Source: Oceanidesulfovibrio indonesiensis | GTDB lineage: Bacteria > Desulfobacterota > Desulfovibrionia > Desulfovibrionales > Desulfovibrionaceae | Assembly (NCBI RefSeq): GCF_007625075.1 | Contig: NZ_QMIE01000010.1 | Span: 62,001-126,000 of the forward strand | Direction of reading: 5' to 3' | DNA: 64,000 bases | In this document: positions 1-64,000 of the stretch, piece after piece | How the letters are laid out: each line of letters begins with the position of its first letter | Numbering within the stretch: position 1 is the stretch's first letter | Notes under the pieces: model-generated | The model's database searches: none | Told to the model about the DNA's origin: nothing | What the model saw: only the letters and a program-made list of their open reading frames with translations | Made by a program: the position numbers and the translations under genes

Positions 1-1382
1 GGTTCGAATATGTAGCCCATGGCTTCGTCGCTGATGCCGGGCCCGGTGTCGGCAATACTGAACAGCAACTGGGGCTTTCCGGGTATCTGAAACAACGGAT
101 TGACTTCCAGGGTGATGGTTCCGCGGCGGGTGTATTTGAATGCATTACCCACAAGATTGAAGAGAATCTGCCGCAAGGCGCCTTCGTCCGTATGGATGAT
201 TTCAGGAACATTTTCGTCCACTTCGCAGCGCATCTCGACGAATTGTAGCTTTTCGTGTCCGGCAAAGCTGTCCATGACGGTCCGCAGCAGATGAGACAGA
301 TCGAAATCCGTCTTCTGGAGCTCGATCTTGCCGGATTCGATGCGGCTCACGTCAATCACGTCATCCACCACATCGAGCAGGCTTCCGGCTGCGTTCGTGG
401 CCACGTCCAGATACTCGCGCTGCTCTGACGTCATGGACGTTGAGCCCAGCAGCTTGAGCATGCCAACAACACCATTGAGCGGGGTTCGTATCTCGTGGCT
501 CGTATTGGCGATGAACTGTGTTTTGGACTGACTCGCGAATTCAGCTTCGACCTTGGCCTTCAGGAGTTCGTCACGCACTCGTTTCATGTCCGTGATGTCG
601 GTGAAGACGCCGATGATGCCTTTCGTCTTGCCCTGCGTATCCCGGTAGAGCGACTTGTGGAACTCGACTTCCCGCAGCGCACCGCTCGCGGCCAGAACGG
701 GCATTTCGTAGCGTTGTGGCTGCTGCGTTCTGAGGATTTCCTTGTCGCGTCGCTCATAATCCTGCGCATACCGTTCCGGCGCAATGTCATGGGCCGTCTT
801 TCCGATGATCTGATCCTTGCGCAAGCCGAAGAAACTCGCGAAGGCGTCGTTGCAGTCGGCGAATCGCAAGTCCGTGGTTTTATAGAAAACCGGCAACGGA
901 ATGGTGTTCAGCACCGAACGCAGGAATTCATCGCTTTCCCGACGCATGTGCTCGTATCGTTTTCTGTCGATGGCCCGCTGCACCGTCCGTGCGAGCATGT
1001 GGTCTTTTTCGTAGCGATGCTTCTCTATGTAGTCGGTGGCGCCAAGCTCCATGGCCTTGGCAACTATGGTGCGGTCGCCTTCGGCTGTGATGAAGAGAAT
1101 GGGTCGGTCCACGAAGCCGTCGTCATGACGAACCCGTTTCAGAAACTCTATTCCATCTATATCAGGCAAAAGATAATCAAGAATCACGCAATCGATCTGT
1201 CCATCTTGATATATTTCAAGCCCTTCTTCCCCTTTGGCTGTCTCCACTATCTCGTATGAAGTTGATGGGTCCTTCTGCAGCACATAGCGGATGGCTATGC
1301 GTTGCACCTCACTGTCTTCGACGAGAAGAATCCTGAGCGTATCTTTGCTCGGATCAAAATCAGTCAACACGTCGTTATGCAT
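1..1382 (-). CDS. Receiver-PAS-histidine kinase, 3' end outside window
   Basis: Reading the minus strand from an ATG at 1382-1380, preceded by a strong AGGAGG Shine-Dalgarno sequence, gives 460 uninterrupted codons that run off the left edge. Residues about 15-130 form a receiver domain (acidic pair in LLVEDSE, phospho-acceptor Asp69 in ILDYLLPD, Lys121 region). Residues about 150-270 are a PAS/PAC sensor. A DHp helix follows with the H-box [11 protein letters not shown] (His296), then an ATPase domain with N-box LVGNAFKYT and G1 box DTGPGI just before the edge. The product is a soluble signalling kinase; an N-terminal receiver suggests it is phosphorylated by, or passes phosphate to, another two-component protein. 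No membrane segment is visible. Signal and partner are unknown, and further C-terminal domains may lie outside. It lies downstream of the TPR lipoprotein gene on the same strand. Confidence 0.93.
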
Positions 1383-1461
1383 AGGTCCTCCTGAATTCAT
1401 ACACACTACTCGAATAATCGAGTGAGGAGCAAGAAACGACTTGTAGCAGACCGCCAGACCG

Positions 1462-2334
1462 TTACGGGCTGACCCGTTTGAGGTGCTTGAGGCGCGTATC
1501 GACGACTCGAGGGTTCGGGTAGGACAATCTGATCGATTCCAATATGGAAACGGCTTCGCTGTAACGTTCCTGGTCTTCAAAAACATCCGCGAGAAGAAAC
1601 GCGGCCAGGGCGCGACGTTCCTGGTCCACCTCGGGGTTTCCCATGATGGCGGAAAGGGTCTCCTCGGCCTCGTCGTAGCGTTCCATGAATATCTGATTCT
1701 GCGCCAGGGTGTATCGACACCGTTGTTCGAGGTCAGACGATTGAGCATCTCGAATGCAGATGTTCAGCTCCTCGGCAGCCAGAGCATATGCTTTCATGGA
1801 CTGATGATTGCGTGCGATTCGGTAGTGGATACGCGCCGCTGCCGATGGATCGACCACCGGAAGGCTCAGACATTTCTTCCATGTTTCCAGCGCCTTGGTA
1901 TTCTGATTCATGTTCTCGTAGATTTCGGCGAGCTTGGTAAGCAACTCGTAGGCCTTGCTGCTTTGATCGCCGAATTCCAGATACATGGCGTCAAGGATCG
2001 ACGTGGCGCGGTTCGGGTCCTGCCGCACGGAGAGCGCCATATCCAGGAGTCTGTTCCAGGCTTCCCAACGATCCTTCCCCTGGGGTCTGGATTGGATGTA
2101 ATGCTCGTACAGCCGTTCCGCCTCGCTGTAATGACCGGCAGCGAAGGCCTTCCGTGCCTCGGAGAGGGTCGGTTGCCCCTGCTCCCCGCCTTTGCACCCT
2201 GCCAGGCAGAACACAGCGAGCAGGCTCAAAATGGCCACAAACAGGCGCCAGGGGCGCCCTTCGTTGAAACGAGCTGATTGATGCGGAAGTGAGCCCATGG
2301 CAACCGGATGGAAACGGAAAAGAGCCGACACCAT
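1462..2334 (-). CDS. TPR-repeat lipoprotein
   Basis: The predicted protein has a type II signal peptide: a basic stretch, a hydrophobic core, and lipobox LAGC with the lipidated Cys near residue 47. The mature part is all-helical with several TPR-like repeats (for example AFAAGHYSEAERLYEHY and ALETWKKCLSL), so it is probably an outer-membrane or periplasmic scaffold. I placed the start at the second ATG (2334) because GGAG lies seven bases upstream; an in-frame ATG at 2346 is an alternative. It begins about 20 bases after the gyrA stop and is probably cotranscribed with gyrA. A TPR protein after gyrA is a familiar Desulfovibrio arrangement. The specific function is unknown. Confidence 0.85.
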   Translation of the reverse strand: MVSALFRFHPVAMGSLPHQSARFNEGRPWRLFVAILSLLAVFCLAGCKGGEQGQPTLSEARKAFAAGHYSEAERLYEHYIQSRPQGKDRWEAWNRLLDMALSVRQDPNRATSILDAMYLEFGDQSSKAYELLTKLAEIYENMNQNTKALETWKKCLSLPVVDPSAAARIHYRIARNHQSMKAYALAAEELNICIRDAQSSDLEQRCRYTLAQNQIFMERYDEAEETLSAIMGNPEVDQERRALAAFLLADVFEDQERYSEAVSILESIRLSYPNPRVVDTRLKHLKRVSP

Positions 2335-2356
2335 GGCCGGCTCCATTCCGCATGCT

Positions 2357-4777
2357 TCAGATGGTGTTTTCCTGCACGATGTCGAAGGCCACGGCGGTGC
2401 CTCCGTTGTCCAGCCGTACGACGCGGACGCCCTGTGTGGCGCGCCCCACGAGGCTGATATCCTTGACCGACGTGCGGATGATCTTGTTCGTTGATGTGAG
2501 CAGAACGATCTCGTCTTCCTCGTGCACGGCCGTGGCGCCCAGCACGCTGCCGGTCTTCGAGGTCGTCTTCATGTTGATGATGCCCTTGCCGCCACGCGAC
2601 TGGAGCCGGTAGAGGTCCAACGCTGAGCGTTTGCCGAAGCCCTTCTCAGAAATGGTGAGAATCTGCGGGCGGGTTTCCTCGTTGGGAATGACGGCCGAGA
2701 CCACCTCGTCGTTCTTGCCGAGGGCGATGCCCTTCACGCCCATGGAGGAGCGGCCCATGGGCCGCACGTCCTTGAGGCTGAAGTGAATGGACATGCCTTT
2801 GGCCGTGGCCAGGATGACCTCGTCCGAACTGATTACATTGCGAACGGTAATGAGCTCGTCGTCTTCGCGCAGACCCACGGCGATGAGACCCGTACGCCGG
2901 CAGCGGGAGTACTGGTCCGCACTGGTGCGCTTCACCACGCCCTGTCTGGTGACGAACAGGAAGAAGCGGTCCTCGCTGAACTCCCGGATGGAGAGGATGG
3001 TTGCGGCCCATTCATCCTTTTCCAGGGGCAGGAGGTTGGCGATATGCGCGCCCTTGGCCGTGCGCGAGCCTTCCGGCACCTGGTGCGCCTTGAGCTGGTA
3101 CATGCGGCCCCGGTTGGTGAAGAGCAGCAGATACTGGTGGTTGGTCGTGACGAGGAAGTTCTGGATGATGTCCCCGTCCGACGTGGCCACGCCTGCGATT
3201 CCTTTGCCGCCCCGGCGCTGCTGCTGGTAGGTGTCCAGCGGCGTACGCTTGATGTACCCGCGACGTGACAGCGTGATGACCACGTCCTCGTCCGCGATGA
3301 GATCCTCGATATCGATGCCGCATGCCTCGTCCTGGAGGATACGGGTGCGCCGCGTGGTGGCGTAGCTGTTCTTGATTTCTTCGAGCTCGTTGCGGATGAC
3401 GCCCACGAGCACTTCCTCGCTCCGGAGGATGGAGTTCAGGTACTCAATGCGCTTGATGAGCTCGGCGTACTCTTCTTCCAGCTTGTCTCGCTCCAGGCCT
3501 GTGAGCCGTTGCAGACGCATGTCCAGAATGGCCTGGCTCTGCACCTCGGAGAGCCCGAAGCGATCCATGAGCTTCGCCTTGGCCGTTGCCGGATCGGGCG
3601 CGGCGCGGATGAGCTCAATGACCTCGTCGATGTTGTCGATGGCGATCTTGAGCCCTTCGACGATGTGCAGCCGCTCCTCGGCCTTGCGCAGGTCGTAGCG
3701 GGTGCGGCGCAGGATGACCTCGCGGCGGTGCTCCAGGAAGTACTCGAGAATCTGTCGCAGATTCAGAAGCTGCGGCCGGTTGTTGACCACTGCCAGCATG
3801 TTGAAACCGAAGCTCGTCTCCAGCTGGGTGTATTTGTACAGCGAATTGACCACGATATCCGGGATAGTGCCCTTCTTCAGGTCGATAACGACGCGGATGC
3901 CCTTACGGTCGGACTCGTCGCGCAGATCGCTGATGCCCTCGATCTTCCGATCGTTGACCAGCTGCGCGATCTTTTCCACGAGGCTTGCCTTGTTCACCGC
4001 ATAAGGGATTTCCTTGATGATGATGGACTCGAAGCCCTTCTTGCGTTCGACGATTTCCACCTCGCCGCGCACGCGCACCGAGCCGCGACCCGTGTTATAC
4101 GCGTCGCGCAGTCCCTCGCCGGCGAACACTGAAGCGCCTGTGGGAAAATCCGGTCCCTTGATGAGCTGCATGAGCTCGCCCACGGTCGCCTGCGGGTTGT
4201 CCAGCAGAAGCAGCAGACCATCCACGAGCTCGCCCAGATTGTGGGGAGGAATGTTCGTGGCCATGCCCACGGCGATGCCTGCCGAGCCGTTGAGCAGCAG
4301 ATTGGGCACCTTGGTGGGCAAAACGACCGGCTCGTGCAGGGTGTTGTCGTAGTTGGGCCGGTAGTCGACGGTCTCTTTTTCGATGTCCGACAGAAACTCG
4401 CTGGTGAGTTTCGTCATGCGGACTTCGGTGTACCGCATCGCTGCCGCGGCATCGCCGTCTATGGAGCCGAAGTTACCCTGGCCGTCCACGAGCAGATCGC
4501 GCATGGAGAAATTCTGCGCCATTCGCACCAGAGCGTCGTAGACCGCGCTGTCACCGTGCGGATGATATTTACCGATGACGTCACCCACCACGCGGGCGGA
4601 TTTCTTGTGCGGACGGTTCCAGCTGTTGCCCAGGTCGTACATGGCGTAGAGAATGCGCCGATGCACGGGCTTGAGACCGTCGCGGACGTCCGGGATGGCG
4701 CGCCCGATGATGACCGACAGCGAATATTCCAGATACGACTTGCGTATCTCTTTTTCGATGGAAATTGAATCTATCAC
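2357..4777 (-). CDS. gyrA: DNA gyrase subunit A
   Basis: GyrA cuts and reseals DNA within the A2B2 gyrase that introduces negative supercoils. The 806-residue product is slightly shorter than E. coli GyrA. The N-terminal breakage-reunion domain is clear ([17 protein letters not shown]) with the catalytic Tyr at about residue 116 in AAAMRYTE. The quinolone-determining positions read HGDSAVYDA, so the residues equivalent to E. coli Ser83 and Asp87 are the sensitive types. The C-terminal beta-pinwheel starts near residue 500 and carries the GyrA box QRRGGKG. The start is GTG at 4777 with AGGA upstream. It follows gyrB by about 60 bases on the same strand. Confidence 0.98.
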
Positions 4778-4837
4778 GTACGTGATCCTGTTGGTTGGAT
4801 TTTGGCGCCGGCTGTTACGGGCGCCGTGTTCCTTCGG

Positions 4838-7237
<2,400 letters not shown>

Positions 7238-8404
7238 TTAAATGTCTTCCTCACTATAGTACGTCTCCTCGACGATCTTCATCGGCATGATGATGGTGAG
7301 ATAGTCGGGGTCATCTTCGCCTCGGATGCCACAGGGTCCCTCGCTGCCTGTCAACGTGAAGCCGACCGAGTCGGAAGCGAAGTGGCCGAGCATCTCTATG
7401 AGATTGCGCGTGGGAAATGCGATGCGTTTGATATCGCCTTTGAAATCGGCCTCCAGGGTTTCCTTGGCTGAGCCCACTTCCTGGCCCTGGGTGGTGAGAA
7501 CGAGGCCGTCGCCGCTGAAATCGAAATACGTGCAGCGGTTGCTTTCCGTATTGAAGATCAGCAATCGCTCCAGTGAGTCGGCCAGGGACGCGCGGTTCAC
7601 CGCCAGTGCGGACACCGAATCTTCCTTGAGCTTGGACAGGAAGTTCCGGTAGTCCGGATACTGGTAATAGGAAAGCGGCAGGCTGAAGGTTTCCCGGCCG
7701 TCGCCGCTGCGGAAGAAGAGGCGCTTTTCGCTGATGGCGAGCTCCACGGAGTCGCTGGCCAGCCACTTCTTGAGTTCCATGATGTACTTCTTCTGGATGA
7801 GGATGCCTTCTTCGGGGATGATCTCGGCGAGATCCTGGTTGACGAAGGAGACCATGGCGAACTGGTGGCCGTTGAGCCCGCAGGCTTCAAGCTTGCCGTC
7901 GGCGCCTTCCTCGGGCGATGGCTTCAGGCTCATGCAGGCAATGGCTTCCATGGTGTCCTCGTCCGAGATGCAATAGGCCACTCGGTCGATGAGCTCTTCG
8001 AGGTAGTCCCCCGACCAGACCACTGTCTGCACGTCCGGAAAGATATTGAGATTCTGGAACCAGGTCACGTCGTTGGTGGGCAGTTTGTAGTTCCGCTGGT
8101 TCTGTTCGATGATCATGGTGCGGCCGTCGCCCTCGAGCTTGAGGGTGATCTCGCCCGGGGGCAGCCTTTTCACGAGGTCGTAGAACGAGCGGCCCTGAAC
8201 GCCCGCAAGACCTTCCTCGACAATTTCAGCCTGATAAGAGCCGGCGAACTCAAGGTTCGAGTCCGTGGACATCAGTGAAAGCTGACCGTTTTCCGCTTTT
8301 ACCCAAATGGTTCGCAGATAAGCGGCTCCTGTCCTGGCCGGGATGATGTTGGCCGACTTTTGCAGGCCTTCGAGGATGTCCTCTTTATAAACTTTAACTA
8401 TCAT
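7238..8404 (-). CDS. dnaN: DNA polymerase III beta sliding clamp
   Basis: DnaN is the ring-shaped processivity clamp of the replicative polymerase. The 388-residue product fits the three-domain clamp family; its start (MIVKVYKEDILEGLQKSANI) and C-terminal region (YLTIIMPMKI) resemble other beta clamps. The ATG at 8404 has a strong AGGAG six bases upstream. It lies 173 bases downstream of dnaA and abuts gyrB without a spacer, so dnaN-gyrB-gyrA form an operon reading away from dnaA. The protein is about 20 residues longer than E. coli DnaN because of small insertions. Confidence 0.95.
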   Translation of the reverse strand: MIVKVYKEDILEGLQKSANIIPARTGAAYLRTIWVKAENGQLSLMSTDSNLEFAGSYQAEIVEEGLAGVQGRSFYDLVKRLPPGEITLKLEGDGRTMIIEQNQRNYKLPTNDVTWFQNLNIFPDVQTVVWSGDYLEELIDRVAYCISDEDTMEAIACMSLKPSPEEGADGKLEACGLNGHQFAMVSFVNQDLAEIIPEEGILIQKKYIMELKKWLASDSVELAISEKRLFFRSGDGRETFSLPLSYYQYPDYRNFLSKLKEDSVSALAVNRASLADSLERLLIFNTESNRCTYFDFSGDGLVLTTQGQEVGSAKETLEADFKGDIKRIAFPTRNLIEMLGHFASDSVGFTLTGSEGPCGIRGEDDPDYLTIIMPMKIVEETYYSEEDI

Positions 8405-8442
8405 TAAATTCTCCTCGTCGTTGTTATTAGGGCTGTCGGTTG

Positions 8443-8451
8443 TGTAGATAA
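8443..8451 (-). promoter_or_regulatory. DnaA-box-like 9-mer between dnaA and dnaN
   Basis: The minus strand reads TTATCTACA, one mismatch from the consensus TTATCCACA, in the 173-base dnaA-dnaN gap. I see no cluster of further boxes here, so it may be an autoregulatory site or chance. It does not by itself mark oriC. Confidence 0.25.
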
Positions 8452-8577
8452 CCTATGCAACCCATTGAGAGGAATGAATATTCCTATGAACAATCACAGC
8501 GACACCGTCTCGACATCACGAACATCCGGCAGGTATAAGTATGGTTCGGGGTGCATACGTGTTCTTCATGCGACAGG

Positions 8578-9855
8578 TTACGAACATTTTTTCTTCAGCT
8601 GGGTAACCAGGTGTTTCACGGAAGGATCCCCTGCCATGCGTTCTTCCATCTTTTTCACGGCGTACATGGCCGTGGAGTGGTCTTTACCGCCGAAAAGCCG
8701 GCCCAGCGCCGGGTAGGACAACCCCAGCAGCGACCGGCACAGGTACATGCCCATTTGCCTGGCGAAGACTATTGTTTGACTGCGCTTGTGTCCAGCCAAC
8801 TCATACTCAGGTATCTGAAAATGCTCCGCCACAACTTGGAAGATTTTTTCAGGATCCACACGGTTGGTCGGCGTCTCCTCGGCGTACTGGAGGATGGACT
8901 GAAAATCCTGGTCCTGAATTTCCTTGTGCACGAGTTCCTTGAAAGCAAATAATTTGAGCAGTATGCCTTGCAGAAAGCGAAAATCGTCGAACCGCTGGGC
9001 CAGGGTAAGCATCTGCGTCTTGGTGAGCTTGAGCCGCTTGGCCTGGCAGAGCCGCTTCACGTAGCGCGTGCGCACATCGAGGTCATGCGGCTTGAGCGTG
9101 ACCACCAGACCGCCCTCCACGCGCGACTTGAGGCTTTTTGGCAGGTTCTCCATGGTGGTGACGCCCTGGTTGGATGCAAAGAGCATTTTGCGCTTTGCGC
9201 CGTAAAAGTCGTCGAACAACTCAAGCAGGGTCTCGTGCACGTCCGGGATATCCCGAAGGCGGTGGAAGTCGTCCAGAATGAGGCAGACGTGCTTGGCGAA
9301 CCGTTCTTTGAGCGATCCGTGATTCGAGACCACGAGAGCACGCAGATCGTCCGGCGTGCCGTAGAAGATGCCGCTCGGGTCCACGGTCTTGCTCATTTCG
9401 TTTGCCATTGCCTTGAGCAGATGTGTTTTCCCGGTTCCCGAAGGCCCGCAGATAACGAAGGGGTTGTACTGGGAATCGCTTGATTTCGCTACCTGGCGCG
9501 CCGTGGCCAGGGGAAAGTAGTTTTTCTGATTGGCTATGTAGTTTTCCAGGGTGAAGGAATGGCCGAAGGGGAAATCCGTGCGGGTGGCGGCGCCTATGGA
9601 CGCAGCATTCGTCGCTGCGCGCCCCTGGCCGTTGACATAGCGCAGCGTATAACCCGGCCCAAGGAACAGGGAGAGCTGCTCTTCGAACTTATCGCGCACC
9701 GTGGTGGAGAACCATTCCGCAAAAAAGCGGTGCGGAAAGCGGATGACGAAGCATTTCTCCTCGTCGCACGGCGTGATCATCAAGGGGTCGAACCACCGCT
9801 TGAGTTCTTCGTCCGTGCACGACTGGCGGAGATGTTGGCGCAGGCTGTCTTTCAA
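8578..9855 (-). CDS. dnaA: Chromosomal replication initiator DnaA
   Basis: DnaA binds boxes at oriC, melts the origin and loads the helicase. All four domains can be seen. Domain I is at about residues 1-75 (EELKRWFDPL). A short linker follows. The domain III AAA+ ATPase has Walker A GPSGTGKTH (about 138-146), Walker B LILDDFHRL and an arginine-finger region near LKSRVEGG. Domain IV has the DnaA signature GGKDHSTAMYAVKKM near residue 390. Walker B reads DDFH rather than the common DDIQ. At 425 residues it is slightly short because the linker is small. The only usable start is TTG at 9855, because a stop in the same frame lies upstream with no ATG or GTG between; no clear ribosome binding site precedes it, which suggests weak initiation. 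Confidence 0.93.
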   Translation of the reverse strand: MKDSLRQHLRQSCTDEELKRWFDPLMITPCDEEKCFVIRFPHRFFAEWFSTTVRDKFEEQLSLFLGPGYTLRYVNGQGRAATNAASIGAATRTDFPFGHSFTLENYIANQKNYFPLATARQVAKSSDSQYNPFVICGPSGTGKTHLLKAMANEMSKTVDPSGIFYGTPDDLRALVVSNHGSLKERFAKHVCLILDDFHRLRDIPDVHETLLELFDDFYGAKRKMLFASNQGVTTMENLPKSLKSRVEGGLVVTLKPHDLDVRTRYVKRLCQAKRLKLTKTQMLTLAQRFDDFRFLQGILLKLFAFKELVHKEIQDQDFQSILQYAEETPTNRVDPEKIFQVVAEHFQIPEYELAGHKRSQTIVFARQMGMYLCRSLLGLSYPALGRLFGGKDHSTAMYAVKKMEERMAGDPSVKHLVTQLKKKCS

Positions 9856-9886
9856 GTCGGATCGTGAAGACCGGTATGCTTTGTGA

Positions 9887-10063
9887 ATGAAGTTGGCGTA
9901 CGCTGGACGGCGACCGGCTCATCGCCCAGCGTCATGGACAGACCATCAGTACGACAAAGGCGCCTGGCATGTGCTTGACCACAAGAATCATGCGGAATCA
10001 GTCGCCCAGGTCATGGGGCACTGGATCGGAAAAAGTCCCTGTGCGGACATGGCGAACCCATAG
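9887..10063 (+). CDS. Small ORF divergent from dnaA, possibly damaged
   Basis: An ATG-started frame of 58 codons lies in the 267-base gap between dnaA and the PilZ gene. Its second half (for example GAWHVLDHKNHAESVAQVMG) looks protein-like. Its first half looks protein-like only in a neighbouring frame (LDGDRLIAQRHGQT at about 9903-9945). Two compensating single-base shifts would join the two into one sequence. It may be a decayed or mis-sequenced small gene. No good ribosome binding site is visible and I recognise no family. Confidence 0.35.
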   Translation: MKLAYAGRRPAHRPASWTDHQYDKGAWHVLDHKNHAESVAQVMGHWIGKSPCADMANP

Positions 10064-10122
10064 CAGATTTTCGCGCGAGTTCAAACTATAAACATTTGGG
10101 AATACGAAAAAAGATAATTAAA

Positions 10123-10503
10123 TCAACTGCAGTTGTCACAAACTTCAAAGCAGCATCCGACAGCGTTGTCCACCTGCCAAACAACATGGACCTCCAGGTT
10201 GGAGAGCAACTGACAATACGGCTCTATCCGGCATTGTTCGATATAAAGGGTCTCATGTCTGGCAAGATCCGGGCATGGCAGAAATTTTCCACCGTTCGAG
10301 TCCGTGCACAACAGCTTCAGTCCACCCAGGCTGAAATCGACTATCCGTGCGTGGAAAGGTTCTCCGTTTTCGCGGTTCACGATGACGAGATTTTCCCCTT
10401 CAGATTCGGAGATGACCACCCGCATCCAACGTCGTCTGTCCTCGACTGAGACCTTGCCCACACGAGCCTCCAATTTTGAGTTGGAACGCTGCGACTTCTT
10501 CAC
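10123..10503 (-). CDS. PilZ-domain protein
   Basis: PilZ domains bind cyclic di-GMP and regulate motility, biofilm or polysaccharide export. The 126-residue product has the two hallmark motifs: an arginine pair R24-x3-R28 within RRRWMR and D56-x-S-x-x-G in DFSLGG. These are followed by beta-strands ending VVWQVDNAVGCCFE. It is a single-domain cytoplasmic protein, so it probably acts as an adaptor. The start is GTG at 10503 with a poor Shine-Dalgarno sequence; a hairpin sits immediately upstream. The nearest upstream gene on this strand is a TolQ-type channel 237 bases away. The target is not evident from the context. Confidence 0.8.
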   Translation of the reverse strand: MKKSQRSNSKLEARVGKVSVEDRRRWMRVVISESEGENLVIVNRENGEPFHARIVDFSLGGLKLLCTDSNGGKFLPCPDLARHETLYIEQCRIEPYCQLLSNLEVHVVWQVDNAVGCCFEVCDNCS

Positions 10504-10504
10504 A

Positions 10505-10549
10505 TATTACCGAAGCAATAAAATCTTGCATTGTTGCTCTCCGGTAATA
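10505..10549 (-). repeat. Inverted repeat abutting the PilZ start codon
   Basis: The arms TATTACCG (10505-10512 on the plus strand) and CGGTAATA (10542-10549) pair perfectly. Inside them AGCAA/TTGCT pair again, giving an imperfect 13-bp stem. In the mRNA the stem ends one or two bases before the GTG start and would cover the ribosome binding region. It could be a translational control element or the binding site of a dimeric regulator. Confidence 0.5.
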
Positions 10550-10649
10550 AGGACCATCACGCGGCATATACCGCGGAGCACAATCAGGTATGAAACGTGC
10601 GTTCCGAGACCGCTGATCAAACCCGAAATCATCTCGCAGCAGACTACCC

Positions 10650-10689
10650 GACCTCCTTAAAGCGAATTATCGATAATGTCCAGGAGGTC
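10650..10689. repeat. Inverted repeat downstream of tolQ-like gene
   Basis: Eight-base arms GACCTCCT (10650-10657) and AGGAGGTC (10682-10689) flank a loop holding the palindrome ATTATCGATAAT (10666-10677). It lies 50-90 bases after the stop of the TolQ-like gene. No T tract follows, so an intrinsic terminator is not assured. The rest of the 10504-10740 gap holds no convincing gene. Confidence 0.4.
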
Positions 10690-10740
10690 AATGATGTTTG
10701 GCAATTGGGTGGCAATACGACCTTTTGTAATTGGGTTATC

Positions 10741-11496
10741 TCAGCGTTTTCGACCGAGTTGCAACGAAGGAAAAGGGCGACGTCCCTGACGGGATGGTTC
10801 TTCCTCTTCAAGAACATTGTTGTCCGTGGACAATCCCTGTTTCATGACGCTGAGAAACGACACGGAAATTTCGTGCAATCCATCTTCCAAAGCGCCGAGG
10901 CGTCCTACAAGGAAGTTATAGGCCACCGAAGCGGGGATGGCCACGAGCAGACCGGCGATGGTGGTCCCCAGAGCTTCGGCCAGGCCGGCACCCACTACCA
11001 TTATGCTTGCCTGCTTCATTTCCGAAAAACCCTGAAACGAATGGAAGATGCCCCAGACCGTGCCGAACAGGCCCATGAGCGGCGCCGCGTTGGCCGACAT
11101 GGCCAGAAAACCCAGTCCCTTCGAAAGCCGGCGGGAAATGGCGAAGCTCTCCTCGTGCATGGACTGGCGCACGTTTTCCAGCAGGATGCGCGCTCGCTCG
11201 CCGGGGCTGGCCTCCACCTTCTGGAGTTGTTCGTACTCCTGAACCCCTTCCCGAATCAGCGAGCTTGAAACCGTATCATCGCCATAGGGGAGGCTTTTGA
11301 TGATGTCGTCCAGCGTATGGGCTGCACGGATTGTCTCCAGATCCTGCTCTTCGCCCTTGCGCGCCCTGTAGAACTGGATAGCCTTGGCGAAAATGATCGC
11401 CCAGCATGCCAGGGACATCCCAAGGAGAAGGATATACTCACCCTGGATGATGAGTGATGCATTCCTGAAAACCGCGATGATTTCGGCTGCGTCCAT
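10741..11496 (-). CDS. MotA/TolQ/ExbB-type proton channel
   Basis: This inner-membrane family uses the proton gradient to drive a periplasm-spanning partner (TolR or ExbD type). The 251-residue product has the usual three helices: about 20-42, 128-153 (family block PLMGLFGTVWGIFHSF) and 172-198 (LGTTIAGLLVAIPA). A large cytoplasmic loop separates the first two. The start has AAGGA upstream of ATG at 11496. No tolR/exbD, tolA or tolB gene is adjacent, so its partner must be encoded elsewhere. The C-terminal tail is basic and probably disordered. TolQ is the closest fit, but ExbB cannot be excluded. Confidence 0.83.
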   Translation of the reverse strand: MDAAEIIAVFRNASLIIQGEYILLLGMSLACWAIIFAKAIQFYRARKGEEQDLETIRAAHTLDDIIKSLPYGDDTVSSSLIREGVQEYEQLQKVEASPGERARILLENVRQSMHEESFAISRRLSKGLGFLAMSANAAPLMGLFGTVWGIFHSFQGFSEMKQASIMVVGAGLAEALGTTIAGLLVAIPASVAYNFLVGRLGALEDGLHEISVSFLSVMKQGLSTDNNVLEEEEPSRQGRRPFPSLQLGRKR

Positions 11497-11713
11497 GGTC
11501 GTATTCCTTACCCGTCTTGTACATCAGAACGGCGGCAATCGAAAGAAAGACGGTCGTACGTCATGCAGATGGCGATACAGCGACATGCGCGGTCGAGCGC
11601 GGATGCATGACACACAATGCTGGTGCGAATCTCTCGGGCATATTGCCCGGGAACCCCATGCGGTCTATCTTTTTTGTGTTCTTTTCGAAACCGAGCGCAG
11701 GAGGATGAATTTC

Positions 11714-12154
11714 ATGTATTGGCCATATTATCTTCTCGCCCTGGCCGCAGGGATCTGCATGCCTGTGCAAGCGGGAATCAACGCCCGGTTGGGCAGTCAT
11801 ATAGGCGGACCCACTTCGGCCGCATTCGTATCGTTTTTCGTGGGTACTCTGGCCCTGGCCGTGTTCCTGGTTCTCGCCAAGAACGGCCTCAACCTGCGCG
11901 AAGCAGCGGCCCAGACATCCTGGTGGCATTGGACGGGAGGTGTTCTCGGCGCATTCTTCGTGAGCTCCACTATTTTTCTTGCGCCGCGCCTGGGCGCCAC
12001 CACCATGCTCGCCACCATAGTATTTGCGCAGATGTTCGCTTCGCTCATCGTGGACCACTACGGCTTGCTCGATTTCCCGGTGAAGACTGCTTCCGTCTCC
12101 CGGATCATCGGCGTGGCGCTCGTGGTTATCGGCGTCATCCTCGTGCGCAAGTGA
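11714..12154 (+). CDS. YdcZ/DUF606-type membrane protein
   Basis: The product is a hydrophobic protein of 146 residues with about five membrane helices. It matches the DMT-related YdcZ family: an N-terminal GICMPVQAGINARLG motif, a central GGVLGAFFVSSTIFLAPRLGATT segment that would span the membrane, and a C-terminal GVALVVIGVILVRK helix. Members are half-size transporter-like proteins of unknown substrate. I chose the ATG at 11714 because AGGAGG lies about nine bases upstream; the ATG at 11705 is too close to that site. The gene stands alone and converges with pspC across a strong hairpin. Confidence 0.82.
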   Translation: MYWPYYLLALAAGICMPVQAGINARLGSHIGGPTSAAFVSFFVGTLALAVFLVLAKNGLNLREAAAQTSWWHWTGGVLGAFFVSSTIFLAPRLGATTMLATIVFAQMFASLIVDHYGLLDFPVKTASVSRIIGVALVVIGVILVRK

Positions 12155-12259
12155 TGAAAGGTTGGTGAAAATGGCAGATTGGCGTTAAGGTGCTGCGCCA
12201 TGAATGGGTGTCGGCGAATGTCTAGTTTTTTAGACATATGGACAGTTCGAAAAACAATG

Positions 12260-12299
12260 AACAAGGGCGCGTTCCCGTCAGCCGGGTCGCGCCCTTGTT
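12260..12299. terminator. Bidirectional terminator between ydcZ-like gene and pspC
   Basis: A perfect 12-bp stem (AACAAGGGCGCG at 12260-12271, CGCGCCCTTGTT at 12288-12299) lies between two converging genes. A-rich sequence on the left gives a T-rich tail for the minus strand; the plus-strand tail is TTTG. It suits termination in both directions, with the better U tract for pspABC. Confidence 0.75.
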
Positions 12300-12320
12300 T
12301 GTGCCGGGAAAATAGCGAAC

Positions 12321-12689
12321 CTATCGGGACTGTCGCCGACCGAAGCGCGAATCCCACTGGAATTCGCGGCTGGTGACCACGTCCTCCATGCGCCGGATGC
12401 GCTGTTCGAGTCTTTCGAAACGGCTCTTGAGCGTCGAAGCGCGGGAAGGCTGTCCTGGGTCGCCATCGCAGGAATCGCCAAAAACCCGGGGCGTCGGCTT
12501 CATGATCAACGCCGCGAGCAGGTAGATGATCACAGCCGGCCAGAAACCGGTGCCGATGAGAAAAATCACGCCGAGCAACCGCAGCCAGAACACCGAGAAA
12601 TCGAAATGCTGCGCCAGCCCTTTGAACACGCCGAGAATGGCCCCGTCGCGGGCGCGATATGGACCACGTGATAGTCTGCCGTATTTCAT
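12321..12689 (-). CDS. pspC: Phage-shock protein C
   Basis: PspC is an inner-membrane sensor that, with PspB, draws PspA to the membrane under envelope stress. The product (122 residues from the chosen start) has the N-terminal PspC block (RDGAILGVFKGLAQHF), a hydrophobic segment containing FWLRLLGVIFLIGTGFW, and a charged C-terminal helix resembling a coiled coil (RFERLEQRIRRMEDVV). I chose the ATG at 12689, just after the pspB stop, because GAGG is correctly spaced; an upstream in-frame ATG at 12701 overlaps pspB. Last gene of pspABC. Confidence 0.9.
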   Translation of the reverse strand: MKYGRLSRGPYRARDGAILGVFKGLAQHFDFSVFWLRLLGVIFLIGTGFWPAVIIYLLAALIMKPTPRVFGDSCDGDPGQPSRASTLKSRFERLEQRIRRMEDVVTSREFQWDSRFGRRQSR

Positions 12690-12690
12690 C

Positions 12691-12969
12691 TTATTCCTCA
12701 TTATCTCGTGGCGGGGGAGGGTGGCTTTCCCCGCCTGTTACGTCCAGATGATCCTGTAAAATGGTTTCAAGGGACTCGATGCGTCGCTCAAGCCTGTCCA
12801 TGGATTCGGCAAGTTCCTGGTTGATGCGCGCCTCTTCCTTGCGGGCGGCGAGTTCGTCCTCGCATTCGGAGCGTCGGAACACGCGTGCGATCGCATACAC
12901 GATCAACATCACCAGCACGACCGGCACGATGACGAACCAGAAAAGGAACATGAAGGACATATGGAACAT
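12691..12969 (-). CDS. pspB: Phage-shock protein B
   Basis: PspB is a small inner-membrane protein with one N-terminal helix (FLFWFVIVPVVLVMLIV) and a cytoplasmic coiled coil (MDRLERRIESLETIL). It works with PspC to release PspF inhibition and recruit PspA. The 92-residue length is a little above the E. coli protein (74), with a proline-rich tail. It sits 41 bases after pspA and its stop nearly touches the pspC start. Confidence 0.9.
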   Translation of the reverse strand: MFHMSFMFLFWFVIVPVVLVMLIVYAIARVFRRSECEDELAARKEEARINQELAESMDRLERRIESLETILQDHLDVTGGESHPPPPRDNEE

Positions 12970-13010
12970 GGCGCGTTACTCCGGTCTTGTGACGGAGGCG
13001 TTTCTCATCA

Positions 13011-13712
13011 TTATTCCTTAGTGTCCCCGGCCGCGCCTTGTCCAGATGTGGAGGACTTCTTCGTTCCCTGCTTCATGTTTTTGAGCTCCTCTTCGATGTC
13101 GCCGTCGGATTCCAGCTTGGCGAATTCTTCTTCGAGGCTGCTTCGGCGCCGTGGCCTGGACATTTCGGCTTCGGCCTCCATGCGCTCGATTCGTTGCTCG
13201 AACTGTTCGAACCGCAAAATGGCGTCCTGGCTGTCCGCGCGGCGGATATCCTCGTTGGCGCGCTTCTGCGAGTTGGCGCGGATGTGCCGCTGCACCAGCA
13301 GACGCTTTTTTTCCTGTGCGATTTCCAGTTTTTCTTCAAGAGCCTGGATATCGTCCTGGGACTGTTCTACGAGCGCGTCCAGCTTGGTGAGCTCTTCTTC
13401 CAGGTGGTCAGCCCGCTCCTGATGCCGGCGCTTTTCCATGAGCGCTTCGCGGGCGAGATCGTCCCGGCCCTTTTGCACGGCCAGTTCCGCGCGCGCGGAC
13501 CAAGTGTCCACCCGCTCCTGCACGTCGGCCAGTTCGCGCGCTGCGCGAGAACGATCCGCCATGGTCGCAGCGCATGCGGCTTTGAGTTCTACGAGCGTGT
13601 CTTCCATCTCGCGGACCATGAGCTTGATGAGCTTTTCAGGATCCTCGGCGCGGTCGAGCATCGCATTGATGTTCGCGCTCACGATGTCCTTAAAGCGTGT
13701 GAAGATACCCAT
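13011..13712 (-). CDS. pspA: Phage-shock protein A (PspA/IM30)
   Basis: PspA is an ESCRT-III-like peripheral membrane protein that stabilises damaged inner membrane and inhibits PspF when stress is absent. The 233-residue product starts MGIFTRFKDIVSANINAML, the amphipathic membrane-binding helix, and continues as a long charged coiled coil (EDPEKLIKLMVREMEDTLV is the family signature). An acidic-basic C-terminal tail of about 20 residues is extra. A strong GGAGG precedes ATG 13712. A sigma-54 site lies about 60 bases upstream, and the activator gene pspF is divergent. Confidence 0.96.
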   Translation of the reverse strand: MGIFTRFKDIVSANINAMLDRAEDPEKLIKLMVREMEDTLVELKAACAATMADRSRAARELADVQERVDTWSARAELAVQKGRDDLAREALMEKRRHQERADHLEEELTKLDALVEQSQDDIQALEEKLEIAQEKKRLLVQRHIRANSQKRANEDIRRADSQDAILRFEQFEQRIERMEAEAEMSRPRRRSSLEEEFAKLESDGDIEEELKNMKQGTKKSSTSGQGAAGDTKE

Positions 13713-13772
13713 ACCATCCTCCGTTCACACCGCACGTGGGCGGCGGTTGGCGTTCATCCGTGTGCCGTCTAA

Positions 13773-13788
13773 GGCAGGATGCGTGCCA
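13773..13788 (-). promoter_or_regulatory. Sigma-54 -24/-12 promoter of pspABC
   Basis: The minus strand reads TGGCACGCATCCTGCC. The GG and GC doublets are exactly ten bases apart and only one base differs from TGGCAC-N5-TTGC. Transcription would start about 12 bases downstream, leaving a leader of about 50 bases before pspA. PspF sites would be expected between here and 13921. Confidence 0.8.
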
Positions 13789-13921
13789 AAAAGGAAACGT
13801 AAGCGTATCGCATGGAATTGCAAGGAGGTTTCCAGGAAGATTTCTAAGCTTGAGAAGAATTAATAATGCTTGATAAACCAAGATATGGTCAACCAGATTA
13901 CTATTTGGTAGTTTTTGCCAT

Positions 13922-15013
13922 ATGACTCTTTTGCGACAGGACCCGGCGTCCATCGATCTTATCGGCAGCAGCGAAGCATTCCTGGCGTTTCGCGACGAAT
14001 TGACTCGCGTGGCTCGCGTGGACAGACCAGTCATCATCGTAGGCGAGCGCGGTACCGGTAAAGAACTTGCTGCGGCCCGGCTGCATTATCTTTCCCCGCG
14101 TTGGCAGGCTCGTCTCGTCACGCTCAATTGCGCAGCACTGGCGCCATCGCTCCAGGAGGCCGAACTTTTTGGTCACGAGCCCGGCGCATTTACCGGTGCT
14201 GCTTCGCGGCGGCGGGGTCGGTTCGAAGTGGCGGATCGCGGCACATTGTTCCTGGACGAGTTGGCGAACATGCCTATGACGCTCCAGGAAAAGATACTGC
14301 GTGTGGTTGAGTACGGCGTGTTCGAACGGCTCGGCTCATCGGAGCCCACGGCCGTGGACGTGCGGGTGATAGCGGCCACCAATATGGACCTGCCGTCCCT
14401 GGCTGAGGCGGGAAGATTCAAGAAGGATCTGCTGGACCGGTTGAGTTTCGAGGTGCTGACGTTGCCCCCATTGCGGGAGCGCGGCGAGGACATCCCGCTC
14501 ATGACAGCCCATTTCGCCACGAGGATGAGCACGGAAATCGGACAGAATGAATTGCCCGAGTTCACGCCCAACGCCATGGGAATGTTGATGAACCATGATT
14601 GGCCCGGCAACGTGCGGGAGCTGAAGAACGTGGTGGAACGCGCCGTGGTCCGTAGCGGCGGCGCCAGGATACGAGCAGAGAATCTTGTGTTCGATCCGTT
14701 CGAATCTCCGTACAGACCGCAACCAGCTATAGAGACAGACGGTGTGGAGATTGCGGAAGAGCCGTCTCCTGCGGAAGGACCGAAGGAAATGTCAGGACCC
14801 ATGTCGCGTGCGGGCTCGAATACCCTGCTCGACATACCACTGAAGGATCGTCTGGCCGAAGTGGAGCGCAGCGCTCTGCGGGACGCTCTGGCAAGGTCGC
14901 AATACAATCAGCGCCGCGCGGCCGAGGTTCTTGGGCTGACATACCACCAGTTTCGAGGTTTGTACCGGAAGCATCGGCCAGACATGGAAGCATCGCCGAA
15001 TAATAACGAATGA
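13922..15013 (+). CDS. pspF: PspF, sigma-54-dependent activator of psp genes
   Basis: PspF is an enhancer-binding AAA+ protein that opens sigma-54 promoters. Like E. coli PspF, the 363-residue product has no N-terminal sensory domain and starts almost directly at the AAA+ module. Walker A is GERGTGKE (41-48), the sigma-54-contacting loop GAFTGA is at 88-93, Walker B is GTLFLDE (107-113), and the arginine-finger region follows. A linker of about 60 residues leads to a C-terminal Fis-type helix-turn-helix (NQRRAAEVLGLTYHQFRGLY). It is divergent from pspA, and activity is presumably restrained by PspA. Confidence 0.93.
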   Translation: MTLLRQDPASIDLIGSSEAFLAFRDELTRVARVDRPVIIVGERGTGKELAAARLHYLSPRWQARLVTLNCAALAPSLQEAELFGHEPGAFTGAASRRRGRFEVADRGTLFLDELANMPMTLQEKILRVVEYGVFERLGSSEPTAVDVRVIAATNMDLPSLAEAGRFKKDLLDRLSFEVLTLPPLRERGEDIPLMTAHFATRMSTEIGQNELPEFTPNAMGMLMNHDWPGNVRELKNVVERAVVRSGGARIRAENLVFDPFESPYRPQPAIETDGVEIAEEPSPAEGPKEMSGPMSRAGSNTLLDIPLKDRLAEVERSALRDALARSQYNQRRAAEVLGLTYHQFRGLYRKHRPDMEASPNNNE

Positions 15014-15139
15014 CCGCAGCATAATCGCAGTAAGTGCGCAATGACATTTTAAAGATATCTGCGCTTGTGGGTCATTATCCTTTTCCCTAGAGTGGGTTTC
15101 TTTTTCAATCGAAGGCAGAATGAAGCACCTGGAGTTGCT

Positions 15140-16345
15140 GTGACCGACATACAATCCCGCGGCGCATCATGCGGTCTGGAAGCGGACGCGGGGACCCGTC
15201 TTTTTTTCGACCGCAACCTTCAGATCTGTTTTGGCATCACCCTCATGGTGGTGCTCGGCGTGGCGTCCGTGACTCCGGCCTTTCCGCTGGTCATGGAGGC
15301 GCTCGGTGTCTCGGCGCATCAAATTGGACTCGTGGTTACGTCCTTCACCATCCCGGGCGTAGTGCTCACCCCGGTTATGGGTGTTCTCGCGGACCGCTAC
15401 GGCCGCAAGCGCACCATCGTGCCTTCTCTCATACTTTTCGGTCTGGCCGGGTTCGCCTGCGGCTTTGCGCGGGACTTCACATTGCTGCTTGCCTTGCGGT
15501 TCTTGCAGGGCGTGGGCGCGGCAGCTCTGGGCGCCCTGAACATCACGATCATCGGCGACCTTTTCAGCGGCACCAGGCGCGCCACGGCCCTGGGGCTCAA
15601 TGCGAGTGTGCTGGCGCTGGCAGTGGCGGCATACCCCATCCTGGGAGGCTCCCTGGCCTATTTTGGCTGGTTCGCGCCGTTCTTCCTGCCTGTTCTGGCA
15701 GTGCCGCTCGGCTTGATCGTGCTCACCAGGCTCGACAATCCGGAGCCCACAGAGCACCAGAAGCTGGGCGAGTATTTCCTTGCGATCTGGGCAGGAATAC
15801 GCAACCCGCAAGTGCTCGGGCTGCTGCTCGCCACCATGGCCACATTTATGATCATCTACGGGCCCGTGCTGACGTATCTTCCCGTCTATCTCAACGAAGT
15901 ATTCAACGCGTCGAGTTTTTCCATAGGCTGCATCATTTCGGCTGCGTCGTTGATGACGGCTCTTGTCGCTTCCCAACTTGGGCGTCTGGCTGCGCGGTTT
16001 TCCGAGCGGCGACTCTTTAAAGTTGCGTTTCTCGTGTATGCCATAGCGTGCGCGCTCCTGCCGCACATGGATGGCCTCTGGTGGTACATTCTGCCCATTG
16101 CGCTTTTCGGCCTCGGCCAGGGGCTCAATCTGCCGTCCGTTCAATCATTGCTCACAGCGTATGCGCCCATGGAGCAGCGGGGGGCGTTCATGGCGGTGAA
16201 CGGCATGGCTCTTCGCCTGGGACAGACCATCGGCCCGTTGGTCATGGGAGGTCTTTATGCGGTCTTCGGCATGGAGGGTGTGTTCTACGGGGGCTCCGTC
16301 GTGGCGCTCGTGATGTTTTTCAGCGCTCTTGTATTGGTGCGGTGA
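15140..16345 (+). CDS. Major facilitator superfamily transporter
   Basis: The product is a 12-helix secondary transporter of about 401 residues. The MFS signature between helices 2 and 3 is present (GVLADRYGRKRTIVPS), and helices 4-5 carry RFLQGVGAAALGALN, typical of drug:H+ antiporters of the Bcr/CflA or EmrD kind. I chose the GTG at 15140 because GGAG precedes it; upstream in-frame codons give a Phe/Arg-rich extension that does not look natural. The substrate cannot be read from sequence; efflux is likely. No regulator is adjacent and the gene appears monocistronic. Confidence 0.85.
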   Translation: MTDIQSRGASCGLEADAGTRLFFDRNLQICFGITLMVVLGVASVTPAFPLVMEALGVSAHQIGLVVTSFTIPGVVLTPVMGVLADRYGRKRTIVPSLILFGLAGFACGFARDFTLLLALRFLQGVGAAALGALNITIIGDLFSGTRRATALGLNASVLALAVAAYPILGGSLAYFGWFAPFFLPVLAVPLGLIVLTRLDNPEPTEHQKLGEYFLAIWAGIRNPQVLGLLLATMATFMIIYGPVLTYLPVYLNEVFNASSFSIGCIISAASLMTALVASQLGRLAARFSERRLFKVAFLVYAIACALLPHMDGLWWYILPIALFGLGQGLNLPSVQSLLTAYAPMEQRGAFMAVNGMALRLGQTIGPLVMGGLYAVFGMEGVFYGGSVVALVMFFSALVLVR

Positions 16346-16474
16346 GCGCAAGGCACTGTGTTACGCGGATTTCGGGACGTGCTTTTCAAGACCGTCAGCT
16401 TGATATATGCTGTGCGGTCCCGATGTGCGATTCACTAAGTTAACCAATAAATAGATTATGTTGAGTACAAATTT

Positions 16475-18745
16475 ATGAGCACGACCCCACTGTTTCCCAT
16501 GCCTGCGGATCTGGAGCAGCCCGAACTCAATTCCAATGCCGAAACCGTGCTGGTCAAACGGTATCTTCGCAAGGACGAAGAAGGCCTCGCCAAGGAAACG
16601 CCCACCGAGCTTTTCTGGCGGGTGGCGTCGTCCATAGCCGCGGAGGAAGCAAAGTACGAGAAGAGTCCCTGGAAACCGGAAGATCTGGCCCGGACCTTTT
16701 ACGATATGATGATCAATGGATTGTTCCTGCCCAACTCGCCCACGTTGATGAACGCCGGCACCCCCCTTGGTCAACTCGCCGCGTGTTTCGTGCTGCCGGT
16801 GCCGGACTCCATCGAGGGCATCTTCGATTCACTCAAGCATGCCGCTCTTATCCACAAATCCGGTGGCGGAACCGGTTTTTCATTTTCCCGTCTGCGTCCG
16901 GCCGGCGCACGCGTAGGCACCACCGGCGGCATCGCGTCCGGCCCGCTTTCCTTCATGCGGATTTTCAATACCGCAACCGAGCAGATCAAGCAGGGCGGGG
17001 TTCGCCGTGGCGCCAACATGGGAATCCTGCGGGTGGACCACCCCGACATCATAGAGTTTATCACGGCCAAAGAGTGCGAAGGGGAGTTTAATAACTTCAA
17101 TCTGTCCGTGGCCCTGACCCAGGAGTTCATGGAACAGGTGGAGGCCGGCGAGTCCTACGAACTCTACGACCCCCGAGACGGGAGGGTTCGAGGGCGGCTC
17201 GAAGCGGCGCAGGTATTCGACATGCTTGTGCAGAAGGCCTGGGCCAGCGGCGACCCTGGCATCATATTCCTGGATCGCATCAATCGCGACAACCCCACAC
17301 CGGCGCAGGGTGAAATAGAAGCGACCAATCCATGCGGCGAACAGCCCCTGCTGCCTTACGAGGCGTGCAACCTTGGCTCCGTGAACCTGGCGAGCTTCGT
17401 GACGGAAGACGAGAAGGGCGTGCAGACCCTGAACACGGAGCACTTGGCCGAGGTGGTGCATCTTGCGGTCCGATTCCTGGACGACGTCATTGACGCATCT
17501 ATCTATCCGCTCGATGATATTGCGGAGATGGTGCACAAAAACCGCAAGATCGGCCTAGGCGTTATGGGTTGGGCCGATTGCCTGTACGCACTCGGCATTC
17601 CTTATGATTCGGAAGAGGCCCTGGAGCTGGGCGAAGAGATCATGGACCTCGTGCAGCGCGAAAGCCGCATTGCGTCCCGGTTGTTGGCGGAAGAGCGAGG
17701 CGCATTTCCGACATATGAAGAAAGCGTGTACAAAAAGCGTGGCGAGGGTCCATACCGCAATGCAACAACAACAACTATCGCGCCGACAGGCACGCTCTCA
17801 ATCCTTGCCGGCTGCTCCTCGGGTATCGAGCCCTGCTTCGCCCTCTCATTCACCCGCAACGTGCTGGACGGCGAGAAACTCGTGGAGGTCAATCCCGTGT
17901 TCGCGCGGTTTGTGGAGCGCACAGTTTCCGACCCGGCGCAGCAACAAGCCATTCTCGACCATGTGCGCCGGACCGGCCGCCTCAAGGATTGCCCGGATGC
18001 GCCGGAAGACCTGGAGCGAGTGTTTCGTACTGCCATGGACGTTTCTCCCTGGTCGCACCTGGCCATGCAGGCAGCCTTCCAGCGGTTCACGGACAATGCC
18101 GTATCCAAGACCGTGAATCTGCCCAACGAGGCGACTGAAGACGACATCCGGGAAATATACCTGGAGGCCTATCGCCAGGGCGTCAAAGGCGTCACCGTGT
18201 ACCGCGACGGCAGCAAGACCGGCCAAGTGCTCTGCACGGGCGAGGGCGCCTCGGCCGAGTCCAAAAAAGAACGCAGTGCTGCTGACCGCGGCGTGCGTTC
18301 GCGTCCCGACGTTGTCTACGGCTTCACGCAGAAGATCAACACCGGCCATGGAGTGCTCTATCTCACCATCAACGAGGTGGACGGCAAACCTTTCGAGGTC
18401 TTTGCCACTATCGGCAAGTCCGGACGCTCAGTAACAGCCAAGGCCGAAGCCATAGGCCGCCTCGTTTCTCTGGCGTTGCGCTCAGGCGTGGACGTGGAAG
18501 ACATCGTGCTTCAGCTTGAAGGCATTGGTGGCGAGCGCCCCGTGTTTCGCGAAAAGGGACTGCATCTATCCCTGCCGGACGCCATTGCCTGGGCACTGCG
18601 CAACCGTTACCTCGGTGGCGAAGGCAACCGGTCCGGAGACAACTTCGGCCTGGGCGAGCAGAAATGCCCGGACTGCGGGGGGCAGTTATCGTTTCAGGAA
18701 GGGTGCCTGCTTTGCCAGGCGTGCGGGTACACGAAATGCGGGTAG
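16475..18745 (+). CDS. nrdJ: Adenosylcobalamin-dependent ribonucleotide reductase (class II)
   Basis: The enzyme reduces ribonucleotides to deoxyribonucleotides using a B12-derived radical and needs no oxygen. The 756-residue product carries the class II pattern: an N-terminal cone-like domain (VKRYLRKDEEGLAKETPTEL), substrate-site Cys104 in AACFVLPVP, the catalytic NPCGEQ loop (Cys287), and FLPNSPTLMNAG. The C-terminal extension ends with a Cys-rich ribbon (CPDCGG and CLLCQACGYTKC), probably the redox-active tail that regenerates the active site. No nrdAB or nrdDG lies here. The 129-base upstream gap shows neither a clear cobalamin riboswitch nor a tandem NrdR box. Confidence 0.95.
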   Translation: MSTTPLFPMPADLEQPELNSNAETVLVKRYLRKDEEGLAKETPTELFWRVASSIAAEEAKYEKSPWKPEDLARTFYDMMINGLFLPNSPTLMNAGTPLGQLAACFVLPVPDSIEGIFDSLKHAALIHKSGGGTGFSFSRLRPAGARVGTTGGIASGPLSFMRIFNTATEQIKQGGVRRGANMGILRVDHPDIIEFITAKECEGEFNNFNLSVALTQEFMEQVEAGESYELYDPRDGRVRGRLEAAQVFDMLVQKAWASGDPGIIFLDRINRDNPTPAQGEIEATNPCGEQPLLPYEACNLGSVNLASFVTEDEKGVQTLNTEHLAEVVHLAVRFLDDVIDASIYPLDDIAEMVHKNRKIGLGVMGWADCLYALGIPYDSEEALELGEEIMDLVQRESRIASRLLAEERGAFPTYEESVYKKRGEGPYRNATTTTIAPTGTLSILAGCSSGIEPCFALSFTRNVLDGEKLVEVNPVFARFVERTVSDPAQQQAILDHVRRTGRLKDCPDAPEDLERVFRTAMDVSPWSHLAMQAAFQRFTDNAVSKTVNLPNEATEDDIREIYLEAYRQGVKGVTVYRDGSKTGQVLCTGEGASAESKKERSAADRGVRSRPDVVYGFTQKINTGHGVLYLTINEVDGKPFEVFATIGKSGRSVTAKAEAIGRLVSLALRSGVDVEDIVLQLEGIGGERPVFREKGLHLSLPDAIAWALRNRYLGGEGNRSGDNFGLGEQKCPDCGGQLSFQEGCLLCQACGYTKCG

Positions 18746-18885
18746 CAGCATTCCAGTGGCTGCATAAGGCCACGGCATTGAAGCAACGTGTTCTTATTCT
18801 TTGACGTGCAGAGCGGCCGCCGGTAGATTGACCGCCGGCATCCGTAAATTTTCACTACCCGCTGCAGCGACGTGGGGAGCGAGAC

Positions 18886-19611
18886 GTGTCCATCCTCAAG
18901 CTCAACAGACTGTCGTACAACTTCGGCTCCAATTGGGCCCTCAAGGATATCTCCTTCTCGCTGGAAAAGGGCGACTATCTCTATGTGACGGGACCATCCG
19001 GGGCTGGCAAGACCACGCTGCTGCGTCTCATCTTCGGCTTGTTGCCCGTCACCCGTGGCAAGGCGGAAGTTTGCGGTTTCACAATGAACGGCATCCACCG
19101 TTCCGCGCTGCCACTCCTGCGCCGCCAGGTGAGCTTTGTGTTTCAGGATTTCAAGATACTGCCCCACCGGACTGTGGCCGAGAACGTGGCTCTCGCGCTG
19201 CAAGCCCGGCTCATGCCGGAGCAGCAGGTTCGCAAGCGGGTCCGAGCCGTGCTGCGGGGCCTTGACATGGAACGCAAGGCGGATACCCGTTGCGAGGTTC
19301 TTTCCGGCGGCGAGCAACAACGCGTGGCCGTGGCCCGGGCCGTTGTCACGAACCCGCAACTGCTTCTCGCCGATGAGCCGTCCGGCAACCTTGATCCAGA
19401 GCTGTCGTTGCGCCTCATGGACGTTTTCCGGCATTTCAACAGCTTCGGCACAACGGTCATTCTGGCAACCCACTCGCGCGAGCTGCTTTCCAGCCACAAG
19501 GGAGCCAAGATGCTCCAGTTGGAGAACGGGCAGATGGCCGGCGCTTCAGCCGTGAATGCACCGCCTGATGCTGAAGCAACTCAATATGCGGCGTTGCGGA
19601 GGCAGTCGTGA
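18886..19611 (+). CDS. ftsE: Cell-division ATP-binding protein FtsE
   Basis: FtsE is the ATPase of the FtsEX complex, which couples the divisome to peptidoglycan hydrolases. The 241-residue ABC protein has Walker A GPSGAGKTT (36-44), Q-loop VFQDFKILPHRTVAENVA typical of FtsE, signature LSGGEQQRVAVARA and Walker B LLLADEPSGNLD. The start is GTG at 18886 with GGGGAG upstream. The stop overlaps the ftsX start by four bases (GTGA), so the two are translationally coupled. A C-terminal tail of about 15 residues is poorly conserved. Confidence 0.95.
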   Translation: MSILKLNRLSYNFGSNWALKDISFSLEKGDYLYVTGPSGAGKTTLLRLIFGLLPVTRGKAEVCGFTMNGIHRSALPLLRRQVSFVFQDFKILPHRTVAENVALALQARLMPEQQVRKRVRAVLRGLDMERKADTRCEVLSGGEQQRVAVARAVVTNPQLLLADEPSGNLDPELSLRLMDVFRHFNSFGTTVILATHSRELLSSHKGAKMLQLENGQMAGASAVNAPPDAEATQYAALRRQS

Positions 19612-20507
19612 TCGCCGTCGTTTTTCGCCGGTTGCTCCAGGGGGTGGCGGACCTGCGTGTCAACCTGTGGGCACAGGCGCTCACGCTGGCTGCCGTCACG
19701 CTCATCGCCTTTCTCGGTGGGATGTTCCTGCTGCTTCTGCACAACCTGAATGAAGAACTGCTGCGCGTCCGCGGAGACGTGCTCTTTCAGGTCTACTGGC
19801 AGCCGGGCCATGAAATGTCCGAGATACGCAAGCAGTGGGAGGGGTTCTCCTCGCTGCCGCACCTCATGGATGTTCAGACGTATACACCCGCCGAGGCCAT
19901 GGAGGCATTGTCCAGAAGTCTGGACAAAGACATCGATCTGGACTGGAATACGGATGGCAGTCCGCTGCCAGCTACGGCGCTGCTTTCCTTTGCTCCGCCA
20001 TCGGCCCGGCAGGAGCAGGAGAACGAGGCCGAAAGCCTGGCCTGGACCAAAGATATGCTGGACTATCTGCAAGCGCTGCCAGGAGTGAAGTCCGTACGAT
20101 TCAACCCAATGCGAACCGAACTGTCCGGGGCGTGGTCCAAACTTTCGAGCAACCTGCTCTGGCCGCTCATCGTTTTCCTGCTCATCGTTCTGGGCCTTGT
20201 GGTGGGCAACACCATAAAACTATCGCAGCTATACCGGCGCGATGAAATCGAAATTCTGCGCATCGTGGGTGCGCGGGAGTGGTACATCAATTTGCCGCTT
20301 ATCGCCAGCGGCACAGCCCAGGGGCTGCTTGGTTCGCTTATCGCCCTCGGCATGCTCAAGATCGTCCAGCTTTCCCTGGAAAACGTATTGAACTTCCCAC
20401 CGTATTTTTTCCGCCTTTCATTCCTGCCGCTTTCGCAGGTTGTGCTGTTGGCGGGCGTGCTCACCGGCGTGGGCATGCTTTCCAGTTTCGTGGCGGTAAA
20501 GCGATAA
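19608..20507 (+). CDS. ftsX: Cell-division permease FtsX
   Basis: FtsX is the membrane partner of FtsE; its periplasmic loop recruits amidase activators such as EnvC. The 299-residue protein has the family topology: one helix near residues 22-45, a periplasmic domain of about 130 residues, then three C-terminal helices (near 180-200, 230-250 and 275-297). The start is GTG overlapping the ftsE stop. The block [16 protein letters not shown] before the third helix is a clear FtsX marker. Confidence 0.95.
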
Positions 20508-20517
20508 CACCTGGATC

Positions 20518-20538
20518 TGCCGGCTACGCGTGCCGGCA
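20518..20538. repeat. Short hairpin between ftsX and ilvD
   Basis: Seven-base arms TGCCGGC and GCCGGCA are separated by seven bases. No T tract follows, so it may only slow or attenuate read-through from ftsX into ilvD. Confidence 0.3.
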
Positions 20539-20562
20539 TCCGTTGATGAAGGAGTCTCTTCC

Positions 20563-22242
20563 ATGCGCAGCAAGACCATGACCGGCGGCATCGAAAAAGC
20601 ACCGCACCGTTCCCTCCTGTACGCCCTGGGCCTGTCCCGCGACGAGTTGGATCGTCCCCTTATTGGCGTGGCCAACTCTGCCAACGAGATCGTGCCCGGC
20701 CACGTGCATCTGGACACCATAGCCAAAGCGGTGAAGGACGGCATTCGCAACGCTGGCGGCGTGCCCATGGAGTTTCCGGCCATCGCGGTATGCGACGGTC
20801 TGGCCATGAACCACGAAGGCATGCGCATGAGCCTTCCAAGCCGCGAGGTCATTGCCGATTCCGTGGAGATCATGGCCACGGCGCATCCGTTCGACGCCCT
20901 GGTGCTCATTCCCAACTGCGACAAGTGTGTGCCCGGCATGCTCATGGCCATGCTGCGGCTGGACATCCCGGCCGTGCTTGTTTCCGGCGGCCCCATGATG
21001 GTGGGGCGGCACAAGGGCGAGAACGCAGACCTCATCTCCGTGTTCGAGGCCGTGGGCAAGGTGAAGCGCGGGGAGATGGACGAAGAGGAGCTGGAGGACC
21101 TGACCGCTTCGGCGTGTCCGGGCTGCGGTTCCTGCTCCGGCATGTTCACGGCCAACTCGATGAACTGCCTGTCCGAAACCATCGGCCTGGCTCTTCCGGG
21201 CAACGGCACCATCCCCGCCGTGACGGCCGACCGCATTCGCCTGGCCAAACAGGCCGGCACGCAGGTCATGGAGCTTCTCAAGAACAACATTACCCCGCGC
21301 ACTATTGTGACCGAAAAGAGCGTACGCAACGCCGTGGCCATGGACATGGCGCTGGGCGGCTCTTCCAACACGGTGCTCCATCTGCCAGCCGTGTTCCACG
21401 AGGCAGGCCTGGACATAAATCTCGATATCTTCGACGAGCTGTCGCGCACCACGCCGAACCTGTGCCGGCTCTCGCCTGCGGGTCCGCACCCCATTCAGGA
21501 TCTGAACGCCGCCGGCGGCGTGCCTGCGGTGATGGCCGAACTTGCGAAGAAGGACCTCCTGCATCTGGACGCCCTCACCGTGACCGGCCGCACCGTGGGT
21601 GAGAACCTCGAAGCCCTCAAGGCTGCGTCGCGTAATCCCGAAGTCATCCGGCCCATCGAGAATCCATATGCTCCGGAAGGCGGCATCGCCATTCTCAAAG
21701 GCAACATCGCCCCGGAAGGCGCCGTAGTGAAACAGTCCGCCGTGGTGGACTCCATGCGCGTTCACTCCGGTCCCGCCAGAGTATTCGACTCGGAGGAAGA
21801 AGCGACGACCGCAATCCTTTCCGGCAAGATCAATCCCGGCGACATCGTGGTTATACGCTACGAAGGCCCCAAGGGGGGCCCCGGCATGCGCGAGATGCTG
21901 ACGCCCACCTCGTCCATCGCCGGCATGGGCCTGGGAGGCGAGGTGGCGCTCATCACCGACGGCCGTTTCAGTGGCGGCACCCGCGGCGCGGCAATCGGCC
22001 ACATTTCTCCGGAAGCGGCCGAAGGCGGACCTATCGCGCTGATCGAGGAGGGTGACGAAATCGCCATCAACCTGCCGGAGCGGAGCCTCGAACTCAAGGT
22101 TGACGAGGCCACGCTGGAAACCCGTCGTGCAGCGTGGGAGCCCAGGCAGCGCGAGCTCAAGTCCTCGTTCCTCAAGCGGTATCGCGAGCACGTCCGGTCC
22201 GCCGCATACGGCGCACGGCTGGACGATTCATCGTCAAGCTGA
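20563..22242 (+). CDS. ilvD: Dihydroxy-acid dehydratase
   Basis: IlvD dehydrates 2,3-dihydroxy-3-methyl acids to 2-oxo acids, the last common step to valine, leucine and isoleucine. From the ATG at 20563 (GGAG upstream) the protein is 559 residues, normal for the family. Iron-sulfur cysteines are visible at Cys119 ([10 protein letters not shown]) and in [17 protein letters not shown] near residue 190; [17 protein letters not shown] marks the C-terminal domain. Other ilv genes are not in the window. The methyltransferase gene follows 16 bases later and may be cotranscribed. Confidence 0.97.
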
Positions 22243-22258
22243 ACGGCGCGGAGTTTTT

Positions 22259-23008
22259 ATGGAACGGTACGAAGCGGCTGACGTCCGGCGATACCTCTCC
22301 TGGTTCGAGAGCGACCGGGGCCGCTTCGCCGTATCCCAGGAAATGCGCGTTCTGGACCGACTCGTTTCGGGCTGGCCGCGCCGGAATCAGAAGTTGCTGG
22401 AAGTCGGCTGTGGTCCCGGCATCTTTCTTGAGCGTTTCTGGCACCTCGGTTTCGACATCACGGGTCTCGACCTGTCTCCGGCCATGGTCGATGCCGCCAG
22501 AACACGGCTGGGCAAACACGTCGATCTGCACGTGGGCAATGCGGAGCATATGCCGTTTCGCGACAACGAGTTCGATTTCGTTGTTCTCATTACGCTGCTG
22601 GAGTTTGTGGGCAACCCGAAAACCGTGTTGCAGGAAGCTGCCCGAGTGGCCCGCAAAGGCATTCTCGTCGCGTACCTGAACCGCTTTTCTCTCTATCGGC
22701 TTTCTGTCCTGTGTCGCGAGAAGCTGCCAGGAAAAGGGGCAGGCACGCTGGGTTCTGTCAAATGGCTCGACACGTTCACCATCCGCAAGTTGCTGTACGA
22801 CGTCGTGGGTTCCAGGCCCTGCATGCGGCGTTCCTGCCTCATGGGGCCTCCCGTCACCTGGCGCAACTCCTTCCCCTTTACACGGCTCAACGGTGTCTTG
22901 CCCAACGGTTTTGGGAGCTTTGCTGCCATCCGGCTCGATCTCTTTGAAGATCCGCCGCTGACGCCGCTTGTATCCTTCGGAGCAAAACCCGCCAGGCCGG
23001 CTACGTGA
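22259..23008 (+). CDS. SAM-dependent methyltransferase (class I)
   Basis: The 249-residue protein has a Rossmann methyltransferase fold with SAM-binding motif I LLEVGCGPGIFLERF (about 47-61), acidic motif II ITGLDLSPAMVDAA, and the motif III region NAEHMPFRDNEFDFVV. It resembles the UbiE/Methyltransf_11 group. The substrate is unknown. The ATG at 22259 has GGAG upstream; the frame is also open upstream inside ilvD, but that part is not conserved-looking. Its location after ilvD gives no clear clue to function. Confidence 0.85.
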   Translation: MERYEAADVRRYLSWFESDRGRFAVSQEMRVLDRLVSGWPRRNQKLLEVGCGPGIFLERFWHLGFDITGLDLSPAMVDAARTRLGKHVDLHVGNAEHMPFRDNEFDFVVLITLLEFVGNPKTVLQEAARVARKGILVAYLNRFSLYRLSVLCREKLPGKGAGTLGSVKWLDTFTIRKLLYDVVGSRPCMRRSCLMGPPVTWRNSFPFTRLNGVLPNGFGSFAAIRLDLFEDPPLTPLVSFGAKPARPAT

Positions 23009-23031
23009 GCGGGTCCATATCCTCGCCTGCT

Positions 23032-23066
23032 TTGACATTCCCCCATCATTGGTTTAGGCATTCCTT
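23032..23066 (+). promoter_or_regulatory. Possible promoter upstream of hisS
   Basis: A perfect -35 hexamer TTGACA lies at 23032-23037, with a weak -10-like TTAGGC/TAGGCA about 16-17 bases on. It sits in the 106-base gap after the methyltransferase gene, where hisS-aspS transcription would be expected to begin. Confidence 0.3.
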
Positions 23067-23114
23067 CTTTTCACTTCTGTCTGCGCTATTCGCGCCAATC
23101 GCCAGTCTGAACCC

Positions 23115-24374
23115 ATGAGCAAGATCACCCGCATCAAGGGCTTTGCCGACTATTTTCCGCCGGAAAGCGACGCGTTCACCTTTATGGAGAACACGGCGCG
23201 CGATGTTTTCGGCCGCTATGGATATCACGAGCTGCGCACGCCCTCGTTAGAGAAGACCGAGCTTTTTGCCCGCTCCATCGGTGAAGAGACCGACGTGGTG
23301 AAGAAGGAGATGTACACCTTCCCCGACCGCAAAGGCCGTTCCCTCACTCTGCGGCCAGAGGCCACGGCCGGGGTCATGCGCGCGTACATCGAATCCGGCC
23401 TCGCCACGCGCGAGCCGTACTCCAAGCTCTTCACCTTCGGTCCCATGTTTCGTTACGAGCGTCCGCAGAAGGGCCGAATGCGGCAGTTCCATCAGATTAA
23501 CGCCGAATGCCTGGGCCTTACCGAACCGTGCGTGGACGCCGAGGTTGTGGCCATGCTCTGGCAGTTTCTCATGGCCATCGGCATCCCTAAGCTTTCCCTG
23601 GAGATCAACACACTGGGTTGCCGCGAATGCCGTCCGGCGTTCATGGCGCAGCTCAGTGAGTATCTCGAGTCCCAGCCGGAAGGGCTCTGGTGTGAGGACT
23701 GCCTGCGCCGCAAGACCGCCAACCCCCTGCGCGTTCTTGACTGCAAGGTTCCCGGCTGCAGGGAGCTGGTGGAGAACGCGCCTGCGCTTGTGGATACCGT
23801 GTGCGAAGAATGCCAGGACCACTTCGGCCAGGTTCTTGCCCATCTCGACGACATCGGCATTGGCTACACGGTGAACAACCGTCTCGTCCGCGGCCTGGAT
23901 TATTACAACCGCACGACATTCGAGGTCACGTCCGGAGATATCGGTTCCCAGTCCGCTGTTGCCGGCGGCGGCCGGTATGACGGCCTTGTCCAGCAACTCG
24001 GCGGTCCGGACAAGCCCGGCATCGGTTTTGCCTGCGGCATGGAACGACTGCTCATGTTGCTGCCTGAATCGGGAGCGCCGCGGCCAGACGTGTACCTCGC
24101 CATACTCGACCCGGCGGGTATCCCCCGAGGGTTCACCATCCTGCAGGCCCTGCGCGAGCGCGGCATATCCGCCGAGATGAGCCCGGAGCCCAAGAGCGTA
24201 AAAGCCATGATGCGTCAGGCCAACCGTCTGCATTCACGCTACTGTCTGCTCATGGGGCCGGACGAGATTGCCAGCGATAGCGTCCAGGTCAAGGATCTTG
24301 ATGCAGGCGAACAACACGACTATTCCGTATCGAGCGAGTCCGATATCGACGCACTCGCCGACTTTCTTCGCTAG
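23115..24374 (+). CDS. hisS: Histidyl-tRNA synthetase
   Basis: HisRS charges tRNA-His. The 419-residue class II synthetase has an N-terminal motif GFADYFPPES, motif 2 FRYERPQKGRMRQFHQ, the histidine-specific block LVRGLDYYNRTTFEV, and motif 3 GIGFACGMERLLMLL, followed by an anticodon-binding domain. A Cys-rich insertion (CEDCLRRKTANPLRVLDCK, near 195-215) is common in several anaerobe HisRS proteins. It is separated from aspS by only 12 bases, so hisS-aspS form an operon. Confidence 0.97.
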   Translation: MSKITRIKGFADYFPPESDAFTFMENTARDVFGRYGYHELRTPSLEKTELFARSIGEETDVVKKEMYTFPDRKGRSLTLRPEATAGVMRAYIESGLATREPYSKLFTFGPMFRYERPQKGRMRQFHQINAECLGLTEPCVDAEVVAMLWQFLMAIGIPKLSLEINTLGCRECRPAFMAQLSEYLESQPEGLWCEDCLRRKTANPLRVLDCKVPGCRELVENAPALVDTVCEECQDHFGQVLAHLDDIGIGYTVNNRLVRGLDYYNRTTFEVTSGDIGSQSAVAGGGRYDGLVQQLGGPDKPGIGFACGMERLLMLLPESGAPRPDVYLAILDPAGIPRGFTILQALRERGISAEMSPEPKSVKAMMRQANRLHSRYCLLMGPDEIASDSVQVKDLDAGEQHDYSVSSESDIDALADFLR

Positions 24375-24386
24375 GAGCGATTTTCA

Positions 24387-26261
<1,875 letters not shown>

Positions 26262-26346
26262 AACCGACCTCCGGCTCTTCACGTTGACGCTCACCGTGAT
26301 TATTTTATGATGATGCCAACTGAATTCGACCGAGGAATATAATCCT

Positions 26347-26859
26347 ATGGCGCTGGAAATCTGCACATACCCGAACCCGGTTCTTGCCAAGACAGCTCAG
26401 CGTGTCGAGGAGATCACCCCGGAACTCGTACAGCTCGCCAAGGACATGAGCGTGTGCATGTACGCGAACCAGGGAATCGGACTTGCCGCGCCGCAGGTCG
26501 GCGAATCCATTCGCCTCATCGTTGTGGATGTGACCGGTCCTGAACAGCGCGAGCAGTTGATCACCCTGTTCAATCCGGAGATTACCGGCCATGCCGGAGA
26601 AGTCGAGAGCGAGGAGGGCTGCCTTTCCCTGCCTTTTTTCAACTGCACTGTGAACCGCGCCGCCCAGGTGACCGTTCGCGGCCAGGACATCAACGGTAAC
26701 GAGGTGACCATCAACGCTGACGGACTTCTTGCCATCTGCCTGCAGCACGAGATCGACCATCTCGAAGGCACGTTGTTGCTCAACAGGGTAGGGCGCATCA
26801 AGAAGACCATGTACGACAAGAAGGTCAAGAAGCTGGACAAACGGCGGCAGGAGGACTGA
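26347..26859 (+). CDS. def: Peptide deformylase
   Basis: Def removes the formyl group from nascent proteins. The 170-residue metalloenzyme shows all three motifs: GIGLAAPQVG (about 47-56), EEGCLSLP with the metal-ligand Cys, and QHEIDHLEG with the two ligand His residues and the catalytic Glu. GAGGA lies upstream of the start. It is followed by fmt after four bases, the usual def-fmt pair. Confidence 0.97.
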   Translation: MALEICTYPNPVLAKTAQRVEEITPELVQLAKDMSVCMYANQGIGLAAPQVGESIRLIVVDVTGPEQREQLITLFNPEITGHAGEVESEEGCLSLPFFNCTVNRAAQVTVRGQDINGNEVTINADGLLAICLQHEIDHLEGTLLLNRVGRIKKTMYDKKVKKLDKRRQED

Positions 26860-26863
26860 TTCC

Positions 26864-27820
26864 ATGCGTATCGTGTTCATGGGCACCCCGGATTTCGCAG
26901 CCACTATTCTCGAAGCGCTTCTGCGATTCGGTGGCGGCGAGGTCGTCGGCGTCTACACTCAGCCGGACAGACCGGCCGGCCGGGGCAAGAAGGTTCGCTT
27001 TTCTCCGGTGAAGAACCTCGCTGTCGCGCGCCGTCTGCCCGTGTTCCAGCCCGTGAACTTCAAGAGCCAGGAAACTCTCGACGAACTCGCCTCGCTTGAG
27101 CCCGATGTATGCGTTGTCGCGGCTTACGGGCTTATCCTTCCGCAATCCGTGCTCGACATCCCCCGTCACGGCTGTCTCAACGCCCACGCCTCGCTATTGC
27201 CCAAATACCGCGGCGCTGCTCCCATTCAGCGCGCCATCATTGACGGTGAACGCGTTACCGGCATGACCATTATGCAGATGAACGCCGGCATGGACACCGG
27301 GGACATCCTGCTGCAACGCGCCCTCGGCATCGGTATCGACGATACTGCCGCCACGCTCCACGACGAACTCGCCATGATGGGCGGAGACCTTATGGTCGAG
27401 ACTCTTTCTAAGCTGAAAGAGGGCGGTTTGACGCCTATTCCGCAGGACGAACCGAAGGCAACCTACGCGCCCAAGCTCACGAAAAAGGATGGCGAGGTCG
27501 ACTGGAACCAACCAGCCGAAACAATTCACAACCTCATCCGTGGCGTGCATCCCTGGCCTGGCGCGTACTTCATGTGGGGCGGGATCGATCCCGAAAATCC
27601 CATTCGGCTCACTGTTCTACCTGGAACCCCCGGTCCGTTTCACGGGGAACAGCGTCCGGAACCCGGCGCCATAGTCGGTCTCGTGGACGACAAGCTCGCT
27701 GTCGCCTGCGCGGACAGGTTGTACCTGACCCCCAATCTGTGCCCGGAAGGGCGTTGCCTCATGGATGCCAAGGCGTTCTGCAACGGCTACCTCAATCGCT
27801 GCGCTCCCTCCGGCCTTTGA
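26864..27820 (+). CDS. fmt: Methionyl-tRNA formyltransferase
   Basis: Fmt formylates initiator Met-tRNA using 10-formyl-THF. The 318-residue protein has the N-terminal catalytic fold (MRIVFMGTPDFAATILEALL), the folate-binding block SLLPKYRGAAPIQRAIIDGE with conserved Asn/His/Asp neighbours, and a C-terminal OB-like domain. AGGAGG precedes the ATG. The gene is directly downstream of def. A weak hairpin follows before the DUF116 gene. Confidence 0.97.
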   Translation: MRIVFMGTPDFAATILEALLRFGGGEVVGVYTQPDRPAGRGKKVRFSPVKNLAVARRLPVFQPVNFKSQETLDELASLEPDVCVVAAYGLILPQSVLDIPRHGCLNAHASLLPKYRGAAPIQRAIIDGERVTGMTIMQMNAGMDTGDILLQRALGIGIDDTAATLHDELAMMGGDLMVETLSKLKEGGLTPIPQDEPKATYAPKLTKKDGEVDWNQPAETIHNLIRGVHPWPGAYFMWGGIDPENPIRLTVLPGTPGPFHGEQRPEPGAIVGLVDDKLAVACADRLYLTPNLCPEGRCLMDAKAFCNGYLNRCAPSGL

Positions 27821-27839
27821 TTCCCTGCTATTGCCGAAC

Positions 27840-27866
27840 CTACCCATTTCCATCGAAATAGGGTAG
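27840..27866 (+). terminator. Weak terminator-like hairpin after fmt
   Basis: CTACCCATTTC pairs with GAAATAGGGTAG, with one bulged base. The tail is CTTTG, which is short for an intrinsic terminator, so partial read-through into the DUF116 gene is likely. Confidence 0.35.
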
Positions 27867-27923
27867 CTTTGTTCGCGCGTTGCGAATTCACCTCAGGTTC
27901 GTCGTGCAACAAGCCGGACAACC

Positions 27924-28772
27924 ATGAAGCCACTGCAACCTGATTCCACATACACCAGGGCTCGGAAGCGCCTTTTCATCGGCCTGATATCCGCCACAAG
28001 CCTCGTGGTTATTGTCATCTGCGGCCTCCTCTGGATTATCCCGTACATCGGACTCCAGTCCATCCATCCGGCTGCGCCTTTGTTTTTCGCGGTGCTTTTC
28101 GGCGCCGCCATTCTCTTTACGTTGTGGGCCTGGCTTTCACTTCTTGCCAACATCCATCTCGGCCGGCCTGTTCTCTTTTCCAAACGCATGCGCGGACTGA
28201 CCATCAAGATTTTCCTGCCTCTCATGACACTGCTGGGGCGGCTCGCAGGCATTTCCAAGGAAGATATCCGCCATTCCTTCATCAAGGTAAACAATGAACT
28301 CGTGCGTGCCGAGAACCGACGCTACCCTGGTGAGAAAATCCTCCTGCTCATGCCGCACTGTCTGCAATCCAGCCGTTGCGACATGCGTCTTACCTACGAC
28401 ATTGACAACTGCAGGCGCTGCGGCAAATGCCCCATCAAAATCCTGCTCGATATCCGCGACAAGCATGGCGTGCATGTGGCTATAGCTACCGGCGGCACCA
28501 TTGCCCGTCGCATCGTGGTTCAGACACGACCCAAGTTGATAATCGCCGTGGCGTGCGAGCGCGATCTTGCCAGCGGCATTCAGGACACCTACCCAATCCC
28601 TGTCTACGGCATCCTTAATGAACGTCCGCATGGTCCCTGTCTGGATACCCTTGTTCAGCGCAGCTCGCTTGAAGAAGCTCTTGCACTTTTCCTTGAAACG
28701 CCTTTGCACGATTCCGGCGTTGACAGCGTTGAGGATTTCTCTCGCGAGCAACAGACTGCTTCCGCGAATTGA
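27924..28772 (+). CDS. DUF116 membrane protein with Cys cluster
   Basis: The 282-residue protein has two or three N-terminal membrane helices (about 18-40, 51-75) and a cytoplasmic domain. Seven cysteines stand out: Cys146 and Cys152 (PHCLQSSRC), Cys163, Cys166 and Cys169 (CRRCGKC), Cys211 and Cys239. The central CxxCxxC strongly suggests an iron-sulfur cluster or zinc. DUF116 genes often lie between fmt and rsmB, as here. The biochemical function is unknown; a role linked to protein N-terminal or ribosome modification is only a context inference. The stop overlaps or nearly touches the rsmB start. Confidence 0.85.
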   Translation: MKPLQPDSTYTRARKRLFIGLISATSLVVIVICGLLWIIPYIGLQSIHPAAPLFFAVLFGAAILFTLWAWLSLLANIHLGRPVLFSKRMRGLTIKIFLPLMTLLGRLAGISKEDIRHSFIKVNNELVRAENRRYPGEKILLLMPHCLQSSRCDMRLTYDIDNCRRCGKCPIKILLDIRDKHGVHVAIATGGTIARRIVVQTRPKLIIAVACERDLASGIQDTYPIPVYGILNERPHGPCLDTLVQRSSLEEALALFLETPLHDSGVDSVEDFSREQQTASAN

Positions 28773-28777
28773 TCAAC

Positions 28778-30130
28778 ATGGCTACTAAATCTCGTCGTTC
28801 CGATTCGCGTAGGAGTTCTCCTGTTCCGCCTTCGCGCGATATTGCTCTTCAAGTTTTGGGACACTGTCTGGACAAGGGCCAGCCTTTGCAGGAGTCGCTC
28901 GATGCAGCTCTGCGGAACCGTCAGCCCGCGCCTGATCCGCGCGATGCCGGCCTGGCTACGGAGTCCGTCTACGGCGTCTGTCGTTTCAAGGGGCGGCTCG
29001 ACTTTCTACTTGATCATCGCCTGACACGTCCGGACTCCATTCCGCCTCTGGTTCGGCGCATACTCCTGCTTGCCGCCTATGAGCTTCTGTTTCTTGACCG
29101 CGTCCCTGCCTATGCCTCGGTGAGCTGGGCTGTTGATGCAGTGAAGCGTGTTGCTCCGCATCTCGGCAAAGTTGCCAACGGCGTGCTGCGTTCTTTGGAT
29201 CGCATGCGCGACGAGGCGTTCTCGCTCGATTTCTATCTCCACACCGCCAGCGACACATCCAGCGGGATGGCCGCCTGGTATGGTGTTCCGTTCTGGCTGT
29301 ACGAGCATCTGGCCGCCATGAATCCGGATTTGGCGCACGCCGTTCTGGATGAGCGCCTATCGCAGCCCCCCTTGGGAATACGTTTCAACCCTCGAGTCTC
29401 GGGGTCGGAAGATCTGGCCGATGCGTATCGAAGCGTGGCCGGGGTAGTTGCGTCCACGACTAGCGGTGTCGCTTTCGCCTCCGACCAGTCTCCGGATCCA
29501 GTTGAACTTGCCGCATACATTGATGACGGCAGATTGAGCCGTCAGAGTCTTGCCTCACAGGATGCGCTGCTGCGGCTCGATCCCGCATCATGGGTCGGTC
29601 CCATTCTCGATTGCTGCTCCGGTCGCGGCGGCAAGACTCAACTCTACCTTGAGCGGTGGGACGAATCTATCTGGGCGAGCGACATCCATTCCGCCAGGTT
29701 ACGGGGACTGGCGGAAGAATGTCGGCGGCTGCATCTGAAGCGACCGCTCATGTTCCGAGCTGACGCCCGCAGACTTCCTCTTGTGGCGGAAGGGGAGGGG
29801 AGACGGCCACGGACTATTCTGATTGACGCGCCGTGCAGCGGATTGGGCGTGATGAGCCGCAGGCCCGACATCGCCTGGCGTCTTCGACCCGATGACCTTT
29901 CCAAGTTACGGAAAATTCAGGCGGAAATCCTTGAGGCCACAGGAGCCTCTCTCGGCTCCGGAAGCAGGCTTTTGTATATGACGTGTACTGTTGATGCTTT
30001 TGAGAACGAGAGGGCCGTTTCCGGGCTCACAGCAAGCGATGGACGATTCGTGCTCGAAAACGAGTATCAGACAGAGAATCCGGATGTGCTCAAGGAACGA
30101 TTTTACGCCGCATCGATACGTGTTCGCTGA
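28778..30130 (+). CDS. rsmB: 16S rRNA m5C methyltransferase, RsmB/Sun type
   Basis: RsmB methylates a cytosine of 16S rRNA (C967 in E. coli). The protein of about 450 residues has an N-terminal NusB-like helical domain (residues about 15-150) and a Rossmann catalytic domain. The two cysteines of the m5C mechanism are visible in IDAPCSGLGVMSRRPD and LYMTCTVDAFENE. The ATG at 28778 has no good Shine-Dalgarno sequence; an in-frame TTG at 28769 overlapping the previous stop by four bases is an alternative that would fit translational coupling. Confidence 0.88.
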   Translation: MATKSRRSDSRRSSPVPPSRDIALQVLGHCLDKGQPLQESLDAALRNRQPAPDPRDAGLATESVYGVCRFKGRLDFLLDHRLTRPDSIPPLVRRILLLAAYELLFLDRVPAYASVSWAVDAVKRVAPHLGKVANGVLRSLDRMRDEAFSLDFYLHTASDTSSGMAAWYGVPFWLYEHLAAMNPDLAHAVLDERLSQPPLGIRFNPRVSGSEDLADAYRSVAGVVASTTSGVAFASDQSPDPVELAAYIDDGRLSRQSLASQDALLRLDPASWVGPILDCCSGRGGKTQLYLERWDESIWASDIHSARLRGLAEECRRLHLKRPLMFRADARRLPLVAEGEGRRPRTILIDAPCSGLGVMSRRPDIAWRLRPDDLSKLRKIQAEILEATGASLGSGSRLLYMTCTVDAFENERAVSGLTASDGRFVLENEYQTENPDVLKERFYAASIRVR

Positions 30131-30148
30131 ATATAACATGTGAGTCGA

Positions 30149-30565
30149 TCATTTCTCGCCGCCGCGTCCCGGGTTCGGCTCATGGAGCCGGATACGCTCC
30201 ACGACCTTCTCATAATAAACATCTTCCACGTCCACATGGATGGGCCTGCTGCGCGATGCGTTGAATCTGGTGACCATCGCGTTGAGTTTGCGCATTTGTC
30301 GGTAGCGTTCCTGCTCATCCTCGCAGCCGGCAAGCGCTTCCACGAGATTGTTGATTGTTTTGCGCTCTTCTATCTCCTGTGGAACGTGGCCCGAGTTCTT
30401 GAGCACCTTGTAGGCCATGCGCAGATCTTCCGGCACCCAGGAATCATCTTCGAGTTCCAAAGGCCGGCCTTTGCCAGGCAGGTTATCGAACTGTCCTTCC
30501 TCGATGGCGCGCTGGATCTTGTCTTCGGCGACCTTCTCGATAATCCACCAGACGGATAGCGACAT
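30149..30565 (-). CDS. DUF1992 (DnaJ-homologue C28-like) protein
   Basis: The 138-residue soluble protein matches DUF1992: EKVAEDKIQRAIEEGQFDNL followed by LPGKGRPLELEDDSWVPEDL and a helical region ending near KLNAMVTRFN. The family occurs in bacteria and as the conserved part of mitochondrial DNAJC28; its function is not established. It lies 54 bases after the Mla lipoprotein gene on the same strand and may be the tail of that operon. It converges with rsmB with an 18-base gap, so read-through control there is unclear. Confidence 0.85.
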   Translation of the reverse strand: MSLSVWWIIEKVAEDKIQRAIEEGQFDNLPGKGRPLELEDDSWVPEDLRMAYKVLKNSGHVPQEIEERKTINNLVEALAGCEDEQERYRQMRKLNAMVTRFNASRSRPIHVDVEDVYYEKVVERIRLHEPNPGRGGEK

Positions 30566-30619
30566 GCGGCGTTCCTTTCATGTATTGCGAAATCGATCTG
30601 TGATGTTCAGCTGTGGCCT

Positions 30620-31258
30620 TCACTCAAGCACCAGGCCTCTGGTTTCCTCCAGCCAGGTGGCGATCTGTCCGGTCGCGTCTGCTACTGCCTGGCTGGCTGC
30701 TTTTGCCGCGGACTGTGGACTGAGTGTCTCGGCTTCGGCGTTTGCGCGAATAGTCTTTTTACCGAGCAATTCGCGTTCCCTGGGTGACCATAACTCCACT
30801 GAGAGGCGTAGTGTGAAAACAGGCCTTTGGCCTCTCGTGATCTGAAATTCCCTGACCCGCCCATGGAGCACAGCCGCATGCTCCGATCTGCCTCTATATG
30901 GCCATGTAATTCGGTAGGGTCCTTCGCACGCGAGTCGATCGTTCACTGCCTGCGTCATCACTTCGGCCGGATTGCCCTCCCAATACCAGGTGGTTGAGGG
31001 CTGGATGACGTTGTTGTTCGCCAGAAACACAGCGGTACGATCCATACCCGGCATGGTTGAGAAATCTCTGAGCACAAGCACCGGAGCATCGAGAGCTCGC
31101 AACGAAGTTTCTTCGCAAACCGGCGGCGCGATCTGCAGCAGATACTGCTTGTTCGGCGACCCGCACCCGAGCAGAACGATACACAGGATCAGACATCCGA
31201 ATGTCTTGATGAAAAGTCCAGCGTACCGCTTCAAGAAGATATGAGTTCGTAGCAGCAT
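30620..31258 (-). CDS. PqiC-type ABC transport auxiliary lipoprotein
   Basis: The product is an outer-membrane lipoprotein: signal peptide with lipobox LLGC near residue 32, then a periplasmic domain with the family feature YLLQIAPP at the mature N-terminus and alternating strands. It fits the ABC-type transport auxiliary lipoprotein family (PqiC-like), which partners MCE proteins to move phospholipids across the periplasm. It is 15 bases downstream of mlaD. The downstream C-terminal helix is Ala-rich. PqiC rather than MlaA/MlaC is the only visible outer component in this operon. Confidence 0.85.
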   Translation of the reverse strand: MLLRTHIFLKRYAGLFIKTFGCLILCIVLLGCGSPNKQYLLQIAPPVCEETSLRALDAPVLVLRDFSTMPGMDRTAVFLANNNVIQPSTTWYWEGNPAEVMTQAVNDRLACEGPYRITWPYRGRSEHAAVLHGRVREFQITRGQRPVFTLRLSVELWSPRERELLGKKTIRANAEAETLSPQSAAKAASQAVADATGQIATWLEETRGLVLE

Positions 31259-31273
31259 CGTGCATTCACCGCG

Positions 31274-32194
31274 TCAAGGTTCCGGTTCCGGCGGATAAAT
31301 GATTTCGTAGGGACGTTCCCGGAGCGAGCGTGACAGCATTCGAACATCGCGGGCCATTGCGTACAACTCGTCCAACACACGTTCGAGCTTGGGTTGATCT
31401 GTGGCCAGGCTTTCCTTGAGCTCCTCGCTCAGTGATGTAACCGATGCGCTGACGATGCGGAGTTGCTCACGAAGATCGCTGGAGAGATTTTCGAAATTCC
31501 TGTCCACACTGTGGAGCACGGTTGCGCCTTTGTCGAACGTTTCCGAAGCTCGTTCCAACGTGTCTTTCGCTTGTGGCCCCACGCCCTGGAAGTCTTTTTC
31601 CAGCATGGCGACAAGGCTGTTGCCTTCCTCCATCAACTGTTCCGCTTTGAGCAGGATGTTCCGTACGGCTTCCGTATTCTGTTCGGAGAGCAGCGCATCG
31701 AGACCCTCTGCAACGCGGTTGAACTTGGGTCTTATTTCTTCAATGAATCCACTGATGGATGCGCCCAGTTCGTTCAGCGTTGGAGTCACTGTGGTTGGCA
31801 ATGTATCCCCGGGTTCGAGTCTCGGCCCAGCTTGCTCCCGTAATGTCAGCAAAAGGTAGTTGTCGCCGACCAGACCTTTTTGCGAGATTGAAGCCACAGT
31901 GCCCTCATAGATGCCAAATCCCTTCCGCACCCCGAAAGATACCTGGATGATGCGCGGGTCATCCGCATCGACCTGAAGCTGTGTCACGCGACCGATATCC
32001 AGGCCGTCGTACTTCACGGTTCGGCCGGTATCCAGATCGCGGACGTTGTCGAATCGGGCGTGGTAGATATCCAGATTTTCCCAGAACCAATACCCGCCCA
32101 ACGCGACCACGAAACTGCCCAGGACGAGAAGTCCGAGTACAATTGTGAAGATCGATTTGCTAAAATCGTAGGCCGATTGTCGTTTCGATTGCAT
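31274..32194 (-). CDS. mlaD: MCE-domain protein (MlaD type)
   Basis: MlaD-type proteins form hexameric periplasmic rings tied to the inner-membrane ABC complex and bind phospholipid. The 306-residue product has one N-terminal helix (about 15-37), then an MCE domain (YHARFDNVRDLDTGRTVKYDG, LDIGRVTQLQVD). A long helical tail (residues about 160-290) follows, longer than in E. coli MlaD (183 residues) and nearer to Mce/PqiB-like needle extensions. The operon order is mlaE-mlaF-mlaD-lipoprotein. Confidence 0.9.
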   Translation of the reverse strand: MQSKRQSAYDFSKSIFTIVLGLLVLGSFVVALGGYWFWENLDIYHARFDNVRDLDTGRTVKYDGLDIGRVTQLQVDADDPRIIQVSFGVRKGFGIYEGTVASISQKGLVGDNYLLLTLREQAGPRLEPGDTLPTTVTPTLNELGASISGFIEEIRPKFNRVAEGLDALLSEQNTEAVRNILLKAEQLMEEGNSLVAMLEKDFQGVGPQAKDTLERASETFDKGATVLHSVDRNFENLSSDLREQLRIVSASVTSLSEELKESLATDQPKLERVLDELYAMARDVRMLSRSLRERPYEIIYPPEPEP

Positions 32195-32229
32195 GGTTCT
32201 GTTCCGATCAATAGTCCTGGGAAACTGCG

Positions 32230-33021
32230 CTAGAAATCTGGCAATTGTCGTTCTCCAGGCTTTCTGCCAAGAAACTGCCGTATGAATTCATTGTTTGAGT
32301 TTTTAAGGTCGTCGAGACTGCCCTGAAACAGCACCTGGCCCTTGTGGAGCATTACCACGAAATCAGCGATGGTGAATAAACTGTCCAGATCATGCGTTAC
32401 CACAACAATAGTCATATCAAATGTGTCGTGCAAATCGAGAATAAGCTGATCCAGTTCAGCTGCTGTAATGGGATCCAGACCGGATGTTGGCTCATCGCAG
32501 AGCAAAATTTTGGGATCGAGGACAAGGGCTCGTGCAAGGCCGGCACGTTTTCGCATGCCGCCGGAAAGCTGGCTGGGGTAGTACTCCATGAATTTGTCCA
32601 GCCCGACGAGGCTCAGTTTCAGCCGGACGAGGGTTTCCAACGTTTCCTCGTCCAGTTCCGTGTGTTCGCGCAGTGGCAGTGCGACGTTTTCTCCGAGGGT
32701 GAGTGATCCGAGAAGGGCGCCGTTCTGAAACAGCACGCCCATTTCTCCGCGCAGATCATGCGCCTTGTTCGGATCGAGCTTGAAGATATCATGACCATCG
32801 ATGAGGATTCGTCCTTCCATGGGCTTTTCCAGCCCCAGAACATGGCGCAGCAGTGTCGACTTCCCGCCACCCGATCCTCCGAGAATGACGGATATCTTGC
32901 TCGCAGGCAGCGCGACATCGACATCCTCCAGGACGATATTGTCGCCGTACCCGAGTCTCAGCCTGTCGAGCAAAATGTTCGGGGCGCGCTGCATGAAGCG
33001 CGAGGAGTCATCAGAAGGCAT
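32230..33021 (-). CDS. mlaF: ABC transporter ATP-binding protein (MlaF type)
   Basis: MlaF powers the lipid transporter. The 263-residue ATPase has Walker A GGSGGGKST (about 48-56), signature LSGGMRKRAGLARALVLDP and Walker B ILLCDEPTSGLDP. The MRKRAGLARA form is typical of MlaF and plant TGD3 proteins. The start lies inside the end of mlaE (11-base overlap). The predicted N-terminal 12 residues are variable. No mlaB (STAS) gene follows. Confidence 0.93.
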   Translation of the reverse strand: MPSDDSSRFMQRAPNILLDRLRLGYGDNIVLEDVDVALPASKISVILGGSGGGKSTLLRHVLGLEKPMEGRILIDGHDIFKLDPNKAHDLRGEMGVLFQNGALLGSLTLGENVALPLREHTELDEETLETLVRLKLSLVGLDKFMEYYPSQLSGGMRKRAGLARALVLDPKILLCDEPTSGLDPITAAELDQLILDLHDTFDMTIVVVTHDLDSLFTIADFVVMLHKGQVLFQGSLDDLKNSNNEFIRQFLGRKPGERQLPDF

Positions 33022-33769
33022 AGCTTAACGCTGTGAAGTAAAGATCGAGCAGTATGATGACGAATATTGATTGGACCACAGATTTTGTCGTGCGGCGTCC
33101 CACATCCGCAGCGCCTTCTTTGGCGAGAAATCCTTGCCAGCAACATATTATTGTAATGGCCATGCCGAAACCAAGGCTTTTGACCAGCCCGGCCATAAGG
33201 TCCCCGATCCTGAGAAAGCTAGCAGTCTGCTCGAAGTACGTCTGGTAGCTGATGCTGAGGAACGTACCGGAGTAGAGCATGCCCGAGCCGATTCCAATGA
33301 AGTCTGCCCAGGCTGTGAGCACAGGCAGCATGACAATCATGGCCAGAAACTTGGGCATGACCAGGAACTGGACCGGATCGACGCCCATGACGTGGAGAGC
33401 GTCGATCTCCTCCGAGATTTCCATCGTCGCTATCTCTGCGGTAAATGCAGCGCCGGACCTTCCTGTGAGGACGACTGCGGTAAGGAGGGGGCCCAGCTCA
33501 GTGATTATGATGACGCCGACTAGGTTGGCGACATAGCTTGTCGCTCCGAAGCGTTCGAGCTGGTTGGCGGCGTGCAGGGCAAGTATGATGCCGACGCAGA
33601 ATGCGATGGTGGTGACTATGGCGAGCGACCCAGCGCCCACCATCGCCATGTTACGCCAGATTTGCCAAATATAATACCGTTTCTGTTGAGTGAGCAGGCG
33701 CGGGAAACAGCGGAGAAGGCAGTTGATGAGCCATGAAAGTGTATGGAACTCTTCCCTTGCGATGCTCAT
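33011..33769 (-). CDS. mlaE: MlaE-type lipid ABC permease
   Basis: MlaE is the membrane core of the MCE transporter. The 252-residue protein has five or six helices and the family block VLTGRSGAAFTAEIATMEISEE followed by LHVMGVDPVQFLVMPK, which places it firmly in the MlaE/TGD1 family. Transcription starts somewhere in the 293-base gap upstream, which also holds parS and DnaA-box-like sites. It overlaps mlaF by 11 bases. Confidence 0.93.
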   Translation of the reverse strand: MSIAREEFHTLSWLINCLLRCFPRLLTQQKRYYIWQIWRNMAMVGAGSLAIVTTIAFCVGIILALHAANQLERFGATSYVANLVGVIIITELGPLLTAVVLTGRSGAAFTAEIATMEISEEIDALHVMGVDPVQFLVMPKFLAMIVMLPVLTAWADFIGIGSGMLYSGTFLSISYQTYFEQTASFLRIGDLMAGLVKSLGFGMAITIICCWQGFLAKEGAADVGRRTTKSVVQSIFVIILLDLYFTALSYAF

Positions 33770-33928
33770 GATGCGAACAACCTTTTGGGCGCGAAATGAT
33801 CAAAACCATCTGAACAATAAAACGAGGCAGTTGGCCTGGAGTGTAGCCAGAGACATCGACTGGAATTAATCCCAATCCGGAGATTCTTGGCGAGCAGGCA
33901 GGGTGCGTGAGGTAATCTGGTAAAGGCT

Positions 33929-33953
33929 TTATCCATATGCGCCGATATCCACA
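33929..33953 (+). promoter_or_regulatory. Pair of DnaA-box-like 9-mers
   Basis: TTATCCATA (33929-33937) and ATATCCACA (33945-33953) each match TTATCCACA at eight of nine positions, in the same orientation, 16 bases apart start to start. They lie 38 bases from parS in an intergenic region. They may bind DnaA, but two boxes alone do not prove an origin. Confidence 0.4.
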
Positions 33954-33990
33954 CCTTCACTATATTGTTTGGTTTGGCTCCGTTCTCGAT

Positions 33991-34006
33991 TGTTTCACGG
34001 GAAACA
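33991..34006. promoter_or_regulatory. parS: parS centromere site 1
   Basis: TGTTTCACGGGAAACA matches the conserved ParB-binding palindrome TGTTTCACGTGAAACA at 15 of 16 positions. It lies about 1.1 kb from the parB coding region in an intergenic gap, as expected for an origin-proximal ParB nucleation site. Confidence 0.85.
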
Positions 34007-34062
34007 GATCAGGGACCATACATGTCGGCCTGAAGGAATGGGCCTGGTTTGGTGTCCATACG

Positions 34063-35115
34063 TTATTTCTCGACTTGGTCCTTGTCGCTCAACCAGCTGA
34101 CAATCTCAGGCGTGTGACCGTATCGTATTGCTCGCGCCAGCGCCTCTTGTGTCGTGGTGGCTGTGCCCACCTCCGCGATAACATTTCCAGCGGCGTAGTT
34201 TGCAAGAAGCGATGCTGTAAGCAGATCGAGCCCGGCAGCCAAGCTTATTCCCAGAGTTGCGATGACGGTGTCTCCTGCGCCGGTAACATCAAAAACGCGC
34301 TTTGCCACAGTGGGGAAGTGGTAGACTTCCGAAGGCGTCTCGAAAAGTGCCATGCCGTTTGGGCCTAAGGTGATGAGGACATGTTCGCACGCCAGTTGCC
34401 GGAAGATGGACGCTCCGGTACGCAACACGTCCACGCGGCTTTCAAAGCTCAATCTGTGCGAAGCTTCAAGCGCTTCCTTTGAGTTTGGCGTAACGCAGTA
34501 CGCTCCTTTGTATAGATTGAAGTTCTTCAGCTTCGGGTCGACCAGCACCTTTGGCGGACGTTCCTGTGAAAGGACAAGATTTCGGAAGGCGTCCATGAAC
34601 TCAAAGGTCACGAGACCTTTTCCGTAGTCGGATAGAATGATGACTTCATACTCGTCGATGATCTCGGCAATGGCATCAAGCACGCCTTGTGATTGCTGAA
34701 TATCAAGGGGCCTTGACACTTCCTTGTCGACGCGGGCGACTTGCTGGTTTTGAGCTATGATACGTGTCTTGATCGTCGTGGGGCGATCATCCACGGTCAC
34801 TATGTCGCCCTCAAGGTTTTCAAGTGCAACAAGTTGCCTGAGGTTTTCAGCATTGTCATCGGAGCCTGTCAAGCCGATGAGGTGAGGCGACCCGCCCAGC
34901 CGTGAAATATTCAGCGCTACGTTGCCTGCTCCTCCCAGTAGCAGATGTTCGGATTGAACCGCGACAACGGGGACAGGAGCTTCGGGCGATATTCTCTCCA
35001 CAGTGCCGACAAGGTAATGGTCAAGCATGAGGTCGCCGACAACCAGAACCTGGCTGCCGCTCAGTTTGGCCAGGGATGCTACCAATGGCTCGCGATCGAT
35101 TTTTTTGCTGGACAT
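34063..35115 (-). CDS. rfaE1: Heptose-7-phosphate kinase, stand-alone (RfaE1/HldE N-terminal type)
   Basis: The enzyme phosphorylates D-glycero-D-manno-heptose 7-phosphate at C1 on the way to ADP-heptose for the lipopolysaccharide core. The 350-residue protein is a PfkB/ribokinase-family kinase with GGAGNVALNISRLGG (near 60-75) and the catalytic DVTGAGDTVIATL motif (catalytic Asp near residue 283). E. coli HldE (477 residues) has a fused adenylyltransferase domain that is missing here, so a separate RfaE2 must exist elsewhere. The start overlaps the parB stop by one base (TAATG), so it is translationally coupled to parB. Confidence 0.9.
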   Translation of the reverse strand: MSSKKIDREPLVASLAKLSGSQVLVVGDLMLDHYLVGTVERISPEAPVPVVAVQSEHLLLGGAGNVALNISRLGGSPHLIGLTGSDDNAENLRQLVALENLEGDIVTVDDRPTTIKTRIIAQNQQVARVDKEVSRPLDIQQSQGVLDAIAEIIDEYEVIILSDYGKGLVTFEFMDAFRNLVLSQERPPKVLVDPKLKNFNLYKGAYCVTPNSKEALEASHRLSFESRVDVLRTGASIFRQLACEHVLITLGPNGMALFETPSEVYHFPTVAKRVFDVTGAGDTVIATLGISLAAGLDLLTASLLANYAAGNVIAEVGTATTTQEALARAIRYGHTPEIVSWLSDKDQVEK

Positions 35116-36020
35116 TACGCGACTCCGAGTTTCTTCAGAAACGTATCGAGTTGGTCCCTGGAAGAATATCGAATGGATATGCGTCCATTATCTTCAGAGC
35201 CGGAAATGGAAACCTTGAGCTCGAAATCCTCGGCGAGCCTGCTCGCATAAGAATAGAGTTCTTTGGGTGTTTCGGCGGGACGCGACTGCTTTTTGGTGCG
35301 CCGGGTCGCCGGCTTCGCACCCAGTTGCGGCAGATCGCCATGCTCGCGCCAGTATGCTACTGCCTCCTCCACTTGACGTACTGAAACGCCATCATCGAGA
35401 ATCCAGGAGAGCAGGGTATCCTGAGCAGAATCGTCAGAGATGCCGATAAGCGCACGAGCATGGCCACCGCTTAATGAGCCTTCCATGACTAAAGAGATAA
35501 TGTGATCGGGAAGTTGTAGGAGTCTGAGTGTGTTTGCCACGGCAGGGCGGCTTTTTCCGACCTTGCGCGCTAGCTCTTCTTGGGACAGATTGAGGCGTTC
35601 CTGCAGTTGTTTGAGGCCCCATGCTTCCTCAATGACGTTGAGATCTTCCCGTTGCAGGTTTTCGACAATCGCGATGGTCAGGCTCTGCTCGTCGTCCAGT
35701 TCCCGCACCAGGCATGGGATATCCTTGAGTCCGGCCAATTTGGCGGCGCGCAGACGGCGCTCACCAGCCACGAGTTCGAAATGACCTGGACTGGAGTCAG
35801 GCGCCGTGCGGACGAGCACGGGCTGAAGAACACCCTGCGAGCGGATGGAATCAGCGAGCTCCGCAAGGGCTTCTTCGGAAAATTCCTTACGCGGCTGATA
35901 TGGGTTCGGGACGATCGAAGCGATGGGTATAGATTTGACTTCGACATCGGTCGGCTGCTCGTTGAATCCTTTGAGCAGTGCATCCAGGCCCTTGCCGAGT
36001 CCTCGAGATGTATGCGCCAT
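35115..36020 (-). CDS. parB: Chromosome-partitioning protein ParB
   Basis: ParB binds parS, spreads using CTP and is moved by ParA to segregate origins. From the ATG at 36020 (GGAG upstream) the protein is 301 residues. It shows the N-terminal ParA-interacting motif RGLGKGLDALL, the ParB/Srx-fold CTPase domain with boxes NPYQPRKEFSEE (near 50) and GERRLRAAKLAG, a helix-turn-helix (LSQEELARKVGKSRPAVANTL), and a C-terminal dimerisation region. An in-frame ATG at 36062 is an unlikely earlier start. It is separated from parA by a gene on the other strand. Confidence 0.97.
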   Translation of the reverse strand: MAHTSRGLGKGLDALLKGFNEQPTDVEVKSIPIASIVPNPYQPRKEFSEEALAELADSIRSQGVLQPVLVRTAPDSSPGHFELVAGERRLRAAKLAGLKDIPCLVRELDDEQSLTIAIVENLQREDLNVIEEAWGLKQLQERLNLSQEELARKVGKSRPAVANTLRLLQLPDHIISLVMEGSLSGGHARALIGISDDSAQDTLLSWILDDGVSVRQVEEAVAYWREHGDLPQLGAKPATRRTKKQSRPAETPKELYSYASRLAEDFELKVSISGSEDNGRISIRYSSRDQLDTFLKKLGVA

Positions 36021-36091
36021 ATGCTGCTCCTTGACAGACGAAGTCGAAAGACTAGTTGTCAAAGGTTAGTAAACATAAACCGGAGGCTTTC

Positions 36092-36508
36092 ATGAACACG
36101 ACGTCGACTCCGTTGACCAAGTTATACGATCAGAACAATCAACTGTACGGGGTGCTTCTGAGCCCCGAGTTCTGGGAAGAAGCGAAATCTGTCCTCATGC
36201 CGCTGCTGGAAAAGAGGAGTGCGACGCAGGAGGAAACGCCAGAGCCGGTCAAAGACTGGAAAATGCTCTTGGACTATTGGGACTTCCAGTATCCGCCGGA
36301 TACACGGGTTGAGTGCGAGCATTGCGGCAATGTAACGGAAGACTGGATGAACCCGGAAGGAAAGACCTTCCGACTCAAGGCCGCCAATCTGGGCGGGCTC
36401 GTGAACTTTCAGTGCCTGAACTGCAGTTCGCGAGTCATCAAGCGACATTTCAAAGACCATTACAGGTTCGAGTGTCATCCTTACACGCCCAAGAAGGATA
36501 AGCTCTGA
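36092..36508 (+). CDS. Zn-ribbon-like protein between parA and parB, opposite strand
   Basis: The 138-residue product has no recognised function. The C-terminal half holds two CxxC pairs (ECEHCGN and QCLNCSS, about 36 residues apart) like a zinc ribbon, plus basic sequence (SRVIKRHFKDHYRFECH). The N-terminal half is helical, with polar LYDQNNQLYGVLLSP. The ATG at 36092 has a strong CGGAGG. Its start is 71 bases from the parB start (divergent) and its stop is 7 bases from the parA stop (convergent), so it splits the par genes. It might bind nucleic acid, but that is inference. Confidence 0.8.
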   Translation: MNTTSTPLTKLYDQNNQLYGVLLSPEFWEEAKSVLMPLLEKRSATQEETPEPVKDWKMLLDYWDFQYPPDTRVECEHCGNVTEDWMNPEGKTFRLKAANLGGLVNFQCLNCSSRVIKRHFKDHYRFECHPYTPKKDKL

Positions 36509-36515
36509 ACCGAGA

Positions 36516-37295
36516 TCAGGCAGCAACGGCAGGCGCTTTGCGCATAACTACTTCCTTGGCCAGGGAGAGATATGCCTCAGCGCCTTTTGACTTGATGTCG
36601 TAAGAGAGGATTGTCATCCCGTAGCTTGGCGCTTCAGATAAACGCACATTGCGCGGAATGATTGTCTCGAACATCTTGTCAGGAAAGCACTTGCGCACTT
36701 CCTTTTTTACCTGGCGTGAAAGCTTGTTCCGTACATCGTACATGGTGAGCAACACTCCGAGAATGCCAAGGCGTGGATTCAGTCGTGCGCGCACCTGCTC
36801 GTATGTATTGAGAAGCTTGGCGATTCCTTCCAGGGCATAATACTCGCACTGGAGGGGCACCAGAAGCTCACGGGCAGCGCACAATGCATTGAGCGTGAGC
36901 AGGCCGAGAGATGGCGGACAGTCGAGGATAATGTAGTCGTATTCATCCTCGACACGTTTGATGACATCCTGCAGAAAATACTCGCGGCCGATTTTGTCGA
37001 TGAGCTCAATTTCGGCGCCAACGAGATCCTGTGAGGCCGGAATAACCCAGACATATGGCGAAGAAGTTTCCATTACGGCTTCCGAAGTCCTGTCCGGGTC
37101 GAAAAAAACGGAATAGAGGGATAGTGGTGCGCTATCCCCGTCCACACCCAGACCACTGGTCGCATTGGCTTGCGGATCGCAATCCACTACCAGAACCTTC
37201 TTCTCCATAACGGCGAGAGAGGCAGCGAGGTTCACGGAAGAGGTGGTCTTACCGACCCCGCCTTTTTGGTTAGCAACTACAATTTTGCGCGCCAC
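36516..37295 (-). CDS. parA: Chromosome-partitioning ATPase ParA (Soj type)
   Basis: ParA is a DNA-binding ATPase that forms the gradient followed by ParB-parS complexes. The 259-residue product has the deviant Walker A motif KGGVGKTTSSVNLAASLA at the N-terminus (family KGGxGKTT), Walker B DYIILDCPPSLGLLT and the ParA C-terminal pattern TIIPRNVRLSEAPSYG. Its short N-terminus without a helix-turn-helix domain marks the chromosomal Soj type. A parS site is just upstream (37316-37331), where it could also allow ParB autoregulation. Confidence 0.97.
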   Translation of the reverse strand: MARKIVVANQKGGVGKTTSSVNLAASLAVMEKKVLVVDCDPQANATSGLGVDGDSAPLSLYSVFFDPDRTSEAVMETSSPYVWVIPASQDLVGAEIELIDKIGREYFLQDVIKRVEDEYDYIILDCPPSLGLLTLNALCAARELLVPLQCEYYALEGIAKLLNTYEQVRARLNPRLGILGVLLTMYDVRNKLSRQVKKEVRKCFPDKMFETIIPRNVRLSEAPSYGMTILSYDIKSKGAEAYLSLAKEVVMRKAPAVAA

Positions 37296-37315
37296 ATGGG
37301 CCTCCCTCGTTTCCG

Positions 37316-37331
37316 TGTTTCACATGAAACA
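37316..37331. promoter_or_regulatory. parS: parS centromere site 2
   Basis: TGTTTCACATGAAACA matches the ParB palindrome TGTTTCACGTGAAACA at 15 of 16 positions. It lies 20 bases upstream of the parA start codon, 3.3 kb from site 1, and may also overlap the parA ribosome/promoter region. Confidence 0.88.
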
Positions 37332-37342
37332 TCCATTCCGGG

Positions 37343-37633
37343 TCAGTAGCGATGTGACTGGTGACAGTAGGTTTGCGCTTCGTTCAGGGACTCGACTATC
37401 TGGATGGCGTTTCCGAGTTCGCCCTTGTTCACAGCATGGTGCAGCTGGTTTGCCATGTAATTGAAGTCTTCAAAGTCGTCTGCCCATTCATCGCGCGTAA
37501 ACATGGACATGCGCTTCACAAGGCGAATGAACTCGTTCACATCATCCAGGGCAGGCATTTCGCCTGCCTTGGCCTTTTCTTCGATTCCTGAAAAGCATTC
37601 ATCCATCAGAACTTTGATTTGCTTGAAATTCAT
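37343..37633 (-). CDS. Small helical protein ending in a degenerate heme motif (XXXCH type)
   Basis: The 96-residue protein is helical throughout with no signal peptide. Its C-terminus reads AQTYCHQSHRY. This resembles the cytochrome c' ending CxxCHxx(Y/F)R, but the first heme-binding Cys is replaced by Gln87, leaving only Cys90-His91. Small XXXCH proteins of this kind are known from Desulfovibrio-type genomes but have no established function. GGAGA precedes the ATG. It lies between the epimerase and parA genes on the same strand. Heme binding is doubtful without export and a full motif. Confidence 0.75.
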   Translation of the reverse strand: MNFKQIKVLMDECFSGIEEKAKAGEMPALDDVNEFIRLVKRMSMFTRDEWADDFEDFNYMANQLHHAVNKGELGNAIQIVESLNEAQTYCHQSHRY

Positions 37634-37717
37634 GCGAGCGAATCTCCAGAAGATCGTAGGACTGTTCGTATCGTTTTTAGCTAGTGGATGTGTGGCGGCA
37701 ATGTCAACTGTCTGAAG

Positions 37718-38728
37718 CTAAATCCCGTAATATTCGCGGAACCATGAAACAAAGTTCGCAACGCCGACCGACAAATCGGTATGCGGACGAAATCCGACAT
37801 GTGCATGCAGATCCTCAATGTCGGCGTAAGTTTCAGGGACATCGCCGGGCTGCAGAGGCAAATAATTTTTGAATGCTTGCATGCCAAGCGCCTCTTCGAT
37901 AGTGGCGATGAAATCTTCCAGCGTTACGCTGTTGTTGTTGCCGATATTGAACACACGAAACGGGGCTGGACTGGAAGAAGGATCCGGATGATGACCGCTC
38001 CATTCGGGATTTGGTGCGGCCGGTTTCTTCGTTACGCGGGCCACTCCTTCGACAATGTCATCGATATACGTAAAATCGCGGCGCATCTGTCCGTGGTTAA
38101 ACACGTCGATGGGCTCGCCGCGGATGATCTTGTCTGTGAAAAGGAATATGGCCATGTCAGGCCGGCCCCAGGGGCCATAGACAGTAAAAAAGCGTAAGCC
38201 CGTGGCGGGGATGCCGTACAGGTAGCTATATGTGTGGGCCATCAATTCGTTGGATTTTTTGGAAGCAGCATACAGGCTGATCGGATGGTCCACGTTGTGG
38301 TGCACGCTGTAAGGCATGAGGGTGTTCAAGCCATAGACCGAGCTCGATGATGCGAACACAAGGTGTTCAAGGTCCGCGGAGTGGCGACAACCTTCCAAAA
38401 TGAAGAAAAAGCCGTCCAGATTGGAGCGGACATAGTCTTCCGGATGAGTGATGCTGTGCCGTACACCGGCCTGCGCGGCAAGGTGGATGACATGGGTGAA
38501 CGAAAATTCTCGAAAAAGAGCGGAAACGGCTGCGCCGTCGGCAAGGTCAAGCTTGCGAAACGTGAATGCATCGTAGTGCGCAAGTCTGTCCAGCCGGGAC
38601 TGTTTAAGCGAGACGTCATAATAATCATTGAGGTTGTCAAGGCCGACGACCTCAGCCCCTCCGCGGAGAAAGTACTCGCACACATGATATCCGATGAAGC
38701 CGGCAGCACCGGTTACGAGAACGCGCAT
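37718..38728 (-). CDS. NAD-dependent epimerase, UDP-glucuronate 4-epimerase type
   Basis: The enzyme probably makes UDP-galacturonate or a related sugar for surface polysaccharide. The 336-residue short-chain dehydrogenase has the Rossmann motif GAAGFIGYHV (near 7-16), the catalytic Tyr and Lys in YAASKKSNE, Ser in SSSSVYG, and the specificity block GLRFFTVYGPWGRPDMA found in CapI/LspL UDP-glucuronate epimerases. I chose the ATG at 38728 because AGGA precedes it; the in-frame ATG at 38758 adds an unlikely hydrophobic leader. Substrate assignment is by motif only. Confidence 0.85.
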   Translation of the reverse strand: MRVLVTGAAGFIGYHVCEYFLRGGAEVVGLDNLNDYYDVSLKQSRLDRLAHYDAFTFRKLDLADGAAVSALFREFSFTHVIHLAAQAGVRHSITHPEDYVRSNLDGFFFILEGCRHSADLEHLVFASSSSVYGLNTLMPYSVHHNVDHPISLYAASKKSNELMAHTYSYLYGIPATGLRFFTVYGPWGRPDMAIFLFTDKIIRGEPIDVFNHGQMRRDFTYIDDIVEGVARVTKKPAAPNPEWSGHHPDPSSSPAPFRVFNIGNNNSVTLEDFIATIEEALGMQAFKNYLPLQPGDVPETYADIEDLHAHVGFRPHTDLSVGVANFVSWFREYYGI

Positions 38729-38930
38729 GGCAAATCCTTTAAGGAAAAAGGTAAACAACGACAGAAAAAGTCAGTGGTTCCACATTCAGTAGAAGAAAAT
38801 CGGAAAGAAAGAAATATTATTACGGCGAATAAACAATGGTTCCATAGTCAAATAATGAAGCCGGCCAAGGCGGCCTGAGCAAATGCTGCGTCAATATCAA
38901 AAGGTAAACTTGGCGTCCAAAGCAATACAG

Positions 38931-38961
38931 AGGGCGGCTTAGTGTGCGTCAAAGCCGCCCT
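38931..38961. terminator. Hairpin downstream of slipin gene
   Basis: Ten-base arms AGGGCGGCTT (38931-38940) and AAGCCGCCCT (38952-38961) form a perfect stem 21-51 bases past the slipin stop. No U tract follows, so the terminator role is uncertain. The rest of the gap up to the epimerase start at 38728 is AT-rich and holds no evident gene. Confidence 0.5.
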
Positions 38962-38981
38962 GAATAATAAGAACAAGCCGC

Positions 38982-39725
38982 CTACCCGGATTTTTTGGCA
39001 AGTCCTAACAGGTCGAGCGGAAGCGGAATGAGCGTGGTTGTGGTTTCCGAGCTCATCTCGACAAGGGTCTGCAGGTAACGCAGCTGCAAAGCTTGCGGAT
39101 GGACCGAGATGATTTCAGCTGCCTCGGAAAGCCGCTTGGCAGCCTGGAACTCACCTTCGGCATTGATGACCTTGGCGCGGCGGTCACGTTCGGCCACGGC
39201 CTGACGCGCCATGGCTCGCTGCATCTCCTGCGGCAGGTCGATATGCTTGACCTCCACGCTGATGACTTTGATGCCCCAGGGATCTGTCTGTTGATCGAGA
39301 ATAGACTGTATCTCATCATTAATCTTTTCTCGATGGGCAAGAATCGTATCGAGTTCTACGCCGCCGCAAACGGAACGCAGAGTCGTTTGGGCCAGCTGAG
39401 ACGTGGCGTACAAGTATTCTTCGACCTCAACAACAGCATTTACAGGTTCCACAACACGAAAATAAACGACGGCATTCACTTTGACGGAGACGTTATCAAA
39501 CGTGATGACGTCCTGGTGCGGCACATCCAGAGTGTGCACACGTAAACTGATTTTCGTCATACGATCGATAATGGGAATTAGTATGATGAGGCCAGGCCCC
39601 TTGGCTCCAATAACGCGACCAAGCCGGAACACGACGCCGCGTTCATACTCTCTGAGCACTTTGATTGCGGAAGCGAAAAACAGGACAACGATGACAATGA
39701 CAATGCCGAAGCCGGAAAATGGCAT
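38982..39725 (-). CDS. Slipin/stomatin-family SPFH protein
   Basis: The 247-residue protein has one N-terminal hydrophobic segment (about 6-22) and an SPFH/band 7 domain with stomatin features: [29 protein letters not shown], and [17 protein letters not shown] in the coiled-coil region. Slipins form membrane microdomain scaffolds; with NfeD proteins (encoded directly upstream, 15-base gap) they make a membrane quality-control pair. AGGAG precedes the ATG. It is the last gene of the operon reading from the lipoprotein gene at 43.5 kb. Confidence 0.93.
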
Positions 39726-39740
39726 GGTAAGCTCCTGTGG

Positions 39741-41069
39741 CTACGGTTCTACAGTGAGTGTGAGACCCTCGACACGAACGATGCGAACGGTATCGCCGGG
39801 CGAAGGTTGCATGGGTGTTGGCGATACGGCGTTCCAAACTTCTCCGCGCAAGAAAACCCGTCCATGCGTTCCAGACCATGTTCGTACAGTGGCCGGCGCG
39901 CCGATGATGGCCTCTTGACCCTGAGTAGGTTTTCGCAACTGCGCCTTGCTGACGAGGTAGAGTACAGCGGTAACGAAGACAGCCAAGGTAATGACGGTTG
40001 CCAGTATCGAGGATAAGGGGAGCACGAGGCCGGTTCCCTCCCGGTACAGGATCGTAGATCCGATAAAGAGGCTGAGTAAAGCGGCTATGCTGAGTAAACC
40101 GTAACTGGTGATAAAAATTTCCAGAATGAGCAGGACAAGTGAAAAAAGGATAAGCAGAATGCCGGCCGCATTCGTAGGCAGCACAGAAAGGGCGTACAAC
40201 GCCAGCAACAGACACAGAGCGCCGGCAACGCCGGGAAAGATAGAGCCGGGGTGGGATACTTCGAAGAACAATCCGGCAATGCCGCCAAGAAACAGAAAGT
40301 AGGCGATCTGGGGATGCAGCAGCCATGAAAGAAAATCGTAGCGAAAGCCGGGTTCGTAAGGAACAAGATTGACATTGTCCAGGGAGAACCTAAGAACGCC
40401 TTCGGAAGTCGGCACTCCGCGCGCCCCTGCCTGTTGAAGAAAATCTTCAGGATCTTCAGCCAGCATCTCGACCACGCCGGACATGACGGCCTCGCTGGCT
40501 GTTATGGAATCGGCCTCTTCCACAGCTTTCGCATACCATTCTATGTTGCGGTCTTTGCGGCTTGCAAGGCTCCGCAGTAAGCTGAGAATGTCGTTCTTGA
40601 CCTTGCGCTCCATCGTGCCGTTTACATCGCCGCCGCCCATGGTGACAGGGGAGGCCGCACCGATGGTGGTTTGCGGACTCATTGCGGCAACATCAGAAGC
40701 CGCAACAATGAAAACCCCCGCGCTGGCAGCCCGTGCTCCGGAAGGCCCCACCCACACGAGAACAGGCATGGGAGAATTGAGCATCTCTTTGACAATGCCG
40801 CGGGTGGATTCCACCAGACCGCCAGGGGTATCCAGACGCAGCAGGATCATATCGAACCCGCGCTGCGCGGCTTCCTGAATGGAAAGTTCAAGGAGATCCA
40901 CCTGGATAGGACTGATGCCGCCATCAAGCTCGACGTAAAGGACATTCACGGCATGTTTATCCTGGGCCACGGTAGAGGGGGGCCCCACAGAGAGCGCAAG
41001 AGAATAAAGACCGAAAAAAAGAAGAGATAAGAAGAATGTCTTACGCGCGACAGACGGTCGGGAGATCAT
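39741..41069 (-). CDS. NfeD-type membrane serine protease
   Basis: Long NfeD proteins couple a ClpP-like periplasmic protease domain to membrane helices and an OB-fold. The 442-residue product has a signal peptide, then a protease domain with the catalytic Ser region ASAGVFIVAASDVAAMSP and a Lys expected within MERKVKNDILSLLRS. Four or five membrane helices follow (about 245-370), and a C-terminal NfeD OB domain (GAPATVRTWSG...GEVWNAVS). The archaeal homologue (PH1510) cleaves stomatin C-termini; here the stomatin-like partner is the next gene. Envelope quality control is the likely role. Confidence 0.93.
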   Translation of the reverse strand: MISRPSVARKTFFLSLLFFGLYSLALSVGPPSTVAQDKHAVNVLYVELDGGISPIQVDLLELSIQEAAQRGFDMILLRLDTPGGLVESTRGIVKEMLNSPMPVLVWVGPSGARAASAGVFIVAASDVAAMSPQTTIGAASPVTMGGGDVNGTMERKVKNDILSLLRSLASRKDRNIEWYAKAVEEADSITASEAVMSGVVEMLAEDPEDFLQQAGARGVPTSEGVLRFSLDNVNLVPYEPGFRYDFLSWLLHPQIAYFLFLGGIAGLFFEVSHPGSIFPGVAGALCLLLALYALSVLPTNAAGILLILFSLVLLILEIFITSYGLLSIAALLSLFIGSTILYREGTGLVLPLSSILATVITLAVFVTAVLYLVSKAQLRKPTQGQEAIIGAPATVRTWSGTHGRVFLRGEVWNAVSPTPMQPSPGDTVRIVRVEGLTLTVEP

Positions 41070-41120
41070 ACCTGGCCCCAGGGTATATATGGAACGGGGC
41101 TTCAGTATAGCAGAAAAAGA

Positions 41121-41891
41121 TCAGGATTCAATGCATAAGGCGTGGCGCACCCGCTGGAGCAGCGCCTCCAGGGCTGCGCGATTGTCGGCCAGGTACTCGC
41201 GAATTGGTGGCAGGAAATGGAATGTATATCCGTGAGCTTCGCGAGGTCCTGGAGCGTAAACCTCGCCAGGAAAAAGACGCCCGTACAACTCCGGGCCAAA
41301 GCAGAGAATGTCAGATGCTCCTGCATGGGCCAAGCCGCGCAGAAAAAGCTCCGCATCGTACATCAGCTCATCCTGTTGCAAGGCGGCCGCCGGCCAGAAG
41401 CCAATTGAACCGGCGGGAAGGTTCAGCTTGAGCAGAAGCTTTTGCAGAACGGTGCGGCGAATGCCGGAGGACCGCCCCGCCATGTCCAGTCCGAGCTCCC
41501 AGTAAGTCCAGATGCAGCGGGGGGAGAGGGGTAGTTTTTCGATGTAACAGTCCCAAGGATGGGGCCATGGATTGTCTGCTGAAGATTGCGGAACTTGTTG
41601 TGGATAATCCTGTGGTAGCGAAGCAGGGGAGGCGGGCGGATGCTGTAATGAAGGAGCGTGCTGCTGGTCCTGATGGAGTTCGCGTTGCGAAATGCTTGCT
41701 GTAGAAGGTGATTCCGCAGCGTGAAGCGATTCATGCTGCTGGGAAGCGGAGATGTTGGCGCCAGCGCGCTGTCCGGCAGCGACCGAAGATGCGGACTCAG
41801 AGCGCAACACATACTGAAGGCCGGATTCCACCCAAGGGCGGTACCTTTCAGACAGATTCAGAGAAGCGAAAGCCAATCGAGCAGCCTCCAT
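41121..41891 (-). CDS. Unknown protein with Pro/Gln/Ser-rich linker
   Basis: The 256-residue protein has no clear family. A short N-terminal helix is followed by a low-complexity linker (residues about 38-105) rich in Ser, Gln, His and Pro. A compact C-terminal alpha/beta domain (about 106-256) has CIWTYWELGLDMAG, IGFWPAAAL, DILCFGPELYGRLFPG and LPPIREYLADNRAALEALL. The last segment is vaguely like the C-terminus of HolD (DNA polymerase III psi) or uracil-DNA-glycosylase-fold proteins, but this is weak. The start overlaps the coaBC end by 34 bases; a TTG at 41876 with GGAGG upstream is an alternative start. Confidence 0.75.
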   Translation of the reverse strand: MEAARLAFASLNLSERYRPWVESGLQYVLRSESASSVAAGQRAGANISASQQHESLHAAESPSTASISQRELHQDQQHAPSLQHPPASPASLPQDYPQQVPQSSADNPWPHPWDCYIEKLPLSPRCIWTYWELGLDMAGRSSGIRRTVLQKLLLKLNLPAGSIGFWPAAALQQDELMYDAELFLRGLAHAGASDILCFGPELYGRLFPGEVYAPGPREAHGYTFHFLPPIREYLADNRAALEALLQRVRHALCIES

Positions 41892-43066
41892 GCGACTTCG
41901 GTTTTAGGCAGAGTCGGCCAGGTTTCTTCACGGCCGTTGCTGTCGATGACGGTTACTTCATTAGTGGAAGCAGCAAAGCCGGCGCCAGGAGTCAACACAT
42001 TGTTCGCGACGATCATGTCCATATTTTTCCGCTCGCGCTTTTCGCGCGCCAGGGAAGCCAGGTCGCCAGTTTCGGCGGCAAAGCCGATGATGCGCTGATT
42101 TGTTCGTTTAGAGGCAGCCAGCGTACCAAGGATGTCGGGATTGGCCGTAAACTCAACCTGCAGGCCGCCAGAGTCCTTTTTGAACTTGGTTGCTCCGTAT
42201 GATTTGGGAGAAAAATCGGCAACGGCGGCGCTGAAGATTCCTATGTCCGCGCTGGGCCAGATATCAGATGCTGCTTCGAACATTTCCTTCGCGGTAGTCA
42301 CGGAGATGCGGTGGATTGCAGGTGGCAGCCAAAGTGAAACAGGTCCACAGACCGCGGTTACCTCAGCGCCACGCAGCCATGCTGCCACGGCCAGAGATGC
42401 GCCCATGGTTCCGGAGGAAGGATTGGACCAGAACCTTACGGGGTCGAAGAACTCGCGGGTCGGCCCCAGCGTGACCAGAACGCGAGTACCGGCAAGGTCT
42501 TGCGGACTGACTGCCCTGAGGCCGTGGAGGAAGATGAGATCGTGCATGGCCAAACGGCCGGTCCCGAGGTCGCCACAGGCCACCTCGCCGCTGTCCGGCG
42601 CTATGCAGATGTAGCTGCGGTCCTGAAGGATGCGCCAATTCTGCTGCACAGCCGGGTTCAGCCACATGTTCGGATTCATGGCCGGCGCAACGAGTATGGG
42701 TCCTGGATGGGCAAGGGCCTGACAACTAACGATATCGTCAGCCACGCCATGGGCGAGCTTGGCGAGAATGTTTGCGGTTGCCGGCGCGATGGCGTAGCAA
42801 TGAGCGCCTTGCCCAGGAGCAAGATGGGCGTAAGTGTCACCGTCTGCAGGAAACAGACGGCTGTTCACCGGATCGGCTCCGAGCGACTCGAAGGACAGCG
42901 GTGAGACGAATTGTTGCGCGCTGTCGGTCAGGCTGGCTCCCACCTGAAGACCGGAACGCCTCCAGTCGCGGAGCAGATCGAGAGCCTTGTAGGCGGCGAT
43001 GCTCCCGGTCACGCCCAGGTGAATGCGACGGTCCCGAAAACCTGCAAATGCAAGATGGCTGTCCAC
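41858..43066 (-). CDS. coaBC: Bifunctional phosphopantothenoylcysteine synthetase/decarboxylase
   Basis: CoaBC joins cysteine to 4-phosphopantothenate and decarboxylates the product, two steps of coenzyme A synthesis. The 402-residue protein has an N-terminal flavin decarboxylase domain (GVTGSIAAYKALDLLR, PAMNPNMW, and the substrate-clamp Cys in EVACGDLGTGR), and a C-terminal ligase domain (VLVTLGPTREFFDPVRF, IFSAAVADFSP). The GTG start overlaps the lipoprotein stop by one base (TAGTG), so the pair is translationally coupled. Confidence 0.95.
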   Translation of the reverse strand: MDSHLAFAGFRDRRIHLGVTGSIAAYKALDLLRDWRRSGLQVGASLTDSAQQFVSPLSFESLGADPVNSRLFPADGDTYAHLAPGQGAHCYAIAPATANILAKLAHGVADDIVSCQALAHPGPILVAPAMNPNMWLNPAVQQNWRILQDRSYICIAPDSGEVACGDLGTGRLAMHDLIFLHGLRAVSPQDLAGTRVLVTLGPTREFFDPVRFWSNPSSGTMGASLAVAAWLRGAEVTAVCGPVSLWLPPAIHRISVTTAKEMFEAASDIWPSADIGIFSAAVADFSPKSYGATKFKKDSGGLQVEFTANPDILGTLAASKRTNQRIIGFAAETGDLASLAREKRERKNMDMIVANNVLTPGAGFAASTNEVTVIDSNGREETWPTLPKTEVAWRLLDWLSLL

Positions 43067-43566
43067 TATGGTATCAGGGGCTGCTCGGAAAACGAGGAGG
43101 ATCCCATAGGCTCGGAGTAGCCGTTCGTGCGCGGCGTCACCCAGATTTCCATCTGTGTGGAAAAGCGACCGTCCATCATGGTGACGATGCAGTAGCGTCC
43201 AGGCTTCTCGAAAACAAGAATGGTACGCGAGCTTTTAATGGCGCTGCGCATGTTCCAGTTCTCCCGGGCCATGTTGTTGATATAATAATTGCGCAGGGAC
43301 TGGATTTCGACCTTGCCCTTGAAAACCATGACGCCGCTGCGTTCGGTAGGCGTTTCCAGGATGAAGGAAGCATCTCCCTGAAGCTCCATCTCCTGGGGGA
43401 CGGGTATGTCATCGAAATCGTAATAGTTGTCCATCGTCTGCGGAGTCGCGTTGGTGCTGGGTTGCGACTCGGCGGATCCGGTCTGGAAATGGGAACAGGC
43501 GGCTGCGAACAGAAGGGAACTGGCAAGGACCAGGACGAGCAGTCGTCCGATGGCGCGGTGGATCAT
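43066..43566 (-). CDS. DUF-type lipoprotein upstream of coaBC
   Basis: The 166-residue product has a lipoprotein signal: charged start, hydrophobic segment LVLVLASSLLFAAAC with the Cys near residue 24. The mature part has a flexible Ser/Thr/Asn linker and then a compact alpha/beta domain (about 60-150; GVMVFKGKVEIQSLRNYYI, RTILVFEKPGRYCIVTM). Similar small lipoproteins are conserved in Desulfovibrio-type bacteria without known function. The ATG at 43566 is set by GGAGG; an in-frame ATG at 43605 lacks one. It leads the operon into coaBC, the unknown gene, nfeD and slipin. Confidence 0.8.
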   Translation of the reverse strand: MIHRAIGRLLVLVLASSLLFAAACSHFQTGSAESQPSTNATPQTMDNYYDFDDIPVPQEMELQGDASFILETPTERSGVMVFKGKVEIQSLRNYYINNMARENWNMRSAIKSSRTILVFEKPGRYCIVTMMDGRFSTQMEIWVTPRTNGYSEPMGSSSFSEQPLIP

Positions 43567-43638
43567 GAAAGCCTCCATGGAATACCGCGAGCCCGTATGT
43601 AACAAAAGCCCGCGAGGAAAAAACGATGATTTTTGGAT

Positions 43639-43667
43639 GGTATAGTATGGACGCCAACGTATGGCAA
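43639..43667 (-). promoter_or_regulatory. Sigma-70-like promoter for lipoprotein-coaBC operon
   Basis: Minus strand: -35 TTGCCA (43667-43662), 17-base spacer, -10 TATACC (43644-43639). A start near 43630 would leave a leader of about 65 bases before the lipoprotein ATG. It lies in the divergent 222-base gap with queA. Confidence 0.45.
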
Positions 43668-43788
43668 TACATGCATCAAGACCTGATGCAAAGATGGCAA
43701 GGTAATTGCCAAGCAGAGGTGCTGTTTAACCGGAATAATGAGCATTGTGTGAAAAATTCGTAAAAAGGAAGCAGGAAAGGTCAATTGA

Positions 43789-44865
43789 ATGAATGAGTTC
43801 GAGCTGGATTGTTATGATTACGAACTGCCGCCAGAGTGCATAGCCAAGCACCCCCCTGCCGTGCGCAGCGCTTCGAAGCTTCTGGTCGTCCAACGTGGAG
43901 ATGGGCGATTGGAAGATGCGGCCACGAAAGATATAGCGGCGTTATTGCCTAAAGGGGCGCTGCTCGTGGTCAACGATACACGCGTAGTGCCGGCGCGGTT
44001 AAAAGGTCTGCGCGCCACGGGCGGTCGAGTGGAATTCCTGCTGCTCACGCCGATACCATGCATGGTGGTCAATATTGATAAAGAAGGTTGGAGCCATGCA
44101 GAGGTTGAAGGTCTGGTGCGGTCCAGCAAAGGGCCCAGGAAAGGCGAACGGATCGAGCTTGGTCGCGACATTGCCATGACCATGGGCGAGAAGGGCGAGT
44201 ACGGAAGAAGCGTGGTGACGCTGCATTGGCAGGGTGATCTCGCGTCGCGGCTGGACGAAAACGGTGAACTGCCGTTGCCGCCCTATCTGGGGCGTCCCCA
44301 GGAAGATTCGGATATGCAGCGGTATCAGACCGAATTCGCACGGGTGGACAAGGCGGGGTCCGTTGCTGCGCCCACTGCCGGACTCCATTTCGATGCAGCC
44401 ATTCGCGACAGCCTGCGCAACGCCGGCATCGAGACAGCCACAGTGAGTCTGTACGTGGGATACGGCACGTTCAGCCCTGTGCGGGCAGAAGATATACGCG
44501 ACCACGTGATGCATGCCGAGTACGCCGAGATGACGGCCGAAACGGCTGAGCAGATTCGGCGGGCCAAGGCCGAAGGCAAGCCGGTCATTCCCGTGGGCAC
44601 CACGAGCCTGCGGACTCTGGAGGGAGCCCATGCGGCAACGGGGGCCATTGAAGCGTTCGAAGGGTGGATCGACATATTCATCAAGCCGCCGTATACGACA
44701 AAAGTTGCCGACGGATTGTTCACCAACTTCCATTTGCCGAAATCATCACTCTTCATCCTTGTCTGCGCTCTGGCGGGCAGGGATCTTATGCAACGGGCGT
44801 ACGCCCATGCGCGTGATACCGGCTATCGTTTTTTCTCGTATGGCGACGCGATGCTCATCCTGTAG
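43789..44865 (+). CDS. queA: S-adenosylmethionine:tRNA ribosyltransferase-isomerase
   Basis: QueA transfers and rearranges the ribosyl part of SAM onto 7-aminomethyl-7-deazaguanine in tRNA to form epoxyqueuosine. The 358-residue product has the family N-terminus YDYELPPECIAKHP, the block LLVVNDTRVVPARLKG (near 64-79) and the C-terminal TTSLRTLEGA and TNFHLPKSSLFILV motifs. AGG lies upstream of the start. No tgt or other que gene is adjacent in the window. Confidence 0.97.
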   Translation: MNEFELDCYDYELPPECIAKHPPAVRSASKLLVVQRGDGRLEDAATKDIAALLPKGALLVVNDTRVVPARLKGLRATGGRVEFLLLTPIPCMVVNIDKEGWSHAEVEGLVRSSKGPRKGERIELGRDIAMTMGEKGEYGRSVVTLHWQGDLASRLDENGELPLPPYLGRPQEDSDMQRYQTEFARVDKAGSVAAPTAGLHFDAAIRDSLRNAGIETATVSLYVGYGTFSPVRAEDIRDHVMHAEYAEMTAETAEQIRRAKAEGKPVIPVGTTSLRTLEGAHAATGAIEAFEGWIDIFIKPPYTTKVADGLFTNFHLPKSSLFILVCALAGRDLMQRAYAHARDTGYRFFSYGDAMLIL

Positions 44866-44977
44866 AAATTGCCTGGAATCGCAGGACACTACAAAAAACT
44901 TTGCCGGTGACTTGTTTTTAACGTAATGTTGCGACCCCGCGAAATGCGGGAGACAACGACCAATGCATGGAGGTAGC

Positions 44978-45229
44978 ATGGCCCGGGTGACCATTCTCGA
45001 TGAACGGTGCAAGGGGTGTATGCTCTGCACCACGGTCTGCCCCAAGGATGTTCTGGCGCAGTCCGATCGTATCAATCAGCAAGGGTACAAAGTTGTGGAG
45101 GTCGTGGACGAGGAATCGTGCACGGGCTGCACGGCGTGCGCCATGATCTGTCCGGACTACGCCATACGCATCATGAAGGTGGTGAAGCCCAAGGCGAAAG
45201 CCGAATCCAAGGAGGACGCGGGAAAATGA
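44978..45229 (+). CDS. korD: 2-oxoacid:ferredoxin oxidoreductase, ferredoxin-like delta subunit
   Basis: The 83-residue subunit has two [4Fe-4S] motifs (CKGCMLCTTVCP near 11-22 and CTGCTACAMICP near 46-57), so it carries electrons from the enzyme core to ferredoxin. The ATG at 44978 has GGAGG upstream. The stop overlaps the alpha-subunit start (ATGA), and the four genes korDABC follow tightly. A basic tail (KPKAKAESKEDAGK) is unusual but not conserved. Confidence 0.93.
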   Translation: MARVTILDERCKGCMLCTTVCPKDVLAQSDRINQQGYKVVEVVDEESCTGCTACAMICPDYAIRIMKVVKPKAKAESKEDAGK

Positions 45230-46314
45230 GCGCTGCGCGAGACGGCGAACGTATATTCATCAAGGGCAACGAAGCCGTGGCCCACGGCGCGCTGGCCGCG
45301 GGATGCCGTTGCTACTTCGGCTATCCCATCACACCGCAGAACGATATCCCCGAACTGCTTTCCTCGCTCATCCCCGAGGCGGGCGGCGAGTTCGTCCAGG
45401 CGGAAAGCGAAGTGGCCGCGGCGAACATGCTGCTTGGCTCGGCGGCCTGCGGCGTTCGCGCCTTCACCTCTTCGTCCAGCCCGGGCATCTCGCTCATGCA
45501 GGAGGCCATTTCCTACATGGCCGGCTCGGAGCTGCCAGGCGTTATCGTGAACATGGTGCGCGGCGGACCCGGCCTGGGCGACATAGGTCCTTCCCAGGGC
45601 GATTATTTTCAGGCGGTCAAGGGCGGAGGCCACGGCGATTATCGCCTCTTCGTACTCGCCCCGGCCACCTGCCAGGAAGCGTATGACCATATGATCGAAG
45701 CCTTCCACCTGGCCTTCAAGTACCGCAATCCGGTCATGGTGCTGGGCGACGCCATTCTGGGTCAGATGAAGGAGCCGGTTACGGCGTGGACTCCGCGGTT
45801 GGGCGACTCTCTCTCCCACGACGATACCGAAGGCGCGGAATGGCGGCTTGAAGGAAGCGCGAACCGTCCTGCGCGGCTCCTGAAGTCCCTGCATCTGGAG
45901 GAGGGCGCCCTTGCGACCCACAACAAAAAGCTGGTTGCCAAATATAAAGAGATGGAACAGGAAGTGCGCGCCGAGGAGTGCCTTTGCGAGGATGCGGAGC
46001 TCATCGTCGCGGCGTTCGGCTCCATCGGCCGCATCGTCAAGTCCACGGTGCGGCACCTGCGGGACAAGGGTCACAAGGTCGGCCTGTTCCGGCCCATCAC
46101 TCTGTTCCCTTTCCCCACAGCCCGGCTCGAGGCGATGGCCGTCGAGGGCAAGCGCTTTCTCACCATCGAGCACAATACGGGTCAGATGGTCGAGGACGTG
46201 CGCTTGGCTATCCGTCACCATGCGGATTCAGCTTTCCACGGCTGCATGCCCGGCGATCTGCCGAGCCCGGATGATTTCGTACACCCCATCCTCAACGTTC
46301 TGGAGGGCAAGTAA
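45226..46314 (+). CDS. korA: 2-oxoacid:ferredoxin oxidoreductase, alpha subunit
   Basis: The 362-residue alpha subunit carries the pyrimidine-binding-type and C-terminal domains of the oxidoreductase. GCRCYFGYPITPQNDI, EVAAANMLLGSAACG and SSSPGISLMQEAISYM are family blocks. The whole complex oxidatively decarboxylates a 2-oxoacid to acyl-CoA, reducing ferredoxin. The four-subunit split suggests 2-oxoglutarate or branched-chain oxoacid oxidoreductase (KGOR or VOR type) rather than the single-chain pyruvate enzyme of many Desulfovibrio; the substrate cannot be proven by eye. Confidence 0.92.
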   Translation: MSAARDGERIFIKGNEAVAHGALAAGCRCYFGYPITPQNDIPELLSSLIPEAGGEFVQAESEVAAANMLLGSAACGVRAFTSSSSPGISLMQEAISYMAGSELPGVIVNMVRGGPGLGDIGPSQGDYFQAVKGGGHGDYRLFVLAPATCQEAYDHMIEAFHLAFKYRNPVMVLGDAILGQMKEPVTAWTPRLGDSLSHDDTEGAEWRLEGSANRPARLLKSLHLEEGALATHNKKLVAKYKEMEQEVRAEECLCEDAELIVAAFGSIGRIVKSTVRHLRDKGHKVGLFRPITLFPFPTARLEAMAVEGKRFLTIEHNTGQMVEDVRLAIRHHADSAFHGCMPGDLPSPDDFVHPILNVLEGK

Positions 46315-46316
46315 CC

Positions 46317-47072
46317 ATGGCTGAAGCCGTTATCGAAAAAGAAGCCTTTGTCCTTCCCGAGAATCTCGCCGACCGTGGAAGCCATTACTGCCCCGGATGC
46401 CACCACGGCATCGCGCATCGCCTCGTTGCCGAGTGCCTGTCGGAACTCGGACTGGTGGACAACACCATCTGCGTCAGTTCCATCGGCTGCTCGGTCTTCA
46501 TCTACAACTACATCCTCATGGACACAATCGAGGCGCCGCACGGCCGCGCACCTGCCGTGGCCACCGGCGTGAAGCGCGCGCGCAAGGACAAGTTCGTGTT
46601 CACCTACCAGGGCGACGGCGACCTCGCGTCCATTGGCCTGGCCGAATCAGTGCACTGCGCAAACCGCGGGGAGAAGATCTCCGTGGTTTTCGTAAACAAT
46701 ACGGTCTATGGCATGACCGGAGGCCAGATGGCGCCCACCACCATGATCGGCCAGAAGACCACCACCTGCCCCGGCGGACGTTGCGAGGATCGCGAAGGAT
46801 CGCCCATGAAGATGGCCGAATTGATGGCCTCCCTGGGCGGAACCGCCTATTCCGCGCGCGTTGCGACAAACAATATGAAGAATATCGTGGCGGCCAAAAA
46901 GGCCGTGATGAAAGCCTTCCGCTGCCAGACCGAAGGCCGCGGCTTCGGCTTCGTGGAGTTGCTTTCCGCCTGCCCTACCAACTGGCGCATGAGCCCGGTG
47001 GCGGCCAACGAGCGTGTGGAAAAGGAAATGATTCCGTATTTCCCTCTGGGAACCTACAAGGATTTCGAATAA
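46317..47072 (+). CDS. korB: 2-oxoacid:ferredoxin oxidoreductase, beta subunit (TPP)
   Basis: The 251-residue beta subunit binds thiamine diphosphate and one [4Fe-4S] cluster. Cys pattern CPGCHHGIAHR (near 23-33) and SSIGCSVFIYN, the TPP motif YQGDGDLASIGLAE with GDGD, and NNTVYGMTGGQMAPTT are family hallmarks. GGAGG lies ten bases upstream of the ATG. It is followed by the gamma subunit after nine bases. Confidence 0.94.
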   Translation: MAEAVIEKEAFVLPENLADRGSHYCPGCHHGIAHRLVAECLSELGLVDNTICVSSIGCSVFIYNYILMDTIEAPHGRAPAVATGVKRARKDKFVFTYQGDGDLASIGLAESVHCANRGEKISVVFVNNTVYGMTGGQMAPTTMIGQKTTTCPGGRCEDREGSPMKMAELMASLGGTAYSARVATNNMKNIVAAKKAVMKAFRCQTEGRGFGFVELLSACPTNWRMSPVAANERVEKEMIPYFPLGTYKDFE

Positions 47073-47081
47073 GGAGCGGCC

Positions 47082-47645
47082 ATGAGCCTCTATCAGGACG
47101 TGATCATAGCCGGCTTCGGCGGCCAGGGCGTCATGCTCATAGGCAACCTCCTGGCCTACGCCGCCATGGACGCCGGCAGGAACGTGACGTACATGCCGGT
47201 CTACGGACCGGAGATGCGCGGCGGCACGGCCAACTGCACCGTGGTCATCTCGGAGGACGAGATCGGCTCGCCACTTATCCGTCGGCCGAAAAGTCTCATC
47301 ATCATGAACCGGCCCTCTCTCGATAAATTCCAGCCCATGGTCCAGGACGGCGGCGTGGTTGTCATCAACTCCTCGCTTATCGATGAGGGTTTGGCCGACA
47401 AGAACAGGGTGCGGCCCATCTTCGTGCCTGCGAACGACATCGCGGACAAGATTGGCAACCTGCGCATGGCCAACATGGTGGCTCTGGGAGCCTATGTCCA
47501 GGCCACGGGCGTGCTGCCCGTCGAGGTAGTGCAGAAGAGCCTGGACAAGGTCATCGCCAAGCATTACGCGCATCTCATACCCAAAAATGCCGACGCCCTG
47601 GCAGCCGGCGCCGAGCACGCCGCCAGGCAGATGGAGACGGTGTAG
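47082..47645 (+). CDS. korC: 2-oxoacid:ferredoxin oxidoreductase, gamma subunit
   Basis: The 187-residue gamma subunit (IIAGFGGQGVMLIGNLLAYAAM, YMPVYGPEMRGGTANCTVVIS) completes the complex and contributes to the CoA-binding region. GGAG precedes the ATG. With aroE 11 bases downstream, the operon is korDABC-aroE. Confidence 0.94.
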   Translation: MSLYQDVIIAGFGGQGVMLIGNLLAYAAMDAGRNVTYMPVYGPEMRGGTANCTVVISEDEIGSPLIRRPKSLIIMNRPSLDKFQPMVQDGGVVVINSSLIDEGLADKNRVRPIFVPANDIADKIGNLRMANMVALGAYVQATGVLPVEVVQKSLDKVIAKHYAHLIPKNADALAAGAEHAARQMETV

Positions 47646-47656
47646 GAGATACGGCC

Positions 47657-48496
47657 ATGGCTTGGGACGACGAACGCTTCCTCGTTCCGGAACGGGTCTG
47701 CGGCCTCATCGGCCACCCGGTGAGCCACAGCCTGGGGCCTGTGCTGCACAACTGGGCCTTCCAGCGCCTGGGGCTTCCCTGGGTGTACATGGCCTGGGAC
47801 GTGGGGCCGGACGATGTGGGCCGGATGATGGACGCCGTGCGGTTGATGCCGGTTGCCGGCCTGTCCGTGACCATACCGCATAAGCGTGCAGTCATGGATT
47901 ATCTGGACGGCGTCAGCGAGCGCGCCCGCCAGGTTGGGGCCGTAAATACCCTGCACTGGCATGGCACGAAGTTGCTGGGCGAGAATACGGACGTGGACGG
48001 TTTCCTGGCTCCGTTGGAAGATACGGGCAGAGCTTTCGATTCGGCCCTGGTCCTGGGGGCGGGCGGTGCGGCCCGGGCCGCGCTTGCCGCGTTGCAGCAA
48101 CTCGGCGTTCCAGATGTACGTATTACGAATCGTACACGCAGTAAGGCTGAAGAGATTGCCTCGGATTTCGGTGTCCAGGCTGTGGACTGGGACGCCAGGG
48201 CCGAAAATCCTGCGGCTCTCCTCGTGAACACCACCTCCCTGGGGATGAGTGGTCGGCATATCGAGGAATCCCCCTGGCTGGCCGAGGCCTTCCCGTCCGA
48301 CTGCACGGTTTACGACATCGTCTACAACCCACTTCGCACGAGGTTCCTGCGCGAGGCGCGCAGCGCGGGCTGCCATGTGGTGGACGGGCTCAGCATGTTC
48401 ATCCATCAGGCGCTCGCCCAGTTCCGCCTGTGGACCGGCCAAAGTTTTCCAGTCGATCTTGCCCGGGAACTCCTGCTCACCCATCTGCGCGGTTAG
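47657..48496 (+). CDS. aroE: Shikimate dehydrogenase
   Basis: AroE reduces 3-dehydroshikimate to shikimate in aromatic amino acid synthesis. The 279-residue protein has the shikimate-binding GHPVSHSLGPVLHN (near 14-27), the catalytic Lys in TIPHKRAVMDYL, NTDVDGF, and NADP-binding VLGAGGAARAAL. It is the last gene of the kor operon and ends at a terminator. Its pairing with oxoacid oxidation is probably incidental. Confidence 0.95.
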   Translation: MAWDDERFLVPERVCGLIGHPVSHSLGPVLHNWAFQRLGLPWVYMAWDVGPDDVGRMMDAVRLMPVAGLSVTIPHKRAVMDYLDGVSERARQVGAVNTLHWHGTKLLGENTDVDGFLAPLEDTGRAFDSALVLGAGGAARAALAALQQLGVPDVRITNRTRSKAEEIASDFGVQAVDWDARAENPAALLVNTTSLGMSGRHIEESPWLAEAFPSDCTVYDIVYNPLRTRFLREARSAGCHVVDGLSMFIHQALAQFRLWTGQSFPVDLARELLLTHLRG

Positions 48497-48518
48497 TTTG
48501 TCGTTCGTTTGAAAAAGT

Positions 48519-48548
48519 GAAGGGCCGCCGGATTTCCGACGGCCCTTC
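48519..48548. terminator. Terminator between aroE and mltD-like gene
   Basis: Nine-base arms GAAGGGCCG and CGGCCCTTC, with further pairing inside, and a TTTAT tail on the plus strand. A-rich sequence on the other side makes it usable for both converging genes. Confidence 0.7.
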
Positions 48549-48575
48549 TTTATGGTCAAGATGTATGTATACGCT

Positions 48576-50219
48576 TCAGTCGAGGTGCAGGCGGAGGGAG
48601 TCGCCCGGCCTGATCGTTGCTGAGCGGTCCATGTTGTTCCAGGCCAGGATGTCTTTGGGCGACAGCTTGAACCGCCGCGCGATGGACCATACCGTGTCCC
48701 CGGAGGTCACCGTATAGGTGGAGGCGGACGCGGCCGGTGCGGCTTTGGATGCGGATGTCGTGGTCACTCGGGTGGTCGGTTCTTTCTTTTTGCCGGGAAT
48801 CATAAGATCGCTGCCGGCACGGAGCGAATGAGCCGTCTTCATGTTGTTCGCGGCCTTGAGTGCGTCCACGGATACGCCGAAGCGTTTCGAAAGCGAGTAG
48901 AGCGTGTCCCCACGTTGTACGCGATAAGCGTTGCCGCCGGCTGTTTCAGGTGCGGAGGTAGATCCACTGGCTTTGGTGGCGACGGCTGTCGTCTTGCCCG
49001 ACCGGGGAACCCACAGCTTCTGGCCGATTCTGAGTTTGGATGAGCTCGTTTTATTGATGCGCATGAGCTCGCGCGTGGAAATGGAGTGGCGCGAAGCGAT
49101 TTGCGAGTAGGTGTCGCCCTTGCGCACGCTGTATTGGGCGTATTTGACCGCGCTGGCAAGGACCGGTTTACCCCCCAGGTATGCGTTGCACGCCTGGAGT
49201 TTCTGGCTGGGAACATAGATGGTGCAGCTGCGATTGGGCGGGGTCTGGTCCGAGATGAGGGCGGGGTTGAGGCGCTTGAACTCCTTCCAGGAAAGGCCGG
49301 CGCCTTTGGCCAGGGATTCCAGGTCGAGGTCGGATTTGGCAACGACGGGGCGGCTGTCCAGCGAGCGATCCTTCATGGACGGGTAGCCAAGAGCTGTGTG
49401 GTTGTTGATAATCTTGGCCATGGCTATGAAGCGCGGGACATAGTGCATGGTTTCTTCACGCAGCCGGGCCTCGGAAGATAAGCTGTCGTTCACGGCGGCG
49501 ATTTCGAAGAAGTTCTTGGCGCCGGTGGACCGGACCAGCCGCCCTACGCGCCCTTCGCCGGCGTTGTAAGCGGCCAGAGCCAGGGTCCAGTCGCCGAACA
49601 TGTCGTGGAGAAATGTCAGATAGTCGGCGGCGGCTTCCGTGGCCTTGAATACGTCAAGGCGTTCGTCCATGTACTGATCGCACACCAGGCCGTAGTTTCG
49701 GCCAGTGGAGCGGATGAACTGCCAGGTGCCGGCGGCGCCGGCGTGCGACTTGGCCAAGGGGTTGTACCCGGATTCAATGAACGGCAGGTAGACGAGCTCG
49801 GTGGGCAAGCCACGGCTGCGGAAGTATCGCTTCGCTTCAGGCAGATACTCCTCTGCGCGCTCCACCCAGGCGCGCACGGTGCTGTTTCTGTCGCGGTGCA
49901 AAAAAAGAAACTGTCGCGTGATGAGAACCCGAGCATACGTGGAGTCGGGGTACTGTATTTCGCCTCCGGAAAGGATGGCTATTTTTTCTTCCTGGGTGAG
50001 CGTGCCGATGTTCTCGGGTCCCGCTTCCTCAAGGTCGCGGTCGAAGTCCTCAAGTCCCTGGATGCCGCCAGCCGGGTACGGCTCGATGGCGGGCGCTTCT
50101 GCGATTTCCTGTTTAGTCGCACAGGCAGACAGCAGTAAAAGCACGGAAAGCAAGACCAGGGTCGGCAAGTGTGCGTGCAGACCGGCTCGGTGGCGGAGTG
50201 GCGGAATAAAACGTATCAT
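48576..50219 (-). CDS. mltD: MltD-type lytic transglycosylase with LysM repeats
   Basis: The enzyme cleaves peptidoglycan glycan strands with anhydromuramic acid formation. The 547-residue lipoprotein has signal and lipobox LLSAC near residue 33, an SLT domain (about 125-270; catalytic Glu in LPFIESGYNPLAKSHAG, and AGTWQFIRSTGRNYGL), then three LysM domains (about 350-400, 425-475, 500-545). Each LysM has the GDT[YLV]..[IL] pattern (for example VQRGDTLYSLSKRFGVS). Ser/Ala/Thr linkers join them. Compared with E. coli MltD (452 residues, two LysM) it has one more LysM. Confidence 0.95.
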   Translation of the reverse strand: MIRFIPPLRHRAGLHAHLPTLVLLSVLLLLSACATKQEIAEAPAIEPYPAGGIQGLEDFDRDLEEAGPENIGTLTQEEKIAILSGGEIQYPDSTYARVLITRQFLFLHRDRNSTVRAWVERAEEYLPEAKRYFRSRGLPTELVYLPFIESGYNPLAKSHAGAAGTWQFIRSTGRNYGLVCDQYMDERLDVFKATEAAADYLTFLHDMFGDWTLALAAYNAGEGRVGRLVRSTGAKNFFEIAAVNDSLSSEARLREETMHYVPRFIAMAKIINNHTALGYPSMKDRSLDSRPVVAKSDLDLESLAKGAGLSWKEFKRLNPALISDQTPPNRSCTIYVPSQKLQACNAYLGGKPVLASAVKYAQYSVRKGDTYSQIASRHSISTRELMRINKTSSSKLRIGQKLWVPRSGKTTAVATKASGSTSAPETAGGNAYRVQRGDTLYSLSKRFGVSVDALKAANNMKTAHSLRAGSDLMIPGKKKEPTTRVTTTSASKAAPAASASTYTVTSGDTVWSIARRFKLSPKDILAWNNMDRSATIRPGDSLRLHLD

Positions 50220-50458
50220 GATGGGTGGAACTCCTTATGGCGAGGTGCGTACACCATAGTTCGCCGAGGCTGGGGTGCGGACAGGCGCTTGTCGAGTACG
50301 CCCGAAAACAACGTAAAACCAACATGGACAGGTCTTTGCAATCGTGCGAATTGCAACAGCCGGATGTGGCTGCGACTGAATATCATGATCTGTGCATTGA
50401 TCAAATACCACAAAGTCTAGAAATTGTATAGCAATTATATAGAAAGCGAAGGTGTGCC

Positions 50459-51244
50459 ATGAATATGAAGCGATCGCATAAGCCCGCTCCGCCCGGTCCG
50501 GTGGAAGGTCTGGTTCCCGGCAGGAAGCCGGTTCACGAGTATGTGAAGCAGCATCCCGAGCGCATCGAACAGGTGCTCGTGCAAAAAGACAAGAGCAGCA
50601 AGGAATTAGCACCACTTCTGTACCAGTGCAGGGAGCGGTCCGTGCGCTATGTGCTCGTGCCGAGAAACAAGCTGGACGCGCTGTATCCGGGCAATCATCA
50701 GGGCGTCATAGCAAGGGTTTTCACCTCCGGATTCGCGGATGTCCGGGAGTTGCTGAGAAATGCTGCGAGCGCGCCATTGCCCATCGTGCTCGCCATGGAT
50801 CAGGTTCAGGACCCCCATAATGTAGGCGCTCTCGCGCGAACTCTCTACGCCATGGGCGGCGCAGGCATCATCGTGACCAAACACAACTCGGCGGCGCTCG
50901 GCGCAGGCGCCATGAGATCTTCGGCCGGCGCGCTGCTCAAGCTGCCGGTGGCGCGCTGCGTCAATCTGTCTCAAACTCTGGACACAGCCAAAGAGATGGG
51001 GTTGTTCGTGTACGGATTGGCCAGGGGCGAGCAGTCCGCAGATCTGTTCACTGCCGACCCGGCGTTGCCGGCCGTTTTCGTTCTGGGCAACGAGGAAAAG
51101 GGGCTGCGTTCCGGCGTAGCCAAAGCATGCGACGCGCTCTACGAGATTCCGTTCGCCAGAGAGGCTGATTCGTTGAACGTGGCCCAGAGCGGGGCGTTCG
51201 TAGTAAGCAGGATTCATGCAATCATGCGTGCGGCAAAGGGATGA
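50459..51244 (+). CDS. rlmB: 23S rRNA 2'-O-methyltransferase, RlmB/TrmH family
   Basis: SPOUT methyltransferases of this family methylate ribose in rRNA or tRNA. The 261-residue protein has an N-terminal substrate-binding domain (GLVPGRKPVHEYVKQHPERI, NHQGVIARV) and the knotted SPOUT domain: DQVQDPHNVGALARTLYAMG, VLGNEEKGLRSGV and SLNVAQSGAF. RlmB (G2251 in E. coli 23S rRNA) is the best match. It converges with fliQ (17-base gap). AAGGTGTG precedes the start. Confidence 0.9.
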   Translation: MNMKRSHKPAPPGPVEGLVPGRKPVHEYVKQHPERIEQVLVQKDKSSKELAPLLYQCRERSVRYVLVPRNKLDALYPGNHQGVIARVFTSGFADVRELLRNAASAPLPIVLAMDQVQDPHNVGALARTLYAMGGAGIIVTKHNSAALGAGAMRSSAGALLKLPVARCVNLSQTLDTAKEMGLFVYGLARGEQSADLFTADPALPAVFVLGNEEKGLRSGVAKACDALYEIPFAREADSLNVAQSGAFVVSRIHAIMRAAKG

Positions 51245-51261
51245 TCGCTTGTCGCGTTCCG

Positions 51262-51531
51262 TTATCGTATGTAGTTCGGGATGTTGAGAATGACATTCTC
51301 CGAAAAGCTGGTGAGTTTGTCCAGAATCCAGGGAAAGGCGAGGAGCAGCGCGAGGAAGATCGAGACAATCTTCGGGATGAAGGTCAGCGTCATCTCCTGG
51401 ACCTGAGTCGCGGCCTGGAGGATGGAGACGAGCACGCCAACCGTGAGGCCCACGAGGAGCATAGGCATGGAGACCATAAGCGCGAGCTCGATTGCCTGCC
51501 GGGCGAAGCCGATGACGAAATCCTGAGTCAT
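51262..51531 (-). CDS. fliQ: Flagellar export protein FliQ
   Basis: FliQ is one of the small membrane subunits of the flagellar type III export gate. The 89-residue protein has two hydrophobic helices and the family pattern GFARQAIELALMVSMPML and LTFIPKIVSIFLALLLAFPW. It is last in the flagellar gene run; fliR does not follow, because rlmB converges here. Confidence 0.95.
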   Translation of the reverse strand: MTQDFVIGFARQAIELALMVSMPMLLVGLTVGVLVSILQAATQVQEMTLTFIPKIVSIFLALLLAFPWILDKLTSFSENVILNIPNYIR

Positions 51532-51550
51532 TATCCGTGTCCTTTTCTGG

Positions 51551-52378
51551 TCATAGGAGGAAGCTGTTCACCAGCGAGCCGGTGAGCAGTCCCCACCCGT
51601 CGATCATCACGAACAGCAGTATCTTGAACGGCAGCGACACCATGACAGGCGGCAGCATCATCATGCCCATGGAGAGCAGGATTGAGGCGACCACCATATC
51701 CAGCACCAGGAATGGTATGTAGATGAGAAAGCCGATGGTGAAGCCCGTCTTGAGCTCGCTGATCACATAGCCGGCAACGAGCATGATGGTCGGGACGTCC
51801 TCTTTGGTCTCGGGCCGTTCCATCTCCGTGATTGTATAGAAAATTGAGAGATCCTTTTCCCGCGTGTGCTTGAACAGAAACTCCCGCAACGGGTCCTGCG
51901 CTTTGTCCAAAGCTTCGGTGAAACCGATCCGCTCGTCCAGATAGGGTTGCAGCGCCTCTTCGTTTATCTTGGTGCCTACGGGCATCATGATCGCGATGGT
52001 CATGAAAATTGCGAGGCTGGCGAGAATCTGGTTCGGGGGCAGCTGCGGAGTTCCGAGCGCCTGGCGCAGAAAATGGAACACGATGATGATGCGAGTGAAC
52101 GACGTCACCGTCAACATGATCGCCGGCGCCAGTGATAGCACCGTGAGCAGAAAAAGAATTTCGAGGGTTATCGCGACCTTTTCCGGCTGGGTGGCGCCGC
52201 CGGACAAGGTGAGCTGCAAGTCCGGCATGACGATGTCTTCGGCGGCGCGGGCCGCCTCGGGCAGCAGCAGGGCGAAGAGGATGCTAAGAGCGAGAATTGC
52301 GAGCTTTGGCCAGCATTCTGGAAAATGCAGAGCTGCCGCTCTGGGGCGTTGATGTGTATTCGGGAACCTCGTCGTCAT
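51551..52378 (-). CDS. fliP: Flagellar export gate protein FliP
   Basis: FliP forms the pentameric core of the export gate with FliQ and FliR. The 275-residue protein has a long basic N-terminal extension and signal peptide before the mature helices; core blocks are LAPAIMLTVTSFTRIIIVF, RQALGTPQLPPNQILASLA and GMMMLPPVMVSLPFKILLFV. The ATG at 52378 with GGAG seven bases before gives a 95-base overlap with fliO. No later good start exists in this frame. Confidence 0.93.
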   Translation of the reverse strand: MTTRFPNTHQRPRAAALHFPECWPKLAILALSILFALLLPEAARAAEDIVMPDLQLTLSGGATQPEKVAITLEILFLLTVLSLAPAIMLTVTSFTRIIIVFHFLRQALGTPQLPPNQILASLAIFMTIAIMMPVGTKINEEALQPYLDERIGFTEALDKAQDPLREFLFKHTREKDLSIFYTITEMERPETKEDVPTIMLVAGYVISELKTGFTIGFLIYIPFLVLDMVVASILLSMGMMMLPPVMVSLPFKILLFVMIDGWGLLTGSLVNSFLL

Positions 52379-53030
52379 ATCCGGTCTCCGTCTCGGTGAG
52401 CAAATTGATGTTGGAGTCCGTGACTCCCAACACCAATCGCTTATTCAAGAACCGGACCACTACGACTGAACGGCGTGGGCCCAAAGGGAGTTGCGCTTCC
52501 AATTGGATCGTTCCACGGCCGAACACACCCCCTCCCATGGCGCGCGGGCCGAAGCGTTTGAGCAGATAAAACCCGCCTGCGAGCACGGCAAGGATCAGAA
52601 AAATGGCGCCGAGAGCCTGGAAATAGGCTGTCCAGCCCACGTTGCCACCGGGAATGGGTTCGGATTCCGGCTGTGTCCCTGGCGCCGGTTTTCCGGCGTT
52701 CCGGGGCGCAGGCTCACGTTCGGGCATGGCGCCGCGGGCTTCGCTGCGATCAGTGGTCGGTTGCGGCGCTTCCGGATCCAATGAAAGGGCGTCCCTTGCG
52801 CTGTCGGGCTCGGCGTCAGGAGCTTCGGCAGGAGGGCGCGCCGTCTCCTGCGCGACAGGGTCCGTTGCGTTCCGGCCGGTGGCGTTGTCGGCAGTGGTTG
52901 CTTGCAAAGCGTTGTCCGTTCCTTGAGTAAGAGCCGGCAGAGGCAGGACAAGGACGAACGCAAGCGCAGCCGTGAACACAAAGCCCTGGATGAGTCGGCG
53001 GCTTGCAGAAAGCCGTGGGAAAATGCGCAC
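52284..53030 (-). CDS. fliO: Flagellar protein FliO with long periplasmic linker
   Basis: FliO helps assemble the FliP ring. The 248-residue product has an N-terminal hydrophobic segment (LIQGFVFTAALAFVLVL), a proline/alanine/acid-rich, low-complexity linker of about 90 residues, one helix (YFQALGAIFLILAVLAGGFY), and a conserved C-terminal domain (QLPLGPRRSVVVVRFLNKRL, then a variable tail). I chose the GTG at 53030 directly after the fliN stop; there is no clear Shine-Dalgarno sequence. E. coli FliO is about 120 residues, so the linker makes this one long. Confidence 0.8.
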   Translation of the reverse strand: MRIFPRLSASRRLIQGFVFTAALAFVLVLPLPALTQGTDNALQATTADNATGRNATDPVAQETARPPAEAPDAEPDSARDALSLDPEAPQPTTDRSEARGAMPEREPAPRNAGKPAPGTQPESEPIPGGNVGWTAYFQALGAIFLILAVLAGGFYLLKRFGPRAMGGGVFGRGTIQLEAQLPLGPRRSVVVVRFLNKRLVLGVTDSNINLLTETETGYDDEVPEYTSTPQSGSSAFSRMLAKARNSRS

Positions 53031-53031
53031 T

Positions 53032-53628
53032 CTAGCCAAGCTGCTTGACCCGTTCGATGGGGCTGATGATGTCCGTGAGACGGACGCCGAACTTCTCGTT
53101 GATGACCACGGCCTCACCGCGGGCCACAAGCTTGCCGTTGACGTATATCTCCAACGGTTCTCCGGCCAGCTTGTTGAGCTCCACCACGGACCCCTGTCCA
53201 AGCTGCAGCAGCTCGTTGATGAGCAATCTGGTGCGCCCCAGCTCGGCAGAGACGTCGAGCGGGATGTCCAGAATGAAATCGAGCTCGTGCTTGGTGGCGT
53301 CGGTGCGGGGCGTCTTGGCCTCTTCTGTCAAATCTTTGAATTGAGCGGAGGATGCCTGGCTGGATAGCGACTCCTGCCGGGTTTTCTTTTTGGACAACTC
53401 GGCGCTTTCATCCTCTGCCAGGGCTTTGGCCCATTCATCCGCCAGGGCTTCATCGTCGCTCATGCCCGCGCCCGGCGTTTCAACGCCGCCGCTGCCTTCA
53501 TCCTTGTCTTGCGCGGTCTGTTGTCCCAGATCGGCATCGAAATCCTCAGGGATGTCTTCGCCGTCCTGTTCTGCGAGCGCGGCTGCCCATTCGGCTGCCA
53601 ATTTTTCTTGATCGTTTTCGTCAGCCAT
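53032..53628 (-). CDS. fliN: Flagellar motor switch protein FliN
   Basis: FliN is the C-ring switch subunit that binds CheY and FliH. The 198-residue protein has an acidic, poorly conserved N-terminal half (about 1-110) and a C-terminal SpoA domain (ILDIPLDVSAELGRTRLLINEL, GQGSVVELNKLAGEPLEIY). E. coli FliN is 137 residues. fliM is not between fliL and fliN (12-base gap), so it must lie elsewhere. Confidence 0.93.
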   Translation of the reverse strand: MADENDQEKLAAEWAAALAEQDGEDIPEDFDADLGQQTAQDKDEGSGGVETPGAGMSDDEALADEWAKALAEDESAELSKKKTRQESLSSQASSAQFKDLTEEAKTPRTDATKHELDFILDIPLDVSAELGRTRLLINELLQLGQGSVVELNKLAGEPLEIYVNGKLVARGEAVVINEKFGVRLTDIISPIERVKQLG

Positions 53629-53640
53629 AATTACCTCGCG

Positions 53641-54147
53641 TTATTGTATAACCATTTCGGTAAAATAGACTTGCTGCACTCTGGAGTCCCCCAGCACGAG
53701 ATTCAGGCGCTCCACGATTTCGTTTTTGAGGAGGATCTTGCTTTCCATGGACGAAAGTTCGGAAAACGTCTTACTCGAAAGCAGCATGATAAGGGCATCC
53801 CGGACTTTTGGCTCATTGGAACGCAAAGCAGAGACGACATCCTTCGAGGCAACCTCCACATCCAGGCTGAGCTTGAGATAGCGCCGCCCCAGGGGGTCCG
53901 CCAGATTCACGAGAAACGGGTCCAGCGAGACGACCTGCGAGTCTCCGGACGCCGACCTTCTTTCCTGCTGTCCTTGTCCGTCCGCAGCGCCGTCCTGCGC
54001 GGCGTCGTCTTTGGGGCCGGCAAAAAATTTGGTGTAAGCAAAGTAACCGCCGCCGCCGAGAACGAGCAGAAGCACGACGAGCAATATCCACTTCAGCGGG
54101 GATTTCTTTTTCGGGGTTGCGTCCCCGGATTCGATTGCGTCTGGCAC
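53641..54147 (-). CDS. fliL: Flagellar basal-body protein FliL
   Basis: FliL sits around the motor and stabilises the stators. The 168-residue product has an N-terminal helix (SPLKWILLVVLLLVLGGGGYF near 16-36), a variable linker and a periplasmic domain (VSLDPFLVNLADPLGRRYLK, ALIMLLSSKTFSEL) matching FliL. It follows the second motB-like gene and precedes fliN. Confidence 0.93.
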   Translation of the reverse strand: MPDAIESGDATPKKKSPLKWILLVVLLLVLGGGGYFAYTKFFAGPKDDAAQDGAADGQGQQERRSASGDSQVVSLDPFLVNLADPLGRRYLKLSLDVEVASKDVVSALRSNEPKVRDALIMLLSSKTFSELSSMESKILLKNEIVERLNLVLGDSRVQQVYFTEMVIQ

Positions 54148-54181
54148 GAGTCGTCTCCTTGGCGATCACAGGGCGTATTGG

Positions 54182-54928
54182 TCAATATCCACCCAGATAT
54201 GGTTCAGTCTTTAATAATATTTCCACACGGCGATTCGGCAAGGGGTCCTGGCCCGGCAAGGTTTCATACGGCCAGTTGGGACCATACCCTGAAATTGAGA
54301 AACGCCGCTGAGCCACTCCGCTCTGTACAAAGAATGCAAGTACGGAAGTAGCCCTATCCATAGAAAGATCATACGGGTCGACAGCCTCCTGTTCAACCGG
54401 ATTCCACAGGTCGCCCCCGCCCTCGGTGTGCCCGGAGATGTTCACGTCCGCGGTCATGAAGAGGATGAGTTCGGTCAGGGGCTTGAGAAGCATGCGGGCC
54501 TCGGGCGTCAGCTCTGAGCTGGCCTGTTCGAAAAGCAGCGAATCGGAGAGCACCAGGGCGAGGCCTTCCGGGCGTTCGAGGATATGGATGTTTTCGAATA
54601 GCGTCGAGCGATTGATGTCCGGCGGCAGGATATAATCGGGAAAAAGCAGATCCTTGATTCGGTTAGACTTTTCCATGATGGAGAACGGATCCTCGATCAA
54701 ATCCAGAATGAGCTGAATCCGCTGGGGGACCCGCCCGGCGGAACGGTCCGTCGTGAACCCCAGGCTCTGCGTGAATACGTTGATCTTGGTCAGGATGGTT
54801 CTGTCCATGGACGACATGGACAGAATGAGCACGAAGAACGTCAGCAGCAAAGTGGTGAGGTCCGAGAAGGTAATGAGCCACGACGGATCGCCCCCGCCGC
54901 CCGGTGCTCTCCTGCGCTTGCGTCCCAT
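54182..54928 (-). CDS. MotB-like stator protein (second copy)
   Basis: MotB-type proteins anchor the stator to peptidoglycan and carry the proton-accepting Asp. The 248-residue product has one helix with the Asp in FSDLTTLLLTFFVL (Asp23), a plug/linker region and an OmpA-like C-terminal domain (VNISGHTEGG, then LPNRRVEILLK). Its start codon directly follows the stop of the first motB gene (TAG-ATG). It is a diverged paralogue of that gene, not a simple duplicate. Both keep the key Asp. Confidence 0.92.
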   Translation of the reverse strand: MGRKRRRAPGGGGDPSWLITFSDLTTLLLTFFVLILSMSSMDRTILTKINVFTQSLGFTTDRSAGRVPQRIQLILDLIEDPFSIMEKSNRIKDLLFPDYILPPDINRSTLFENIHILERPEGLALVLSDSLLFEQASSELTPEARMLLKPLTELILFMTADVNISGHTEGGGDLWNPVEQEAVDPYDLSMDRATSVLAFFVQSGVAQRRFSISGYGPNWPYETLPGQDPLPNRRVEILLKTEPYLGGY

Positions 54929-55771
54929 CTACTCCTCCACCGCGCCGTCGGCCGCGCCTTGCCTGCGAATGTCGAACCGGAAGTCTTTGTAGATGAAGAC
55001 ATCACCGTTTTCGGACCGATCGCGGGCATATGTGTCCAACGTGGAAATCCAGTAACTGTTGCGGCGGTCCAGCACGATATCGACACGGCGGTTGGCCCTG
55101 CGGCCTTCAGGCGTATCGTTGCTACGCATCGGTTTGAAACGGCCGAAAGCCTCCACGAAAAGCTTGTCCGGATCCATGCCGCGCGAGAGCAGATACTTAT
55201 AGAGACTCATCACCCTGTGAAAGGAGAGCTTCCAGGAAAAATCGAGGGCCGTCTCGTCCATGGAAATATCGTAGTTTTCCTCTTCTTCGCGGCGGATGGA
55301 CGCATGGCCGGCGAGCAGCAGAGGGTGCTCGATGGCGAGCAGGGCAGGCAGCATGCGGTCCACGATCTGCTTGCCTTTGCGGGAAAGCTGAGTCGTGCCG
55401 GGTTCGAATAGCACCTCGTCGTTGATGGAGAGTATCTCGACGAACTTGTTGCGCTGGAAGTCGATGTCGTTCTCGAGATCTTCCCAGAGCAGCTCCTTGA
55501 GCGGCTCCAGGTCCTCGGCTTTCTCCAGCTCGATGGGCCCCGGCTCCAGCGTGAGCCGGCGATCCCGCAGCGAACGAGGGTCGAACCCTTCCTGGCCGAC
55601 GCCGAACGTGCCGATGATGGAGCCCAGCACCACGAGCTTGCGGCGTTCGTCGATGACAGACATGGAGACGAGCAGAACAAAGAACGTCAGCATGAGGGTC
55701 ATCATGTCGGTGAACGTGATGAGCCATGGCGACCCTGCTTGATCTTTTGCTTTTCTGTCTCTGCGAGCCAC
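54929..55771 (-). CDS. motB: Flagellar stator protein MotB (first copy)
   Basis: The 280-residue product has the stator helix with Asp22 (FTDMMTLMLTFFVLLVSMSV) and a C-terminal OmpA domain (LLLAGHASIRREEEENYDIS ... RRANRRVDIVLD). It follows motA by 15 bases and precedes the second motB-like gene without a spacer. MotA and MotB form the proton- or sodium-driven stator. Confidence 0.94.
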   Translation of the reverse strand: MARRDRKAKDQAGSPWLITFTDMMTLMLTFFVLLVSMSVIDERRKLVVLGSIIGTFGVGQEGFDPRSLRDRRLTLEPGPIELEKAEDLEPLKELLWEDLENDIDFQRNKFVEILSINDEVLFEPGTTQLSRKGKQIVDRMLPALLAIEHPLLLAGHASIRREEEENYDISMDETALDFSWKLSFHRVMSLYKYLLSRGMDPDKLFVEAFGRFKPMRSNDTPEGRRANRRVDIVLDRRNSYWISTLDTYARDRSENGDVFIYKDFRFDIRRQGAADGAVEE

Positions 55772-55786
55772 CGGAAAACCCCGATC

Positions 55787-56548
55787 CTAGGTTTCCTTGC
55801 GCCTGTCCTTCGGCGGCAGGAAGCTGGTCAGCTTCTCTTCGATAATGCGCGGGTTCTCGCCTTTGGAAATGGCGAGGATGCCTTCCATGACCATTTCCTT
55901 GACAACGATCTCGTCCTTGCTGCGCTGCTTGAGTTTGCCCGCCATTGGCAGAAACACGAGGTTCGCGAGGATGGCGCCGTAAAACGTGGTGATGAGCGCA
56001 ACGGCCATTGCCGGACCGATGGTGGAGGGGTCCTCCATGGTCTGAAGCATGAGGATGAGGCCGATGGCGGTTCCGATCATGCCCATGGCCGGAGCGTATG
56101 CGCCAAGGGCGGAAAGGATCTCCGCGCCTGTTTCATGGCGCGATTCGAGATAGATGACTTCCTTTTCCAGGATTTCCTGGATGGCTTGGGGCTCCAGACC
56201 GTCCACGGTAAGTTGCAGCCCCTTGCGCAGATAGACGTCATCGATTTCCTTGATGATCGGCTCCAGGGAAAGAATGCCCTCGCGCCTGGCGCGGTTGGCG
56301 TATTCCATGAATTGATCGATGATGTCGGTGGGCGAATCGACCTTGGAAAAAAAGGTGTGCTTGACCACGGAGAACACGCCGAACACGCGCGACAGAGGAT
56401 AATTCACCAACGTCGCGCCGATGGTGCCACCGAGGACGATGAGCAAGGATTCGATGCTGACGAAAATGAGGATGCTGCCTTTGAAGGCAATGGCGGAGAT
56501 CACCAGCCCGAAGGATAGTATGATGCCGATGATGGTTGCCAGATCCAT
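55787..56548 (-). CDS. motA: Flagellar stator protein MotA
   Basis: MotA is the ion-channel stator subunit that turns the rotor. The 253-residue product has four helices (about 3-20, 28-48, 150-172, 182-205) and the family blocks GGTIGATLVNYP and MGMIGTAIGLILMLQTM. Charged residues in the cytoplasmic loop (RRARREGILSLEP) fit the rotor-contact region. I chose the ATG at 56548 because GAGGAG precedes it. yggS lies 10 bases upstream. Confidence 0.95.
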   Translation of the reverse strand: MDLATIIGIILSFGLVISAIAFKGSILIFVSIESLLIVLGGTIGATLVNYPLSRVFGVFSVVKHTFFSKVDSPTDIIDQFMEYANRARREGILSLEPIIKEIDDVYLRKGLQLTVDGLEPQAIQEILEKEVIYLESRHETGAEILSALGAYAPAMGMIGTAIGLILMLQTMEDPSTIGPAMAVALITTFYGAILANLVFLPMAGKLKQRSKDEIVVKEMVMEGILAISKGENPRIIEEKLTSFLPPKDRRKET

Positions 56549-56558
56549 TGAAAGCTCC

Positions 56559-57260
56559 TCAATAGGGTCGCGGGCCGAAGATGGCCGTGCCGATGCGCAC
56601 ACAGGTGGCGCCTTCGGCTATTGCCTGCGGGAAGTCTCCGGTCATGCCCATGGAGAGCGTCGGCAGCGCGATGTCCAGTCTGCGTTCAAGGTCGTCCCGC
56701 AACTGCCGGAGTCGCGCGAAATAAGGCTGTGCTGCGTCCGGCGCGTCGAAAAAAGGCGGCAGGCACATGAGGCCCTGCAGTTTGAGCTCCGGAAACGCGA
56801 TCACGGTTTCGGCGAGCTCCGGGAGCTTCTCCTCCAAAACGCCGGATTTCTGTTCTTCGCGGCCTACGTTCACCTGAATGAGCACGGGCTGGGGTACTCC
56901 CCGGTCCTTCGCGGCATTATGCAACTTGCGGGCCAGCTTTTCCGAGTCCAGGGAATGGATCAGGTGGAACCGGCCTGCGATGTCCTTGGCCTTACGGCTC
57001 TGGATGCTGCCCACGAAGTGCCAGCGCACACGAGAGTCAGCCAACTCTCCCTGCTTGGCAAGAGCCTCCTGCACGTAGGATTCGCCGATGTCCAGCTGCA
57101 TGGCGGCGACGGCGCAACGGACTGACTCGACCGGATGCTTTTTGGCCACGGCGATAATGGAAACGTCCTCCGCAGAGCGCCCGGCCCTGTTACAGGCCGA
57201 GGCCACCAACTCGCGGACGCGTGCGAGGTTGGCTTCGATGGATGCGCACTCTGGTGCCAT
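56559..57260 (-). CDS. yggS: YggS-family PLP-binding protein
   Basis: PLPBP/YggS proteins bind pyridoxal phosphate and regulate amino-acid and PLP homeostasis. The protein is about 233 residues from the ATG at 57260. The PLP-lysine motif is VSIIAVAKKHP (near 33-43) and GESYVQEALAK is another family block; RWHFVGSIQSRKAKDI and LSMGMTGDFPQAIAEG follow. The start has no strong ribosome site, and in-frame codons upstream are unlikely. It is upstream of motA on the same strand, possibly as the first gene of the flagellar operon. Confidence 0.92.
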   Translation of the reverse strand: MAPECASIEANLARVRELVASACNRAGRSAEDVSIIAVAKKHPVESVRCAVAAMQLDIGESYVQEALAKQGELADSRVRWHFVGSIQSRKAKDIAGRFHLIHSLDSEKLARKLHNAAKDRGVPQPVLIQVNVGREEQKSGVLEEKLPELAETVIAFPELKLQGLMCLPPFFDAPDAAQPYFARLRQLRDDLERRLDIALPTLSMGMTGDFPQAIAEGATCVRIGTAIFGPRPY

Positions 57261-57512
57261 TTTTTTGGAGATGATCGAAATCGGGGTGAACGCCAGCCGG
57301 GGATGTGTCGATCGCCACACCCCCGGAACGGCGGAAAAATGAGGACATCAACCGACTACGGGGCAGCGCGGAAAGGAGATGGCCACCGACAGGCAACGTC
57401 CCGCTATCGCCGCAGCAATGCTGCCCACGAAAACATCGAGAAACACCGGGGCACGATACGTCTTTCTCTCCGCGCATTCCGTAATAGCAGCCGGCCGGAC
57501 GCGGTACAAGCC

Positions 57513-58598
57513 TCAGCCCAGGCCGAGCTGCCGCAGCATGGCCGGATTTTCTGGCCAGTTCTCCTTGACCTTGACCCATACCTCCAGGTGGACCTTGCGG
57601 CCCAGCATGTCCATGAGCTCATGGCGCGTCTTGGTGGCTGCCTCCTTGAGCACACGGCCGTCCTTGCCGATGACGATGCGTTTATGTGCCTGGCGGGCCA
57701 CATAGACCACGGCGCTTATCAGCACACGCCCTGTCTCGGGCTCCTCCTCCCACTCCTCGATATCCACGGCCAGGGAGTAGGGGACTTCCTGGCGGGTGGC
57801 GTCGAACAGCTTCTCGCGCAGCAGTTCCGAGGCCATAAAGCGCATCGGCGCCGTGGACACCTGGTCCGGCGGAAACAGCGGCGAAGACTCTGGAAGGTGT
57901 TCGATCATCGTTTCCAGGAGCGGCGGCAACCCTTCGGCGCGCAGGGCGGATATGGGGAACAGGGTCGCGCCGGGAAGCATTTCCGCCAGTTCCTCCATAA
58001 TGGGCAGCAGTGCATCCTTGGGCTTGACGATGTCCACCTTGTTCAGGGCCACGAGCAGTGGACGGCCGGAGTCGAGTATCGGTTCGGCAAGCTCTCGGAC
58101 CTCCTCCATGAAAGCGGGGGTACGGCTCGCGGCAAAGGCCATGTCCAGAACCAGCACCACGATATCCGCACCGGAAAGCGCCTGCCATGCGGACTGCAGC
58201 AGGGCGCGGTTCATGCGGCCGCCGCGATGGTGCAGCCCGGGGGTGTCGAAAAATACGAGCTGGGCATCCTGCCGCGTGAGTATGCCGGTCACCTGCGTTC
58301 GCGTGGTCTGCGGCTTGGAAGTCACTATGGCGACCTTCTGACCCACCATGGCGTTGAGCAGGGTGGACTTGCCGGCGTTGGGAGGCCCCAGCAGCGCTAT
58401 CCATCCAGCGCGATAGCCTTCGGGAACGTCGAAATCCTCGGGCATGGCTATTTCACGGCCGGGCAGATTGGTCGGATCAAAGTACTCCGGATCGAACTCC
58501 AGATCCTCAGGCATGAGATCGTCATGCCCGAAGTCGGTGGATTCCTCGGGGTGTTCGTCGTTGGGAAATGCGTCGTTGTGTTTTGTTTCGTCATTCAT
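57513..58598 (-). CDS. era: Ribosome-maturation GTPase Era with acidic N-terminal extension
   Basis: Era binds 16S rRNA 3' end and helps 30S assembly. The 361-residue protein has G1 GPPNAGKSTLLN (near 71-82), G2 PQTTRTQVTG, G3 DTPGLHH, G4 NKVD, and a C-terminal KH domain (KRIVIGKDGRVLKEAATKTR). It starts with about 60 extra residues containing roughly 20 Asp/Glu and few basic residues; E. coli Era starts about 10 residues before G1. The gap to yggS is 252 bases and holds nothing convincing. Confidence 0.95.
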   Translation of the reverse strand: MNDETKHNDAFPNDEHPEESTDFGHDDLMPEDLEFDPEYFDPTNLPGREIAMPEDFDVPEGYRAGWIALLGPPNAGKSTLLNAMVGQKVAIVTSKPQTTRTQVTGILTRQDAQLVFFDTPGLHHRGGRMNRALLQSAWQALSGADIVVLVLDMAFAASRTPAFMEEVRELAEPILDSGRPLLVALNKVDIVKPKDALLPIMEELAEMLPGATLFPISALRAEGLPPLLETMIEHLPESSPLFPPDQVSTAPMRFMASELLREKLFDATRQEVPYSLAVDIEEWEEEPETGRVLISAVVYVARQAHKRIVIGKDGRVLKEAATKTRHELMDMLGRKVHLEVWVKVKENWPENPAMLRQLGLG

Positions 58599-58723
58599 CT
58601 TTCGGGAAGTGTCTCAGCAATCCGGGATAGTCAAGGGCATAATGGCTGTAGAGGCGGAATTTCAGGGCGTCGCTTGTGTCATCAGAATGATTACGATATG
58701 AAAACAACACAGAGGAGAAAGCA

Positions 58724-59059
58724 ATGGTCAAGAAAGTCAAGTCGGTACGTGTTCCGCCGGAACTTGAGGAGCTCGATCTGACCCGCCTGGTCAAAGAGTG
58801 CGAGGGCTACCTGCGCGATCTGGAGTCCGCCAGCCTGCTCAAGGCCCAGGGAGATGATGAGGCCTCCAACGCGCTGCTCGCCGCCCGGCGCGACGATTTA
58901 GGGCGTAAAATTGCTCGCCTCGTGCTTCAGGCGCGGGCCCGCTACGGCCTGTTGCGGCATATCGACAAGGCCGATGTGGAAGGCGATGCAACCGGGTCTG
59001 CGGGACCAGCTGGGTCTACGGGATCGGGGGAGACTGCGCCGGGGTCTTCGACGACCTGA
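58724..59059 (+). CDS. Small helical protein of unknown function
   Basis: The 111-residue product is basic at the start (MVKKVKSVRVPPELEELDL) then helical and charged (residues about 20-85), with a low-complexity Gly/Ser/Thr/Ala/Pro tail (about 86-111). No membrane segment, Cys or catalytic motif is visible. AGGAG precedes the ATG. It is divergent from era and converges with sfsA. I do not recognise a family. Confidence 0.7.
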   Translation: MVKKVKSVRVPPELEELDLTRLVKECEGYLRDLESASLLKAQGDDEASNALLAARRDDLGRKIARLVLQARARYGLLRHIDKADVEGDATGSAGPAGSTGSGETAPGSSTT

Positions 59060-59070
59060 ACAGGTGTCCG

Positions 59071-59802
59071 TCAGGGGCAGCATGGGCGCGGAGCGAGCGG
59101 CAGCCGTTCGCCCAGGGCAATGCCGTGCTCGTCCACATGGGCCACATAGGGCCACACCTCCACGCCGGCATCGATGCCGGCGTACAGAGCCGCAGCGAAC
59201 AACGGGTCGATGAAATCCGCCGGCGCGAAGCATCGTCCGTCCGTCCGTTGCACCAGACAGAAAATGCCGGCCCGATATCCGGCGGCGGCGAGCGTTGCCA
59301 GCTCCAGCAGGTGCTTCCTGCCACGCTCCGTGGCTGCGTCGGGAAAATACGCTACCTCCTCCTCCACCAATGTTACATTCTTTGCCTCCAGCCAGCAGGT
59401 GGGCGAGCCGTATCCTTCGAGCCTGCCATCGAACCGCGAAGCACCGGAGCGCTTCTCGGGCGTGAAGGTGTGATATCCGCACAAGCCAAACTCCTCGCGC
59501 ATGGACGGGCAACGCATCACGGCGGCGAGCATGCGGTTGGGTGTGGATGTGTTCACGCCGACCCACATGTCGTCCACCCGGATGGCTTCCAACGTGCAGG
59601 GAAGTTTACGGTTCGGGTTGGACGAGGTGGAGAAGAGCGCCTTTCGCCCCTCGCGAACGAGTCCGACCATGGAGCCGGAGTTGTTCGTATGCGCCAGAAA
59701 CGTGCGGCCGTCATGGTCGCGGGCGTGTATGATGAAACGTTTTTCCCGGGATACGATCTGGGCCTCGAAGGTATCAGGTGGGTGCGAAATAACGAGTTTC
59801 AC
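59071..59802 (-). CDS. sfsA: SfsA family protein
   Basis: SfsA proteins have a nuclease-like PD-(D/E)xK fold and a putative DNA/regulatory role; their true function is uncertain. The product is about 243 residues from the GTG at 59802. It has the family pattern RFIIHARDHDGRTFLAHTNN, GSMVGLVREG, EAKNVTLVEEEVAYFPDA and FDGRLEGYGS. The GTG start matches other SfsA N-termini; a TTG-led longer frame (to 59850) is less likely. It converges with the small unknown gene. Confidence 0.88.
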   Translation of the reverse strand: MKLVISHPPDTFEAQIVSREKRFIIHARDHDGRTFLAHTNNSGSMVGLVREGRKALFSTSSNPNRKLPCTLEAIRVDDMWVGVNTSTPNRMLAAVMRCPSMREEFGLCGYHTFTPEKRSGASRFDGRLEGYGSPTCWLEAKNVTLVEEEVAYFPDAATERGRKHLLELATLAAAGYRAGIFCLVQRTDGRCFAPADFIDPLFAAALYAGIDAGVEVWPYVAHVDEHGIALGERLPLAPRPCCP

Positions 59803-59967
59803 GGTGTGGATTCCGGAAGGCTGATGGTGTGTGGTTCGGATCAAGAACAAATACCTGGAGAAAAAGACTGGCGCGCCGCGGCGTGAAGGAGTATGGGGCC
59901 GGGAAGGCGAACAGGACAGATATACCTAGAACCACAGGCCGTCAGCACATTTTTTGAGGTGGATTCA

Positions 59968-61143
59968 ATGAGAATTGCGAAGCGTCTTCAGGAACTCAAG
60001 CCTTCCGCCACAATGGCCGTTTCGGCCAAAGCCATGGAGCTCAGGGCCCAGGGCAAAGAAATCATCAGCCTTTCGGTGGGCGAAACCGATTTTCCTACAC
60101 CGGAGCATGTCCGCACCGCGGCAAAGGCGGCCATAGACGAAGGATATGCCCGCTACACCCAGGTTCCCGGGCTGCCGGAGCTCCGCGAGGCCGTTGCCGG
60201 CTACTTCAACAAAACGACTGGCACGAGCGCCGAAGGCAAGCATACCATTGTCACCAACGGCGGCAAGCAGGGCCTTTTCAACTTGTTCCAGAGCCTGCTC
60301 GATCCCGGCGACGAGGTCTTGGTGCCGTCGCCGTACTGGGTTTCCTACCCGGCCATGATCCAGCTGGCTCAGGGCGTCACCGTCACGGTGCCGACCACGT
60401 CGGAGAAGGGATTCAAGGCAAGCGTCGAAGATTTCCGGGCAGCGTTGACGGACAAGACGCGCGTGCTCCTGTTCAACTCGCCGTCCAACCCCACGGGCGC
60501 AGCATATACGCGCGATGAGATCGACGCGATCATGGAGTTCGCCCTGGAAAAGGGCCTCTATATCATTTCCGACGAGATATACGACCAGCTCGTCTACCCG
60601 CCGGCCGAACACGCATCGCTGGCCCCGTGGTGGGAAAAGGCGCCGGAGAACGTCGCCGTGATGAATGGCCTTTCCAAGTCCTTCAGCATGACAGGCTGGC
60701 GCGTGGGGTACTGTCTCGCCCACGAAGATATGGTCAAAGCACTCAGCAAAATCCAGGGCCAGTCCACCTCCTGCGTCAACGTCATTGCCCAGAAGGCGGC
60801 CATTGCCGCGCTCAACGGCCCACTGGACGAACTCAAGGCCATGCGCGAGATATTCATGCGCCGCCGGGACCTGCTGCTCGATCGTCTGAACGGCTGGTCC
60901 GGAGTGAGCTGTCCTACACCCGAGGGCGCGTTCTACGTGTTTCCGGATTTTTCCTCGTTGTATGACGCCGCGCGTCCGGATTCCACTTCGCTGTGCACCT
61001 GGCTGCTGGAGGAAGCGGGAGTAGCCGCCGTGCCGGGCGCTGCATTCGGCGAAGATCGCTGCATCCGGCTGTCGTATGCGCTGGACGATGCCGCGCTCAT
61101 GGAGGCGCTGGACCGCATCGGCCGCGCCTTGGGTCTGGGCTGA
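59968..61143 (+). CDS. Aspartate aminotransferase, class I
   Basis: The PLP enzyme transfers the amino group between aspartate and 2-oxoglutarate, or a related pair. The 391-residue product has the class I block ISLSVGETDFPTPEHV, the PLP-binding Lys in GLSKSFSMTGWRVGY (near 233), and LLFNSPSNPTGAAYT. It resembles the Thermus/Bacillus AspC group (Ib) that also handles prephenate in some bacteria. GAGG precedes ATG 59968. The following HK gene is about 120 bases away. Confidence 0.93.
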   Translation: MRIAKRLQELKPSATMAVSAKAMELRAQGKEIISLSVGETDFPTPEHVRTAAKAAIDEGYARYTQVPGLPELREAVAGYFNKTTGTSAEGKHTIVTNGGKQGLFNLFQSLLDPGDEVLVPSPYWVSYPAMIQLAQGVTVTVPTTSEKGFKASVEDFRAALTDKTRVLLFNSPSNPTGAAYTRDEIDAIMEFALEKGLYIISDEIYDQLVYPPAEHASLAPWWEKAPENVAVMNGLSKSFSMTGWRVGYCLAHEDMVKALSKIQGQSTSCVNVIAQKAAIAALNGPLDELKAMREIFMRRRDLLLDRLNGWSGVSCPTPEGAFYVFPDFSSLYDAARPDSTSLCTWLLEEAGVAAVPGAAFGEDRCIRLSYALDDAALMEALDRIGRALGLG

Positions 61144-61263
61144 AAACAGACCCCTGGAACTCTCCGCGACGTTCCCGTATCCTGCCACGGATTCCATCAA
61201 GCCGTTCTGGATCGGGAACGTCCCGCTCCGGCGTGAAGCCTTCCGGAGTATTTGCACATCATT

Positions 61264-62724
61264 ATGCCTGACAAGAAAACGCAAGCTGCGAACCCGGGCG
61301 ACTCATTCGCCACGGCGTTCGGGTTCACCAAGATCCTCTCGCTTTCATCTCTTGTGCTCATTCTGGCCACAGGTCTCATCTTGTCCGTGGTCATCGCCAA
61401 CTCTGCCCGACAGACTTTGCTTGAAAAACAGGAGCAATTCGCCACCCTCCTGGCCGAAAACCTGAACCACCAGATATACCGCCGCTTCATCCTGCCCACG
61501 CTCATCGGGTTCGGCTCCATCGAACTTTCCCAGGAAGCCCAGTACGATCGGCTTGAGCGAACCATCGAGTCGGCCACACGTGGTCTCAACATCAGAAATC
61601 TTCGTATATATGACCTCGAAGGAGCGGTGAGCTTCTCCACGGATCGTGCGGAGGTGGGCAACACTGTGCTGGCTGATGGCAAGGTGCTGGGGACTATCGA
61701 CAATCTGGGAAAGACGTTCGACATCGACTCCGAAATATCTCAATGGTGGGGTATATTTCTTTTGGATATCGAAGAGGACTCCGTGGTGCTGCGTACGGTG
61801 TACCCTCTGCGCATGGAAGATGATCTCGTGGGGCCGGAACGCAGAAAGGGACCGCTTATCGGCGTGCTTGAGCTGCGCCAGGACATTTCCGAAGACTACA
61901 AGACCGTTTTGCGTTTTCAACGCGTTATTCTTGCGGCTTCTTTGGTAAGTTCCCTTGGTCTTTTCCTAATGCTGCTTGCGATAATCCGTAAGGTGGACCG
62001 CTCAAACGCTGAGCGCATCAAGGAACGGAACCGGCTGGAACGCGAGCTCCACCAGAGCGAAAAGCTTGCCTCCATGGGCCGTATGGTCGCCGGCATCGCC
62101 CACGAGATTCGCAACCCGCTCGGCATCATCCGCTCAAGCGCCGAACTGCTGCTCAAGAAAACCGGATCCAAGGATGATCTTCAGGCCCGCATGCTCAAGG
62201 CTATCCACGACGAGTCCAAACGGCTCTCCCAGACCGTCAACGACTTCCTCGACTACGCCAGACCCCGCGAGGGCAAGCGAGACCCCGTTGATGTGGGCAG
62301 GCTCCTTGAGCAGGCGCTTGTGTTTTTGGAGCCCGAGTGCGAGAAGAACAACGTGGTGGTGGAAAAGGAATACGAGCAGGAGCAGGGCCGCATCATGGTG
62401 CGCGGGGATAAGGATCTGCTCTACCGCGCGTTCTACAACATCCTGACCAACGCCATGCAGGCCATGGCCGGACCGGGTACGATCCATGTGCGGTCCGAGA
62501 AGAACGATGGTCGCCTTCTTGTGGAGTTCGTAGACACCGGTCCCGGCTTCGACGAAAACTCCCTGGACAAACTGGCTGATCCGTTCTTCACCACAAAGGA
62601 CAACGGCACCGGGCTCGGGCTGACCATCCTCAAGAACATCGTGGAAAGCCACGGCGGCTCACTCGGGCTGGACAACGCGCCTGAAGGCGGCGCCAGGGTC
62701 CGGATCAGTCTGCCCCTCGCCTGA
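61264..62724 (+). CDS. Membrane sensor histidine kinase (ZraS/NtrB-like)
   Basis: The protein of about 486 residues has a first helix near 23-45, a periplasmic sensor of about 155 residues, a second helix ([21 protein letters not shown]) and a cytoplasmic DHp with [19 protein letters not shown] (His in AHEIRNP) and ATPase boxes TNAMQAMAG and DTGPGF...GTGLGL. It pairs with the sigma-54 regulator 22 bases downstream. An in-frame TTG at 61252 is an alternative start. The ligand is unknown. Confidence 0.92.
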
Positions 62725-62746
62725 GGCCAGGATACACGTACCAACC

Positions 62747-64000
62747 ATGCCGACGCATATACTCTGTATAGACGACGAACCGAACTACGTGCTCGTCCTC
62801 GAAGCCCTGCTTACCGAGGAAGGGTACTCGGTCACGGCCCTGTCCGATCCGGAAACCGCTCTCGCCTACCTCGACGAATCCGAGGTGGACGTGGTCATCA
62901 CGGACATGAAGATGCCCAAGCTCTCCGGACAGGGCGTGCTCGACCACGTAAAGAAGAATTACCCGTACATACCGGTGATGATCATGACCGCCTACGGCTC
63001 CATCGAAGGCGCCGTGGAGGCCATGAAGCTGGGTGCGTTCGATTATATCACCAAGCCTTTCGCCAACGAGGAACTGCTGCTCTCAGTGCGCAAGGCAGCA
63101 CAGATGGCCGAGGCCCAGCGGCAGTACCGGGTGCTCCAGGAAAGCCTGGGACAGCGCTTTGGCAAGCATCAGATCCTCGGCACCTCCAAGGTCATGCAGA
63201 ACGTGCTGGCCATGATCGACCGCGCGGGCCCGTCCAAGGCCACGGTGCTCATCACAGGCGAGTCCGGTACGGGCAAGGAACTCGTGGCAAAGGCCATCCA
63301 CTTCTCATCCCCCCGGAGCAAGGGACCGTTTATCTCCGTGAATTGCGCCGCCCTCAACCCCGGCGTGCTCGAAAGCGAGCTGTTCGGCCATGAGAAGGGC
63401 TCCTTCACCGGCGCCGTGGCGCGTAAGCGCGGCCGGTTCGAGTTGGCTCATGGCGGCACGCTCTTTCTCGATGAGATCGGCGAGTTGAGCCAGGACATGC
63501 AGGTAAAGCTGCTGCGCGTCCTGCAGGAGCGGACCTTCGAGCGCGTGGGCGGAACAGAGTCCATCAGCGTGGATATCAGACTGGTGGCGGCAACGAACAA
63601 GGACCTGCCTGAAGCCGTGAAGAATGGGGGATTCCGCGAGGACCTCTATTATCGACTGAACGTAATACAAATTGAAATACCGGCCCTGCGTGAACGGCGC
63701 GAAGACATTCCGCTGCTCGCATCTTCCTTTGCCGAGAAGTATGCCGAGGAGAACGAAACCGCGCACAAGACGTTCTCGCCCGAGGCCATCGGCTATCTCA
63801 TGGGGTATGAGTGGCCGGGCAATGTCCGCCAGTTGGAGAACGTGGTGGAGCGGTGCATGGTGCTTGCCGGCTCCGATGTCATCGGCGTGGAAGATCTGCC
63901 GGCCGAGATCAAGGACGAGGAGGCGCAGTTCAAGTCCGCCGTGGATCTGCTGCCGGTGAAGCTGGACCTTTCCGACACCCTGGAGAAGATCGAAGCCGCC
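62747..64000 (+). CDS. Sigma-54-dependent response regulator, 3' end outside window
   Basis: The NtrC/ZraR-type activator pairs with the upstream kinase. 418 residues are visible. Residues 1-120 form a receiver (acidic [10 protein letters not shown], Asp in VITDMKMPK, Lys in YITKPF). Residues about 140-380 form the AAA+ domain, with Walker [15 protein letters not shown] loop (a variant of GAFTGA) and Walker B GTLFLDE. The C-terminal Fis helix-turn-helix would lie beyond the edge. The target promoters cannot be seen here. Confidence 0.95.

Follow-up and report, generated by a model that had tools for sequence, protein, structure and literature searches.

Two MotBs inherited as a fixed pair, one often without the ion-carrying aspartate, suggest flagellar motors running on an unequal MotB pair

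In the window, the 64,000-nucleotide stretch of Oceanidesulfovibrio indonesiensis DNA analysed here, a single motA gene is followed by two motB genes. Comparison of this locus with its relatives suggests that the two MotBs, called MotB1 and MotB2 in gene order, are inherited as a fixed pair of which one member often lacks the ion-carrying Asp, and points to motors running on an unequal MotB pair. As judged by sequence comparison, the pair probably forms a flagellar stator whose two B subunits differ from each other: MotA5 would surround one MotB1 and one MotB2 with divided labour and, in many lineages, a single Asp. A stator is described as MotA5 around a MotB dimer, the MotB Asp being the ion site (PMC11940233, PMC9389320); here and below, statements on papers cited by PMC number refer to excerpts of them.

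The tandem motB genes of the window

The operon lies on the minus strand of the window in the order motA, motB1, motB2, followed by fliL, fliN and fliP (Table 1). The initial annotation had described two adjacent, diverged MotBs after one MotA, and the open reading frames and domain matches agree: MotB1 and MotB2 agree in 65 of 256 aligned columns (25% identity) and share 18 residues of the 28-residue stretch around the channel Asp. Both match MotB_plug (PF13677; 58.8 bits for MotB1 and 54.5 for MotB2, cut-off 24) and, as had been claimed, both carry an OmpA domain (PF00691; 43.0 and 37.1 bits, respectively, cut-off 27.2). The channel residues Asp22 and Asp23 named there were found at D22 of MotB1 and D23 of MotB2, and the absence of a spacer (TAGATG) was also confirmed, the TAG of motB1 abutting the ATG of motB2. 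The best NCBIfam matches of MotA, PomA (290 bits) and MotP (270.2 bits), fell short of their cut-offs but hint at sodium as the coupling ion of this stator.

Table 1. Features of the motA-motB1-motB2 operon and of further motA-motB sets in the same genome. Positions are those of the window unless a contig is given.
Feature	Position	Strand	Basis or remark
motA, sole MotA of the operon	55787..56548	(-)	MotA_ExbB PF01618, 108.5 bits
motB1, 280 aa, GTG start, channel Asp D22, OmpA domain, C-terminal tail	54929..55771	(-)	ORF and domain matches
motB2, 248 aa, ATG start, channel Asp D23, OmpA domain	54182..54928	(-)	ORF and domain matches
D22 codon, MotB1 channel residue (Ser/Gly/Ala/Thr in 47/107 readable homologous pairs)	55706..55708	(-)	
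D23 codon, MotB2 channel residue (Asp in 110/110 pairs)	54860..54862	(-)	
MotB1 tail FIYKDFRFD	54971..54997	(-)	tail motif search
GGAGGAG, likely motB2 ribosome site, within motB1 3' end	54932..54938	(-)	read from DNA
MotB2 GHTE site and following loop	54422-54424		compared with the 20 other aligned MotB2, loop longer by ~7 residues
fliL	53641..54147	(-)	FliL PF03748, 91.4 bits
fliN	53032..53628	(-)	FliMN_C PF01052, 92.5 bits
fliP	51551..52378	(-)	FliP PF00813, 268.8 bits
Further motA-motB sets, same genome (L066, L067)	G000:C1:172291-172458 and G000:C7:40948-41091		

It had further been proposed that coupled translation would yield equal amounts of the two proteins. This is plausible: measured from longest-ORF starts, the motB1-motB2 spacing fell between -10 and +10 bases in 75 of 110 pairs, with gaps of 11-282 bases in 21 pairs and larger overlaps in 14, and the window's motB2 has a Shine-Dalgarno-like motif of its own. 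The Asp-less pairs of the window's order (L052, L053 and L075-L081), a type described below, have gaps of 8 to 282 bases, in contrast to the usual touching genes. Fifteen other pairs, all Asp-bearing (L168, L170, L172, L211, L216, L220-L223, L227, L229, L234, L238, L242 and L244), had no motA directly upstream in the stretch examined; their MotA may be encoded elsewhere or beyond that stretch.

Co-inheritance and descent of MotB1 and MotB2

Operon organization was surveyed at 20 tandem loci chosen from a 61-genome sample of the window's order. The order motA, motB1, motB2, fliL was kept at all 20, with a fliN-like gene in the examined stretch at 17 and a yggS-like gene upstream at 18; at one locus (L050) nearly 1 kb separates motB2 from fliL. 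In the window fliN directly follows fliL (53628-53641), as it does in L034 and L035 from the same family, and at many loci of other families these two genes stand about 1 kb apart, as expected if fliM lay between them. An otherwise equal motA-to-fliL operon with only one MotB occurs at two loci of the order sample, L070 and L071, so a single MotB can serve such an operon. In a 114-row tree of MotB1, MotB2 and single MotBs, the L070 protein joined neither MotB1 nor MotB2 but grouped with single MotBs from other records.

Searches of 199 genomes of the order, with a broad profile for MotB1 (A3, E <= 1e-60) and profile A2 for MotB2 (E <= 1e-55), detected MotB1 in 111 genomes and MotB2 in 110, one copy each. 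Both profiles matched in 109 genomes, and in all 109 MotB1 lay directly before MotB2 on the same strand. Under the E-value cut MotB1 seemed to occur without MotB2 in G529 and G564; this was rejected, as the DNA of both shows a divergent MotB2 next door. With these two counted by DNA reading, every one of the 111 MotB1 genomes has MotB2 directly downstream. The sole MotB2 without MotB1 (G022) lies about 200 bases from a contig end. MotB1 was missing in 88 of the 199 genomes, including the listed genomes of genus code g3, and many relatives have neither protein. Among 297 genomes sampled from the phylum, the best 30 MotB1 loci, the window's included, had an adjoining MotB2 in 30 of 30 cases. Since it is conserved in many genomes of the phylum, the tandem arrangement is far beyond chance. 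Co-inheritance in one operon can also have its source in separate, complementary roles of the two proteins.

A scan of named genomes with the MotB2 protein alone found no relative. In an alignment-based scan, for which the best 80 of 441 were used, named relatives with the pair included records titled Desulfovibrio, Pseudodesulfovibrio, Desulfomicrobium and Desulfohalobiaceae, together with others that grouped apart. Desulfovibrio sp. A2 (L158) is one of these relatives, and Nitratidesulfovibrio vulgaris Hildenborough likewise carries the pair. The pair was not seen in one sample from another phylum (50 genomes around G371), in which 38 of the 50 genomes gave one match each at E <= 1e-40. At six of these loci, all from the top of the match list, a single MotB stood between motA and fliL and scored 197-214 bits as MotB1 and 223-231 bits as MotB2. 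Such a single MotB could represent the state before duplication.

As judged by the tree and by their C-termini, MotB1 and MotB2 are two old subfamilies and not the product of a local duplication. In the 114-row tree, built by a quick method, 35 of 40 MotB1 rows formed one group (SH-aLRT 95), leaving out L209, L246, L247, L248 and L252. MotB2 was less clean, with 6 changes and no single group. A Gly/Asp-Phe-x-Phe-like motif marks the MotB1 tail: it occurred within the last 40 residues in 108/110 MotB1 vs 3/110 MotB2, within the last 25 in 98/110 vs 1/110 and within the last 55 in 108/110 vs 11/110. The MotB1 of L209 and L252 have no tail and, given these two and the outliers of the tree, it is possible that a few of the pairs originated separately.

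Both subfamily profiles have MotB and PomB among their best solved chains. The fold predicted for MotB1 (mean pLDDT 69, pTM 0.55) has good confidence over the periplasmic domain and some of the transmembrane helix, and low confidence in the tail. Its periplasmic domain matches MotS, PomB, MotB, a D. vulgaris MotB-like protein and other OmpA-like domains in the PDB.

Channel and presumed peptidoglycan-binding aspartates

For residue counts, 140 raw tandem pairs were reduced to 110 by removal of identical MotB1 ends; three of them had no readable start. MotB2 carries Asp at the channel position in 110/110 pairs. The corresponding MotB1 residue was Asp in 60, Ser in 29, Gly in 9, Ala in 6, Thr in 3 and unreadable in 3. 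The ion-carrying Asp is thus not a feature of the MotB1 subfamily as a whole, being absent in 47 of 107 readable sequences, a proportion that is no population frequency since the pairs are best profile hits and profile A3 held 6/18 Asp-less rows. Misalignment was considered as a source of the 'missing' Asp and rejected: between positions -4 and +15, no acid was present in any of the 47 Asp-less MotB1, while each of the 60 Asp-bearing ones had exactly one. As the MotB1 of the window has its channel Asp, no claim of a one-Asp stator is made for the window itself.

Placed on a 91-locus MotB2 tree, the MotB1 state required at least 5 changes, 4 of them forced by well-supported branches. Trees cannot separate gain from loss of Asp; we infer loss where Asp-less tips nest within Asp-bearing ones, as in family f5, all 8 genomes of which have Gly at this site, and in G030. 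Two Asp-less MotB1-like proteins, L209:3956-5444 (Ala) and L252:1806-3280 (Gly), have no MotB1 tail and are not part of the MotB1 group. On this evidence, Asp-less partners may have more than one origin. A different case is L248:1257-2667 (G165, family f41), a MotB1 with channel Asp and a helix closely resembling that of its own MotB2, whereas the two relatives with which it groups (L246, L247) are Asp-less. Gene conversion affecting the transmembrane part could account for this.

The rest of the helix was compared on distinct stretches from 41 Asp-less and 56 Asp-bearing MotB1. Trp -6 dropped from 100% in Asp-bearing to 14% in Asp-less sequences, and Thr -3 and Thr +3 were mostly replaced by Leu or Ile. 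Phe +8 and Phe +9 were kept in 97% and 100% of Asp-less MotB1, respectively. Several positions therefore differ in step with the Asp, and the remainder of the helix is still MotB-like. Asp-less MotB1 gave pairwise dN/dS values of 0.05 to 0.49 in 34 comparisons, and the matching MotB2 gave 0.05 to 0.48; these Nei-Gojobori values are rough, several comparisons having dS above 1. By this measure Asp-less MotB1 is under purifying selection, and pseudogene decay was rejected.

A second asymmetry concerns the Asp after G-H-T in the OmpA domain, which we take to be the residue that binds diaminopimelate in OmpA. It is present in 53/107 MotB1 and 99/107 MotB2. The window has it in neither protein, with GHAS in MotB1 and GHTE in MotB2. 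Throughout the window's clade (44 starred rows of the 91-locus tree) MotB1 has Ser, Ala, Gly or Thr after G-H-T; outside it MotB1 has Asp there, except in L233. Both the channel and the presumed peptidoglycan-binding Asp are absent from MotB1 in f5 and G030, and both are kept in one group of Asp-bearing pairs outside the order. Taken together, the residue counts at the two sites suggest that MotB1 is often relieved of one of two duties.

The 25 Asp-less genome handles, 24 of them distinct (G352 and G233 have the same coordinates), were searched for any MotB with PF13677. Further MotB_plug matches were found in 12 of the 24. In the other 12 (G096, G187, G211, G233, G253, G273, G291, G310, G330, G348, G353 and G356) the pair was the only match, and flagellin was detected in 11 of these; a search for flagellin found none in G353. 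The only detected stator in these 12 species thus consists of one Asp-bearing and one Asp-less type of MotB.

A MotB1-MotB2 heterodimer, its rivals and known systems

An obligate heterodimer is the simplest reading, since the two proteins are co-inherited, the Asp is lost on one side only, the Asp-less helix keeps MotB features and in some genomes no other stator was detected. We infer that MotB1 and MotB2 stand within the same stator, and from this a mode of ion drive. MotB2 would always supply a full ion-carrying site and normally also the peptidoglycan-binding Asp. MotB1 would be the partner helix of the axle and in most lineages would be freed of one duty. In the window's clade this is the duty of the Asp for peptidoglycan binding; in many other families, and in two lineages within the window's order, it is that of the channel Asp. 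In the stator of the window both chains could carry ions, with MotB2 as the stronger anchor; in Asp-less lineages MotB2 would be the sole ion carrier and the stator would work on a single carboxylate. In E. coli, the strong dominant-negative effect of MotB D32N speaks against stators that work with one Asp. The current 5:2 motor model has two equivalent B-chain ion sites, ten ions per turn and 36-degree steps, and five ions per turn would, as stated there, require an entirely new model (PMC9389320). We give even weight for and against the further proposal that bacteria of this phylum build heterodimer stators and that these constitute, in the many families with one Asp-bearing chain, a natural one-site 5:2 rotary motor. 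Such a motor would pass five ions per turn instead of ten (or follow an asymmetric two-stroke cycle), the second chain acting as non-conducting axle and anchor.

The main rival keeps MotB2 in ordinary MotA5-MotB2 homodimer stators and places MotB1 beside them, outside the MotA ring, as an accessory protein (scaffold, FliL partner, plug or brake). The residues of MotB2 would suit this role, with the channel Asp in 110/110 and the presumed peptidoglycan-binding Asp in 99/107, as would the private tail of MotB1, which could bind another partner, and the position of fliL after the pair. We nevertheless regard it as unlikely, since the Asp-less helix remains MotB-like at Phe +8/+9 and in its hydrophobic core, beyond the need of a plain membrane anchor, and the search of 199 order genomes found MotB2 on its own just once, at a contig end.

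The initial annotation had offered two options, a mixed dimer or alternative stators with one MotA in common. Of these, the first is favoured by the 111 of 111 genomes with both genes side by side and by the 47 of 107 pairs in which a stator made of MotB1 only would have no carboxylate. Two alternative homodimeric stators, swapped with load, ion or pH, are disfavoured for the Asp-less lineages but would be possible in the window, where both Asp are intact. They would agree with the channel Asp present in both MotBs of the window and of 59 of the other 106 readable pairs, and with Aquifex chimeras in which the transmembrane part of either MotB gave weak motility with MotA in E. coli (PMC4525482). 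In the 47 pairs, however, a MotB1 homodimer would have no carboxylate in its helix core, making two conducting stators impossible by this route, and in the order sample no loss of one form without the other was found; overall we consider this reading highly improbable. A redundant, drifting and dispensable MotB1, which absence of the channel Asp in several separate lineages might suggest, is scarcely credible against a dN/dS in the same range as that of MotB2, a tail and position conserved over many families and one copy in each of the 111 positive genomes.

The heterodimer proposed here can be set beside several known systems. Standard MotA5-MotB2 and PomA5-PomB2 stators share the MotB_plug and OmpA domains, but their two B chains are identical and their two carboxylates equivalent, in contrast to the unequal B genes and often single carboxylate found here. 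A published precedent for the gene order is Aquifex aeolicus, whose operon, compared by its published description, likewise has one motA followed by two motB genes. The transmembrane parts of these MotBs were tested singly with MotA as E. coli chimeras and gave weak, sodium-dependent motility (PMC4525482, PMC4987623). They are 97% identical, whereas here the median is 64% over the 28-residue stretch (60 Asp-bearing pairs); gene conversion of the kind suggested for L248 could likewise account for the Aquifex value. In the C-terminal parts identity is about 23% there as well as here. No Asp-less form, and no heterodimer, is described in the excerpts on Aquifex (PMC4525482, PMC4987623). The Myxococcus gliding motor AglR/AglQ/AglS also combines one MotA-like with two different MotB-like subunits, but is not flagellar and has the conserved Asp in both AglQ and AglS (PMC9389320, PMC9120999); formation of an AglQ-AglS heterodimer is stated to be unknown (PMC9389320).

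In its excerpts, the review PMC9389320 names Desulfovibrio magneticus as the only exception to an unbroken MotA-MotB gene order, and no mention of paired flagellar MotBs was found in them. Searches of open-licence PubMed Central likewise turned up no paper on Asp-less MotB partners or on heterodimers of MotB. Lineages in which the pair is the only MotB, with one Asp-bearing and one Asp-less member, provide a natural test of whether one carboxylate suffices and of heteromeric B subunits, and point to stators whose two B chains could be labelled separately.

Some genomes contain two full motAB sets, such as MotAB with PomAB or MotAB with MotCD, each MotB having its own MotA. They resemble the window's genome in having more than one MotB per cell, but the pair described here shares one MotA. 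Two further MotB genes, each with its own adjoining MotA, are present in the window's genome on contigs C1 and C7, and several stators may be combined there.
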